From the IMG/VR virus record IMGVR_UViG_3300032265_003138, positions 1 to 42,830 of that record: DNA of 42,830 bases. The stretch is one strand, 5' to 3'. Under the pieces are notes generated by a model. It was not told where the DNA came from. It saw nothing but the letters and a program-made list of their open reading frames with translations, and made no database searches. Made by a program: the position numbers and the translations under genes. Shown here piece after piece: positions 1 to 42,830 of this stretch (position 1 is its first letter; each line of letters begins with the position of its first letter). The stretch is from a virus.

Positions 1-123
1 CTGCGCGCCACCACGGCGCGCCACGTCCAGGCTGATGCCACGCCGCACCCGGTGCTGATCGCCCGCATCGATGGCCCGGATGGCTCGCTTCGAGGCGTTC
101 ATCGCACCTGGCTGGGGCAGGCC
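1..123. repeat. Terminal redundancy, left copy
   Basis: These 123 bases are identical to the last 123 bases of the window (42708-42830). The copy lies inside the primase coding sequence, which continues in frame from the right end to the left end. A repeat with no boundary of its own, in the middle of a gene, is best explained as the overlap left when a circular or circularly permuted genome is assembled. A true packaged terminal repeat is less likely. Confidence 0.95.
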
Positions 124-552
124 GGTGCGCGCTGGACGAAGCTGGCCGGCGTCGGCGACCCGCGCCGCAGCCTGGGGCCGCTGAAGGGCAACGCCATCCG
201 GCTGTTTCCGGTGGCCGATGTGCTGGGCGTGGCCGAAGGCATTGAAACCGCCCTGGCTGCCACCGCGCTGTCCGGCCTGCCGGTTTGGTCATGCCTGAAC
301 GCCACCGCGCTGGCGGCGGTGGAACTGCCCTTGGATGTGCGCCGGTTGGTGGTGTTCGCGGACCGGGACCGGCCGCGCCTGAGGGCCGAAGGGCATCAGG
401 GCCAGGATATGCCGGACGGCGCCGGAATCCATTTTGCCCGTCAACTGGCAGGCCGCGCCACCGCGCAGGGCATCGCGGTGGAAATCCGCGCGCCTGCCCA
501 GTTGGGTGATTACGCCGATCTGTTGCAGCAACAAGCGGAGGTCGCCGCATGA
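1..552 (+). CDS. DNA primase, C-terminal part (Toprim domain); 5' part at 42213-42830
   Basis: This is the second part of a primase split by the window ends. Joined through the 123-base overlap it gives one 348-residue protein. The Toprim fold, which binds metal and catalyses primer synthesis, is visible: EGIE at about residues 244-247 of the joined protein and an FADRD stretch with D286 and D288. The zinc finger lies in the other part. The stop overlaps the next start (ATGA at 549-552). The protein probably primes phage replication together with the ATPase encoded at 1590. There is no DnaB-like helicase domain on the same chain. Confidence 0.9.
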   Translation: MRATTARHVQADATPHPVLIARIDGPDGSLRGVHRTWLGQAGARWTKLAGVGDPRRSLGPLKGNAIRLFPVADVLGVAEGIETALAATALSGLPVWSCLNATALAAVELPLDVRRLVVFADRDRPRLRAEGHQGQDMPDGAGIHFARQLAGRATAQGIAVEIRAPAQLGDYADLLQQQAEVAA

Positions 553-746
553 CGAAGGCCAAATGTTCAGCGTGCCGGTTCTGGCGGCCCGATGCTGGGG
601 CCGATACCGGAGAGTGTTTGCGGCACGCCCCTAGCCCCGCTTTGGGTGTGGCGCAGGAACAGGAACATCGGCGATTGGTCTACTGGCCGGTCACCGTGTC
701 CAATGATGGTTGCGGCGAATATCGCGCGCCGGATGGCGAGCCATGA
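549..746 (+). CDS. Small four-cysteine protein, putative zinc ribbon
   Basis: 65 residues. Cysteines at positions 6, 9, 23 and 55 give a CxxC pair near the start and two later cysteines, as expected for a small zinc-binding fold. It starts with ATGA overlap on the primase stop and ends with ATGA overlap on the next gene, so it is translated as part of the early operon. I do not recognise a named family. A nucleic-acid or protein adaptor role next to primase is inference only. Confidence 0.6.
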   Translation: MTKAKCSACRFWRPDAGADTGECLRHAPSPALGVAQEQEHRRLVYWPVTVSNDGCGEYRAPDGEP

Positions 747-826
747 TCGACCTGATTTTCGTTTGGCTGCCTGTGGCGATTGCGGTCGGAATCGCCTTTG
801 GTTTCTTTTGCGGCAGTCAGGAATGA
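743..826 (+). CDS. 27-residue membrane peptide
   Basis: This very short reading frame has ATGA overlaps with both neighbours. The product begins MIDLIF and is almost entirely hydrophobic (a run of about 20 residues of Val, Ala, Ile, Gly, Phe and Leu), followed by a short polar tail ending CGSQE. It looks like a single-pass membrane peptide. A similar tiny hydrophobic gene sits at 41730, so the early operon carries two. Function unknown; coupling by overlap at both ends is the main support. Confidence 0.55.
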   Translation: MIDLIFVWLPVAIAVGIAFGFFCGSQE

Positions 827-1071
827 CCCCCACCGTGTCGCTGCTGGTGGTTCAAGCGGTCTGTGCTGCTCGGCTGGCGCGGCTTGCTGAATGCTTGTTC
901 CTTGCCGGCGCTGATGAGGGCGGGATCGCGGCCCTTCACCGTGTGCGATGTGCTTTCACGGACCTGCATGGCGCTACCACGGCGCTGCTGAACAGCGGGC
1001 ATCGGGCAGACGATGTGTGGCAGCGAAAGGCGGATGTAGTCATTGCCGAAATGCGTGGCCATGCCGAATAG
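823..1071 (+). CDS. Hypothetical early protein, 82 aa
   Basis: The start ATG at 823 overlaps the previous stop by the usual ATGA. The protein is alpha-helical in character, rich in Ala, Leu and Arg, with three cysteines in the first half and no recognisable motif. An upstream in-frame extension exists but would overlap two genes, so the overlap start is preferred. It is followed by a gene that overlaps it by 11 bases. Function unknown. Confidence 0.6.
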   Translation: MTPTVSLLVVQAVCAARLARLAECLFLAGADEGGIAALHRVRCAFTDLHGATTALLNSGHRADDVWQRKADVVIAEMRGHAE

Positions 1072-1399
1072 CCGTTTTGCCACATCCCGGCGCCGCCGGA
1101 CTTGGCCGGTCGCGCTGGGGGATTGCCGCACACCGGCCGAACGGCTGGCGGACGCGCATCGTCGCCTTCGCGCGCCCGGGCATCATGTGCTGCCACCGGC
1201 CCATCTGCGCGCCGGTGCGCTCAGCCTGCGCGATGCGCTGTTGGCAAAGGTGGATTTCTCGAAAGCGGGCTCACCGCAGCGGCGTGCGCTGCTGCGGCTG
1301 GCGGCGCGGCTGCTGGATGCGACGGAAGGCCATGTGCCTGCCGCTGATCTGCCCGCGCTGCTGCAGGAAGCCCGCGCGGCCCTGGGGGTATTGTTGTGA
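1061..1399 (+). CDS. Hypothetical early protein, 112 aa
   Basis: Starts at ATG 1061, overlapping the previous gene by 11 bases, and ends with TGA whose A begins the next ATG. The protein has a basic N-terminus (several arginines) and a helical Ala/Leu/Arg-rich remainder containing an RRALLRLAARLLDA-type helix. I see no catalytic motif. Its position between primase and the large ATPase suggests a replication accessory role, which is inference. Confidence 0.6.
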   Translation: MPNSRFATSRRRRTWPVALGDCRTPAERLADAHRRLRAPGHHVLPPAHLRAGALSLRDALLAKVDFSKAGSPQRRALLRLAARLLDATEGHVPAADLPALLQEARAALGVLL

Positions 1400-1593
1400 T
1401 GAAGCCCTGTTCCGTCGCCCAGCAGGCGCTGGCGCATCTGCGCGCGAACAATCCGGAAGGCGCGCTGGCCGCGCTGCGGGAAGGCCCGGTGCAGCATCTT
1501 TCGGCGGAAGCCCTGCTGGCCGCCCGCCGGCCGGATTTTCTGGTCTATGCCGCCGATCTGCTGCGGCGGATCGCCACGGAGCCGCGCACATGA
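1399..1593 (+). CDS. Hypothetical small early protein, 64 aa
   Basis: ATG at 1399 sits directly on the preceding TGA (1397-1399); a GTG at 1396 is an alternative. The product is helical, with a pattern reminiscent of a short TPR-like helix pair (AQQALAHLRANNPEGALAAL), but it is too short to assign. The stop overlaps the ATPase start (ATGA at 1590). Function unknown. Confidence 0.55.
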   Translation: MKPCSVAQQALAHLRANNPEGALAALREGPVQHLSAEALLAARRPDFLVYAADLLRRIATEPRT

Positions 1594-3524
1594 CCGGCAC
1601 CATTCTGGCGTTCCCCGTGCCGTCCTCGAAACACCCGCCGCTCTCCGGCGACACGGTTATTCCGTTGCGTCCGGCAAAGCCGGAAGATGACCGCAAGGGC
1701 GGCGGCGGCGGCGATGACGCAGGTGGCCGCGGCGCCACCCCGCCGCCGGATTTCGGGCCCGTGGTGGCGCTTGGCACTGAAATGCGGAAGGAAGAACGTG
1801 TGTTCGCTCTGCTCGCCGCCGGTGGCCAGCGCGTCATCCTTTCGGCCAAGAAGCTGCAGACGGTGGCGGACCTGTCCGGCCTGTTCGGCGGCCATCGCCG
1901 CAAGGCCTGGATGGCGGAACGCTGGCCGCAGATGCGCCCGAAGCGGGACGCGACCGGCCGCGTGGTGCGGGACGACGAAGGCAGGATCGAACAGGTGGAA
2001 ACCGGCGATTTTTCCGCCCGGGACCTGGGGGATGCGCTGATTCAGGCTTGTGTCGATCTTGGCCCGGCCCATGCCCTGGATCACCGGCGGGACGGCGTCT
2101 GGCCGGGGCCGGATGGCGGGCTGGTGGTCCATGTCGGCGATCGGCTGTGGACCTTCCCGGATAATGTGGAGCGCAGCTTTGGCTGGCGTCACGGCAATGC
2201 GCTGCACCTGGCGGCCGATGCGCGCCCGGCGCCGGCGGCGGCCGAAAAGGCCGCGACCAAGCAGGATTGCTTGGCGCTGGAAGCCACGCTGAAGCTGTGG
2301 AACTACCACCCGGACGTTGCTGCGGCCGCACCTGCCTATCTGCTGGGCGGCATCGCCGCGGGCATCTATTGCGCGGCGCTGGAATGGGTGCCGCATATCT
2401 GGCTGTCGGGCCCGGCCGGTGCCGGCAAGTCCACGCTGCTGCGTTTTATGGCCGCCGCCTCCGGCGCCGATGCTCCGGCGGAAGACGTGTCGGAACCCTT
2501 TGTTCGGAACGTCCATAACGGCCGCGCCCATGCGATCCTGCTGGATGAGAAGGAGCCGAATACGAAGGGCGTGAATGAAGTGCTGGCGCTGATGCGCGCC
2601 GCGTCCTCCGGCGGCCGGTCTGGCCGGCTGATGGACGGCGCGGTCACCAGCTACGCCGTGCATGCGCCTTTTATTCTGGCCGCCATAAGCACGCCGGCCT
2701 TCGAAGCGGCTGACCTGTCGCGCATCACGGTTATTCAGCTGCGGCGCGGCGGTACGGCCAGCGACGAACACCTGGAAAAGCAGCTTGCGGCGGCCCGGGC
2801 CCTGTATCCGGCGCTGTTGACCCGCGCGGTGCTGGGCTGGCCCCGGTTCCTGGAAAACCGAAAGGTTTATCGTCGCGCGCTGCTGGCGGCGGCGGCCACG
2901 TCGCGCTGCGCCGACCAGCTGGCCACGTTGCTCGCCGGCCGGCGTACGCTGATCGACGATGACGTCATGGACGAAAGCAGCGCCCGGGATGAACTCTCGG
3001 ACCTGAACATTGAAGTGATCAGCGCCGACCGGGCGGAGGAAACAGACGCCGGCCGTCTGGCGCTGTCGCACCTCCTCGCCTCCTCGATCCGCTTGGGCGC
3101 AGACGGCAAGAACGCCACGGTCGCCGCGCTGCTCGAAGAACTGCGCGACCTGGGCGAGGATCTGAAGGCCGCGATCACGGCAGACCCCAGCTATTCCGAA
3201 ATCGAAGGTCGGCTGAAGCGCCGCATCCGCGAAGCCGGCCAGCTGAAGCTGCGATGGTCGCACGGCGAAGGCGTCTATATCGGCCACACCAGCCCCACGC
3301 TGAACCGCATCTTTGAAGGCACCACCTGGGCGAACAGGGTCTGGCGCCAGGTGCTGAAGGAACTGCCGGGCGCCCATGACGGCACCAGCATCTATTTCCG
3401 GGGCGGCGGGCAGGATCGCGCGGTGTTCGTGCCAGAAGCGGCCCTCCGGCTCCCGGGACCCAAGGCGGATGACCCGCTGGCCCAGGTGCAGCCGGCTGTG
3501 GCCGAGGCCCCGCCTGATGCCTAG
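1590..3524 (+). CDS. Large P-loop ATPase, probable replicative helicase/initiator
   Basis: 644 residues. Walker A is GPAGAGKST at residues 274-282 and a Walker B-like AILLDE lies at 315-320. The N-terminal 30-60 residues form a low-complexity Gly/Asp-rich linker. The C-terminal part carries helical domains and ends in a Pro/Ala tail. The layout resembles phage and plasmid DUF927-type or D5-like helicases that pair with a primase. The gene follows the primase operon by ATGA overlap and directly precedes the large dyad element, which fits an origin-binding initiator helicase. ATPase assignment is firm; helicase and origin binding are inferred from context. Confidence 0.75.
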   Translation: MTGTILAFPVPSSKHPPLSGDTVIPLRPAKPEDDRKGGGGGDDAGGRGATPPPDFGPVVALGTEMRKEERVFALLAAGGQRVILSAKKLQTVADLSGLFGGHRRKAWMAERWPQMRPKRDATGRVVRDDEGRIEQVETGDFSARDLGDALIQACVDLGPAHALDHRRDGVWPGPDGGLVVHVGDRLWTFPDNVERSFGWRHGNALHLAADARPAPAAAEKAATKQDCLALEATLKLWNYHPDVAAAAPAYLLGGIAAGIYCAALEWVPHIWLSGPAGAGKSTLLRFMAAASGADAPAEDVSEPFVRNVHNGRAHAILLDEKEPNTKGVNEVLALMRAASSGGRSGRLMDGAVTSYAVHAPFILAAISTPAFEAADLSRITVIQLRRGGTASDEHLEKQLAAARALYPALLTRAVLGWPRFLENRKVYRRALLAAAATSRCADQLATLLAGRRTLIDDDVMDESSARDELSDLNIEVISADRAEETDAGRLALSHLLASSIRLGADGKNATVAALLEELRDLGEDLKAAITADPSYSEIEGRLKRRIREAGQLKLRWSHGEGVYIGHTSPTLNRIFEGTTWANRVWRQVLKELPGAHDGTSIYFRGGGQDRAVFVPEAALRLPGPKADDPLAQVQPAVAEAPPDA

Positions 3525-3543
3525 CCGTTTGAAACCGCGATCC

Positions 3544-3740
3544 GTTTGGCAAATGTTTGGCCCTTGTTTGGGCTAAGGCATTGATAACGCACGCTTCAAA
3601 CAATCAAACGCGCCTTGTGCCTCGCGTGTAGGAAATGGGGGGTTACGGTTTCCTATACGCGATCCCTTTACCCCGTTTGATTGTTTGAAGTGTTTATTAT
3701 CAATAGGTTAGATCAAACAAAACTCAAACATTCCTCAAAC
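3544..3740. other. Concentric dyad with mirrored GTTTG/CAAAC boxes; candidate replication origin/operator
   Basis: All elements are symmetric about position 3642. From outside in: GTTTG boxes at 3544, 3555 and 3566 mirrored by CAAAC boxes at 3714, 3725 and 3736 (both 11-bp pitch); CTAA 3573-3576 with TTAG 3708-3711; TTGATAA 3581-3587 with TTATCAA 3697-3703; a perfect 17-bp arm 3594-3610 with 3674-3690; and a 13-bp arm 3623-3635 with 3649-3661 (one G/T mismatch). It is AT-rich relative to its neighbours and lies between the initiator-like ATPase and the NusG-like gene. Iteron-type origin or large operator are the likely roles. Confidence 0.75.
3685..3714 (+). promoter_or_regulatory. Candidate promoter for the NusG-like gene and late operon
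   Basis: TTGAAG at 3685-3690 and GTTAGATC at 3707-3714 match the alphaproteobacterial housekeeping pattern (TTGACG and GCTANAWC; the latter 7 of 8). Transcription would start near 3720-3722, about 60 bases before the NusG-like start. The three CAAAC boxes overlap or immediately follow the -10 and start point, so whatever binds them could repress or activate this promoter. Confidence 0.4.
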
Positions 3741-3783
3741 ACCCGAAAGCCTGCCGTTTGGCAGAAAGAAAAAGGGAAAGCGG

Positions 3784-4422
3784 ATGCAGAATCGTCTTGA
3801 CGCAACGCGCGGCGCTGATCTATCGATCCCAGCACGGGCGGTCTCGGGTGCGGTCAGCACCCTGGACTGCGGTAGCCGTTCTTCCCTGCGCTGGTACTGC
3901 ATTCAGCACCAGCCCGCTCGCGGTGAAACCGCCGCCCTTGAACTGATCCGCCAGGGCTTTGAAGTCTGGCATCCCCTTCGCCCCGCCACTGTCCGCCACG
4001 CTCGCAAGGTGACCCAGGTGCTGCGGCCGGTCTTCCCGGGCTATATCTTCGTTCGGTTTGATGTGCAGCGCGACCGCTGGCGCTGCATCGTCAGCACCCG
4101 GGGTGTGCATCGGCTGTTTTACTCCTCGCCGGAAACCCCTTGGGCCGTCCGCCCTGGCGTCATTGAAGCCCTGCAGGCCGAACAGGCTGCCGCCGGGTCG
4201 CTGGATCGCCCGGCCGATAGCCTGATCCGCGCCGGCGCCACGGTCCGCATCAACCCCGGATTGCCCATGGGCGATCAGATGGGCCCGGTGCTGCGGGTGG
4301 ATGGCGGCAAGGTCACGGTGGAAGTCGCGCTGTTTGGGCGCCCGATCCGGGTTCGGGTGCCAGTCACGGATCTGGAACTGGTCTCGCCCGCTCCCGCCTT
4401 CGCCAGCCCCGCCGCCGCATAG
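3784..4422 (+). CDS. NusG/RfaH-like transcription antiterminator
   Basis: 212 residues. The N-terminal NGN domain spans about 35-133: it begins RWYCIQHQP and contains the RPVFPGYIFVRFD stretch (81-93) typical of NusG and RfaH. A KOW-like segment follows at about 148-200 (GATVRINPG to VTDLELV). The first 33 residues are an extra N-terminal tail. The start has AAGGGAAAG upstream. Proteins of this family bind RNA polymerase and suppress pausing or termination. As the first gene of a roughly 29-kb rightward operon, it is likely the late-gene processivity factor; that role is inference. Confidence 0.8.
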   Translation: MQNRLDATRGADLSIPARAVSGAVSTLDCGSRSSLRWYCIQHQPARGETAALELIRQGFEVWHPLRPATVRHARKVTQVLRPVFPGYIFVRFDVQRDRWRCIVSTRGVHRLFYSSPETPWAVRPGVIEALQAEQAAAGSLDRPADSLIRAGATVRINPGLPMGDQMGPVLRVDGGKVTVEVALFGRPIRVRVPVTDLELVSPAPAFASPAAA

Positions 4423-4431
4423 GAAGCCCAG

Positions 4432-5157
4432 GTGGAAATCACGGTCCGCGATAACTTCGACCGATTCGCTTCCATGCTGACGAACGCGGAGCGCGAGCAT
4501 CTGCCCTTTGCTACCGCCCTTGCGCTGAACGCCACCGCCCGTCAGGTGAAAGCCGATCTGATCCAGGGCATGAAGGGCGCGTTTGATCGCCCCACGCCCT
4601 TCACGCTGAACAGCCTGTTCATCAGCCCGGCAACCAAGACCGCCCCGGTGGCGCAAGTCTACTTCAAGGATTACGCGCCCAAGGGCTCGCCGGCCGGCAA
4701 ATACCTCGCCCCGCAGATCGAAGGCGGCGCTCGCCGGCAAAAGGCCATGGAGCGCAAACTGTCCTCGGTGCTGGGTGGCCGCGCAATCTTCCTTGCGCCC
4801 AGCAAGCGCACCCAGCTCGACGGCTATGGCAATCCCAATCGGGGCCAGATGGCCACCATCCTGACCCGCCTTGCCCCCGGAACCCTGGGGCTTGGGCGGG
4901 CCAATAGCGGCAAGGGCAAGCGCCGCAAGGAAGCCTTCTTTGCCATCGCGCCGGGGCGCAACGCTGGCGGTCTGCCGGTGGGGATCTACCAGCGGAAGGG
5001 TAGGGAGGTAATCCCCGTCCTCACCATCGCTAAGGCCGCGCCAAAGTATTCTCGCCGCTTCGACTTCTTCGGTATTGGCCTTCGAAGCATCGCTGCAAAC
5101 CTAGACAAGATGCTGCCAGCGGCCATCGAAAAGGCCCTTCGTTCGAGCCGCCGTTAG
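4432..5157 (+). CDS. Probable minor tail protein Z-like/virion morphogenesis protein
   Basis: 241 residues from a GTG start at 4432 with AGGAAG 5-10 bases upstream. The N-terminus has the motif of this phage family: LPFATALALNATARQVK, then FDRPTPFTLNSLF at about residues 51-63, then a basic middle and C-terminus. I recognise this pattern from tail-completion or minor tail Z-like proteins, but the placement between the antiterminator and terminase is unusual for a tail gene. It has no signal peptide or membrane segment. Confidence 0.5.
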   Translation: MEITVRDNFDRFASMLTNAEREHLPFATALALNATARQVKADLIQGMKGAFDRPTPFTLNSLFISPATKTAPVAQVYFKDYAPKGSPAGKYLAPQIEGGARRQKAMERKLSSVLGGRAIFLAPSKRTQLDGYGNPNRGQMATILTRLAPGTLGLGRANSGKGKRRKEAFFAIAPGRNAGGLPVGIYQRKGREVIPVLTIAKAAPKYSRRFDFFGIGLRSIAANLDKMLPAAIEKALRSSRR

Positions 5158-5273
5158 GGCTTGGGTCCTTCCTGGCTTCCTTGCCACCGCGAGTAGTTCG
5201 AACCCCGGTTTTTGCCCGATTTTTCAATATCCAGAACGCGCTTACTGTTGCTTCCTCTGTTGCTATTCGGACC
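5158..5273. other. Intergenic region before terminase; possible cos/pac region
   Basis: 116 bases without a gene, richer in AT and pyrimidine than the flanks. It holds two copies of CTGTTGCT at 5245-5252 and 5257-5264, 12 bases apart. In lambda-type phages cos lies just upstream of the small terminase gene, which is the only reason to suggest it here. I see no clear cohesive-end dyad, and no clear ribosome binding site before the terminase start. Confidence 0.25.
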
Positions 5274-5846
5274 ATGTCGGACATCCTTTGCAACCTCGAT
5301 GAAATGGCCGAAAAGCTGGACATCAGCCTTCCGACCATGCGCGGGCTGACCAAGCTGGACGGCTTCCCGATTGTTGAACGCGGCCGCAACGGCGTGCCGT
5401 GGCAGCTGAACCCCGACGCGGTCATTGCCTTTGTGCGCGATCGCCGCGCCCAGGAAGCCGCCGGCCGCCTGGCCCGCTCCGAAGCCCTGGCGCAGATCAC
5501 TTTGCCGGATGAGCTGCTGACGCCGCCCGAACTGGCGAACCTCTCCACCCTTGACCGCTACCGCGTCGCCCAGGCCAACCGCGTCGAATTGGCCACCGCC
5601 CGAGAAGCCGGGCACCTAGTGCTGAAAACCGACCTGCGCCAGCAGCTGCGCGGCGCCTGGGCGTCCCTGATGCAAGGCCTGCTAGCCATGCCCAGCAGCA
5701 TGGGTCGCCGCCACAACCTGCCCGCCGCGGTTGTCGCCGATATGCGCCGCTACGTCGAACAGCAGCTTCGCGTCACGCACGGCAGCATGGCAGACCTGCT
5801 GCCGCCGGAGGCTGAACCCGTCATCGCCACCGATGCAGCCGCCTGA
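5274..5846 (+). CDS. terS: Terminase small subunit, Nu1-like
   Basis: 190 residues from ATG 5274. The N-terminus (NLDEMAEKLDISLPTMRGL, then VERGRNGVPWQL) is the winged helix-turn-helix that lambda Nu1-type subunits use to recognise cos. The rest is helical and should contact the large subunit. An in-frame ATG at 5181 would add 31 unrelated residues, so the later start is preferred. The gene overlaps the large subunit by 14 bases. Confidence 0.8.
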   Translation: MSDILCNLDEMAEKLDISLPTMRGLTKLDGFPIVERGRNGVPWQLNPDAVIAFVRDRRAQEAAGRLARSEALAQITLPDELLTPPELANLSTLDRYRVAQANRVELATAREAGHLVLKTDLRQQLRGAWASLMQGLLAMPSSMGRRHNLPAAVVADMRRYVEQQLRVTHGSMADLLPPEAEPVIATDAAA

Positions 5847-8001
5847 AACGCGCCCTCCTTATGCCAGTGCGCGGAACCTGCTGCGGGAAACCTTCGATGC
5901 GCTGTTGCCGCCGGCCCGCATCACGGTCGCTGAACACGCCGAATGCAACCGCTGGATGCCGTCATCCAGCGGCGTGCATCTGACCCGCTTCGATGTCTCC
6001 GTCGCGCCCTACCTGACCGGCCCGATGGAGGCATGGAGCGCCGAGCAATTCGATACCGTCGCCGTCATCGGCCCCGCCGCCAGCGGCAAGACGATTATCG
6101 CGGAAAACATCCTGCTGCACACCATAGACGCCGACCCGGCCGCGCTTCTCTGGTACCTGCCAACCGCTGATCTGGTGGACAGCTACGTCAAAGGCCGTAT
6201 CGACCCCATGCTGGAAGCGCATGATCGACTGATCGGCGACAAGCGCGTCAGCCGGGACAGCATCGGCTTCAAGCGTTTCACGGGCGGCCGGGCGGAATTC
6301 TTGCACTATACCCGCTCCAACCTTGTGAATAAGCACGTCCGCTTTATCGTCGCGGACGAATACGACGCTTTCGATGACCAGTTGGGCGACCCGTTGACCC
6401 TGCTGAACCCCCGCCGCCAAGCCGCCGGCAGCGATAGCCGGCTGCTGGTGATCTCCCACCCGGACCGCGCCGCCCCGATGAACGCCCCGCGCGACCAGCA
6501 GCGCGGCATCATGGCACTCTACGCTGACAGCGACCGCCGCACCTGGTGGTGGAAATGCCCGCATTGCGGCGGCTACTCCTCGCCGAACCCCGGCACGCCG
6601 CGGCACATGACGCTGACCTGGCCGGATGACGCCGCCGCCGAAGAAGTCGAAGCCAAGGCCCGGCTGGTCTGCCCGCTGGCCGGTTGCTTGATCGATGAAG
6701 CCGAACGCCGCGCCATGCTGCCCACCGGCCGCTGGGTGGCGCAGGGCGAAGAAATCGACGAAGAAGGCCGGATCACCGGCGCGCCGGTATCCCGCCGCAC
6801 CGCCGGCTTCTGGATTGTTGGCGCCATGTCGCCCTTTGTGCGCGGCGGCATCGGCGGTCTGGCCCTGACGGTGGAACAGGCCAAACGCGAAGCCGCGGTG
6901 TCCGGTGAAGACCGGTCCCTGCGCGAAGCCTACGTCAAGGGCTGGGGTGTGCCGGCGCCGCGCCTGCAGCAGCTGGGCACCATCGAAGCCGCCGCCCTGG
7001 CGGATCGCGCTCGGCCGGACCTGAACCTGCGGCAAGTGCCCGAAGGCGCCCGCGTGCTGACCGCCGCGGTGGATATTCAGGGCAACCGCTTCGAACTGCT
7101 GACCAGGGCCTGGGGCCCAGGGATGGAAAGCTGGGTCATCGATGCCCGGGCCATCCCGGCGGACCCCGCCACCGACAGTGCCGCCTGGGATGCGCTGATC
7201 GAGCATCTGACCAGCCTTTCTTACCCGCTGGCCGATGGCACGGACCGGCGCATGAAGGTGCGCTGCACGGTGTTTGATGCGGTGGGCCAGCCGGGCGTGA
7301 CGGAACAGGCCTACGCCGCTTGGCTGCGCGCCCGCCGCGCTGGCCGCGTCACTCGGCACGGCCGCATCAATGGCCGCGATGCGTGGAGTCTGCTTCCGGC
7401 CCGTGGCGCCTCCGGCTTGAACGCGCCGCGCTTGGTCATCAGCTACCCGGACGGCGCCCGCGCCGATCGGCGGGCGGCCGCCGGCGGGCAGGTGCCGCTG
7501 GCGGTGTTCAACCCGAACGCCGCCAAGGATGCGCTGGCCGCGCAACTGGCCCGCGCCGAACCCGGCCCCCGGGCCGTGCATTTCCCGGCCGGCTTGCTGT
7601 CATCGGCGCCGCCGCATGCGTGGTTTGAACAGCTGGCCGCCGAACGCCGAGACCGTCGCGGCGCCTGGGCCAAGGCCATGCCCAGCGCCCGCAACGAAGC
7701 CTGGGATTTGATGGTTATGGCCGAAATCGCCGCTCGACTGCATGGGCTGCACCGCATCACGGATTGGTCCGCCACGCCCGCCTGGGCGGCGGACTGGGAC
7801 CGCAACACCGCCGTCTTCACGCCCGCTTCGGCAGCCGGTGTTTCTCCGCCGCCGCCGCTGCCGGCGCCGCTGCCACCGGCCAGACAAGCGCCGGTGGCAG
7901 CGGTTGCCGCCTTGCCGCCCCCGCCCGTCCGCCTGCCGCCCCCCGCCGCCGCCCAGGGCCTGGGCGCGCGGCTGGCCGCCCGTCTCGCCACCCGCGCCTG
8001 A
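5833..8001 (+). CDS. terL: Terminase large subunit, lambda gpA family
   Basis: 722 residues. Walker A GPAASGKT at 80-87 and Walker B FIVADE at 171-176 form the packaging motor. Cys pairs C242/C245 and C280/C285 form the zinc knuckle typical of gpA proteins. The C-terminal half should hold the nuclease (AVDIQGNRFELLTRAWG onward). It is longer than lambda gpA because of a Pro/Ala-rich tail of about 60 residues (about 660-722). It packages DNA with the overlapping small subunit. Confidence 0.95.
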   Translation: MQPPETRPPYASARNLLRETFDALLPPARITVAEHAECNRWMPSSSGVHLTRFDVSVAPYLTGPMEAWSAEQFDTVAVIGPAASGKTIIAENILLHTIDADPAALLWYLPTADLVDSYVKGRIDPMLEAHDRLIGDKRVSRDSIGFKRFTGGRAEFLHYTRSNLVNKHVRFIVADEYDAFDDQLGDPLTLLNPRRQAAGSDSRLLVISHPDRAAPMNAPRDQQRGIMALYADSDRRTWWWKCPHCGGYSSPNPGTPRHMTLTWPDDAAAEEVEAKARLVCPLAGCLIDEAERRAMLPTGRWVAQGEEIDEEGRITGAPVSRRTAGFWIVGAMSPFVRGGIGGLALTVEQAKREAAVSGEDRSLREAYVKGWGVPAPRLQQLGTIEAAALADRARPDLNLRQVPEGARVLTAAVDIQGNRFELLTRAWGPGMESWVIDARAIPADPATDSAAWDALIEHLTSLSYPLADGTDRRMKVRCTVFDAVGQPGVTEQAYAAWLRARRAGRVTRHGRINGRDAWSLLPARGASGLNAPRLVISYPDGARADRRAAAGGQVPLAVFNPNAAKDALAAQLARAEPGPRAVHFPAGLLSSAPPHAWFEQLAAERRDRRGAWAKAMPSARNEAWDLMVMAEIAARLHGLHRITDWSATPAWAADWDRNTAVFTPASAAGVSPPPPLPAPLPPARQAPVAAVAALPPPPVRLPPPAAAQGLGARLAARLATRA

Positions 8002-8018
8002 CCCTTCGGGAAACCTTA

Positions 8019-8267
8019 ATGTCCGTCTCCGCCTTCAGCGGTCTTGCCCCCGCCGTGATCAGCGCCAATCTGTTGCTAGCGCAGCAGGCGTTGCTCGATC
8101 TGTCCCTTGGCAAGCAGGTCACGCAGGTGACCTATGAAATGGGCGATGGCAAGCGCGGCGTGACGTACAAAGCGACCGATATCGGTACGCTGCGGGCGCT
8201 GATTGCCGAACTGCAACGCGCCCTGGGCCTGCAGCCCAGCCGCCGCGCCCTTGGGGTGCGGTTCTGA
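8019..8267 (+). CDS. gpW-like head-tail joining protein
   Basis: 82 residues. It matches the lambda gpW pattern: an N-terminal helix (AQQALLDLSLGKQVTQV), a beta hairpin (TYEMGDGKRGVTYKATD) and a C-terminal helix (IGTLRALIAELQRAL). gpW plugs the filled head so the tail can attach. It lies between terminase and portal as in lambda, and its stop overlaps the portal start by one base (TGATG). Confidence 0.85.
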   Translation: MSVSAFSGLAPAVISANLLLAQQALLDLSLGKQVTQVTYEMGDGKRGVTYKATDIGTLRALIAELQRALGLQPSRRALGVRF

Positions 8268-9940
8268 TGGTGGCCTCCGCCATCCTGGGGCCCGATGGCC
8301 GCCCCGCCCAGCGCCAGCAGCAGGGCCGGCGCATGGCCGGGCTCAACGGATCTGGCGCCATGCCCTGGGATGCCGCCGATTCCACTTCGGCGGAAATGGA
8401 TGGCTGGTTGCCCTGGCTGGGCTCCGCCGATGCCGATACCAATTTCTACCGGGACCGCATCGTCGCCCGCATCCGCGACATGGTGCGGAACGATGGCTGG
8501 ACCGCCGGCGGCATCACGAAAATAACGGACGCCGTCATCGGCGCCGATCTGCGGCTGTCTTCTATCCCGGACTACCGCGCTTTGTCCGCCTGGGCGCCGG
8601 GCTTCGATGCTGCCTGGGCCAAAGAATTTTCCCAGACCGCCGAAGCCCTCTGGCGGTCCTGGACGAACGACCCCGGCCTGTGGTGCGAAGCCGGCCGCCG
8701 CGTGACCATGGCCGGCGTCTTCCGCCTGGCCTTCCGTACCCTGCTGATCGAAGGCGATGCCCTGGCGCTGCTGCTCTGGCGCCCCGGCCGCATGGCCCCC
8801 GGCCGCGCCCGCTACGCCACCACGGTGCAGCTGATCGACCCGGATCGTCTTTCCAACCCGCAGAACCGCATGGACACCATAGATCTGCGCGGCGGGGTCG
8901 AGGTCGATGAAGACGGCGCCGCCGTCGCCTACCATGTCCGCAAGGCGCATCTGGGGGATTGGTGGGCCGCCGCGCAAGCCGTGCAATGGGAACGGGTGCC
9001 ACGGGAAACCGACTGGGGCCGCCCCTTGGTGGTGCACACCTTCGAGGCGGACCGCATCGGCCAGCATCGTGGCGCCGGCGGCGTGCTGAAGCCGGTGCTG
9101 GCCCGGGCCAAGATGCTGGCGCGGTATGAACAGGTGGAACTCCAAGCGGCGGTGCTGAACGCCGTTTTCGCCGCTTACATCGAATCACCCTTTGACCGCG
9201 ACTTGGTGGGCGACAGCCTCAGCCCCGAAGGCGGCGAAATCTCCGCCTATCAGCAAATGCGCGAAGGCTATCACTCCGAGGCAAGCATCAAGCTGAACAA
9301 TGCGCGCATTCCCATCCTGGCGCCGGGGGAGAAAATTACCTCCGTCACCGCCGCCCGGCCGGCCAGTAACTATCCCGCTTTCCAAGCTGCCGCGCTGCGC
9401 CACATGGCCGGTGCGCTGGGCACGTCTTATGAACAGCTCTCGACGGACTACAGCCAGTCGAACTACAGCAGCGCCCGCGCCGCGCTGATCGAAACCTGGA
9501 AAACCCTGTCCCGCCGCCGGCATGAATTCGCCGGAGGCTTCTGCGCGCCGATCTATGCGGCTTTTCTTGAAGAGGCGATGGACCGCGGCGAACTGCCGCT
9601 GCCCGCCGGCGCGCCGGATTTCATGGAAGCCCGCGCCGAATACGCCCGCAGCAAATGGATCGGCCCCGGCCGTGGCTGGGTGGACCCGGTGCGCGAACCT
9701 CAAGGCGCGCTAATGAAGGTGGCCGGCGCGCTGTCCACCCTGCAGCACGAAGCCGCCGAATCGGGCGGAATGGATATCGAAGAGATTCTGGATCAGCGGG
9801 CGCTGGAAATTCAGATGTTCGCTGATCGTGGGCTGCCTGTGCCGCCCGTTCTGCTGGGCCAGGCGCCGCCCACCGTCACCGCCGGCGGAAATGCGCTGGA
9901 TCAGCGCCCGGGTGGCGCGGAAGCGGAGGATGCTGTCTGA
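8267..9940 (+). CDS. Portal protein, lambda gpB family
   Basis: 557 residues, close to lambda gpB. It is typical of the family: NFYRDRIVARIRDMVRNDGW near the start, QLIDPDRLSNP in the middle, and SYEQLSTDYSQSNYSSARA at about residue 390, which is strongly conserved in lambda-type portals. It forms the dodecameric channel at the packaging vertex. TGATG overlaps link it to gpW and to the following gene. Confidence 0.95.
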   Translation: MVASAILGPDGRPAQRQQQGRRMAGLNGSGAMPWDAADSTSAEMDGWLPWLGSADADTNFYRDRIVARIRDMVRNDGWTAGGITKITDAVIGADLRLSSIPDYRALSAWAPGFDAAWAKEFSQTAEALWRSWTNDPGLWCEAGRRVTMAGVFRLAFRTLLIEGDALALLLWRPGRMAPGRARYATTVQLIDPDRLSNPQNRMDTIDLRGGVEVDEDGAAVAYHVRKAHLGDWWAAAQAVQWERVPRETDWGRPLVVHTFEADRIGQHRGAGGVLKPVLARAKMLARYEQVELQAAVLNAVFAAYIESPFDRDLVGDSLSPEGGEISAYQQMREGYHSEASIKLNNARIPILAPGEKITSVTAARPASNYPAFQAAALRHMAGALGTSYEQLSTDYSQSNYSSARAALIETWKTLSRRRHEFAGGFCAPIYAAFLEEAMDRGELPLPAGAPDFMEARAEYARSKWIGPGRGWVDPVREPQGALMKVAGALSTLQHEAAESGGMDIEEILDQRALEIQMFADRGLPVPPVLLGQAPPTVTAGGNALDQRPGGAEAEDAV

Positions 9941-10959
9941 TGCCGACGCTGAATGAACTGCCGATCCTTTCCGTCCCCGCGCATCTTGCTGGCAACACCG
10001 CCGCCGGTGCTGGCGGCAAGTTTCCTTTCTTGGATATGGCAGCGGCGATCAGCCCTTTTGCTAAAATGAATACCGCGGCCAACGCCGGCTCTGTCCTGGG
10101 CCTTATCTGGGAAGCGTCAAACAGCACGTTTTCCGCCAGTTCCGAAGGTGTTCTGTGGTCGGCCGCCACGCGCGCTTTCGGATCGGTCGCCGCTCTGTTC
10201 ACGGCGGCCAATACCACGGGCGGCGGCACCGCCACCGTGGGCGGCGGCCCGGCGGCATCGATGATGGTGGCGGCGGCAAACGATGGCGCATTGAACGATG
10301 TGGTGGCGTTGCTGACATCGGCCGTCGCCCGCTCTTCCGGTGGCGCGGTGTTCGGCGCGAACATCATCGCGCGCAACCTGCCCGGCGTATCTGGCGCCAA
10401 GCTGGTGGGCATGGAAATCGATGTCGCCATCGCGGCCGGCACCACAGCCCATGCCAGTTCCATCGGGCTGGGCATCAACGTCTTCAACGCGACCTTGGCA
10501 TTGGCGCTGCAGATTGGCCCCGGCCTTGGCGGCGGGCGGTTTGCTAACGGCATTCAGGTCAGCAATGTTCTGTCCACAGGGTCGGTGCTTAGTATTGGCG
10601 CGGGTGATGTAAACCCTGGCTCTCTTACCAATAGTTATTTGACCAGCGGAAACTTCGGCTTGGACGCGCATGTGTTGCAGCCAAACCACGCCATGAGGTT
10701 CTACGCAGGCACGCTTGGCAACTATTGGCGCCAAGTGACCGAAAGCGAAGACCTGGTCTTTCGCACCACGGGTCCCGGTGCGCTGAAACTTGCCAGTGCG
10801 CCGGCAGGCACCGCCACCGGCAGCGAAATCCCAACCGCCGCCTGGACGCGCGCCCTTGTGCCTGCCTCCGCCGTGGTCACCACCTCGGTGACCACGAAAG
10901 GCTACGTCACCTGGACCGACCAAAACGGCGCAACCGTGAAGCTGATGGTGGCGAACTGA
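9940..10959 (+). CDS. Fibre- or spike-like protein inserted between portal and protease
   Basis: 339 residues, Gly/Ala/Thr-rich with little charge, probably mostly beta structure. The C-terminal part (residues about 200-339) reads like a phage fibre or structural tip, ending WTDQNGATVKLMVAN. DNA in about 10560-10740 is visibly less GC-rich than the flanks, as in the fibre genes downstream. Lambda-type head modules normally go from portal straight to protease, so this is an insertion. A head fibre or capsid-surface adhesin is possible; I have no family match. Confidence 0.55.
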   Translation: MPTLNELPILSVPAHLAGNTAAGAGGKFPFLDMAAAISPFAKMNTAANAGSVLGLIWEASNSTFSASSEGVLWSAATRAFGSVAALFTAANTTGGGTATVGGGPAASMMVAAANDGALNDVVALLTSAVARSSGGAVFGANIIARNLPGVSGAKLVGMEIDVAIAAGTTAHASSIGLGINVFNATLALALQIGPGLGGGRFANGIQVSNVLSTGSVLSIGAGDVNPGSLTNSYLTSGNFGLDAHVLQPNHAMRFYAGTLGNYWRQVTESEDLVFRTTGPGALKLASAPAGTATGSEIPTAAWTRALVPASAVVTTSVTTKGYVTWTDQNGATVKLMVAN

Positions 10960-11108
10960 TGCAGCCCGATGAACTCCTCGCCGCGCATGCCGCGCAGCTG
11001 CTGCTGATGAACGCCCGGCTGACAGCGGAGGTAGAGCGGCTAAAAACCCAGCTCGCCGCCGCCGCGCCCCCGCCCGCCCCGGAAGCGCCGGCGGCCCTCG
11101 CCGGATGA
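10959..11108 (+). CDS. 49-residue coiled-coil protein
   Basis: Starts on a TGATG overlap with the fibre-like gene and overlaps the protease start by four bases. The first 33 residues form a regular amphipathic helix (LLAAHAAQLLLMNARLTAEVERLKTQL is split by charged turns), followed by a Pro/Ala tail. It may be a chaperone or oligomerisation partner of the preceding protein, since both sit in the same insertion. Function unknown. Confidence 0.55.
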   Translation: MQPDELLAAHAAQLLLMNARLTAEVERLKTQLAAAAPPPAPEAPAALAG

Positions 11109-11965
11109 CGCCCCTGCCGCACCTCGCCCAGCGCCTGCTGAACGCGCCCCTGATGATCCGGCCGGAAAAGGCGGAAATCGTCATGGCCGCGCTGGCCGCG
11201 CGCCTCGGTGTGGGCCGCATCGAAAGCGGCCTGGACGCCGCGCCGCCGCCGGAACTGATGCAGCGCGGCCATGTGGTGCGGGAAGGCTATGACGTGGCCG
11301 AAGGCGTGGCGCTGATCCAAGTGCAAGGCACCCTGGTCCAGCGCCTGGGCACCCTTCGCCCATATTCCGGCATGACCGGCTATGACGGTATCCGGCAGAA
11401 TTTCCTCTCCGCCCTGATGGACCCCGCCGTCCGCGCCATCGTGCTCGATATCGATAGCCCGGGTGGCGAAGTCGCCGGTTGCTTTGACTTGGCAGATCAG
11501 ATTCACGCCGCCCGGGGTATCAAGCCCATCTGGGCCGTGCTGGCGGAAGGCGCCTACAGCGCCGCCTATGCGCTGGCCTCGGCGGCGAACCGGATCACCG
11601 TGCCGCGCACCGGCGGTGCCGGATCGATCGGCGTGATCACCATGCTGGCGGACCTGTCCCGCGCGCTGGGCAAGGACGGCATCGCCGTGCACTTCGTCAC
11701 CTACGGCGAACGCAAGGCTGAAGAAGCCCGCGCCCGCTTTACTGGCGTTTCGCCGGACCTGCTCGCCCGCATCCAGGGCGAAATAGACCAGGTCGGCGAA
11801 CTGTTCGTCGCCACCGTCGCCCGCAACCGGCGCCTGTCGGCGGACCGCATCCGCGCTCAGCAGGCCGCCTGCTTCCTGGGCGCCGCCGCGCTCGATCAGC
11901 AGCTGGTTGATGCGGTGATGCCGCCTGACCAGGCCTTCCGCGCGCTGCTGGATACCCTCGCCTAA
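11105..11965 (+). CDS. Capsid maturation protease, S49 (SppA/gpC) family
   Basis: 286 residues. It contains the S49 landmarks: IVLDIDSPGGEV, then the nucleophile region GAYSAAYALAS with Ser152, and a candidate general base Lys204 in YGERKAEEA. The family cleaves scaffold and portal during prohead maturation. In lambda the same chain carries scaffold sequence at its C-terminus; here the scaffold-like part is a separate gene 21 bases downstream. Confidence 0.9.
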   Translation: MTPLPHLAQRLLNAPLMIRPEKAEIVMAALAARLGVGRIESGLDAAPPPELMQRGHVVREGYDVAEGVALIQVQGTLVQRLGTLRPYSGMTGYDGIRQNFLSALMDPAVRAIVLDIDSPGGEVAGCFDLADQIHAARGIKPIWAVLAEGAYSAAYALASAANRITVPRTGGAGSIGVITMLADLSRALGKDGIAVHFVTYGERKAEEARARFTGVSPDLLARIQGEIDQVGELFVATVARNRRLSADRIRAQQAACFLGAAALDQQLVDAVMPPDQAFRALLDTLA

Positions 11966-11986
11966 CCCACTCTGAAGGAGCCTTCG

Positions 11987-12658
11987 ATGTCTCTCCGCGA
12001 TATCGCGGCGGCGCTGCCGCTCGCGTCCCTTATGGGCCTGCGCGCCGGCCCGGCGCCGCGCGCCCATGAAAGCGCCGAACCGGACGGTCCGGCGCCTGCC
12101 AGCCGCTTCGCGCACTTGGCCGGCCTGCCCGCCGCCACCAAAGCCGCGCCGGAACCCGAACAGGAACCCGACCCGGAAGACCCGAACGAGGACGAGGAAG
12201 AGGACAACGGCGAAGGCGTTCCGGTGGACCCGCCCGTCGAAGCCGCCCCTTACAGCGAGGACGAGACCGTGGCCGAAGAGGACGCGGAAGAAGAAATGGC
12301 CGGCGACTCTGTCGCCGCCCAGGCCCGCCGCCGCGAACGCGCCCGCTGCGCCGCCATTTTCGCCGATGCCGCCGCCGCTCGCGCGCCCGCTCTGGCCGCG
12401 CATCTGGCGTTCGAAACTGCCCTGCCGCGCGCCGCGGCGCTGGCCACGCTGCAGGCCGGCCTTGCCGCGCTGAACGCCATCGCGCCGGCCAGCACCCCCG
12501 CTCGGGCCGCCCTGCATGCACGCATGCAATCCGCACCGGCGCCGCAGGTGGGGGACGAAGCGCCCGCCAATGGCGCCCCGGCCAGCCCGGCCGATGCGGC
12601 CAAGCAGAGCGCCGCCGCCGGCCTTGATCGCCTCCGCAGCCTTGGCATGCGGGTCTGA
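11987..12658 (+). CDS. Probable head scaffold protein
   Basis: 223 residues. An acidic, Pro/Glu/Asp-rich region at about 55-107 is followed by a helical segment (RRRERARCAAIFADAAAA ... AAHLAFETALPRAAALATL) that I recognise as the tail usually fused to phage S49 peptidases. Disorder, acidity and the position between protease and decoration protein fit a Nu3-type scaffold. A purine-rich AAGGAG lies before the start. Confidence 0.65.
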   Translation: MSLRDIAAALPLASLMGLRAGPAPRAHESAEPDGPAPASRFAHLAGLPAATKAAPEPEQEPDPEDPNEDEEEDNGEGVPVDPPVEAAPYSEDETVAEEDAEEEMAGDSVAAQARRRERARCAAIFADAAAARAPALAAHLAFETALPRAAALATLQAGLAALNAIAPASTPARAALHARMQSAPAPQVGDEAPANGAPASPADAAKQSAAAGLDRLRSLGMRV

Positions 12659-12690
12659 ATTCTCAACCTCAAACCTGAAAGAGCGCACTC

Positions 12691-13086
12691 ATGGCGAACA
12701 CCCTGAACCCGCAGGTCCCGTATTCGGCGACCGATACCTACACCCCGGACAACCTCATTGCCGGCAACCAGTTCCTGGTGACCGATGGCGGCACGCTGAT
12801 CAGCGGCCAGAACCTGGCGCGCGGCGCCGTGCTGGGCCGCATCACCTCCTCCGGCAAATACACCCTCTCGCTGTCCGCCTCCTCGGACGGGTCGCAGAAC
12901 CCCGCCGCCATTCTGGCCGAAGCGACGGATGCCAGCAGCGCCGACAAGGCCTGCCTGATCTATCCCGCCGGCGAATTCAACGCGAACAGCCTGACCTTCG
13001 GCACCGGCCACAGCGCCACCACGGTGGCGACGCAGATCGCGCTGCGCGACGCGAACCTTCACCTGAAGACCCCGGTTTCCAAGTAA
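12691..13086 (+). CDS. Head decoration protein, lambda gpD family
   Basis: 131 residues. The fold signature is GTLISGQNLARGAVLGRIT followed by a YTLSLSASSDGSQNPAAIL stretch and A/C-rich strands (ADKACLIYPAGEF). gpD trimers clamp the expanded capsid at its threefold positions. The gene lies directly before the capsid gene as in lambda. The N-terminal 20 residues should be flexible until capsid binding. Confidence 0.9.
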   Translation: MANTLNPQVPYSATDTYTPDNLIAGNQFLVTDGGTLISGQNLARGAVLGRITSSGKYTLSLSASSDGSQNPAAILAEATDASSADKACLIYPAGEFNANSLTFGTGHSATTVATQIALRDANLHLKTPVSK

Positions 13087-13092
13087 GCCGGC

Positions 13093-13106
13093 GCGGCTTC
13101 GGCCGC
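13093..13106 (+). terminator. Small UUCG-loop hairpin after the decoration gene
   Basis: GCGGC (13093-13097), loop TTCG, GCCGC (13102-13106). A C(UUCG)G loop makes an unusually stable RNA hairpin. It lies seven bases after the decoration stop, with no T tract, so it more likely protects or limits the upstream message than terminates it. No other feature is seen in the 93-base gap before the capsid gene. Confidence 0.4.
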
Positions 13107-13179
13107 CGCCGTTCGCCCATCCGCCCCCGTGCGCCCTTGGGCAAGGCGCTTACCCCAGGCCTGAAAGGCGCACACCACC

Positions 13180-14226
13180 ATGGCAGTCGGTCTTTATGAT
13201 ACCGCCCGTCTGATCGCGGTTGTCGAACAGATGAAGCGGCCGTCCAGCTTTCTTCTGGACACCTTTTTCCCCAACATCAGCACCTCCCTCACGGAAAAAG
13301 TGCTGGTCGATGTCTTCGTGAATAAGCGCCGCATGGCGCCCTTTGTCAGCCCGCTGGCCGAAGCCAAGTTTATCGAACAGATCGGCGTCACTACGAACGA
13401 GTTCAAGCCTGCCTACATCAAGCAACTCGATCGCGTCGATCCCTTCAAGCCGATCCGCCGCGCTATCGGCGAACAGATCGGCGGCTTGCAGATGACGCCG
13501 GCGGAACGGGAACAGGTGAACCTGGACAGCCTGCTTGCCCAGCAGATCATGATGATCGACCGCCGCCTGGAATGGATGGCGGCGCAGGCCCTGGTAAACG
13601 GGTATGTCGATATCACCGGCGACAACTATCCCACGCAGCGCGTTGACTATCAGCGCGATTCCTCGCTGACCGTCGCGCTGACCGGCACCGCCCGTTGGAA
13701 CATCAGCGGCGCCATCGGCTCCACCGCCGCGCCCAGCGCGAACCTCACCACCTGGTCGGCGCTGATCCTGAAGGCCTCCGGCCTGCCGTCCGATACTGTG
13801 ATCTTCACGCCGGCGGCCTGGGAAGGCTTCCGCCAGGACCCGCGCGTCAGCCAGATCGTGCTCAGCCCGCAGAACGGCGTGCCGGACCTGGTCGCCACCG
13901 CCGCCCGTCCTGCAATCGGCGGCCAGTTCCTCGGCACCTGGGGCCAGTTCAAGCTCTTCCTCTACTACGACTGGTACGTCGATCCCGCCGATGGCGTGGA
14001 AAAGCCGATGATTCCGGACGGCACCGTTATCCTCGGCAGCTCGCAGCTGAACGGCGAACGCGCCTTCGCCTCGGTCATTGACGCGGAAGTCGGCTATGCG
14101 GCGCTGCCCTATGCGCCGAAGTCCTACACCACGCAGAACCCCGGCACCCGCTGGCTGCTGACCCAGTCCGCGCCGCTGGTGATCCCCACCCAGGTGAACG
14201 CCGCCGCCGCCATCACCGTGGCCTGA
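13180..14226 (+). CDS. Major capsid protein, lambda gpE family
   Basis: 348 residues, close to lambda gpE (341). Family features include RPSSFLLDTFFPN near the N-terminus, FVSPLAEAKFIE, RVDPFKPIRR and a C-terminal VIDAEVGYAALPYAPKSY segment. It forms the icosahedral shell of HK97 fold. A strong hairpin follows the stop, so capsid message may be more abundant than that of downstream genes. Confidence 0.95.
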   Translation: MAVGLYDTARLIAVVEQMKRPSSFLLDTFFPNISTSLTEKVLVDVFVNKRRMAPFVSPLAEAKFIEQIGVTTNEFKPAYIKQLDRVDPFKPIRRAIGEQIGGLQMTPAEREQVNLDSLLAQQIMMIDRRLEWMAAQALVNGYVDITGDNYPTQRVDYQRDSSLTVALTGTARWNISGAIGSTAAPSANLTTWSALILKASGLPSDTVIFTPAAWEGFRQDPRVSQIVLSPQNGVPDLVATAARPAIGGQFLGTWGQFKLFLYYDWYVDPADGVEKPMIPDGTVILGSSQLNGERAFASVIDAEVGYAALPYAPKSYTTQNPGTRWLLTQSAPLVIPTQVNAAAAITVA

Positions 14227-14229
14227 TCG

Positions 14230-14264
14230 GACGGGCGGCGGGTCACACCCCGCCGCCCGTCTTT
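14230..14264 (+). terminator. Strong hairpin after the capsid gene, terminator-like
   Basis: A perfect 13-bp stem: GACGGGCGGCGGG at 14230-14242, loop TCACAC, CCCGCCGCCCGTC at 14249-14261, then TTT and CCC. The T tract is short, so termination is probably partial. It lies inside the late operon with no promoter seen downstream, so readthrough, perhaps helped by the NusG-like protein, would be needed for tail genes. Confidence 0.55.
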
Positions 14265-14284
14265 CCCAGCAGCAAGGTACACCC

Positions 14285-14554
14285 ATGTTCGAAGTCAACA
14301 CTGCCTTGGTCCCGGCCGTCGCGCTGGGCACCGTCTACTGGCGCGATGCCGCCGGCGCCTCGAAGTGGGCGGGCCCCGGTGACGCCTGCCAGATCCCGGC
14401 GGACGAACTGCCCGGCCTGATCGACCGCGGCGTCGTCGCCCTGCCGGCCGCAGATGCGGCCCCGGTGGCCGAAGCCGCAACCGCCGAAGCCTCGGCCGGC
14501 GAAGCCTCGGCCGGCGAAGGCGCACCCGTGGCAAAGCCCCGCGGCAAGGCCTGA
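14285..14554 (+). CDS. Hypothetical head-tail region protein, 89 aa
   Basis: N-terminal half MFEVNTALVPAVALG looks like a small beta domain; the C-terminal half is an Ala/Glu/Gly linker containing a perfect 15-base tandem repeat (near 14488-14518) encoding EASAG twice, ending in basic PRGKA. The position corresponds to lambda FI, but the sequence does not let me assign it. The start has AGCAAGG upstream. Confidence 0.5.
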   Translation: MFEVNTALVPAVALGTVYWRDAAGASKWAGPGDACQIPADELPGLIDRGVVALPAADAAPVAEAATAEASAGEASAGEGAPVAKPRGKA

Positions 14555-14562
14555 CCCGCCGC

Positions 14563-14898
14563 ATGATCGATTTCGACTCGCTGGCAAACAAGCCCATTCT
14601 CGCCACCTTTGGCGAAGCGGTGCTTTATCGCCCCAGCCAGGCGCTGCCCTTCACGTTGCAGGGCGTGCTGGACCGGCACGCCAGCCGCGTCGCATTCGAT
14701 CAGGGCGGCACGCCCACTTCTGTCATGGCCCCGCAGATCTACGTCCGTCTGGCCGATTTTCCGGCCGGCGTGGCGCCAACGACGAAGGATGAAGTGGAAG
14801 CCCGCGGCGACATCTTTCATGTCGTAGACTTGCAGCCGGATGGCCTCGGCGCCGTGCTGCTGATCCTCGGCAACCGGCAGGACCGCCCCTATGGCTGA
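14563..14898 (+). CDS. Head-tail joining protein, FII-like
   Basis: 111 residues, close to lambda FII (117). The pattern fits the phage attachment (FII) family: a short N-terminal helix, then beta strands around LADFPAGVAPTTKDEVEARGDIF split by turns, and a C-terminal LLILGNRQ strand. FII forms the head-proximal ring to which the tail joins. It overlaps the next gene by eight bases. Confidence 0.6.
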   Translation: MIDFDSLANKPILATFGEAVLYRPSQALPFTLQGVLDRHASRVAFDQGGTPTSVMAPQIYVRLADFPAGVAPTTKDEVEARGDIFHVVDLQPDGLGAVLLILGNRQDRPYG

Positions 14899-15511
14899 CG
14901 CTATCCCCGGCCGCGCGGTCATTCGCAACGCCACGCTGGCCCGGCTGCGCGCCGCGCTGCCCGAATTGGCCGAAAGCATCTACACCGCCCGCGCCTGGCC
15001 GGTGCAGGCCGAAGATCAGCCGGCGATGCTGGTCTATATGTTCGATGAAACGAAGCGCAGCTTTGGCGCTTTCGCCGCCCCCGCCTTTCAGGTTTCCGCC
15101 ACGCTGGCGCTGCATGTCAAGCTGGATGCGTCCGATGAAATCGCCTGCGAAGCGGCAATGGACGCCTACGCCGCCCGCATCGAAGACGCTTTGCTGCGCG
15201 CCCCTGCCTGGATGGCCCAGCTTGAAGACGTGTCCTCCTGGGTGACGAATTGCGAAGTGAAGCCGGGCGGCGAACGCCCGACCGCACAGCTCACCATCAC
15301 CGCCAGCCTATCCTGGCAGGAAAGGTTCGAGCCTATCGTGACCGGCCGGCTGGGCGAGGCGCGCATCGCTGTCGATGCCGTGCAGCCCTTCGATGCCGCC
15401 GGAACCTATCCGCCGATCGACGGCCTGCCCAGCGCCGCCGCCGCCCCGCGCAGCGCCGGCCCCGATGGCCGCGCCGAAAGCACCCTTCGCCTGACCTTCC
15501 CCACCGCCTGA
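14891..15511 (+). CDS. Probable tail terminator/completion protein
   Basis: 206 residues. An N-terminal helical region (RNATLARLRAALPELAESIY) is followed by alternating strands and a long central helix (DEIACEAAMDAYAARIEDALL), the layout of gpU-like tail terminators that cap the tail tube. It sits at the border between the lambda-like head genes and the Mu-like sheath, where such a protein is expected. The assignment rests on position and fold pattern, not on a motif. Confidence 0.5.
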   Translation: MADAIPGRAVIRNATLARLRAALPELAESIYTARAWPVQAEDQPAMLVYMFDETKRSFGAFAAPAFQVSATLALHVKLDASDEIACEAAMDAYAARIEDALLRAPAWMAQLEDVSSWVTNCEVKPGGERPTAQLTITASLSWQERFEPIVTGRLGEARIAVDAVQPFDAAGTYPPIDGLPSAAAAPRSAGPDGRAESTLRLTFPTA

Positions 15512-15527
15512 CCCGAAAGGCCCTGCA

Positions 15528-17000
15528 ATGGCAATCTCCTTCCCGAACATCCCCGCCTCGGGGCTGTTTGTCCCGGGCTTCTATGTGGATTTCGACGCCT
15601 CCCAGGCGGCTTATGGCGCGGTCACGCGCCGCGCCATCTTGGTTGGCCAGACCATCACGGCCGCAAGCAATGTGCCGACGCAGATTTTCAGCGTCGATCA
15701 GGCGCGTACCCTGTTCGGCGCGCGGTCGATGATCGCCCGCATGGTCTGGCACTACCGCCAGAACGACCCGCTGGGCGAAGTTTGGGTCCTGCCCTATGCC
15801 GATATCTCCGGCGGTACCGCCGCCAGCGGCACCATTGCCGTGACCGGCCCGGCCACCGCCGCCGGCACCATTTCGCTCTACGTCGCCGGCGGCCTGGTCT
15901 CCGTCGCCGTGGCGTCGGGGGACAGCGCGAACAGCATCGCCACGGCCATCAATGCCGCCCTGGCCGCCAGCCCCTACATTCCGGTCACCGCCACCGTCAG
16001 CACCAGCACCGTCACGCTGACCGCCGTACACAAGGGCACGCTGGGCAACGGCATCGATGTGCGGGTGAACTATCGCGGCCTCGGCGCCGGGGAAATCCTG
16101 CCGGCCGGCGTGGGCCTGACCATCACCGCTTTGTCCGGCGGCGCGACCGATCCCAGCCTGTCCGGCATCGATGCGCTGCTGGGCGATCTGGAATATGACT
16201 TCATCGCCCACCCCTACGCCACTGCCACCCCGCTGGATGTGGTGAAGGCCATGCTGAACGACACCGCGGGCCGGTGGAGCTACCTTCGCCAGACCTTCGG
16301 CCACGCCATCACCTTCGCCCCGGGCAACGCCGCCACCCTCACCACCCTCGGCGCGGCGCGGAACGATCAGCACCACAGCATCTTCGGCCTGGAAGGGACG
16401 CCGTCCTGGGCGTCTGACATTGCCGCGGCGATTGCTGGCGTGCATGCCGTGGCCATTCGCGCCGATGCCGGCCGCCCGCTGCAGACGCTCACGGTCAATG
16501 CCGTGCTGGCGCCGCCGGTTGCCTCCCGCTGGGGCATTGCCACGGCCAATGGCCTGCTGGGCGGCGGTATCGCCACCCTGGTGGCCCGCGCGGATGGCTC
16601 TGTCGCCATCCAGCAATCCGTGACCACCTATCAGAAGAACGCCGCCGGCGTGACGGACCGCAGCTATCTGCTGACCATCACCATGTATACGCTGATGGAA
16701 GTGGTCCGACGCCTCCGCAGCGCGGCGGTGTCGAAGTTCCCGCGCGCCAAGCTGGCGCCGGATGGCACCCGTTTCGGCGCCGGCCAGCCGGTCTGCACGC
16801 CCTCGGGCTTCAAGGCTGAATTGGCGGCGGAATATTCGTCCATGATGGCCGATGGCTTGGTGACCGACATGGACACCTTCCTGGCGAACACCATCGTTCA
16901 GATCAATTCCAGCGACCCCAACCGCCTGGATGTGCTTTTCGCGCCGCGCCTGATCGCGGGCCTGAACCAACTGGCCGTCCTCGCCCAGCCCCGCCTCTGA
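15528..17000 (+). CDS. Contractile tail sheath protein, Mu gpL-like
   Basis: 490 residues, close to Mu gpL (495). It begins FPNIPASGLFVPGFYVDFD and contains the family GTLGNGIDVRVNYRG strand and a C-terminal region ending LIAGLNQLAVLAQPRL. Sheath subunits surround the tube and contract at infection. Its presence makes the phage a myovirus despite its lambda-like head genes. It is followed by the tube gene after 23 bases. Confidence 0.92.
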   Translation: MAISFPNIPASGLFVPGFYVDFDASQAAYGAVTRRAILVGQTITAASNVPTQIFSVDQARTLFGARSMIARMVWHYRQNDPLGEVWVLPYADISGGTAASGTIAVTGPATAAGTISLYVAGGLVSVAVASGDSANSIATAINAALAASPYIPVTATVSTSTVTLTAVHKGTLGNGIDVRVNYRGLGAGEILPAGVGLTITALSGGATDPSLSGIDALLGDLEYDFIAHPYATATPLDVVKAMLNDTAGRWSYLRQTFGHAITFAPGNAATLTTLGAARNDQHHSIFGLEGTPSWASDIAAAIAGVHAVAIRADAGRPLQTLTVNAVLAPPVASRWGIATANGLLGGGIATLVARADGSVAIQQSVTTYQKNAAGVTDRSYLLTITMYTLMEVVRRLRSAAVSKFPRAKLAPDGTRFGAGQPVCTPSGFKAELAAEYSSMMADGLVTDMDTFLANTIVQINSSDPNRLDVLFAPRLIAGLNQLAVLAQPRL

Positions 17001-17023
17001 TCCGAAGCTGAAGGAACCCGCCC

Positions 17024-17389
17024 ATGGCCGCCCCGATCCGCGTCGCAGGCATCGTCTTCATGTCGCGCGACGGCACCCCTTATCAGCTGCGTGGTGGCGT
17101 CACCGTGCAGCCGCTGAACACCAACCGCGAAGCCGTCATGGGCATTGACGGCCGCGCGCATGGGTTCAAGGAAACGCCCATCATCCCCTACATCGAAGCG
17201 GAAGTGACCGCCCAGGGCTTTAGCGTAAAGGCCTTGGACGCCGTGACGAATTCCACCGTCACGGTGCAGCTTGCCACCGGCATCACTTATGCGCTTCGCG
17301 GGGCGTATTTTTCCGGCGAAACGCAGATCAACCCCGTCGAAGGCACCGTAAAGCTGCGTTTCGAGGGCGCTGAATGCGTGGAAATCTGA
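17024..17389 (+). CDS. Tail tube protein, Mu gpM-like
   Basis: 121 residues (Mu gpM 118). It has the compact tube fold pattern: IRVAGIVFMSRDGTPYQLRG at the start, NREAVMGIDGRAHGFKE, and a final GTVKLRFEGAECVEI strand. It assembles as hexameric rings inside the sheath. It is followed after two bases by the tail chaperone gene. Confidence 0.9.
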   Translation: MAAPIRVAGIVFMSRDGTPYQLRGGVTVQPLNTNREAVMGIDGRAHGFKETPIIPYIEAEVTAQGFSVKALDAVTNSTVTVQLATGITYALRGAYFSGETQINPVEGTVKLRFEGAECVEI

Positions 17390-17391
17390 CC

Positions 17392-17676
17392 ATGGATGCC
17401 GTGACCCTCACCCTTTCGGCCCCCGTTCAGGGCCCGGAAGGCGAAATCCGCGAACTCACCCTTCGCCCGCCCACCGGCAAGGATCTGCGCGAATGCGGCG
17501 CGCCTTATCGAGTGGGGGAATCTGTTGATTTCAACACCGATGCTTGCGCCAAGCTGCTCGCGCGGCTGGCCGGCGTGCTGCCCGTAGTGGTGGACCGCTT
17601 GGCGGGCGCCGACTTCAACGCGGGGTGCCTTGCCATCCTGGGTTTTATGACGGCGCCGACCCCATCGGCGTCTTAG
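17392..17676 (+). CDS. Tail assembly chaperone, short form (E/gp41-like)
   Basis: 94 residues from ATG 17392; an in-frame ATG at 17374 lies inside the tube gene. The core (LRPPTGKDLRECGAPY) matches phage tail assembly chaperones of the gpE/gp41 type, which hold the tape measure during tube polymerisation. The reading frame continues past a slippery heptamer at 17640-17646 for ten more codons before stopping; frameshifting there gives the long form. Confidence 0.8.
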   Translation: MDAVTLTLSAPVQGPEGEIRELTLRPPTGKDLRECGAPYRVGESVDFNTDACAKLLARLAGVLPVVVDRLAGADFNAGCLAILGFMTAPTPSAS

Positions 17677-17813
17677 AGAGGTACTACGACGCCTGGCGCT
17701 TCTGGCGCGACGGCGAACACGTCTGGGGCCTCGATCCCGCCGGCCTCAGATCCGCGATTCAACACGCGAACCGCATCGCCGCGGCCGAAACCCAGGCGAT
17801 GGATGGGGGATAG
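17392..17813 (+). CDS. Tail assembly chaperone, -1 frameshift long form (E+E')
   Basis: Ribosomes slipping back one base on G GGT TTT (17640-17646) would join the first 85 codons to a second frame running from 17646 to the stop at 17811. That gives about 140 residues, with a C-terminal extension YDGADPIGVLERYYDAW and onward. The second frame has no good start of its own and ends directly against the tape-measure GTG. This arrangement is conserved in Mu, P2 and lambda tail chaperones, although the sequences differ. Confidence 0.75.
17640..17646 (+). promoter_or_regulatory. Slippery heptamer GGGTTTT for -1 frameshifting
   Basis: The heptamer is in the correct phase (G GGT TTT) of the chaperone frame, so both A- and P-site tRNAs can re-pair after a one-base slip. 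Lambda uses GGGAAAG at the analogous place. The frame reached by the slip is open to 17810. I did not identify a definite stimulatory stem or pseudoknot downstream. Confidence 0.75.
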
Positions 17814-19697
17814 GTGGAACAAGCCCGCTTTCAGGCCGTTATCCAGGCGGTTGACAAGGCCTCGGGCCCGCTGCGGGCAATTCGCGCGCAGGTGGTGGCG
17901 CTGCGGCAGCCGCTTTCCGCGCTGGAAGGTGGTTTCCGTCGCGCCGGCGCGCAGTTGCAGGACCTGGCGCGCGTCTCCGGGCTGCATCGCATTGCCGGCG
18001 CGGCGCGGGATGCACGCGGGGCCTTCGAAAACCTCTCCGCCAAGGTGTCCGGTGTGCTGACGCCCCTGGGCTTGCTGGGTGGCGCCGGGTCCGTCGCCGG
18101 CCTGCTGGGCATTGTGAAGGGCGCGGCCGAAGCCGGGTCCGGATTGAACGACCTTTACAACCGGTTGGGCGCGGTCACCGAAGCGCAGCAGGCCATGGTC
18201 GCCGGCTTCCGCTACAGCGCGACGCAGGAAGGCGCGCAGGCCGAAGACGCTGCCGCCGGTCTTACTCGCCTGAACCGTGTGGTGGCCGAAGCCCGGGCCG
18301 GCAAGAACCCGGAAGCGATGGACCTGTTTCGGCAGGCTAAGGTCAGGCTGACCGGCCCGAAAGGTCAAAAGCTGACCGGTCTGGATATCCTGCCGCAGGT
18401 CGCCCAGCTGCTGGAAAAAAACGAAGACCCCGGGCTGCGCGAACGCATCGCCAAGGCGCTGATGGGGAAGGGTGGCGGGGAGCTGATCAATGCCCTGGTC
18501 GCCTATCAGGAAAATGCCAAGCGCCTGAAAACCTTCGGCCGCGTGTTCAGCCGTGAAGACGTTAGCGCGTTGGACGATTTCGGCGACCGCTGGGATGACC
18601 TGAACATGGCCATTCTGGGTGTGCGAAACGCCATCGGCGCCCGCCTCGCGCCGATACTGACGCCGCTGCTGCAAGACCTGGCGCACTGGGTGGCCGCGAA
18701 CCGCGAACTGATTGCCGGCAAGGTCAAGGCCTGGGTCGATGACATCGCCGCTGCCATCGGTAAGTGGAACCTGCAGGAAACCGTGGCCGATCTGCGCGGG
18801 CTGCTGGCCGGCGTGCGGACCGTGGTGTCCGCGCTTGGCGGCTGGAAGGGCGTGATGATCGGCTTCACCGCCCTGCTGGCCGGCCCCTGGATCGCCGCGA
18901 TCGGCGGCGTCGTCACGGCGCTGGCGGGGCTTGGCGTCGCCTTTCTGGCCAACCCCATCGCGGGCGCCGGCCTGGCTGCCGTGGGCGCCGCCGCTTATGG
19001 CATCGTGCGGAACTGGCAGCCGATCAAGGCCTTTTTCGTCGATTTGTGGCGCGGCATCGCTGATACGTTCAGCGCGGCCTGGGCTATCATTCAGGGCTTT
19101 CCCATGGCCGCATTGGCGGCTGGCGTGATGCGTCCCTGGGATGCGGTGAAGGCCTTTTTCGTCGATCTGTGGCGCGGCATCGCTGATACGTTCAGCGCGG
19201 CCTGGGCCATCATTCAGGGCTTTCCCATGGCCGCATTGGCGGCTGGCGTGATGCGTCCCTGGGATGCGGTGAAGGCCTTCTTTACCGATCTGTGGGCGGG
19301 TATTGCCCAGGCCTTCACATCGGCCTGGGCCGGCATTCGTGCGGGGGTGGTAGATCCGCTGATCGCCGCCGCGCAGCGTATTGCCGCGGCTTGGCAGGCC
19401 TTGGGTCCCATCATCGAACGCTTCCGGGCCATGGAAGGCAGCGGCCCGCGCCTGCCCGGTGAGGCCGTGCCCCGCCGCGGCGGCCTGAACGGCGCCGGCC
19501 GGTTGGAAGCCTTCCCGGGCATCGAACCTCGCCCCATGCGGTTCACGCCCGGCGGCGCCGGCCGCGATGGCGGCCAAGTCACCGTGCGGTTCGTCAACGC
19601 CCCGCGCGAGTTGCGGGTGGACACGCCGCGCACCGGCACGCAACCGGTGCGGGTGGCGGTGGGCTACGCTTTCGGCAAGGGGTCCGTCTTCGCGTGA
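17814..19697 (+). CDS. Tape measure protein
   Basis: 627 residues from a GTG that directly follows the E' stop. It is helical, Ala/Gly-rich, with hydrophobic segments at about 345-395 (VMIGFTALLAGPWIAAIGG and on) as in tape measures that insert in the host membrane. A 41-residue block beginning KAFFVDLWRGI is present twice almost identically (about 405-445 and 446-486), and a third diverged copy begins at 487. The length sets the tail length. The stop overlaps the next start (GTGA). Confidence 0.9.
   Translation: MEQARFQAVIQAVDKASGPLRAIRAQVVALRQPLSALEGGFRRAGAQLQDLARVSGLHRIAGAARDARGAFENLSAKVSGVLTPLGLLGGAGSVAGLLGIVKGAAEAGSGLNDLYNRLGAVTEAQQAMVAGFRYSATQEGAQAEDAAAGLTRLNRVVAEARAGKNPEAMDLFRQAKVRLTGPKGQKLTGLDILPQVAQLLEKNEDPGLRERIAKALMGKGGGELINALVAYQENAKRLKTFGRVFSREDVSALDDFGDRWDDLNMAILGVRNAIGARLAPILTPLLQDLAHWVAANRELIAGKVKAWVDDIAAAIGKWNLQETVADLRGLLAGVRTVVSALGGWKGVMIGFTALLAGPWIAAIGGVVTALAGLGVAFLANPIAGAGLAAVGAAAYGIVRNWQPIKAFFVDLWRGIADTFSAAWAIIQGFPMAALAAGVMRPWDAVKAFFVDLWRGIADTFSAAWAIIQGFPMAALAAGVMRPWDAVKAFFTDLWAGIAQAFTSAWAGIRAGVVDPLIAAAQRIAAAWQALGPIIERFRAMEGSGPRLPGEAVPRRGGLNGAGRLEAFPGIEPRPMRFTPGGAGRDGGQVTVRFVNAPRELRVDTPRTGTQPVRVAVGYAFGKGSVFA
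19026..19271 (+). repeat. Two tandem 123-bp repeats in the tape measure gene
   Basis: Copy one is 19026-19148, copy two 19149-19271; I see only two synonymous differences (T/C in GAT-TTG/CTG and in GCT/GCC-ATC). A third, diverged copy starts at 19272 with the same 123-base phase. Near identity indicates a recent in-frame duplication. The length being equal to the terminal overlap appears to be coincidence, because the sequences are unrelated. Confidence 0.9.
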
Positions 19698-21034
19698 GCG
19701 ACCTTATCTCCACCGCTCGCGGCTTGATTCCGGCGCCGCTGAACGCGCTGTTCGGCGCTGCCGGGTGGCGCGCCAACATTCAGCCGGCCAGCTTCCGTGG
19801 CGTGCCTTTCGGCGTCATGCGCGCCAGCTTCGAAAGCGGCCGCCGGGTGGCGCAGCATGAATTTCCCCTGCGTGACACGCCTTTCAATGAAGACCTGGGC
19901 CGGCGCGTTCGCAGCTTCGATCTGGAAGCCTATGTGCTGGGCAACGACTATGCCGCACAGCGCGACGCGCTGCTAAAGGCGTGCATCGATGAGCCGGGGC
20001 CCGGCGCGCTGATCCATCCCACGCTGGGGGAATGGCAGGTGCTGTGCGATAGCGTCGCGGTGCTGGAAGACAGCGCCAGCGGCGGCATGGCAATGCTGCG
20101 CCTGGGCTTCACCGAAGCCGGCGCCGAAGACCGGCCTTTCACCGTTGCCGCCAGTCAGATCGGCCTGCTGGGCACGGTCGGAAAGGTGCTGGGCTACGCC
20201 CGCGATGCTTTTGCTCTCGCGTATTCCACCCGGAACCTGGGGGATTTCGTGCAGCGCGGCATGGTCAGCATGGCCGCCGGCCTGGCGGACCGTTTCGCCG
20301 GGCAGTTCCTGGGTCTGCCCGGGCTGGATGTGCAGCAGATTGCCTATGCCATTAACCATATGCGCGGCACCGACCCTACCATAGCGGTCCCTTACGCCCT
20401 GGCGGTCACCGGCTGCTTCACGGCTGTAGTCAATACCGCCGGCGCCGTCACCTTGCCCGCCTCCGCCGCCAGCGTCGCGGCGGGCGATGCGATCGGCGCC
20501 CTGGCCGATACCAGCCGTGCGGTGGGCGAAGGCGCGGCGTTTGGCCCCGGCTATGCGCTGCTGGCCGCCGGCACGGCCGCCGATGGGCTGGCCGCTTGGT
20601 ATTATCCCGGCGTGCTGCGCGACGCTCAGTTGGCCAATCAGGCGGCGCTGTCTGCCCTGGTGGCGGATGCCGCGGCGGCGTCGGCCGCGCAACTGTCTGC
20701 CTATACCGGGTTTTCGACGCTGGCCGAAGCGGCCGCCGCCCGTGCCGCGCTTATCCCGGCCATAGAAGCCCGCGCCGAAGCCGCCGCCGATGCTGGCGCC
20801 GACACGCTTTATGCCGCCTGGCGCGCCGTGCTGGGCGCCGTCATTGCCGATGACGTCGCACGGCAGCCCGCTTTGCCGCGCCTCGCGTCCTATGCCGTCC
20901 CGGCGACTCGGCCCGCGCTGTCTCTCGCCCATCGCCTGCTGGGCGATGCCCGGCGGGCGGATGAACTGGTCGCGCTGAACAGCGCAGCGCATCCCGCCTT
21001 CATGTCCCCCAGCGGCGTGTATCCCCTGACATGA
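19694..21034 (+). CDS. DNA circularisation/tail protein, Mu gpN-like
   Basis: 446 residues from GTG 19694. The N-terminal 100 residues carry the DNA-circularisation N domain pattern: WRANIQPASFRGVPFGVMRA, then GRRVAQHEFPLRDTPF and VLGNDYAAQRDALLKA. In Mu this protein is part of the baseplate/hub region. The C-terminal half is Ala-rich and helical. It is coupled to neighbours by GTGA and ATGA overlaps. Confidence 0.85.
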   Translation: MSDLISTARGLIPAPLNALFGAAGWRANIQPASFRGVPFGVMRASFESGRRVAQHEFPLRDTPFNEDLGRRVRSFDLEAYVLGNDYAAQRDALLKACIDEPGPGALIHPTLGEWQVLCDSVAVLEDSASGGMAMLRLGFTEAGAEDRPFTVAASQIGLLGTVGKVLGYARDAFALAYSTRNLGDFVQRGMVSMAAGLADRFAGQFLGLPGLDVQQIAYAINHMRGTDPTIAVPYALAVTGCFTAVVNTAGAVTLPASAASVAAGDAIGALADTSRAVGEGAAFGPGYALLAAGTAADGLAAWYYPGVLRDAQLANQAALSALVADAAAASAAQLSAYTGFSTLAEAAAARAALIPAIEARAEAAADAGADTLYAAWRAVLGAVIADDVARQPALPRLASYAVPATRPALSLAHRLLGDARRADELVALNSAAHPAFMSPSGVYPLT

Positions 21035-22248
21035 GCGGCACCGAGGCTGAACTTCCGCCAACCCTGGTCACCGCCGCCCGCATCGGCGCCGGAGAGGACG
21101 CGGTGTTGCGGATAGAAGGCCGGGATTATGCCGGCTGGACGGCTATTTCCGTGACCCGGTCGATGGAACAGGGCTGCGCCACCTTCACGGTGCAAGTAGT
21201 GGAACGCTGGAAGGGGCAGGATCAGCCCTGGCAGATCGAAGTTTTCAAGCCTGTCGAAGTCCTGCTGGGCAGCGATGTTGTCCTGACCGGCTATGTGGAC
21301 AAATACGCCGCGCAGATCGATGCGGCCAGCCATATCGTGACCATCACGGGCCGCAGCAAGACGGCGGATTTGGTGGACTGCACGGCGGTCCCGGGCGAAT
21401 TGCGCGGCAATACCCTGGAAGCCATCGCCCGTAGCGCCGCCGCGCCTTATGGCATCAATGTCATCGCCGAAGGTGATGCTGGCGCGGTCATCCCCCTGGC
21501 GGCTCCGTCGCGCGATCAGCCGATCTGGTCCTGGCTGGAAGAACTGGCCCGCAGTCGCGGCGTGCTGCTGACCGACGATGGCGCCGGCCGCCTTGTGCTG
21601 GCGCAGGCTGGCGAACAACGGGCGCCCGGGCAGCTGGTCATTGGGCAAAATGTGCTGGCCGCAAACGGCGAACTGGACGGCGCCGAACGGTTTTCCACCG
21701 TCACCGTCATCGCCCAGCTGCCGCCGCCCGAAGTCACCGCGCTGCAGCCGGACGCGGGGGAAGATGCTTCGGCGGACCCCACCGATGCGCCGGCGCCGGG
21801 TGTGTCCGCCAGCGCCACGGATCCAAACGTGCCCCGCCCGCGTGAAAGGGTCATTATCGCCGAACGTGCGCTGACGGCCGTGGAAGCGAAGGCCCGTGCC
21901 ATCTGGGAAGCCAAGCATGCGGCAGGCCGCGGCGCCCGCGCGCAGGTTACTTTGCGCGGCTGGCGGGATGCGGATGGCGCGGTCTGGTGCATCAACCGCG
22001 TGATCGCCTGCGACATGCCGGCGCTGCAGCTGCTGCGGGATATGCTGATTGTCGGTGTGACCTTCAGCCTCGACGCGAACGGCCGCACCACGGATCTGGA
22101 ACTTGCTCCGCCGGAATGCTTCGCGCCGAAGCCTGTGGCCGTCAGCGAGGATGCGCCGCAGCCCGCGCCGCGTCCCCGCCGCCTGCGTGCCGCTGGCAAC
22201 GGTACGGACCCGGGCGGCCAGTGGGGTGAAGTGGTGCCCATCGAATGA
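21031..22248 (+). CDS. Baseplate hub protein, Mu gpP (gp44)-like
   Basis: 405 residues (Mu gp44 379). Typical features: RIEGRDYAGWTAISVTRSME at the start, GYVDKYAAQIDAASHIVTITGRS (interrupted by family strands) and a TADLVDCTA segment. The family is the trimeric hub that holds the spike. A Pro/Asp-rich linker lies at about 230-270. ATGA overlaps join it to gpN and the spike gene. Confidence 0.88.
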   Translation: MSGTEAELPPTLVTAARIGAGEDAVLRIEGRDYAGWTAISVTRSMEQGCATFTVQVVERWKGQDQPWQIEVFKPVEVLLGSDVVLTGYVDKYAAQIDAASHIVTITGRSKTADLVDCTAVPGELRGNTLEAIARSAAAPYGINVIAEGDAGAVIPLAAPSRDQPIWSWLEELARSRGVLLTDDGAGRLVLAQAGEQRAPGQLVIGQNVLAANGELDGAERFSTVTVIAQLPPPEVTALQPDAGEDASADPTDAPAPGVSASATDPNVPRPRERVIIAERALTAVEAKARAIWEAKHAAGRGARAQVTLRGWRDADGAVWCINRVIACDMPALQLLRDMLIVGVTFSLDANGRTTDLELAPPECFAPKPVAVSEDAPQPAPRPRRLRAAGNGTDPGGQWGEVVPIE

Positions 22249-22676
22249 ACCGCGACGCTATCAGCCGCGCCATTGTTCGCAGCGCCGCCCTGGTGAAAGG
22301 GCGTGTGCTGCTGGATGTCACGCTCTGGCACGGGGAAGACCGCAGCCGGATTGAATTGAAGCTGCCGGCATTCCTGACCTATCTGCCGCCGGTGGGGTCG
22401 GAAGTGCTGGTGTTGCAGGTGGGCGGCACGGCCGATCATCGCGTGGCGCTGCTGCCGGATGGCACCGGGCAGCGTCTGTCCGGCCTGGCGCCCGGCGAAA
22501 TCGGTCTGGCCGATCTGGCCGGCAACACCGTGCGCGTCACCGCCGCCGGCATTGCCCTGAAGCATCAGGCCAGCATCACCATCGAAGCGCCGGCGGTGAA
22601 GCTGGGTGGGCCTGGCGCTGTTCTGCCGGTGAAACTTGCCGATAACTCCGCCGCGACAAAGGTATTCGCTCAGTAA
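22245..22676 (+). CDS. Baseplate spike protein, Mu gp45-like
   Basis: 143 residues. An OB-fold region (KGRVLLDVTLWHG ... LPAFLTYLPPVGSEVLVLQ) is followed by short repeated beta strands typical of the trimeric spike (NTVRVTAAGIALKHQASITIEAP in part). It is shorter than Mu gp45. I do not see an HxH metal-binding tip. It punctures the outer membrane when the tail contracts. TAATG overlap with the next gene. Confidence 0.85.
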   Translation: MNRDAISRAIVRSAALVKGRVLLDVTLWHGEDRSRIELKLPAFLTYLPPVGSEVLVLQVGGTADHRVALLPDGTGQRLSGLAPGEIGLADLAGNTVRVTAAGIALKHQASITIEAPAVKLGGPGAVLPVKLADNSAATKVFAQ

Positions 22677-23140
22677 TGGCCGATATCGCCACCATCCTGG
22701 ACAGTACCGGCGCGGCGGGTGACTGGCGCGTGACTGGCGGCGACCTTGCCGGCGATGCCACTTTGGCCACCGCCGTGCTGCTGTCCCTGCTGACGGATCG
22801 CCGGGCCGGCGCGGATGACGTGCTGCCGGACCCGCGCGATGATGACCGCCGCGGCTGGTGGGGCGACCTGGCGCTGGAAGGAGAGGCCGCCGAACCGCTG
22901 GGTTCGCGCCTTTGGCTGCTGTCCCGCGCGCCGGCAACCGATGATACGCGCCGCCGGGCCGAACTCTACATCCGCGAATCGCTTGGCTGGATAATCCGCG
23001 ACAAGGTCGCCACCGGCTTGGCTATCGCCACGGAATGGCAGGGCAGCCCGGCCACCCGGCTGGCGGTGCGGCTGTTGATCCAGGGCCCGGCCGGCGATCG
23101 GCGCTTCGATCTTCTCTGGCTTCGAACTGAGGCTGCCTGA
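22676..23140 (+). CDS. Baseplate wedge protein, Mu gp46-like
   Basis: 154 residues (Mu gp46 about 145). The pattern DLATAVLLSLLTDRRAGADDVLPD and the DRRGWWGD motif at about residues 57-64 are characteristic of phage GP46 family proteins, which are related to T4 gp25. It forms part of the baseplate wedge with the J-like protein downstream, which begins one base after the stop. Confidence 0.9.
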   Translation: MADIATILDSTGAAGDWRVTGGDLAGDATLATAVLLSLLTDRRAGADDVLPDPRDDDRRGWWGDLALEGEAAEPLGSRLWLLSRAPATDDTRRRAELYIRESLGWIIRDKVATGLAIATEWQGSPATRLAVRLLIQGPAGDRRFDLLWLRTEAA

Positions 23141-23141
23141 C

Positions 23142-24203
23142 ATGCCCTTCGCCCGCCCCACCCTTGGCGCGCTGATCCGCGACACCCAGGCCAGCATTGC
23201 CGCCCGCCTGCCGGGTAGCGATCCGCTGTTGCGCGTCAGCAACCTGAATATTCTGGCGCGGCTTTTCGCCGGCGTCGCGCACCTGTTGTTCGGGTATCTG
23301 GACTGGATTGTGCGCCAGGTGCTGCCCGATAGCGCGGACGCTGAATATCTTGATCGATGGGCGGCCATCTTCGGGCTTTCGCGCCAGCCCGCTATCGCTG
23401 CCGCCGGGTTGGTGCAGATCACCGGAACAACTGGCGCCACGCTGCCGGCCGGCGCGGTCCTGGTTCGTGCGGATGGCGCGGCCTACGTCACGCAGGCCGG
23501 TGTAACCCTGGCGGCGGGCGCAGGAACGGCGTCGGTCATCGCGCGTGCATCGGGGGCCGCAGGCAATGCCGCATCAGGCGCCACGCTCACCCTGGCGGCT
23601 GCGGTGTCGGGCATCACCGGTGTGACCACGGTGGGGTCCGCCGGCCTGACAGGCGGTGCAGATCAGGAATCCGACATGGCCTATCGTGCCCGGTTGTTGG
23701 CACGTCTGCAGGCGCCGCCGCAGGGCGGCGCGGCATCGGATTATCAGGCCTGGGCGCTGGCGCAGCCGGGCGTAACCCGGGCCTGGGTGTACCCGCTGGC
23801 GCGTGGTCTGGGCACGGTCGATGTCACCTTCACAATGGATAACCGGCTGCCTGGGTCCATCATCCCGGCATCGGGCGATGTGGCGGCTGTGCAGGCGGCG
23901 CTGAACGTCCTGCGTCCCGTAACGGCAGACCTTCTTGTGCGGGCGCCCACCGGGGTCGCGCTGAACGTCACTATATCAAATCTGGCGACGAATACAGCGG
24001 CCGTGCAGGCCGCCATCCGCCGGGAAGTCCAGGCGCAGATTCTGCTGGATGCGGCGCCGGGCGGCACGATCTATCGCAGCCGGCTGGCAGAAGCGATCAG
24101 CCGCGCCACCGGCGAACAGCATCACGTCATCACCTTCCCCACCACCGATGTCACGGCCGCCGCCGGTGCGCTGTACGTCCCCGGCACCGTGACCTTCATC
24201 TGA
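23142..24203 (+). CDS. Baseplate J-like protein, Mu gp47-like
   Basis: 353 residues (Mu gp47 359). The N-terminus has SNLNILARLFAGVAHLLFGYLDW and DSADAEYLDRWAAIFGL, both diagnostic of baseplate J proteins, followed by repeating beta domains (LPAGAVLVRADG) and a C-terminal helical and beta region. It is a wedge core component that links the central hub to fibres. TGATG overlap with the next gene. Confidence 0.92.
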   Translation: MPFARPTLGALIRDTQASIAARLPGSDPLLRVSNLNILARLFAGVAHLLFGYLDWIVRQVLPDSADAEYLDRWAAIFGLSRQPAIAAAGLVQITGTTGATLPAGAVLVRADGAAYVTQAGVTLAAGAGTASVIARASGAAGNAASGATLTLAAAVSGITGVTTVGSAGLTGGADQESDMAYRARLLARLQAPPQGGAASDYQAWALAQPGVTRAWVYPLARGLGTVDVTFTMDNRLPGSIIPASGDVAAVQAALNVLRPVTADLLVRAPTGVALNVTISNLATNTAAVQAAIRREVQAQILLDAAPGGTIYRSRLAEAISRATGEQHHVITFPTTDVTAAAGALYVPGTVTFI

Positions 24204-24877
24204 TGCGCCAGGATGCTCGCCCCGCCGACTGGCTGGCCGCCTTGCGTGCGCTGCTGCCGCGCGGCGCGGCGTGGGCGGGCGCCTATACCGGCGTGCTGGG
24301 CGGCGTTCTTAGCGGCATTGCGGATCGTTTGGGGTGGATCGAAGGCCGGATCGGTGCGGTGCTGAACCGTGAATCCTTGCCCGTGGCGGCTGTTGACCTC
24401 CTCCCGGAATGGGAACGGGTCTTCGGCTTGCCTGATCTTTGCTGTCCAGCGCCCGAAGCGCAGGCGGTGGCGCAGCGCCAGGCTGTGCTGCGATCGCGGC
24501 TGACCGATTCCGGCGGGCAGAGCAGGGCACATTTCATCGGTCTGGCGGCACAATACGGCTACACGATTTCCATTCGGGAATATGCGCCGGCCCGGGCTGG
24601 CCTGATGCGCGCTGGCGATCGCTGCCGATCGATGCCCTGGCGGTTCGCGTGGGGCGTTACCGGTTATACGCCCGTGCCTTTTCCGGCCCGCGCGGGCGCT
24701 TTCCGTGCCGGGCAACGGCTGCGGGTCTGGGATGCTGGCATGCTGCCTTGCGTCCTGAACCGCGTGAGGCCCGCTCATACCTTGCTGTTTTTCGCCGCCG
24801 CCGATGGCGCTTCGGCGCTTACCGCAGATGCGGGCGGTCTGTTGACCGATGACGGTGCCGCCGCGCTTTTTCCCTGA
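24203..24877 (+). CDS. Baseplate/tail protein, Mu gp48-like (DUF2313)
   Basis: 224 residues. It begins with ALRALLPRGAAWAG and has DLLPEWERVFGLPD and CPAPEAQAVAQRQAVLRSRL, the standard signature of gp48/YmfQ proteins. These sit at the outer baseplate and carry the tail fibre. It lies immediately before the first fibre gene, as in Mu. Confidence 0.88.
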   Translation: MRQDARPADWLAALRALLPRGAAWAGAYTGVLGGVLSGIADRLGWIEGRIGAVLNRESLPVAAVDLLPEWERVFGLPDLCCPAPEAQAVAQRQAVLRSRLTDSGGQSRAHFIGLAAQYGYTISIREYAPARAGLMRAGDRCRSMPWRFAWGVTGYTPVPFPARAGAFRAGQRLRVWDAGMLPCVLNRVRPAHTLLFFAAADGASALTADAGGLLTDDGAAALFP

Positions 24878-24903
24878 CCTGCCCTTGAACTGAAGGATCT
24901 TCG

Positions 24904-25734
24904 ATGTTCCAGATCGATGGCCCCGGCGCGGTTTCCACGCCGCCCACGCCCGCGGCTGACGGCACGCCCGGCTATTTCTCGGACGGCACGCCGGGCGCTG
25001 CCGACGCCACTGTAGTTTCGGCGGATTGGCTGAACGCGATTCAGCGGGAGCTGATTGCGTTTCTGACAGCGGCGGGTGTGGCGACGGACAAGCAGAACCA
25101 GGCCCAGGTGCTGTATGCGGCCCGCCGCCTGCTGGGCAAGAACATGCAGGTCTTCACCGCCAGCGGCACCTTCACGCCGCCCGCCGGCGTCAGCCGCGTG
25201 CGCGTGCGCTGCTGGGGTGCTGGTGGCGGCGGCGGTATGGCGATCGGCGCCTGGCAGGCCGGCGGTGCGGGCGGTGGCGGCGGATATGGCGAAGGCTTTT
25301 TCGATGTCACCCCTGGGACGGGCGTTGCCGTCACCATTGGCGCGGGCGGCACTGGCGGCGTCACTGGCAGCACCTTCGGCCAGACCGGCGGCGTGACCTC
25401 ATTCGGGTCCCTGGCCAGCGTCACGGGCGCCATCGGCGGGGGCGCGAACGTCAACCTTGGTGGCGATGGCGGCCTAATTTACGGGTTTCCGTTTCAAGTG
25501 GTGGGTCAGAAAGGATCTACTGGCCGCGCTTTTACGAATGTGATGTCCGCCATCGGCGGCGCGTCTTTCGGCGGTGCCGGCGGCGTGCAAGGCGTGGGCG
25601 ATATCGGCCGGTCGGGAATGTTTCCCGGCGGCGGCGGGTCCGGCGGCGCGACCGATTCCTCTGGCCTGACGAGTACCGGTGTGGCCGCCATTGGCGGCGT
25701 CGGGGCGGGCGGTTGCATTGTGGTGGAGTGGTAA
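24904..25734 (+). CDS. Tail fibre with polyglycine receptor-binding tip
   Basis: 276 residues. The N-terminus (about 1-85, VSADWLNAIQRELI) resembles the baseplate-anchoring part of Mu-type fibres. From about residue 86 (FTASGTFTPPAGVSRVRVRCWGAG) the rest is a Gly-rich domain with many GGG runs, the type that folds as a polyglycine sandwich in some phage adhesins. DNA around 25475-25545 is less GC-rich than the flanks. It ends CIVVEW. A related tip is encoded at 26943. Confidence 0.8.
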   Translation: MFQIDGPGAVSTPPTPAADGTPGYFSDGTPGAADATVVSADWLNAIQRELIAFLTAAGVATDKQNQAQVLYAARRLLGKNMQVFTASGTFTPPAGVSRVRVRCWGAGGGGGMAIGAWQAGGAGGGGGYGEGFFDVTPGTGVAVTIGAGGTGGVTGSTFGQTGGVTSFGSLASVTGAIGGGANVNLGGDGGLIYGFPFQVVGQKGSTGRAFTNVMSAIGGASFGGAGGVQGVGDIGRSGMFPGGGGSGGATDSSGLTSTGVAAIGGVGAGGCIVVEW

Positions 25735-25735
25735 C

Positions 25736-26143
25736 ATGGGATTGTTCGCGCATCTGCGGGATGGCGTGGTGACTGATCTGCTGAATGACGCAGACGGCCC
25801 GCTGGATCATCGCTTTCACCCTGATTTCGTCGCCGCCTGCGTGCCCGTCTCCGCAAGCGTTGCGGTGCAGGTTGGCTGGGTGCGTGGCGCCGCGGGCTTT
25901 GCCCCGGCCGTGGCGCCTGCCGCGCCAGCTTCCTGGTATGTACCCGTCGCGCTGCTGCGCCAGCGGCTGGAAGCCGCCGGCAAGTGGGTGGCGGCGGCGA
26001 CGGTCATCGTGACCAAACCGCCAATGATGCTGAAGTTGGTCACGCTGCAGCAGGGTGTGGCGAATGACGATGCGGAAGCGATCGCGCTGCTGAATGGCAT
26101 CGGCGCCGATCCTGCCGTGATGCTGGCGCGGCCAGGCGCATGA
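25736..26143 (+). CDS. Tail fibre accessory protein, XkdW-like
   Basis: 135 residues from ATG 25736, one base after the fibre stop. The pattern HPDFVAACVPVSASVAVQVGW then GFAPAVAPAAPA and WYVPVALLRQRLEA resembles XkdW or fibre-assembly proteins that follow fibre genes. It overlaps the next gene by four bases. It may be a chaperone rather than a virion protein. Confidence 0.5.
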   Translation: MGLFAHLRDGVVTDLLNDADGPLDHRFHPDFVAACVPVSASVAVQVGWVRGAAGFAPAVAPAAPASWYVPVALLRQRLEAAGKWVAAATVIVTKPPMMLKLVTLQQGVANDDAEAIALLNGIGADPAVMLARPGA

Positions 26144-26430
26144 CGTTGCGCCTGTGGCAGGGCTCGACCCTGCAAGCGGAGATTGCCTTCACCGATCCGG
26201 TGACCGGTCTGCCCCTCGCGGTGACCGGGGTTTCGATGGCGGCAAAGGCGCCGGACGGCTCTTCGGTTTCCATGCCGGTGGCCCTGGTGGATGGCACTGT
26301 CTCTACCTATCGCGGTTTCGCCGAAACCGGCGGCAAGGCCGGCACCTGGTCTGTCCGCGCTGGCTGCACCGCTCCCCATGCCGTCTGGAAAGAAGACCAG
26401 GTGGTCATTGTTCCCTCAGTCGTCCTTTAG
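26140..26430 (+). CDS. Small beta-domain protein in the fibre locus, 96 aa
   Basis: Beta-rich throughout: MTLRLWQGSTLQAEIAFTDP at the start resembles the N-terminal domain of baseplate upper-type or Ig-like phage proteins (a strand pair that describes an input then GTVSTYRGFAETGGKAGTW). I do not assign a function. ATGA overlap links it to the XkdW-like gene. AGGAG for the next gene follows its stop. Confidence 0.5.
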   Translation: MTLRLWQGSTLQAEIAFTDPVTGLPLAVTGVSMAAKAPDGSSVSMPVALVDGTVSTYRGFAETGGKAGTWSVRAGCTAPHAVWKEDQVVIVPSVVL

Positions 26431-26442
26431 CAGGAGCCATTG

Positions 26443-26937
26443 ATGTCTGACCTGACCGCCGAGGCGCTGCGTGCGCCGCGCCTGACCTATGCTGTCGAAT
26501 GCCGCGATGCGGCCGGCAATTTGAAGTGGTGCGAAACCATTGAAAATCTTGTCACCACGGCCGGCAAAACGGATTTGATCGAAAAGTATTTCCGCGGCAG
26601 CGCCTATACCGCCGCCTGGTATCTCGGCCTGATCGCCGGGGCATCGCCGACGCTCGCCGCTGGCGACACGCTGGCCTCTCACGCTGGGTGGACCGAAGGC
26701 AACGCCTATAGCGGCAACCGCCCGGCGCTGACCTTCGCCGCGGCCTCAACCGGCAGCAGCAGCGCGACGGCCATCGTCTTCACCATGACCGGCGCCTACA
26801 CGGTCAGCGGGGCCTTTGTCTGCTCTGCGGCCAGCGGGACCTCCGGCACGCTATACAGCGAGAGCGCGTTTGCCACGGCTCGCAGCGGCGCCTCTGGCGA
26901 TACCCTGAGCGTCACCGTCACCCAGAGCGCGAGCTAA
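26443..26937 (+). CDS. Probable tail-fibre-associated structural protein, 164 aa
   Basis: ATG 26443 has AGGAG six bases upstream. The pattern NLVTTAGKTDLIEKYF, AAWYLGLIAGASPTLAAGDT and SHAGWTEGNAYSGNRPALTF is one I recognise from uncharacterised proteins in phage fibre loci. A Ser/Thr-rich C-terminal half suggests beta structure. It is placed between the two polyglycine fibres and may be a virion surface component. Confidence 0.5.
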   Translation: MSDLTAEALRAPRLTYAVECRDAAGNLKWCETIENLVTTAGKTDLIEKYFRGSAYTAAWYLGLIAGASPTLAAGDTLASHAGWTEGNAYSGNRPALTFAAASTGSSSATAIVFTMTGAYTVSGAFVCSAASGTSGTLYSESAFATARSGASGDTLSVTVTQSAS

Positions 26938-26942
26938 GCGCC

Positions 26943-28274
26943 ATGGCGGTCGTCGTCGATCGCGTCCAGGAAACCAGCACCACGCTGGGAGCCGCGGCTT
27001 ATGTGCTCGCTGGCGCCGTGACTGGCTATCAAACCTTTTCCGCCGCCCTGAGCACAGGATCGGTCGTTCCCTATGCGGCGTTCGATGCCAGCGGCGCCGG
27101 CTGGGAAACCGGCCTCGGGACCTTCAACGCGGCGGCCAATACGCTGGCGCGCACCACCATTCGTGCCAGCAGCAATGCCGGCTCGGCGGTGTCCTGGGGC
27201 AGCGGCACACGCCAGGTGTTCATCACCCCCACGGCCGCCGATGGCGTGGCCGCGATGCTTGAGGCTCTCAGCACGACCCAAGGCGCGCTACCTTATCGCG
27301 GCGCGTCGGTGTGGAGCGCGCTAGCGCCGGGCACGGCTGGGCAACGCCTTGTCAGCGGTGGTAGCGCAGCGAATCCGTCTTGGACCGACACCGACAGCAG
27401 CGCCACCTTTACGCCCGGCACCACGTCAATCACCCCGCCAAGTTGGGCGAAAATGGTTCACATTGAAGTATGGGGCGGCGGCGGCGCTGGCGGCGGCGGT
27501 GGGCGCCTGGATACGGCTTCAGGTTCACAGCAGGGCGGCGCGGGGGGCGGCGGCGCTGGCTATTCGACTGCCGTGTATCGCATCGCGGATTTAACCGCAG
27601 TGCTGGGCACGGCAGCGTGGCCGTGCGCCATCGGGTCTGGCGGCGCTGGGGGCGCTGGGGGAACAAGTGGCAATTTTGGCGTTGATGGCGGCACCGCAGG
27701 CAGTACATTTTTCGGCTCAACCGTAGCGGCGGGTGCGCTACTTGTCGGCTGGTTTGGCTACGGCGGCGGGGGCGGTACATTTTCTGCCACGTCTCTTTCG
27801 GGCAGCGCTGTAGCTAGTAACGGAGTTTCCACAACAGCAACTACTACAATGAACCAGAGCGGTATGTTTGTTGGCCAGTCAGGATCAAGCTGCGGATCGA
27901 CCGGATCGGCCGGCACGCTCGCGGCTATCGCTCCGCGTGGTGCGGGCGGCGGTGGTGGTGCTGGTGCCGGCTTTACATCGGCTGGCGTCGTTGGAACCGC
28001 TAGTGCCGGGGGTAAACCGTCAAATATATCGTCCGGTGGTGCTGCCGGTACGTCTGGAGGCGCTGGCGGTGCAGGACAGTCTTTCGGCGGCGCTGTCGGC
28101 GGCGGCGGCGGTGGCGGTGGCAGTTTGAGTGCTGCCAGTGGCACCGCTGGCGCGGGTGGCGCTGGAGCAACACCTGGCGGTGGTGGCGGCGGTGGCGGGT
28201 GTGGTCGAGGCGGCGCCGCTGCTGGCGCTGGCGGCAATGGCGGCGATGGTCAGATCAAGGTGAGCTATTGGTGA
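26943..28274 (+). CDS. Second tail fibre with large polyglycine tip
   Basis: 443 residues. The N-terminus (VVVDRVQETSTTLGAAAYVLA, AVTGYQTFSAAL) is a common phage fibre domain; the C-terminal 280 residues from about 160 (IEVWGGGGAGGGGG) are extremely Gly-rich. Part of the tip-coding DNA (about 27775-27890) drops in GC and changes codon use, which suggests a horizontally exchanged specificity region. It is probably the main receptor-binding protein together with the fibre at 24904. Confidence 0.75.
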   Translation: MAVVVDRVQETSTTLGAAAYVLAGAVTGYQTFSAALSTGSVVPYAAFDASGAGWETGLGTFNAAANTLARTTIRASSNAGSAVSWGSGTRQVFITPTAADGVAAMLEALSTTQGALPYRGASVWSALAPGTAGQRLVSGGSAANPSWTDTDSSATFTPGTTSITPPSWAKMVHIEVWGGGGAGGGGGRLDTASGSQQGGAGGGGAGYSTAVYRIADLTAVLGTAAWPCAIGSGGAGGAGGTSGNFGVDGGTAGSTFFGSTVAAGALLVGWFGYGGGGGTFSATSLSGSAVASNGVSTTATTTMNQSGMFVGQSGSSCGSTGSAGTLAAIAPRGAGGGGGAGAGFTSAGVVGTASAGGKPSNISSGGAAGTSGGAGGAGQSFGGAVGGGGGGGGSLSAASGTAGAGGAGATPGGGGGGGGCGRGGAAAGAGGNGGDGQIKVSYW

Positions 28275-28663
28275 TGCCTGACAATCCCATGCTTTGGATC
28301 ATCTCGCCCACTGGTGCGGTCGAGACGTTTTTCCCTTGCGAGCAGGGCGCGGAGCCTGCTGTGCCGCCGGGGTACGTCCTATCGCGGGTGGCGCCAGCGC
28401 GAGCGGCGGACGTGCCACGCATCCGCGTCATCACCCTTGCCGCGTTCCTTGCGCGCCTGACGCCGGCTGAATATAAGGGCATGCGAAACAACGATTATCT
28501 TGACTATGCTTTCGGCATGCAGCTTGCCGAAAAAGCTACGGTCAACCTCGATAGCCCGCGCATGCCGCAGCTGCTTGGCCTTGCCGTCCAGGTGGGCGCC
28601 ATCACGCCAGCGCGTGCTGTCGCATTGCAGCGCGACGGCACGGCTGACGAAGCGGCCGGCTGA
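28274..28663 (+). CDS. Hypothetical fibre-locus protein, 129 aa
   Basis: TGATG overlaps at both ends. The N-terminal part (LWIISPTGAVETFFPCEQGAEPAVPPGYVLSRV in segments) is beta-like and the C-terminal part helical (TLAAFLARLTPAEYKGMR). The second half resembles a short helical domain seen in other fibre-locus proteins. I do not recognise a named family. Chaperone or fibre accessory are both possible. Confidence 0.5.
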   Translation: MPDNPMLWIISPTGAVETFFPCEQGAEPAVPPGYVLSRVAPARAADVPRIRVITLAAFLARLTPAEYKGMRNNDYLDYAFGMQLAEKATVNLDSPRMPQLLGLAVQVGAITPARAVALQRDGTADEAAG

Positions 28664-29574
28664 TGCTGGGCCTTGCACCTCTCGCTGGCGCGCCGCTTGC
28701 CGGCCTGCCGGTATTTTCTGGCGACGGCGCAAATGCTTGGGTTCAGACCATCGCCGAAACTATCGCAGCCGGCGACCTGCTGACCGCGGCCCAGGCTGCC
28801 AGCGTCGCGGCAGCGGAGGTTACAACGCCTGCGGATGCCGTGCTGGGCGCGCTGGCTGCCGCCTTGATCGCCGCGGATGCCGCCGCGATCGCTGACGTCA
28901 TGGCTACTCTTGCCGCCATGGCTGCCAGCATGGCCGATGCCGCCACCCCGTCTGATGCCTTGGCTGGGTCTCTCGCCGCCGCTGCGTCGCTCGCCGATGC
29001 CGCGACCCCGGCGGATGCTCTGGCGGGGTCTCTCGCCGCCGCTGCGTCGCTGGCCGATGCCGCGACCCCGGCGGATGCTGCGCTGGCCACCCTGCTGGCC
29101 TCCGTCGCCATCGTGAGCGCCGTCAGCCCTGCGGATGCGGTCGCGGCATCGGTCAACGCCGCGCAGAACGTATTTTTCGACACGGTCCTGGAAGCGTCCG
29201 TTCCGTCCGATATTTTGGCGGTCTCCCTGGCCGGCGCTGAAACCCTGCTGCAGGCCGTGACCCCGGCCGATACCCTGACAGCGCAACTGGCCGCTGCGCT
29301 GCTGGCGGCCGGCACGGTCGCGGCTGCCGATGCCATGGCCGCGTCCTTGGCGGTGCAGACCGCCCTGGTTGAGGCTTTGGCGCCGGCCGATATCCTGTCC
29401 GCCCTGCTGGTCGCCAGCGCATCGGTGACCGATGGCGCCGCGCTCGATTTTGTCGTGACCTTGCCGGACCAGGTGGTGGCCGTGCGGGTCCGCGCCAGCC
29501 TAACGCTGAGCCCTGCCGTGGGCACTGTCCTGACGCTCCGCCCGGCTGTGGGCGCCAAGCTGACGTTGACCTAA
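28663..29574 (+). CDS. Alanine-rich repeat protein, 303 aa
   Basis: Nearly the whole chain is made of degenerate helical repeats of about 20 residues with an ADA-x-TPADAL core, very rich in Ala, Asp, Leu and Ser. Three successive repeats are encoded by an almost perfect 60-base tandem repeat (28921-29080). The C-terminus turns into beta strands with a duplicated LxLxPAVGxxLTL pattern. It lies at the end of the fibre locus; an extended rod or linker is a reasonable guess, but no family is recognised. Confidence 0.55.
   Translation: MLGLAPLAGAPLAGLPVFSGDGANAWVQTIAETIAAGDLLTAAQAASVAAAEVTTPADAVLGALAAALIAADAAAIADVMATLAAMAASMADAATPSDALAGSLAAAASLADAATPADALAGSLAAAASLADAATPADAALATLLASVAIVSAVSPADAVAASVNAAQNVFFDTVLEASVPSDILAVSLAGAETLLQAVTPADTLTAQLAAALLAAGTVAAADAMAASLAVQTALVEALAPADILSALLVASASVTDGAALDFVVTLPDQVVAVRVRASLTLSPAVGTVLTLRPAVGAKLTLT
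28921..29080 (+). repeat. 60-bp tandem repeat in the alanine-rich gene
   Basis: Units start at 28921, 28981 and 29041 (last one partial) with exact 60-base phase, encoding 20-residue repeats. Units two and three are almost identical and unit one differs at a few bases. The rest of the gene shows older, diverged copies of the same repeat, so the gene appears to grow by unit duplication. Confidence 0.85.
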
Positions 29575-29642
29575 CCGGTTGATTGTCGCCGCGCCGGCCG
29601 CCCTGCCCGCGCGCACATCCTGATCCCCACTCCGAGGCCTGC

Positions 29643-29882
29643 ATGGTTGATCCACACCCCGAGACCGCCGCTCAACTCGCGGCGCTGGCCGCACGCATGG
29701 ATGCCGCTGAGCGAGAGCGCAGCAACATGGCGGAAATGCTTGCTGAAATCCGCGCTGACTTAAAGGCGCTGCGAACAACGACCGACAGGGGCGCGGGCAG
29801 TCTTTCAATCCTGGCCTGGCTGGGAGGTTCTGGCGGCATGATAGGCATGCTGGCGGCGGCTTGGTCTGTATTTCACAAATAG
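29643..29882 (+). CDS. XhlA-like lysis accessory membrane protein
   Basis: 79 residues from ATG 29643 with GAGG upstream. A coiled-coil N-terminal half (AARMDAAERERSNMAEMLAE then IRADLKALRTTT) is followed by one hydrophobic segment near the C-terminus (SILAWLGGSGGMIGMLAAAW) and a short basic end. This is the layout of XhlA-type proteins that work with holins. It opens the lysis cassette. Confidence 0.6.
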   Translation: MVDPHPETAAQLAALAARMDAAERERSNMAEMLAEIRADLKALRTTTDRGAGSLSILAWLGGSGGMIGMLAAAWSVFHK

Positions 29883-29937
29883 GACCTATTCAGGGCCGCC
29901 GCGACCATGGCGCGCGGTCCTGGCCGATGGGGCGGTG

Positions 29938-30090
29938 ATGGCTTGCGTCGGTTTCGGCGCGGCCGAAGCGGCAATGGCCGCCGGCTTTTCAATGCACGGC
30001 GCCGTTGCCGCCGGTATCGCCGCCGGCCTGCTGGGCTGGGAGGCGATCAAGCGCGCCGTGAACGGTCGCCTTTCGAAGGAGACAAAATAG
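29938..30090 (+). CDS. Small Gly/Ala membrane protein in the lysis cassette, 50 aa
   Basis: This short frame ends exactly at the base before the holin-endolysin start. The product is hydrophobic (FGAAEAAMAAGFSMHGAVAA then GIAAGLLGWEAIKRAV) with a basic tail, consistent with one or two membrane helices. ATG 29938 and GTG 29935 are the only ordinary starts; the frame stays open upstream to about 29842 and reads plausibly there, so a non-standard start such as CTG 29920 cannot be excluded. It may be a second holin-like component. Confidence 0.45.
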   Translation: MACVGFGAAEAAMAAGFSMHGAVAAGIAAGLLGWEAIKRAVNGRLSKETK

Positions 30091-31236
30091 ATGGCGCCCC
30101 TGCTGTTGATTCCCCTGCTGCTAAAGCTGGCCCCCGACCTTGCCCGATGGATCGGCGGATCGCGCGCCGAGGACGTGGTCAACCGGGCCGGCTCCGCGTT
30201 GCGCGACGTGCTTGGCACGGATGACCCGGCGGCGGCGGAAGCGGCCATTGCCGACCCAGCTAAGGCGGCGGAACTCCGGGTGCGTCTGGCCGAAATCGCG
30301 GCAGCCGAACATCAGGCCGAACGGCAGGCCGATCTGGATGAAGTGAAGGCGACGCTGGCCGATACGGCGTCCGCCCGCATGCAGACCGTCACGCTGGCGC
30401 AGGCTCATTCTCCTATCGCCTGGGGCGCGCCGCTTGTCTCCGTGCTGATCGTCTGTGGCTTCGGGGCCGTGCTTTATGCCGGCGGTCAAAGCGGCCTGCC
30501 GACCGATCCCGTGTTCCAAATGCTGATCGGCACGCTATCCGCCGGATTCGGCGCCGTAGTCCAGTATTGGCTGGGTTCCAGCGTCGGTAGCATGCGGAAG
30601 GACAGCACCATCGCTGCGATGGGGGGCGACCTCGCCCGCTCCGCCCCGGTGGAGGCCGGGGCCGCGCGCCCTTTCGGTTTGCTGGGGCCGGTGACGGCCC
30701 CACGGATTGACGCATCCACGCTGTTCGCCATCGCTGGCAAGGGCACCGCCCGCCAGCAGCACATCATCGCCGATCTTGGCCCGCTGCTGGCCCCGACCCT
30801 GGCGCGCTACGGCATCAATACCCCGCTGCGCCAAGCGCATTTCCTCGCGCAGTGCGCGCACGAGTGTGACCGGTTTTGCACCCTCGAAGAATACGCGAGC
30901 GGCCGAGCTTATGAAGGCCGGCGAGACCTGGGCAACATCCGGGAAGGCGATGGTGTGCGGTTCAAAGGCCGAGGTCTGATCCAGACCACGGGCCGCAGCA
31001 ACTATAACCGCGCCGCAACCCGGCTAAACCTGCCGCTGCTCGAAAAGCCGGATCTGCTTGCCACCCCAGGTCCCGCGCTGGAAGCCGCGTGCCTCTACTG
31101 GCAGGACCGTGGCCTCAATCGCCTGGCTGACAGAGACGACATTCTGGCCGTCACCCGCGCGATAAACGGCGGGACAAATGGCCTTGATGACCGCCGCGTG
31201 CTGACCGCTCGCGCCAAGCGCGTGCTGGGCCTGTAG
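30091..31236 (+). CDS. Fused 3TM holin and GH19-type endolysin
   Basis: 381 residues. N-terminal part (1-175): an amphipathic start MAPLLLIPLLLKLAPDLARW, a charged coiled region, then two membrane helices at about 109-131 and 141-162 with the QYWLGSSVGSMRKDS ending typical of 3TM or GTA-type holins. C-terminal part (about 205-381): a chitinase-class (GH19) lysozyme with QAHFLAQCAHECDRF (Glu258) and LEEYASGRAYEGR (Glu267), then GVRFKGRGLIQTTGR. The two functions are normally separate genes. An internal ATG near residue 176 could also yield a free endolysin. Confidence 0.8.
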   Translation: MAPLLLIPLLLKLAPDLARWIGGSRAEDVVNRAGSALRDVLGTDDPAAAEAAIADPAKAAELRVRLAEIAAAEHQAERQADLDEVKATLADTASARMQTVTLAQAHSPIAWGAPLVSVLIVCGFGAVLYAGGQSGLPTDPVFQMLIGTLSAGFGAVVQYWLGSSVGSMRKDSTIAAMGGDLARSAPVEAGAARPFGLLGPVTAPRIDASTLFAIAGKGTARQQHIIADLGPLLAPTLARYGINTPLRQAHFLAQCAHECDRFCTLEEYASGRAYEGRRDLGNIREGDGVRFKGRGLIQTTGRSNYNRAATRLNLPLLEKPDLLATPGPALEAACLYWQDRGLNRLADRDDILAVTRAINGGTNGLDDRRVLTARAKRVLGL

Positions 31237-31245
31237 GAGCCGCCG

Positions 31246-32514
31246 ATGCCGACCAAACCTCTCGACCAAAAGCTGGCGGCAGAGGCGGTCGCCGCCGTCG
31301 ATGCCGCAGACGGAAACGTGGTCGCCGCCGCTCTGGCGCTGGGCATTATAGCTAGCACGCTCCAAGGCCGCCTCCGCACCGCCGCGGTCAAATACAGCCT
31401 CACGCCCAAGCCTCGGCCGCCGGCCGGGCGGAAACCGCCACCGCCGCCGCCGCCGCAACCGCCATCGGAAAGCGAGCGGCGCGAGATTGCTAGGCTCAAA
31501 GCCGAGCTGGCCCGCGTGCGGGAGGAACAATCTCGCACGGATGGCGAGGCATTACTTGCCGAAGCGATCCGGGAAGCGCGCGGCAAGGTCTCCGCTATGC
31601 CGATTGACCCGCCCCGATGGACAGCGCAGCCGGAACGCATGGGCGATGCCGCTGGCCTGCCGGTGCTGATGCTGACCGATTGGCACATCGGGGAAACGGT
31701 CGTTCCGGCCGAAGTCGCGCATCGGAATGTCTTCAACGCCGAGATTGCCGAGGAGCGGGCGGAACGGGTTATCAAGCGGGCCATCGCTCTGGCCGCCAAG
31801 CATGTGGACAAGGCGCGCGGTGGCGTGGTGTTTTTGGGTGGCGATTTTGTCTCCGGTTGGCTGCATGAAGAACTGATCCGTGGCGACTATTGCAGCCCCT
31901 TGCAAGCGGTGGCGTGGTGCGTCTCGCGCCTGACCCATGCGCTGCGGACGCTGCGGGATGCCTGGGGGCGGTTGTTTGTCGTCGGGGTGTCTGGCAACCA
32001 TGGGCGGCTGACCCGCCGGCCGCCCGGCGCTGGGCATTCGCATCAATCCTTTGATTGGCTGATCTATGTCTTAGTAGCCGAAGCCTTGCGCGAGCGGCCG
32101 GAGGATCGCCGCACCATCGAAATCAGTGTCCCGGACGCGGGGGAGCAAATCGTCCCGGTGGCCGGCACCCGCTACCACCTGATGCACGGCCATCAGTTGG
32201 GCGTGAAGGGCGGCGACGGGATTATCGGCGCGCTGGGGCCAATCACTCGCGGCGCGGTCAAAGTCGGCGGTGCCAATCGTAGCTTGGGCCAGGACGCCGA
32301 TATTCTGGTGATCGGGCACTACCACACCACGCTCTGGCTACCCCGCGCCATCGTCGGCGGCACGCTGCGGGGCTATTCGGCCTGGGATCGCACGCAACGG
32401 TACGGCTGGGAGCCGGCGTCGCAACTGTTGTGGTTCAGTCATCCGCGGTGGGGCGCGAACAGCCCGATCCGAGTGTTCCTTCAGGACGAGATTGCCGCAA
32501 CGGAGGCCGCATGA
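31246..32514 (+). CDS. Metallophosphoesterase with N-terminal HTH
   Basis: 422 residues. Calcineurin-like motifs appear in order: D145-W-H147, GGD200, GNH252, HGH316 and GHYH (357-360), so the dimetal centre looks complete. Residues about 10-50 resemble a helix-turn-helix, and a Pro-rich linker (about 56-76) and coiled coil (78-100) join it to the catalytic domain. The substrate is unknown; nuclease or phosphodiesterase activity on DNA is plausible. It is placed after lysis, an accessory position. Confidence 0.75.
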   Translation: MPTKPLDQKLAAEAVAAVDAADGNVVAAALALGIIASTLQGRLRTAAVKYSLTPKPRPPAGRKPPPPPPPQPPSESERREIARLKAELARVREEQSRTDGEALLAEAIREARGKVSAMPIDPPRWTAQPERMGDAAGLPVLMLTDWHIGETVVPAEVAHRNVFNAEIAEERAERVIKRAIALAAKHVDKARGGVVFLGGDFVSGWLHEELIRGDYCSPLQAVAWCVSRLTHALRTLRDAWGRLFVVGVSGNHGRLTRRPPGAGHSHQSFDWLIYVLVAEALRERPEDRRTIEISVPDAGEQIVPVAGTRYHLMHGHQLGVKGGDGIIGALGPITRGAVKVGGANRSLGQDADILVIGHYHTTLWLPRAIVGGTLRGYSAWDRTQRYGWEPASQLLWFSHPRWGANSPIRVFLQDEIAATEAA

Positions 32515-32756
32515 GCCGCGCCCGCCTTCAAGCTGTCCCGCAAGGCGAGCCCGCGCCCGACGAATGGCTGGTCGCCATGGCGCAGGCGGCGCTAACGAAG
32601 GCGCTGGCGCAGCGGCCTGCCGCGCTGCTAATCGCCTGGGAGGGCAGGGACGGCGAGGTGCATTTCGTCTCGGTGCCCGGCGCGGTGACGCTGGCCGAGG
32701 GCATGGCGGCGCGGCTTTTCTACACGCTTCATGCGGATGGGGAAGAGGACGAATGA
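32511..32756 (+). CDS. Hypothetical late protein, 81 aa
   Basis: ATG 32511 overlaps the phosphoesterase stop (ATGA). The protein has an N-terminal helix (WLVAMAQAALTKALAQR), a small beta pair (LLIAWEGRDGEVHFVSV) and a final helix ending in an acidic tail (DGEEDE). The fold resembles small single-domain phage proteins; no family is recognised. It overlaps the next start by four bases. Confidence 0.55.
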   Translation: MSRARLQAVPQGEPAPDEWLVAMAQAALTKALAQRPAALLIAWEGRDGEVHFVSVPGAVTLAEGMAARLFYTLHADGEEDE

Positions 32757-32965
32757 TGGTTGAACAACCGACCGATGATCCTCGTGTTCATGCCGCATGG
32801 TCTACGCTGGACGACGCGGGCCGATGGATCAAATTACGGCATCATTTATCGTTGTCGTATCCTGTGCCTGCCGCGTGGGTTGCGTGGCTCCTTGAAAAGT
32901 ACGAATCGAGGCACGATTGCGCGATGGAGCTTTTGCGGGAGGAAAAAAAAGACAGCGACGTGTGA
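32753..32965 (+). CDS. Hypothetical last late protein, 70 aa
   Basis: ATG 32753 (or 32756) overlaps the previous stop. The product is Trp/His-rich (HAAWSTLDDAGRWIKLRHH) with a charged C-terminal helix. The stop falls inside the first of two 19-base direct repeats, so the duplication began at the gene's end. No downstream rightward gene follows until 34201. Function unknown. Confidence 0.5.
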   Translation: MMVEQPTDDPRVHAAWSTLDDAGRWIKLRHHLSLSYPVPAAWVAWLLEKYESRHDCAMELLREEKKDSDV

Positions 32966-33016
32966 AAGGTTCGGGCCTTTCGCTTACACAAAAGCCGGAT
33001 GTGTGAAAGGTTCGGG
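32957..33016 (+). repeat. 19-base direct repeat, 41-base spacing
   Basis: GAYGTGTGAAAGGTTCGGG occurs at 32957-32975 and 32998-33016. The first copy can also fold (GAAAGG, loop, CCTTTC at 32963-32980). Located at the end of the late operon just before the GC hairpin, it could be a processing or termination element, or a leftover of a small duplication. Confidence 0.7.
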
Positions 33017-33027
33017 GGTTATAAGGC

Positions 33028-33056
33028 GGGGCGGGGCGCTGGCACTGCCCCGCCCC
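33028..33056. terminator. GC-rich hairpin between late operon and tRNA cluster
   Basis: GGGGCGGGGC (33028-33037), nine-base loop, GCCCCGCCCC (33047-33056): a perfect 10-bp stem at the point where rightward late transcription meets the leftward tRNA operon. There is no T tract on either side, so it is not a textbook intrinsic terminator, but the position suggests a bidirectional stop or RNA end. Confidence 0.55.
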
Positions 33057-33105
33057 TGTCACGACGCTCCCCGGGGTCACGGCAAGCGGCGTGCGTCTCG
33101 GAAAT

Positions 33106-33181
33106 TGGCGACCACGGCAGGACTCGGGCCTGCATCCTCCGTACTAGAAAAACGGCGCTCATCCAGTTGAGCTACGCGGCC
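33106..33181 (-). tRNA. tRNA-Arg (UCU)
   Basis: 76 bases including an encoded CCA (33106-33108 on the reverse strand). The acceptor stem pairs fully with two G-U pairs; D stem GCTC/GAGC; anticodon stem CCGTT/TACGG with a terminal T-T mismatch and loop TTTCTAG, giving anticodon UCU for AGA. The T-loop reads CCCGAGT instead of TTCRANT, so it is atypical. It would supply a codon rare in this GC-rich genome. It lies four bases after the other tRNA-Arg. Confidence 0.8.
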
Positions 33182-33185
33182 TTGA

Positions 33186-33257
33186 TGTGCCGGGCGGGAT
33201 TTGAACCCGCAACCTTGCGCCTAGGATGCGCCCGCTCGTCCATTGAGCTTCCGGCAC
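33186..33257 (-). tRNA. tRNA-Arg (CCU)
   Basis: 72 bases, no encoded CCA. Acceptor stem GTGCCGG/CCGGCAC is perfect; D stem GCTC/GAGC; anticodon loop ATCCTAG gives CCU for AGG; T arm GCGGG, TTCAAAT, CCCGC is canonical. The first anticodon-stem pair is G-A. Positions 8 and 9 are both A instead of the usual U8. It is transcribed with tRNA-Arg (UCU) and with the three small leftward genes upstream. Confidence 0.85.
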
Positions 33258-33268
33258 GCAATCCGGGG

Positions 33269-33574
33269 TTACGAGACGGGTGCGGTCTGGCGGTTTTCGG
33301 CCCGGTCCAGCCGGTCGATTTCGGCCGCAATCAGGGCGGCGGCGCGCACAAGATTGTTGCGTTTGTCCTTCGGCTTCCACCATGCGCGTGACCACGGCCA
33401 CAGGTGCTCGATGGCCGGGCCGGCGCCCCAATGCGCGACAGCGGTAAGTGCATAGCACGCGGCAGCGCCCGCGATCTGGCCCGATGTGTGATCGTCATCG
33501 TGCTCGGGCGTCCATCCCTCGGCCTCGATCTGCCGGTGACGCTCGGCCGCGATGTCGTCCAGGGCTTTGCTCAT
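33269..33574 (-). CDS. Hypothetical phage protein, 101 aa
   Basis: Start at 33574 is preferred because GGAG lies five bases upstream; an earlier in-frame ATG at 33622 lacks this. The pattern DIAAERHRQIEAEGWTPEHDDDH then GAAACYA, HLWPWSRAWWKPKDKRNNLVRAAALI (in parts) is a common but uncharacterised phage family; I recognise the sequence type, not its function. It precedes the tRNA genes in the same leftward unit. Confidence 0.7.
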   Translation of the reverse strand: MSKALDDIAAERHRQIEAEGWTPEHDDDHTSGQIAGAAACYALTAVAHWGAGPAIEHLWPWSRAWWKPKDKRNNLVRAAALIAAEIDRLDRAENRQTAPVS

Positions 33575-33603
33575 GAGGTCTCCGGTGGATCGGGGTTGGT
33601 TGG

Positions 33604-33768
33604 TCAGTTCGTTGCAGTGCATTTAACGACGCGGTAAGCGGCGGTGCCGGGACCGCCGATCAGATCGCATGTCTGTCGGCCAGCGTCATCGGCGGATGCC
33701 GCCACCATTAGGCGCTGCTGGCGCTTGCCTGTAGTAATCTTCTCGACGATCACATACCATGTTTGCAT
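33604..33768 (-). CDS. Small hypothetical protein, 54 aa
   Basis: The start at 33768 has a near-perfect ribosome binding site (TAGGAGG followed by six bases), the best in this region. The product begins MQTWYVIVEKITTGKRQQRL and continues with a GRQTCDLIGGPGTAAYRVVK stretch, a compact beta-alpha type pattern. The start codon is 20 bases after the previous gene's stop. Function unknown. Confidence 0.65.
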   Translation of the reverse strand: MQTWYVIVEKITTGKRQQRLMVAASADDAGRQTCDLIGGPGTAAYRVVKCTATN

Positions 33769-33787
33769 GTTATCCTCCTAAGTGGGG

Positions 33788-34072
33788 TTAGGAGCCGATG
33801 TAACCAGATTGCAGCCCAGCAATATGCAGCGCGGCAGCGGCACGCACCATGTTGTTTTGTTTTTCCGGCTCTGCCGCGTGTGGCACCGAGGTCAAAAATT
33901 TGTACTCGGCGCCGTCGTATTTGAAGGTCCATGTGCCCTTACGAAACCCGTAAGCGCCAGGCGGCCCGCTAACAACCGCGATACGATTCAGGTCAATCGC
34001 GCTGGCAATCCGAAGTTGCTCGGCTCGGCGCGGATCGTTGCCGAAGTTAGAGTAGCTGCTGAAATCAACCAT
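33788..34072 (-). CDS. Hypothetical protein, 94 aa
   Basis: Start at 34072 is chosen because GGAG lies eight bases upstream and because the candidate promoter start point is near 34147, inside the longer 124-residue frame. It has a short N-terminal part (SSYSNFGNDPRRAEQLRIA), a central RKGTWTFKYDGAEYKFLTSV beta region and a hydrophobic C-terminal helix (NNMVRAAAALHIAGL). No family recognised. First gene of the leftward tRNA unit. Confidence 0.6.
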   Translation of the reverse strand: MVDFSSYSNFGNDPRRAEQLRIASAIDLNRIAVVSGPPGAYGFRKGTWTFKYDGAEYKFLTSVPHAAEPEKQNNMVRAAAALHIAGLQSGYIGS

Positions 34073-34153
34073 CTGTCTGTCTCCGTGTCTGGGTGGGGTA
34101 TCTTGGGCGGGCAGCCGGACCATCCGGCGCCCCGCGTTCTCTCTGTGCTTGCT

Positions 34154-34182
34154 TTCTGCCATAGCTTATGTCAGGTTGTCAA
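34154..34182 (-). promoter_or_regulatory. Candidate leftward promoter for small genes and tRNAs
   Basis: On the reverse strand TTGACA (34182-34177) and GCAGAA (34159-34154) are separated by 17 bases, the same layout as the two immunity promoters. GCTATGGC, closer to the GCTANAWC type, overlaps with a shorter spacing. It lies in the divergent gap with the recombinase-like gene. Expected start near 34147. Confidence 0.35.
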
Positions 34183-34200
34183 TCAGAAAAAGAGTGGCAC

Positions 34201-34803
34201 ATGAGACTAGGCTATATCAGGATCGACAAGGCAGGCCCCGCCCGCGATGAGCAGGAAGCGGCGTTACGTCGCGCGGGGATTGCGGACTGGTCGCCTGACG
34301 GCCCGGTCTATGTCGATCCAGTCCCGCCGAAGCGGCCGAAGCCCGGCACCGACCCGCTGGCGGCTCGCACCGAGGCTATCCGCGCTCTGCGGCCGGGCGA
34401 CGAGTTGGTTATCCACTCGGCGGCCAGGTTGGGCGCCACGCGCGGCGACGTGCTGGCGGCTCTTGATGCCATCGGCCGGGCCGAGGCTGCGGTCTACGAT
34501 TGCGCGGCGGCCGAGACCGTCACGCCGCACCCCTCGGCGGTGTCTATGATCGCGTTCGCGGCTCGGGCCGAAAGCCAGGGCCAGCAAGAGCGGGCGGCCA
34601 AGGCAAGGCGCGGCATTACTCGCCGGGCGGGGCCGCCGGCCGCGTTGACCGGCAAGAAACTGAAGGAGGCACAAGAGTTATGGACGAACCCCGAGACGAC
34701 TGCAAAGCAAGTAGCGGAGGCGACGGGAGCAAGCCCGCGAACGCTTTACCGCCGGTTTGGCCCGAAGGGCACGCCGATCTTCGGCAGACCAGTCCGCAAA
34801 TGA
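34201..34803 (+). CDS. Serine-recombinase-like protein lacking the catalytic serine, Hin-type HTH
   Basis: 200 residues. The N-terminal 110 residues follow the resolvase fold: LGYIRIDKAGPARDEQEAAL, then AIRALRPGDELVIHSAARLGAT and DVLAALDAIG. The invariant catalytic serine of the RVS motif is Asp9 here (RID), and the second active-site arginine of RLGRS is Ala, so strand cleavage is not expected. The C-terminal domain (about 145-200) is a Hin-like HTH (LTGKKLKEAQELW, TAKQVAEATGASPRTLYRRF). It is likely a DNA-binding regulator or recombination partner. Confidence 0.7.
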   Translation: MRLGYIRIDKAGPARDEQEAALRRAGIADWSPDGPVYVDPVPPKRPKPGTDPLAARTEAIRALRPGDELVIHSAARLGATRGDVLAALDAIGRAEAAVYDCAAAETVTPHPSAVSMIAFAARAESQGQQERAAKARRGITRRAGPPAALTGKKLKEAQELWTNPETTAKQVAEATGASPRTLYRRFGPKGTPIFGRPVRK

Positions 34804-34960
34804 CCCCGCCGGGCAACTATAAAGTCCCGGCTTAAAGGTTGGCGCTTATGGAAACGATTTTTGTCGCCAGTCGAGCAATAATAGAAAATCAACGTAGGAC
34901 ACTGGAAAATCTACAACAATATCAACACTTCGGCCTTATCATCACAAAGATCGCACGCAT
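34804..34960. other. AT-rich gap before integrase; candidate attP region
   Basis: 157 bases between the recombinase-like gene and the integrase 3' end. It contains a small hairpin (GCCGGG 34808-34813 with CCCGGC 34826-34831) and then a stretch (34850-34960) far richer in A and T than anywhere nearby. Phage attachment sites often lie next to int and are AT-rich. I see no convincing inverted core or arm sites, so the location is inference. Confidence 0.3.
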
Positions 34961-34964
34961 CTAA
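34848..34964 (+). CDS. Possible 38-residue peptide in AT-rich gap
   Basis: ATG 34848 has AAAGG nine bases upstream and runs to TAA 34962-34964, overlapping the integrase stop from the other strand by four bases. The product (METIFVASRAIIENQRRTL and on) has a normal mix of residues but codon use unlike the rest of the genome because of its AT content. It may be chance in an attP region. Confidence 0.25.
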   Translation: METIFVASRAIIENQRRTLENLQQYQHFGLIITKIARI

Positions 34965-35941
34965 ACTCCTGTTTTCTTTGATCGTTTTCCAGTTACTCGG
35001 ACGTTTTCCAACCGCACAATTGCCGCCTGCGCCAGCGCATGCTGGTCCGCCGCCTTTGTGTAATGCTGCACCATCGAAAGGGATTTCCACCCGCCGATGG
35101 CGGCGATTTCGTGCAGCGTCGCGCCGGCCTGCGCCAGGCGCACAGCGGCCAGCTTGCGAAGCCCATGCAGGGTCAACCCTGGCCAGCCAATGGCTCGCAT
35201 CCTGGCGCCAAGCTCCCGGGATAGGTGCCGGTCAGTCCAGGCGCCACCGGCCGGCGCGGCGAGGATCGTGGTGGTGGTCGTGGTCTGCCGCCAAGTTTCG
35301 AGCAGGGCGCGCAGCTCTCGGTGCGCTGGCACTACCAGGGCCGCGCCGGTCTTGCCCTGCCGCAACCGAATCGCCGCGCCATCGTACTGCCCCCAGGATA
35401 ACCGGATCAGGTCACCCCGCCGCTGCCCGGTATAGACCGCCAGCAGCACCACCCTCCGGTAGGGCTCTGGCAATTGGGTCAGCGCATCAGCCAGCGCGGC
35501 CTCGGGCCATGCTGCCAGTTCGCCCTTGCGAAGGGGCTTGAGCCTCGCGGCCGGGTTGGTTTCCGCAAGCTCGGCGTCGATCGCCCATGCCCACAGCGCC
35601 GATGCCGCCCGGACGAAGCCGGTGGCTGCACCATTGCCCCGAGCGACGGCAATCGCGTTCCGCAGCGCAATGATATGCCGCCGCCGCACATCTGCGGCCT
35701 GCTCGCGTTCCAAACCGGTGAGGCTGCGAAGATAGATCGTGTAATTGGCGCGGGTGGCGTCCGCCAAGTCGGCCCATTCGGGGCTTCGGCGCCATGCCTC
35801 AATCAGCGCCCCCACGCTGCCGGCGACAATCCGCGCCGGCGGCTCGCGTTCAGCCCGTGGCCCGCGCTGATAGCGGTATTCCCGGACCTCGCCGGAGGCT
35901 AGCGTGCGGCGAACGACCTTGACGGCCCTGGGCAATGGCAT
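34961..35941 (-). CDS. int: Tyrosine integrase
   Basis: 326 residues from ATG 35941, which has GAGG nine bases upstream; an ATG at 35965 would add eight residues. The catalytic set is present: TGQR with Arg174, Lys197 in RQGKTG, His259-x-x-Arg262 (HGLR), GGW with Trp285, and nucleophile Tyr294 in VQHYTKAAD. A core-binding SAM-like region precedes it. It integrates the circular phage genome at attP/attB. It is transcribed leftward after the Xis-like gene, which overlaps its start. Confidence 0.92.
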   Translation of the reverse strand: MPLPRAVKVVRRTLASGEVREYRYQRGPRAEREPPARIVAGSVGALIEAWRRSPEWADLADATRANYTIYLRSLTGLEREQAADVRRRHIIALRNAIAVARGNGAATGFVRAASALWAWAIDAELAETNPAARLKPLRKGELAAWPEAALADALTQLPEPYRRVVLLAVYTGQRRGDLIRLSWGQYDGAAIRLRQGKTGAALVVPAHRELRALLETWRQTTTTTTILAAPAGGAWTDRHLSRELGARMRAIGWPGLTLHGLRKLAAVRLAQAGATLHEIAAIGGWKSLSMVQHYTKAADQHALAQAAIVRLENVRVTGKRSKKTGV

Positions 35942-36170
35942 GGGCGGCGGCCTCAACTGCGGCATCTATGCCGGCCGGGGCAGCATTGCCGCCGGCCAGC
36001 GCGGCGTCTACCGCCGCGACCGACCAGCGCGGGGAGCGGGGGCCTAAGTGCATGCTGGGGGCCGGCAGCAGGCCGCGGCGCAGCATCGCGCGGATCTGAT
36101 GCACGTCCACGCTGATGTGCGCGGCCAGGGCGCGGCGATCAAGCCAAGCGGGGCGCGGCGGCTCAGGCAT
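35850..36170 (-). CDS. AlpA/excisionase-like HTH protein
   Basis: 106 residues from ATG 36170, overlapping the previous stop by eight bases. Residues about 8-60 (WLDRRALAAHISVDVHQIR, then a wing with PRSPRWSVAAVDAAL) are a MerR/AlpA-type DNA-binding domain as in excisionases. The C-terminal 40 residues overlap the integrase frame by 92 bases, which would couple the two. Directionality control of integrase is the likely role. Confidence 0.65.
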   Translation of the reverse strand: MPEPPRPAWLDRRALAAHISVDVHQIRAMLRRGLLPAPSMHLGPRSPRWSVAAVDAALAGGNAAPAGIDAAVEAAAHAIAQGRQGRSPHASLRRGPGIPLSARATG

Positions 36171-36507
36171 TCGACGTCTCCGCTGACGCATTGGCCATTT
36201 CTAGCAGCACGTCCGCGTGACATGGCTGATCCAAGCGGCACCAGCAAGCGAGGTCTCTGCCGCGTAGCTCAGGCAACGCGGACAAGATCGGCTCGCACAC
36301 TGTTACGCGAGCGCGCATTCCTTTTTGAAACATGCCAGTCACGAAAGGCGCAAGGTAGGTGTTGGTGCCGGTCCACCCGGCCCGCCGCATGCCTGCAGTG
36401 GTCCAAGGATTGCCCCAGCGACTAGGCCGGCCAACATAGACAGCGCCTTCGGGCATGCGCCAGCCCTTCGTGCGCTGGCGCTGGATGCGGCGCGGCAGCT
36501 CAGGCAT
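36163..36507 (-). CDS. DUF4326-like protein
   Basis: 114 residues from ATG 36507, overlapping the upstream stop by eight bases (ATGCCTGA at the junction, the same as at the next junction). The signature is VYVGRPSRWGNPW and, near the C-terminus, GRDLACWCRLDQPCHADVLL, with a CWC...CHAD cysteine/histidine set that fits a metal site. The family is widespread in phages and its activity is not known to me. Confidence 0.7.
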   Translation of the reverse strand: MPELPRRIQRQRTKGWRMPEGAVYVGRPSRWGNPWTTAGMRRAGWTGTNTYLAPFVTGMFQKGMRARVTVCEPILSALPELRGRDLACWCRLDQPCHADVLLEMANASAETSNA

Positions 36508-37132
36508 GTGCGACATCAACGGGAGGATTAAACATTTCCTGCCGCACCCGTTCCGCGAACTTTTGTGCGCGGTCCAGCGACCATCCCAGATCTTCGGCGA
36601 TGGCGCGGGCGCCTTTGCCAGACACGATCAGCGCGCGAGCGTCGGCGTCCTCATTGCCAGCGTCTGGCGTCACCGTCAAAAGCGCGCCGCGCTTGCCCAG
36701 GCCAAGCTCCTTCGCCCTGACATAAACCCGCGGGTCATTCCTGATTTCCGCCCCCGGCAGCGCGTTCAGCCGTTGCATCAGATCCGGCATTCGGAGGCCG
36801 GGTTCGCGCCATAGCCGCGCCAGCAGCTGGTCGCGGTCGTCGTTCCAGCAGGCCCCCGGCGCCGCGCGCTCCGCTCGCGCTGGCAGCGTTGGCCGTGGTC
36901 CGCTGGGCTTCGCGGGCAGATCCTCAAAAAGCCGCGGTTCGGCTTCTTCTTGCGAAGCCGGTGCGGCGTCGTCGTGAACTTCATCGGGCTCACCGCCATC
37001 CAGCAGCGTGGCCATCAATACCAACCCAGCCCGCGCCGCCGCTGCCCCTGCCTCGTAACTGTCTTGGTCTCCAGCCGCGACCTCGGCAGCACGCAACGCA
37101 GCTGCAATGTAGCTCAAAGGTATGGAAATCAT
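36500..37132 (-). CDS. HTH-containing regulatory protein, 210 aa
   Basis: The N-terminal 40 residues are helical with a possible oligomerisation role; an acidic linker follows. Two helical units look like HTH domains: about 103-135 (LLARLWREPGLRMPDLMQRL) and about 175-200 (GARAIAEDLGWSLDRAQKF). It is joined by ATGA to the larger DNA-binding protein upstream. No enzymatic motif is visible. Role unknown; DNA binding is inferred. Confidence 0.55.
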   Translation of the reverse strand: MISIPLSYIAAALRAAEVAAGDQDSYEAGAAAARAGLVLMATLLDGGEPDEVHDDAAPASQEEAEPRLFEDLPAKPSGPRPTLPARAERAAPGACWNDDRDQLLARLWREPGLRMPDLMQRLNALPGAEIRNDPRVYVRAKELGLGKRGALLTVTPDAGNEDADARALIVSGKGARAIAEDLGWSLDRAQKFAERVRQEMFNPPVDVAHA

Positions 37133-38067
37133 GCTGCCCTCCTGATTTTTTCTCGAACGTCATCGATGACGGACTGCGCCTGTTCCTTAGACCAGCCAAA
37201 CCATTCAGCTATTTCCTCTGGCCGCCTTTTGCACGCCGCCATCACGCGGGCTTCACGCATGTCTTCTTCCTGGATTTGCTGCAAATTCACCTTCGCCGGT
37301 TTGATTTTGCGCGCAAATCGCGGCACCGGCAGGTTGATCCGCCTAGCCAGCCGATACATGCACGTCGCACTTTTCAAGGGCCGCGAGGCTGGGTCCGCCG
37401 CGTTCAATGCCTGGCGGATTTGTTTGAGAGTCATGCGGCAATCAGCCCACGCCGCGCGCATCAGCAAAGCCCTGGATTCGGACACCGCCGCCGGGGCGGC
37501 CGGGCGCACCGGTGGCAGCCGCAGTTTTTCGGCATGTGACCTGATCGTCGTATCCGAAACGCCCAGGCGCGCGGCGATCTGCAGCGTCGATACCGATGGG
37601 TCCGCCCACAGCGCCGGCAGAACCGCGGCGATACGCGCAGCGTGCACCTGAGATTTTATGGCAAGCTCGGTGGCATATTCAGCGCCTGCGCCAACCGCAG
37701 GCGGTACGGCCCATTCAGGCAGCGTGATCAACAGCGTGCCGCTGTTGCCGTCGCCTTCCATCACGGCGTGCGTCACCTCAGCCGCTGGCAGTGGGCCAAT
37801 CTTCACCCACGGCAATTTCAGCCATAGCTGGCCGGCGCCGCGGTGCACATATATTTTTCGGGCGGTCAAATCGGTCGTCACTGAAAGCAACAACTGCGCG
37901 CCCGTGTCAGCCAAGACGACTTTTACCCGCTGCCCGTGCTGCCAGCGCAGATCGTTCATCAGTGCGCCGGACAATCCCAGCGAAGTTCCGTCCTGTAACG
38001 CTGCGCGCGGTGGGCGAGACAGCGTCGCGCGGCATGGCGTCCAGGGGCCCGGTGGAAGCTCACTCAC
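37129..38067 (-). CDS. Multi-HTH DNA-binding protein, 312 aa
   Basis: N-terminal 125 residues look beta-rich (RVKVVLADTGAQLLLSV, HRGAGQLWLKLPWVKIG). Three helical HTH-like parts follow: PSVSTLQIAARLGVSDTTIR near 155-175, MTLKQIRQALN near 215, and RRPEEIAEWFGWSKEQAQSV near 285. A repressor/activator or replication-accessory role is possible. The final part resembles the end of the downstream 210-residue protein, which suggests a shared domain. ATGA overlaps on both sides. Confidence 0.55.
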   Translation of the reverse strand: MSELPPGPWTPCRATLSRPPRAALQDGTSLGLSGALMNDLRWQHGQRVKVVLADTGAQLLLSVTTDLTARKIYVHRGAGQLWLKLPWVKIGPLPAAEVTHAVMEGDGNSGTLLITLPEWAVPPAVGAGAEYATELAIKSQVHAARIAAVLPALWADPSVSTLQIAARLGVSDTTIRSHAEKLRLPPVRPAAPAAVSESRALLMRAAWADCRMTLKQIRQALNAADPASRPLKSATCMYRLARRINLPVPRFARKIKPAKVNLQQIQEEDMREARVMAACKRRPEEIAEWFGWSKEQAQSVIDDVREKIRRAA

Positions 38068-38564
38068 GGAACGGCGCCGATCTTGGTCAAAAACCGCTTG
38101 GCTGCGACCGCGACAGGTTCCGCCTTGGTTGGGCCATCATCGGTCGGTTTGGTCACGGCATCGCGGGCTATATGCTCGATAAGCCCCAGCGCGGAAAGCT
38201 CGGCGGCAATCTGGCGTTGTGTGGCTGGCGTCGCATCGTTCATCTTGGCGGTGCCGGCCGCAATTGCGCGCTGCCCGAACCGGGCGCTGCGGCGAATGTG
38301 TTTTCGCACCGATGGCCCGACGACTGCGGCGACGGCCTCAGGCGCAAGGCGGCGGTAGCCGATGCCTCGCTCGGTCGCAAAAACTACGCCGCCGTCCTTC
38401 TGCGCTCTGCGAGCGGCGCTATAAAACAGGTGGCGATGTTCGCGGATATCACGGCCGATGATGCTGGTCAGCGTGGCGTGCAGAACGACTTCGCCGACCG
38501 GAACAGTAATAAGATGTTCGGCGATTCGCATCGCGTCGGGATGAACTTCGGTGATTATTGGCAT
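38064..38564 (-). CDS. Hypothetical winged-helix-like phage protein, 166 aa
   Basis: GGAGA precedes the start at 38564. Residues about 25-75 (VVLHATLTSIIGRDIREHRHLF, then a GGVVFATERGIGYRRL wing) look like a winged HTH that I recognise from uncharacterised phage proteins. The C-terminal half is basic and helical. It precedes the multi-HTH gene with a four-base overlap and may act with it. Confidence 0.55.
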   Translation of the reverse strand: MPIITEVHPDAMRIAEHLITVPVGEVVLHATLTSIIGRDIREHRHLFYSAARRAQKDGGVVFATERGIGYRRLAPEAVAAVVGPSVRKHIRRSARFGQRAIAAGTAKMNDATPATQRQIAAELSALGLIEHIARDAVTKPTDDGPTKAEPVAVAAKRFLTKIGAVP

Positions 38565-38647
38565 GCGGTGTCTCCTGTCATGAAGCGTTGCGTCGCGGCG
38601 CGCTGCGATGCGCTGCGTCGCAGCGCGGTGCGGCGTTGAAAACCATG
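38565..38647 (-). repeat. Spacer with CGC-type short repeats and leader of 38064 gene
   Basis: On the reverse strand this 83-base spacer has irregular repeats with CGCAGCGC/CGCAACGC units followed by CAGGAGACA and the start codon. The same ACGCAAC and CAGGAGACA elements precede the gene starting at 39241. This suggests that the two leaders are related by duplication or common regulation. Confidence 0.5.
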
Positions 38648-39241
38648 TCAGGCGGCCAGCGCCCGATTGTCTTGCCAGACCAGCTTCTCAATCTGAAACC
38701 GGCCATTCGTGCCGCCATTCTCAGGGCGAAAACGGCCGAAACCGATAAACATGCCGGCGATCTGGACCATTTCGTGGAACACGTCTTGCGTGATGATCGG
38801 ATCGAGAATGTAGACGTCGAACGTGGCCGACCATTGGGGCATGATCGGGAAGCGGCGCGTCACGCGCTTGCCGCTGCCCCGCACGCCATCGGCGTTGGCG
38901 CTGATGGTCACAGCGGCCACGTCTGCCGGGTTGATATTCAGCGTGGGGTCTTCCAGCAGCGCGATGCCGGCCTTGAACTTCGCGGTCCATGTCGCCTTGC
39001 CCTGGCCTGGAATTTGCCGCTTGCTGTATTTGGCCGCAGCGGCGATCGACTGCTGAATGCCATGGGCCGGCATAATGACGGTCGGCACGCCATCGCGGAT
39101 GGCGGTGTTCAGCTTGCTGCGCCAGGTGCGCGCGTCGTAGTCCTCATGTGTTTCGCCGGGCAATTTCGGCTCGTCGTGCTGGCGAGATTGCGAATAGGGG
39201 CTGATGCCGGTCAGCGTAAGTGTGGCGATGGATGTTCGCAT
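38648..39241 (-). CDS. Unrecognised conserved-looking phage protein, 197 aa
   Basis: CAGGAGACA lies before the start at 39241. Notable blocks: TLTGISPYSQSRQHDEPKLPGE at the N-terminus (in parts), VIMPAHGIQQSIAAAAKYSKRQIPG, GKATWTAKFKAGIALLED, and a C-terminal GRFRPENGGTNGRFQIEKL. The pattern is that of a single globular alpha-beta protein. I recognise similar sequences in other phages but not a function. It is the largest gene of the left operon without an HTH and could be a recombination or DNA-binding protein. Confidence 0.55.
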   Translation of the reverse strand: MRTSIATLTLTGISPYSQSRQHDEPKLPGETHEDYDARTWRSKLNTAIRDGVPTVIMPAHGIQQSIAAAAKYSKRQIPGQGKATWTAKFKAGIALLEDPTLNINPADVAAVTISANADGVRGSGKRVTRRFPIMPQWSATFDVYILDPIITQDVFHEMVQIAGMFIGFGRFRPENGGTNGRFQIEKLVWQDNRALAA

Positions 39242-39350
39242 GTAATGTCTCCTGTTGCGTTAAGGTGCGTTGCGTTGCGGTGCGCGGCGTAGCGTAGCGC
39301 CGCGGCGCGTGGCGAAGCGTAGCGGAGCGCGGCGCGTGGCGAGGTTCGGA
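39242..39350 (-). repeat. Spacer of CGCAA/CGCTA short repeats upstream of 38648 gene
   Basis: The reverse strand here is a run of five- to seven-base units built on CGCAA, CGCTA and CGCGC, ending in TTAACGCAACAGGAGACA before the start codon. It is low in complexity and unlike coding DNA. Together with the 38565-38647 spacer it looks like a recombination-prone or expanded repeat leader. Confidence 0.55.
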
Positions 39351-39351
39351 G

Positions 39352-39399
39352 CATTGCTCCCCATGCCAGCCCTTTGCTTGGCTGGCGTGGGGAACAATG
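39352..39399. terminator. Long hairpin inside the left operon
   Basis: CATTG 39352-39356 pairs with CAATG 39395-39399, and after a two-base mismatch CCCCATGCCAGCC (39359-39371) pairs with GGCTGGCGTGGGG (39380-39392, one G-T), loop CTTTGCTT. It lies between the 39445 and 38648 genes. There is no T tract in the leftward direction, so it may be an attenuator, RNA-processing signal or antiterminated terminator. Confidence 0.5.
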
Positions 39400-39444
39400 A
39401 TTCGCGGCCTGTTTCACGGATCGCGCGCCCCGGCGCAGGCTCAC

Positions 39445-39714
39445 TCACGGCGCCAGCCCCTGTCCCGGCGCCCGCGCCGCGCCACCGGCAAACAGCGGGG
39501 CCTTGTCGCGTAGGTGCGCTGCCGCTTCCAGAAACAGTTGCGCTTCCCAGCTGCACAGATTCCCCGCGGCGGTATCGCCGGCGATCGTCAATGCATCCGC
39601 CACCAGCAGCACCACATCGCTGCCCATGCGGGACCCTTCTGCCAGGCGCAGGGTCTTGGCCAGAACGTCTTCCAGGTTCTGCGCCAAACCCTCGCACGTC
39701 ACCGGCGCGCTCAT
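39445..39714 (-). CDS. Hypothetical left-operon protein, 89 aa
   Basis: Starts with ATGA overlap on the upstream gene. It is helical (NLEDVLAKTLRLAE and NLCSWEAQLFLEAAAHL), with a Gly/Ala/Pro tail. The helical pattern and size resemble small phage regulators, but no domain can be named. Followed by the long hairpin and repeat spacer. Confidence 0.5.
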   Translation of the reverse strand: MSAPVTCEGLAQNLEDVLAKTLRLAEGSRMGSDVVLLVADALTIAGDTAAGNLCSWEAQLFLEAAAHLRDKAPLFAGGAARAPGQGLAP

Positions 39715-40010
39715 GCCCGCGCCCCCTGCATCGCCGCTTTCAGCCGGCGCGCTTCCATCCAGCAGCGCCAGGCCAGATCGCCCTCGAAATCCAGCAGCGC
39801 CGCCCAGGCCATGGCCCGCCAGCAGGCGTGCACCCGTAGGGCATCGGCGCGCTGCGCCAGCGGGCTGCCGGGCAGGGCCACCCTGGCGGCGGCTTCAAAA
39901 GACGCCGCCGCGCCATCCCACCGTTCCTTGTATGCGCGGATCACGCAGGCCCGGCGCTGCCCGGCCAGATCGGCGCTGCGAAACGGCGCCAAGCGATCTG
40001 TGGTCAACAT
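39711..40010 (-). CDS. Hypothetical left-operon protein, 99 aa
   Basis: The start overlaps the upstream stop (TGATG at 40012-40008). It is helical with conserved-looking Trp residues: CVIRAYKERWDGAAASFEAAARVAL and HACWRAMAWAALLDFEGDLAWRCWMEA (in segments), possibly a short TPR-like pair. Function unknown. It lies in an overlapping chain of three small genes immediately behind the left promoter, where lambda carries N. Confidence 0.5.
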   Translation of the reverse strand: MLTTDRLAPFRSADLAGQRRACVIRAYKERWDGAAASFEAAARVALPGSPLAQRADALRVHACWRAMAWAALLDFEGDLAWRCWMEARRLKAAMQGARA

Positions 40011-40291
40011 CAGCGGGCACCCCGCATCGGGGTCTGCGCGGTTCGCAGCATCTGGACGCCCCAGGCATCGAGCGGGATGGCGCCAGCCATGCCGCAGTCG
40101 ATCCAGCCAGCCAGCAGCTGGCCTTGCCGCGTGGCGCTGGGGCTGGCCGGGAACAACCCGGGCAGGCCAAACAGCCGCGCCGCCAGCAGGCCCTGGCGAA
40201 ACGCCATCAGCCGGTCGTAGTCGTTTGTCTGGGTGGTGTTACCGAATGGGTGGGCGGCGGCGCCGGGCGCCGGGGGTACCATCTGGTCCAT
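40010..40291 (-). CDS. First left-operon protein, 93 aa
   Basis: AAAGGA lies seven bases before the start at 40291, and the candidate promoter starts transcription near 40313, so the leader is short. The N-terminus is Pro/Ala-rich; the rest is helical with GLLAARLFGLPGLFPA. No motif is recognised. Being first in the leftward early operon, it could be an immediate-early regulator, but its sequence does not resemble lambda N. Confidence 0.5.
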   Translation of the reverse strand: MDQMVPPAPGAAAHPFGNTTQTNDYDRLMAFRQGLLAARLFGLPGLFPASPSATRQGQLLAGWIDCGMAGAIPLDAWGVQMLRTAQTPMRGAR

Positions 40292-40316
40292 CGCGGGTTC
40301 CTTTGTGAGTGACCCC

Positions 40317-40349
40317 GCGAACTTGCTTCACACGCAAGATGCCCGTCAA
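40317..40349 (-). promoter_or_regulatory. Left early promoter with operator (PL-like)
   Basis: On the reverse strand TTGACG (40349-40344), 17 bases, GCAAGT (40326-40321). This is exactly the layout of the rightward promoter at 40815. A candidate operator, AAGCAAGTTCGC (40328-40317 reverse), covers the -10 and matches the operator consensus GTGMAAGTTSAC in most positions. It lies downstream of the repressor gene, as OL does in lambda. Confidence 0.55.
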
Positions 40350-40373
40350 GAGCAAAATTGCATTACGCGCAAG

Positions 40374-40757
40374 TTATTTGTCGGCCTTGCTCCGCATCGC
40401 TTTTGCCGCGGCCAAAACCTTGGTCCATGTCTCTGGACCTAGACGATCAATCTCCGCCAGCGTCTCTTCGATCGTCGGACCCAGCCCATCGGAAGGTGGC
40501 GGCCGTAGCAAATCGCCTTCATGCGCCTGCAATAGGACGGCAATCTGCCTTAGATGCCCAACGCTCATCAATGCTTCCCCTGCCAAATAGCGGGAAATCA
40601 TACCTTCGCTGACGTTCAGCGCAAACGCCAAATCCTTTTGCCGAAGGTTTTTGTACCTAAGCCATTCGGAAATATGGCCTAATGCTTTGATTTGATTGGA
40701 CAGCAAAGCCGCTCGCTTTTCCGGTCCGTCAGGCAGGGTGTTTGGGTCATCAGTCAT
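40374..40757 (-). CDS. XRE-family phage repressor (CI-like)
   Basis: 127 residues. The HTH spans about 35-80 (WLRYKNLRQKDLAFALNVSEGMISRYLAGEAL in parts), followed by a short helical C-terminus. There is no LexA-like protease domain, so SOS self-cleavage is not expected. No clear ribosome site precedes the ATG at 40757. It lies between leftward and rightward promoters that share operators, which makes it the probable lysogeny repressor. Confidence 0.75.
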   Translation of the reverse strand: MTDDPNTLPDGPEKRAALLSNQIKALGHISEWLRYKNLRQKDLAFALNVSEGMISRYLAGEALMSVGHLRQIAVLLQAHEGDLLRPPPSDGLGPTIEETLAEIDRLGPETWTKVLAAAKAMRSKADK

Positions 40758-40814
40758 AAGGGCACGTTCGCGACTCCGAAAGGTTGAGGCGATGCACTGG
40801 CCCGCAATTCTTGC

Positions 40815-40847
40815 TTGACGTGAAAGTTGACTGTGGTGCAAGTTCAC
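40815..40847 (+). promoter_or_regulatory. Right early promoter with two operators (PR-like)
   Basis: TTGACG (40815-40820), 17 bases, GCAAGT (40838-40843); GCAAGTTC resembles the alphaproteobacterial -10 GCTANAWC. Two 12-base sites, GTGAAAGTTGAC (40820-40831) and GTGCAAGTTCAC (40836-40847), 16 bases apart, fit one near-palindromic consensus and cover the spacer and -10. The start point would fall at 40849-40851, on or next to the Cro-like ATG, so the mRNA is probably leaderless. Confidence 0.6.
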
Positions 40848-40850
40848 CGC

Positions 40851-41084
40851 ATGAAGCTCCTCTCGTACCTCCGCGAAACCAACCTGAAGCAGGCGGACTT
40901 CGCCAGCCGGGTCGGTGTGACAGAGGCGGCCGTTTCGCGCTGGTGCAACGGCAAGGGGCGGCCTTCTTGGGATGTGCTGGCGCGCATTGCCTCAGTCTCC
41001 GGAGGCGCGGTGACCGCCGCCGATTTCATGCCGGACGCGCCGGCCGGTCAGGCTGCGGCCGTCGCTGTCCCGGCGGGGGAATAG
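40851..41084 (+). CDS. Cro-like HTH regulator
   Basis: 77 residues. MKLLSYLRETNLKQADFASR followed by VGVTEAAVSRWCNGKGRPSW is a Cro/YdaS-type HTH (about 10-45). The C-terminal 20 residues are an Ala/Pro tail. There is no ribosome binding site; with a transcript starting at or beside the ATG it should be translated as leaderless mRNA. It presumably competes with the divergent repressor for the shared operators. Confidence 0.75.
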   Translation: MKLLSYLRETNLKQADFASRVGVTEAAVSRWCNGKGRPSWDVLARIASVSGGAVTAADFMPDAPAGQAAAVAVPAGE

Positions 41085-41090
41085 CCGGCC

Positions 41091-41312
41091 ATGGCTTTAT
41101 CGCGCCCGCTCTATCGCGTCGAAGCGCACGATCAGCCGGCACACCTTGTCCTGGGCGATGATGCCCAACGGTTTAGCGCGTTTCGCCGGGCCGGAAATGC
41201 CGCCCGGCCGCGCGGCCAGCGGGCCAGCGTTCCGTCGCATTGGTCGGGTCCTGTCATCGGGGCTGGCCTTTGTTTCGTTTACCGCAACACCATGCCGGAA
41301 GCCGCGCAATGA
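41091..41312 (+). CDS. Hypothetical early protein, 73 aa
   Basis: ATG 41091 is six bases after the Cro-like stop and the stop overlaps the next ATG (ATGA at 41309). That coupling is the main evidence. The sequence is unlike a familiar family (YRVEAHDQPAHLVLGDDAQRF) and codon bias is moderate. An opposite-strand frame (41309-41097) also has good codon bias, so strand is not certain. Function unknown. Confidence 0.4.
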   Translation: MALSRPLYRVEAHDQPAHLVLGDDAQRFSAFRRAGNAARPRGQRASVPSHWSGPVIGAGLCFVYRNTMPEAAQ

Positions 41313-41569
41313 ACGCCAGCGCCCAAGCTACGCATCAATGCGTACTGACAGCTTTTAGTGAGGCCCTTCAAACCCTGGGCCCGCGCCACCTTGCCAAGCG
41401 CGTCGCGGCGCTGGCTGGCGTCTCACATCGTACGGCGGAACGCTGGGTGTGCGGCCGCGCGCTGCCGGATGCCGAAAGCCTGCTGTTGATGCTGGCCCGG
41501 GACCGCGCTTTTCGGGAAGGCGCAATGGCGGATTTGGAAGCCCTGGTGGCCCGGATGGATGCGCGCTGA
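41309..41569 (+). CDS. Small HTH protein, 86 aa
   Basis: The HTH is at about 27-55: HLAKRVAALAGVSHRTAERW followed by GRALPDAESLLLMLARD. The N-terminal helix (CVLTAFSEALQTLG) may form the dimer. It follows the Cro-like gene in the same operon, the place where lambda-type phages keep a second regulator such as cII, but the sequence does not allow that name. TGATG overlap with the next gene. Confidence 0.6.
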   Translation: MNASAQATHQCVLTAFSEALQTLGPRHLAKRVAALAGVSHRTAERWVCGRALPDAESLLLMLARDRAFREGAMADLEALVARMDAR

Positions 41570-41730
41570 TGTGGCACCTGCTGCTGGCCAAGGCCGCCTA
41601 TGCGCTGATCAACTATCTGGGCCGGTCCGCCCGCTGGCGTGTTTCCGCGGCGGAAAGCCTCGAAGGCTTTGCTGTGCGGCACTGGGTCATCTGGCACAGC
41701 CAGATAGCGGCCAGGCGGGGGCGCGGCTGA
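41569..41730 (+). CDS. Small hypothetical protein, 53 aa
   Basis: TGATG overlaps at both ends. It begins MWHLLLAKAAYALINYLGRS (hydrophobic, possible membrane or amphipathic helix) and ends in a basic ARRGRG tail, with a VRHWVIWHSQIA middle. No family recognised. One of a series of tiny early proteins between the regulators and primase. Confidence 0.45.
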   Translation: MWHLLLAKAAYALINYLGRSARWRVSAAESLEGFAVRHWVIWHSQIAARRGRG

Positions 41731-41825
41731 TGTGGCAACATCTGCTGCTGATCATCGGCCTTTCCATGCTGGTCGGCTTCGGCTTTCGCATCGGGTGGGC
41801 CGCGGCAGAAAGGCTTGCTCGATGA
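41730..41825 (+). CDS. 31-residue membrane peptide
   Basis: Begins MWQHLLLIIGLSMLVGFGF and ends RIGWAAAERLAR, a single hydrophobic helix with a basic C-terminal flank. Joined by TGATG and ATGA overlaps to its neighbours. Together with the 27-residue peptide at 743 it makes two predicted single-pass peptides in the early operon. Possible superinfection or host-membrane function, not supported by motif. Confidence 0.5.
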   Translation: MWQHLLLIIGLSMLVGFGFRIGWAAAERLAR

Positions 41826-42040
41826 GCGATCCGGCCGGCGTGCCCCTGTTGCTGAACCTTCGGATGAAGGGCCCTGACGGCGCTTCGCAGGCCGTGGCCC
41901 ATGCCCGCGCCAGCGTGCTTCGCATCGATGCCGGCGTGGTGCTGCGCGTGCTGGGTCCGCACGGCGAAGTCGATGTCGTGATGAACCTGCAGGCGGCCGA
42001 AGAGCTTGGCCTCCGCATCAGCGTTGCGGCAGTCCGGTGA
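41822..42040 (+). CDS. Hypothetical early protein, 72 aa
   Basis: ATG 41822 overlaps the previous stop by ATGA. A beta-alpha pattern is seen (PLLLNLRMKG, VLRIDAGVVLRVLGPHGEVDVVMNL, then AAEELGLRISV), with alternating hydrophobic residues as in small phage regulators or inhibitors. No family recognised. The end overlaps a weak GTG frame. Confidence 0.5.
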   Translation: MSDPAGVPLLLNLRMKGPDGASQAVAHARASVLRIDAGVVLRVLGPHGEVDVVMNLQAAEELGLRISVAAVR

Positions 42041-42222
42041 AAGCCGCTTGCCCCCCCTTTGGCCGCGCCGCTGGCGTGGCCTTGCAGCTCGGCGCCGGTG
42101 GCGCGCGGGCCGGCGCGCCGCGGGCCGGATATCCGGCGGTGATCTGGCGTTCCTCCCAAACTTACCTCGCCGGGGCTCGAACCTCGGCCGGGCCTTTTGG
42201 GAAGGCGTTGCCATGCGGGTGA
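42037..42222 (+). CDS. Possible 61-residue protein before primase
   Basis: GTG 42037 overlaps the previous stop (GTGA), and the frame ends 10 bases inside the primase start, consistent with operon coupling. The product is Gly/Ala-rich and low in complexity and has no recognisable pattern, so it may be chance. The alternative is a 172-base non-coding leader before primase. Confidence 0.3.
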   Translation: MKAACPPFGRAAGVALQLGAGGARAGAPRAGYPAVIWRSSQTYLAGARTSAGPFGKALPCG

Positions 42223-42830
42223 AGATCCCGGATCAGGTGCTGGAAGACATTCGCGCCCGGCTGCCGATCGAAGCGGTCATCGGCCGCGCGGTGCGGCTGG
42301 AAGCGCGCGGCACCTGGCGCAAGGGGCTTTGCCCGTTCCACACGGAAACGCGCCCCAGCTTCGCCGTGCGGCCGGCCAGCCGGTCGTTTCATTGTTTCGG
42401 TTGCGGCGCCCATGGCGATGTCATTGGCTTCGTCCAGCGCGTCGAAGGAATCAGTTTCCCGGAAGCTGCCCGCCGTTGCGCCACTGAGGCGGGGCTGGCG
42501 GTGGATTGGGCCGCCGCCGCCCCGGCGCCCTGGGTGGCGCGTCCGCGCCCCGTTGCGGCCCTGGTGTCCGATGATGGGGCCGAAGACCGCACCGCCATCG
42601 CCGGCCGGCTGTGGCGGGCGGCGGTGCCGATCCTGCCGGGCTCGCCCCAGGCGCTGTATCTGGCCGGCCGTGGCCTGTGGCCGTTGCCGCCGGCGTGCCA
42701 TGCCGTGCTGCGCGCCACCACGGCGCGCCACGTCCAGGCTGATGCCACGCCGCACCCGGTGCTGATCGCCCGCATCGATGGCCCGGATGGCTCGCTTCGA
42801 GGCGTTCATCGCACCTGGCTGGGGCAGGCC
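42213..42830 (+). CDS. DNA primase, N-terminal part (CHC2 zinc finger)
   Basis: The 5' part of the primase that continues at position 1 of the window. It starts MRVKIPDQVLEDIRARLPIE and holds a CHC2 zinc finger: Cys40, His43, Cys61 and Cys64 (CPFHTETRPSF, FHCFGCGAHGDVIGF). This domain recognises the priming template. After the first 165 residues the frame enters the terminal redundancy and continues to the Toprim domain on the left. Total protein 348 residues. Confidence 0.9.
   Translation, partial: MRVKIPDQVLEDIRARLPIEAVIGRAVRLEARGTWRKGLCPFHTETRPSFAVRPASRSFHCFGCGAHGDVIGFVQRVEGISFPEAARRCATEAGLAVDWAAAAPAPWVARPRPVAALVSDDGAEDRTAIAGRLWRAAVPILPGSPQALYLAGRGLWPLPPACHAVLRATTARHVQADATPHPVLIARIDGPDGSLRGVHRTWLGQA
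42708..42830. repeat. Terminal redundancy, right copy
   Basis: Identical to bases 1-123. Removing one copy gives a circle of 42,707 bases with an uninterrupted primase gene. Confidence 0.95.

Follow-up and report, generated by a model that had tools for sequence, protein, structure and literature searches.

The locus and the geometry of the box array

The phage DNA analysed here (the window; 42,830 bp, IMG/VR record IMGVR_UViG_3300032265_003138) encodes terminase, portal, protease and decoration proteins as well as a tyrosine integrase at 34964–35965. A pair of neighbouring tRNA-Arg genes (anticodons tct and cct) lies on the minus strand at 33106–33257, near a resolvase-like ORF (34168–34803). 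The region of interest, 3544–3740, is a dyad centred at 3642 and was confirmed to be non-coding, in agreement with the first-pass annotation of this DNA. The features of the locus are listed below.

52..552, plus strand: Toprim primase half of a split primase-helicase (Pfam Toprim_3, 4e-15; phrog_510 DNA primase)
1590..3524, plus strand: predicted MCM/SF3-like initiator helicase, 644 aa from an inferred start codon, the proposed box-binding protein (phrog_21086/phrog_35358)
3527..3531, plus strand: extra GTTTG box lacking an exact mirror partner, retained in the nearest relative, L003 (CTAGCCGTTTGAAA)
3544..3570, plus strand: outer-left box array, GTTTG at 3544, 3555 and 3566 (pitch 11), conserved in L003
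3597..3609, minus strand: inner-left box pair, CAAAC at 3597 and 3605 (pitch 8), within the arm 3594–3610
3610..3674, no strand: centre between the inner boxes, a candidate melting region, including the stem 3622–3635/3649–3662 that is not conserved in L003
3675..3687, plus strand: inner-right box pair, GTTTG at 3675 and 3683 (pitch 8), within the arm 3674–3690
3714..3740, minus strand: outer-right box array, CAAAC at 3714, 3725 and 3736 (pitch 11; 12/11 in L003)
3756..3760, plus strand: extra GTTTG box with no exact mirror partner, with a counterpart in L003
3784..4422, plus strand: NusG-like gene downstream of the array, probably outside the mechanism (PF02357, 3.8e-15)

The outer boxes begin 19 bp past the stop codon of the helicase gene. 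The three GTTTG boxes on the left are mirrored by the three CAAAC boxes on the right, and the 11-bp pitch is exact on both sides. About the same centre CTAA (3573–3576) pairs with TTAG (3708–3711) and TTGATAA (3581–3587) with TTATCAA (3697–3703), the 17-bp arms 3594–3610 and 3674–3690 match perfectly, and the inner stem 3622–3635/3649–3662 is paired at 13 of 14 positions. The first-pass annotation had described five pairs of elements sharing the centre 3642, and all were found in place. Complementarity over 67-nt arms about this centre is 76%. Each 17-bp arm consists of two boxes at 8-bp pitch, which had gone uncounted. With > for GTTTG and < for CAAAC, the full box order is 3527>, 3544>, 3555>, 3566>, 3597<, 3605<, 3675>, 3683>, 3714<, 3725<, 3736< and 3756>, with successive distances of 17, 11, 11, 31, 8, 70, 8, 31, 11, 11 and 20 bp. 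Ten of the 12 boxes are exactly mirrored, the exceptions being those at 3527 and 3756.

The dyad is genuine and greatly exceeds chance expectation. The earlier claim to that effect was borne out by shuffling of positions 3525–3783: the architecture score of 10 compares with a best of 6 in 2000 dinucleotide-preserving shuffles, and the dyad score of 40 with a best of 16 in 500 shuffles. When 12 boxes were placed at random over the same span, ten mirrored boxes were reached in none of 3000 trials. A scan of the window located this one array only. The GC content of the centre, 3610–3674, is 0.58 compared with 0.67 for the window, such that the centre is modestly AT-richer rather than AT-rich.

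The adjacent helicase and its neighbours

Matches to phrog_21086 and phrog_35358 identify the product of 1590–3524 as the helicase part of a phage primase-helicase that is split in two, and its Walker A motif reads GPAGAGKS. The ORF 948–3524 is open for 858 codons and homology begins near codon 255; its first ~210 codons are probably untranslated, the primase half being the separate ORF 52–552. The AlphaFold (AF2) model of the helicase has a pLDDT of 85.8. Its top PDB match, near full length, is SCCmec Cch (PDB accession number 5dgk), with a Z score of 17.1 and an RMSD of 6.5 over 433 aligned positions of model residues 54–625. Further structural matches comprise the NrS-1 helicase, SaPIbov1 Rep (8tch; Foldseek E value 9.2e-6) and MCM helicases. 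The model thus predicts a fold like that of SCCmec Cch and SaPIbov1 Rep, which are initiator helicases of the self-loading kind; this class assignment is at the fold level only, sequence searches with the helicase having named no family. The C-terminal domain alone yields weak winged-helix-like matches (best Z score 5; SaPIbov1 Rep, 3.4). Sliding-window covariation between box sequence and helicase segments, with shared ancestry retained in the data, gave no C-terminal peak.

On the other side of the array, a phrog_1924 'minor tail' gene (4432–5157) lies between the NusG and terminase genes; the gene is found at the genome end in some Pseudomonas phage records.

Conservation and variation of the array in relatives

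The nearest relative, L003, shares 66% identity in the helicase and 65% in NusG. It retains the boxes and the 17-bp arms and lacks the left TTGATAA and the 14-bp core stem. The absence of this stem from L003 led to rejection of the cruciform-capable core that the first-pass annotation had envisaged. Synechococcus phage MinM1, with 28% identity in the helicase and 31% in NusG, has the same intergenic layout built from TGTGAG/CTCACA boxes. Scans for close relatives with NusG and with the full 858-aa ORF gave no match, and neither did a DNA search of phages. A DNA pattern search with the 17-bp arms returned L003 and one unrelated viral contig (L080), which lacks relatives of the helicase and NusG; there, the same 13-bp palindromic arms stand ~64 bp apart at 459–556, perhaps by chance.

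Alignment of helicases of this kind brought 73 more loci. Arrays were sought with a detector that requires a repeated 5-mer, an inner pitch of 7–10 bp, an outer pitch of 9–13 bp, opposite orientations and a centre of 40–110 bp; these limits were chosen after the first examples had been seen, though recognition of the arrays in phages phi1422 and Sfi21 did not depend on the full set. An array lies directly downstream of the helicase gene (within 1.5 kb) in 36 of the 79 loci examined, about half of the loci have none by this detector, and some arrays lie 1–3 kb further from the gene. Over whole loci, ~40 records carry an array, some 27 of them distinct and several near duplicates; after shuffling of the same 1.67 Mb, no array was detected. 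Arrays are confined to loci with this helicase, those fetched by their terminase and devoid of the helicase having none. No array was detected near the gene in ST4, Dolphis, PHB04 and PY223, which are larger phages with fused primase-helicases, or in Mwe-JY13 and S-H1. A NusG-like gene adjoins the array in the window, L003, MinM1 and L095; elsewhere the neighbour encodes a DUF6362 protein, a Cro-like protein or one of several unnamed proteins.

The common plan places outer boxes ~11 bp apart, followed after 31 or ~42 bp by inner boxes of opposite orientation 8–9 bp apart, then a centre of 50–90 bp and the mirror image of the first half. The typical number of boxes is 12, three outer and three inner per side, and variants with two inner boxes occur, as in the window. 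All 12 boxes are mirrored in L095, L156 and L088. The same holds for the GTTAC boxes of Bdellovibrio phage phi1422, which are spaced 9,10,15,63,8|90|8,63,15,10,9 and flank an AT-rich centre; inner and outer boxes there mostly point the same way, and the detector did not pick this array. A scan of genome contigs added a single relative, which is a prophage in Pseudoroseomonas cervicalis ATCC 49957. Eleven GGTAAC boxes follow its helicase gene (L168, 6718–6941), the right inner array being incomplete, and this array hints at alphaproteobacterial hosts for the phage group. In Pseudomonas phage ZRG1 an array of the same type, made of CTAAC boxes (L165, 11894–12112), lies ~4.7 kb downstream of the primase gene.

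The box itself differs between phages (GTTTG, GTTCC, GTCCC, GTTAC, GTGAG and others). When oriented by the architecture, on the inner-left strand, the boxes read TCAAACA, TGGAACA, TGGGACA, TGTAACC and TGTTACC, with CGTTACC, GGTTACC, TGTGAGG, TGTGAAG and TGGAAGG on the same frame. Because boxes of such varied sequence align on one frame, recognition appears to drift inside a TGNNAC-like frame without a change of layout.

The gap between inner and outer boxes changes stepwise, clustering near 32, 42–44 and 54 bp, which are helical-turn steps (R of 0.56 at 10.5 bp; ~5e-5 relative to uniform spacing, uncorrected for shared ancestry); no helical periodicity is seen for the central distance. These steps of about one turn lend good support to the suggestion of the first-pass annotation that a protein, for which the ATPase is the proposed candidate, binds the boxes on one face of the helix. 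That annotation had also proposed a search of relatives for the same box array and for compensating changes in the arms. The layout does recur, in the ~40 records, but arm pairing outside the boxes is low: the boxes are mostly complementary, whereas the other arm positions reach 0.46 and the centre 0.33, a pattern that seems to fit protein sites better than a folded structure. The centre lies on average 7 GC points under its locus (lower in 23 of 28) and is very AT-rich in low-GC phages. GC skew, proposed earlier as a guide to the replication start, switches at the array in six of the nine phages examined, but the change is from + to −, opposite to the usual sense at bacterial origins. It is seen in the window (3300–4000), L003, L017, L018, MinM1 (L160) and phi1422 (L169), and is absent in L007, L010 and L015.

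Known origins, alternative explanations and a model for helicase loading

Streptococcus phage Sfi21 (NC_000872) has an annotated 302-bp origin directly 3' of its gene for a helicase and putative primase. Within it, two GTTAC boxes at a pitch of 8 bp have mirror counterparts across a 76-bp centre with a GC content of 0.11, and this core is unique in 10.7 kb. The window shares this inner core arrangement: it too has mirrored inner boxes at a pitch of 8 bp, around a centre of 70 bp, 3' of the gene for the replication ATPase, and in both phages the outer boxes face the other way (44/46 bp off in Sfi21). GTTAC also fits the TGNNAC frame seen in the relatives' arrays. Sfi21 differs from the window in its box and host and in its irregular outer arrays, and only eight of its boxes mirror, within 2 bp.

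The rep-ori regions of SaPI and PICI elements are likewise directly 3' of an initiator helicase, of the same fold class, and there as in the window phages short iteron sets flank a central region and the iterons differ between elements. They are described as two iteron sets with an AT-rich centre, whereas the window has four sets with two pitches and opposite orientations around a centre with a GC content of 0.58; moreover, these elements are satellites and the window is a full tailed phage. In satellite phage P4, crr is directly 3' of the primase-helicase gene and contains type 1 repeats of 8 bp that occur in both orientations at a pitch of 9 bp. However, the alpha-bound ori1 and crr of P4 are two separate sites, with a direct 120-bp repeat and no concentric array (score 4). 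The SCCmec helicase Cch2 binds, through its C-terminal domain, 5-nt iterons downstream of its own gene (PMC7581432), a self-loading helicase gene as predicted for the window, although that site has three iterons only and no mirror array. Recognition, by the C-terminal domain, of iterons immediately 3' of the gene is described for the Cch and SaPIbov1 Rep class as such (PMC7581432). The array of the window can be placed among these systems as a variant of the PICI/SaPI/Sfi21-type phage origins.

A role in transcription control, either as operators for a regulator of the late operon starting at NusG or as an RNA antitermination signal, would suit an array at the border of replication genes and late genes, and a single strand of the region folds well (z −8.3). 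Such stability is, however, expected of any mirrored array, and the complementarity at non-box arm positions and at the centre falls far below that of the boxes. Nor does this role sit easily with a downstream gene that varies while the upstream helicase is conserved, with the arrays that lie further away, or with the same core inside the annotated Sfi21 origin; promoter, terminator and Rfam searches at the array gave no match. We consider it improbable. A replication/late-transcription switch, also raised by the first-pass annotation, is left unsupported because NusG adjoins the array in some relatives only, other genes standing there in the rest, and no promoter or terminator was found.

Still less probable, to the point of being nearly negligible, is a cos or pac packaging site cut or bound by terminase. 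The lambda-type terminase is 1.5–2 kb downstream of the array in the window, but relatives with the terminase alone have no array and the annotated cos of Sfi21 lies away from its array. In phi1422 the array is ~7.5 kb from terL, and circular permutation with terminal repeats has been reported for its genome (PMC3391216), which argues further against packaging. Regular-pitch boxes are also known in centromeres and att arms, and the phage has a tyrosine integrase; yet neither ParA/ParB nor an integrase gene adjoins the array, which goes together with the helicase in all lineages recovered. A partition site of plasmid type or an attachment site is therefore just as improbable as a packaging site.

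The same layout, with other box sequences, recurs in dozens of phages that bear the helicase, and the array is therefore most likely a landing site for two helicase rings. With high confidence we interpret it as a phage replication origin for a double hexamer of the adjacent helicase. An origin had been among the first suggestions for this dyad, and it is now well supported by an array that tracks the helicase across phages and by the core shared with the annotated Sfi21 origin. By analogy with SaPI Rep and Cch2, the helicase would bind the boxes through its C-terminal domain. In each half of the array, outer boxes at ~11-bp pitch and opposed inner boxes at 8–9-bp pitch, held to one constant face of the helix, would seed a single hexamer, and the symmetry of the halves would set the two hexamers face to face across the central 50–90 bp. 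The centre would then melt, leading to bidirectional replication primed by the adjacent phage primase. That the twelve boxes provide one box per helicase subunit is a guess. More broadly, and doubtfully, the arrays could embody a general assembly code for self-loading helicases, in which the 12 boxes match the 12 subunits of a double hexamer, with six boxes on either side, two pitches (8–9 and ~11 bp), opposite orientations and gap changes by whole turns only. Such a code would hold in phages of Proteobacteria, cyanobacteria and Firmicutes alike, whereas the box sequence would be free to change, letting each origin ignore the helicases of its neighbours.

For the question of how ring helicases select an origin and come to form two opposed rings in the absence of a loader, the array offers a testable, ruler-like layout with dozens of natural variants. 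Phage origins may be found by their architecture where the box sequence differs, and the origin plan of phage satellites would extend to complete tailed phages.
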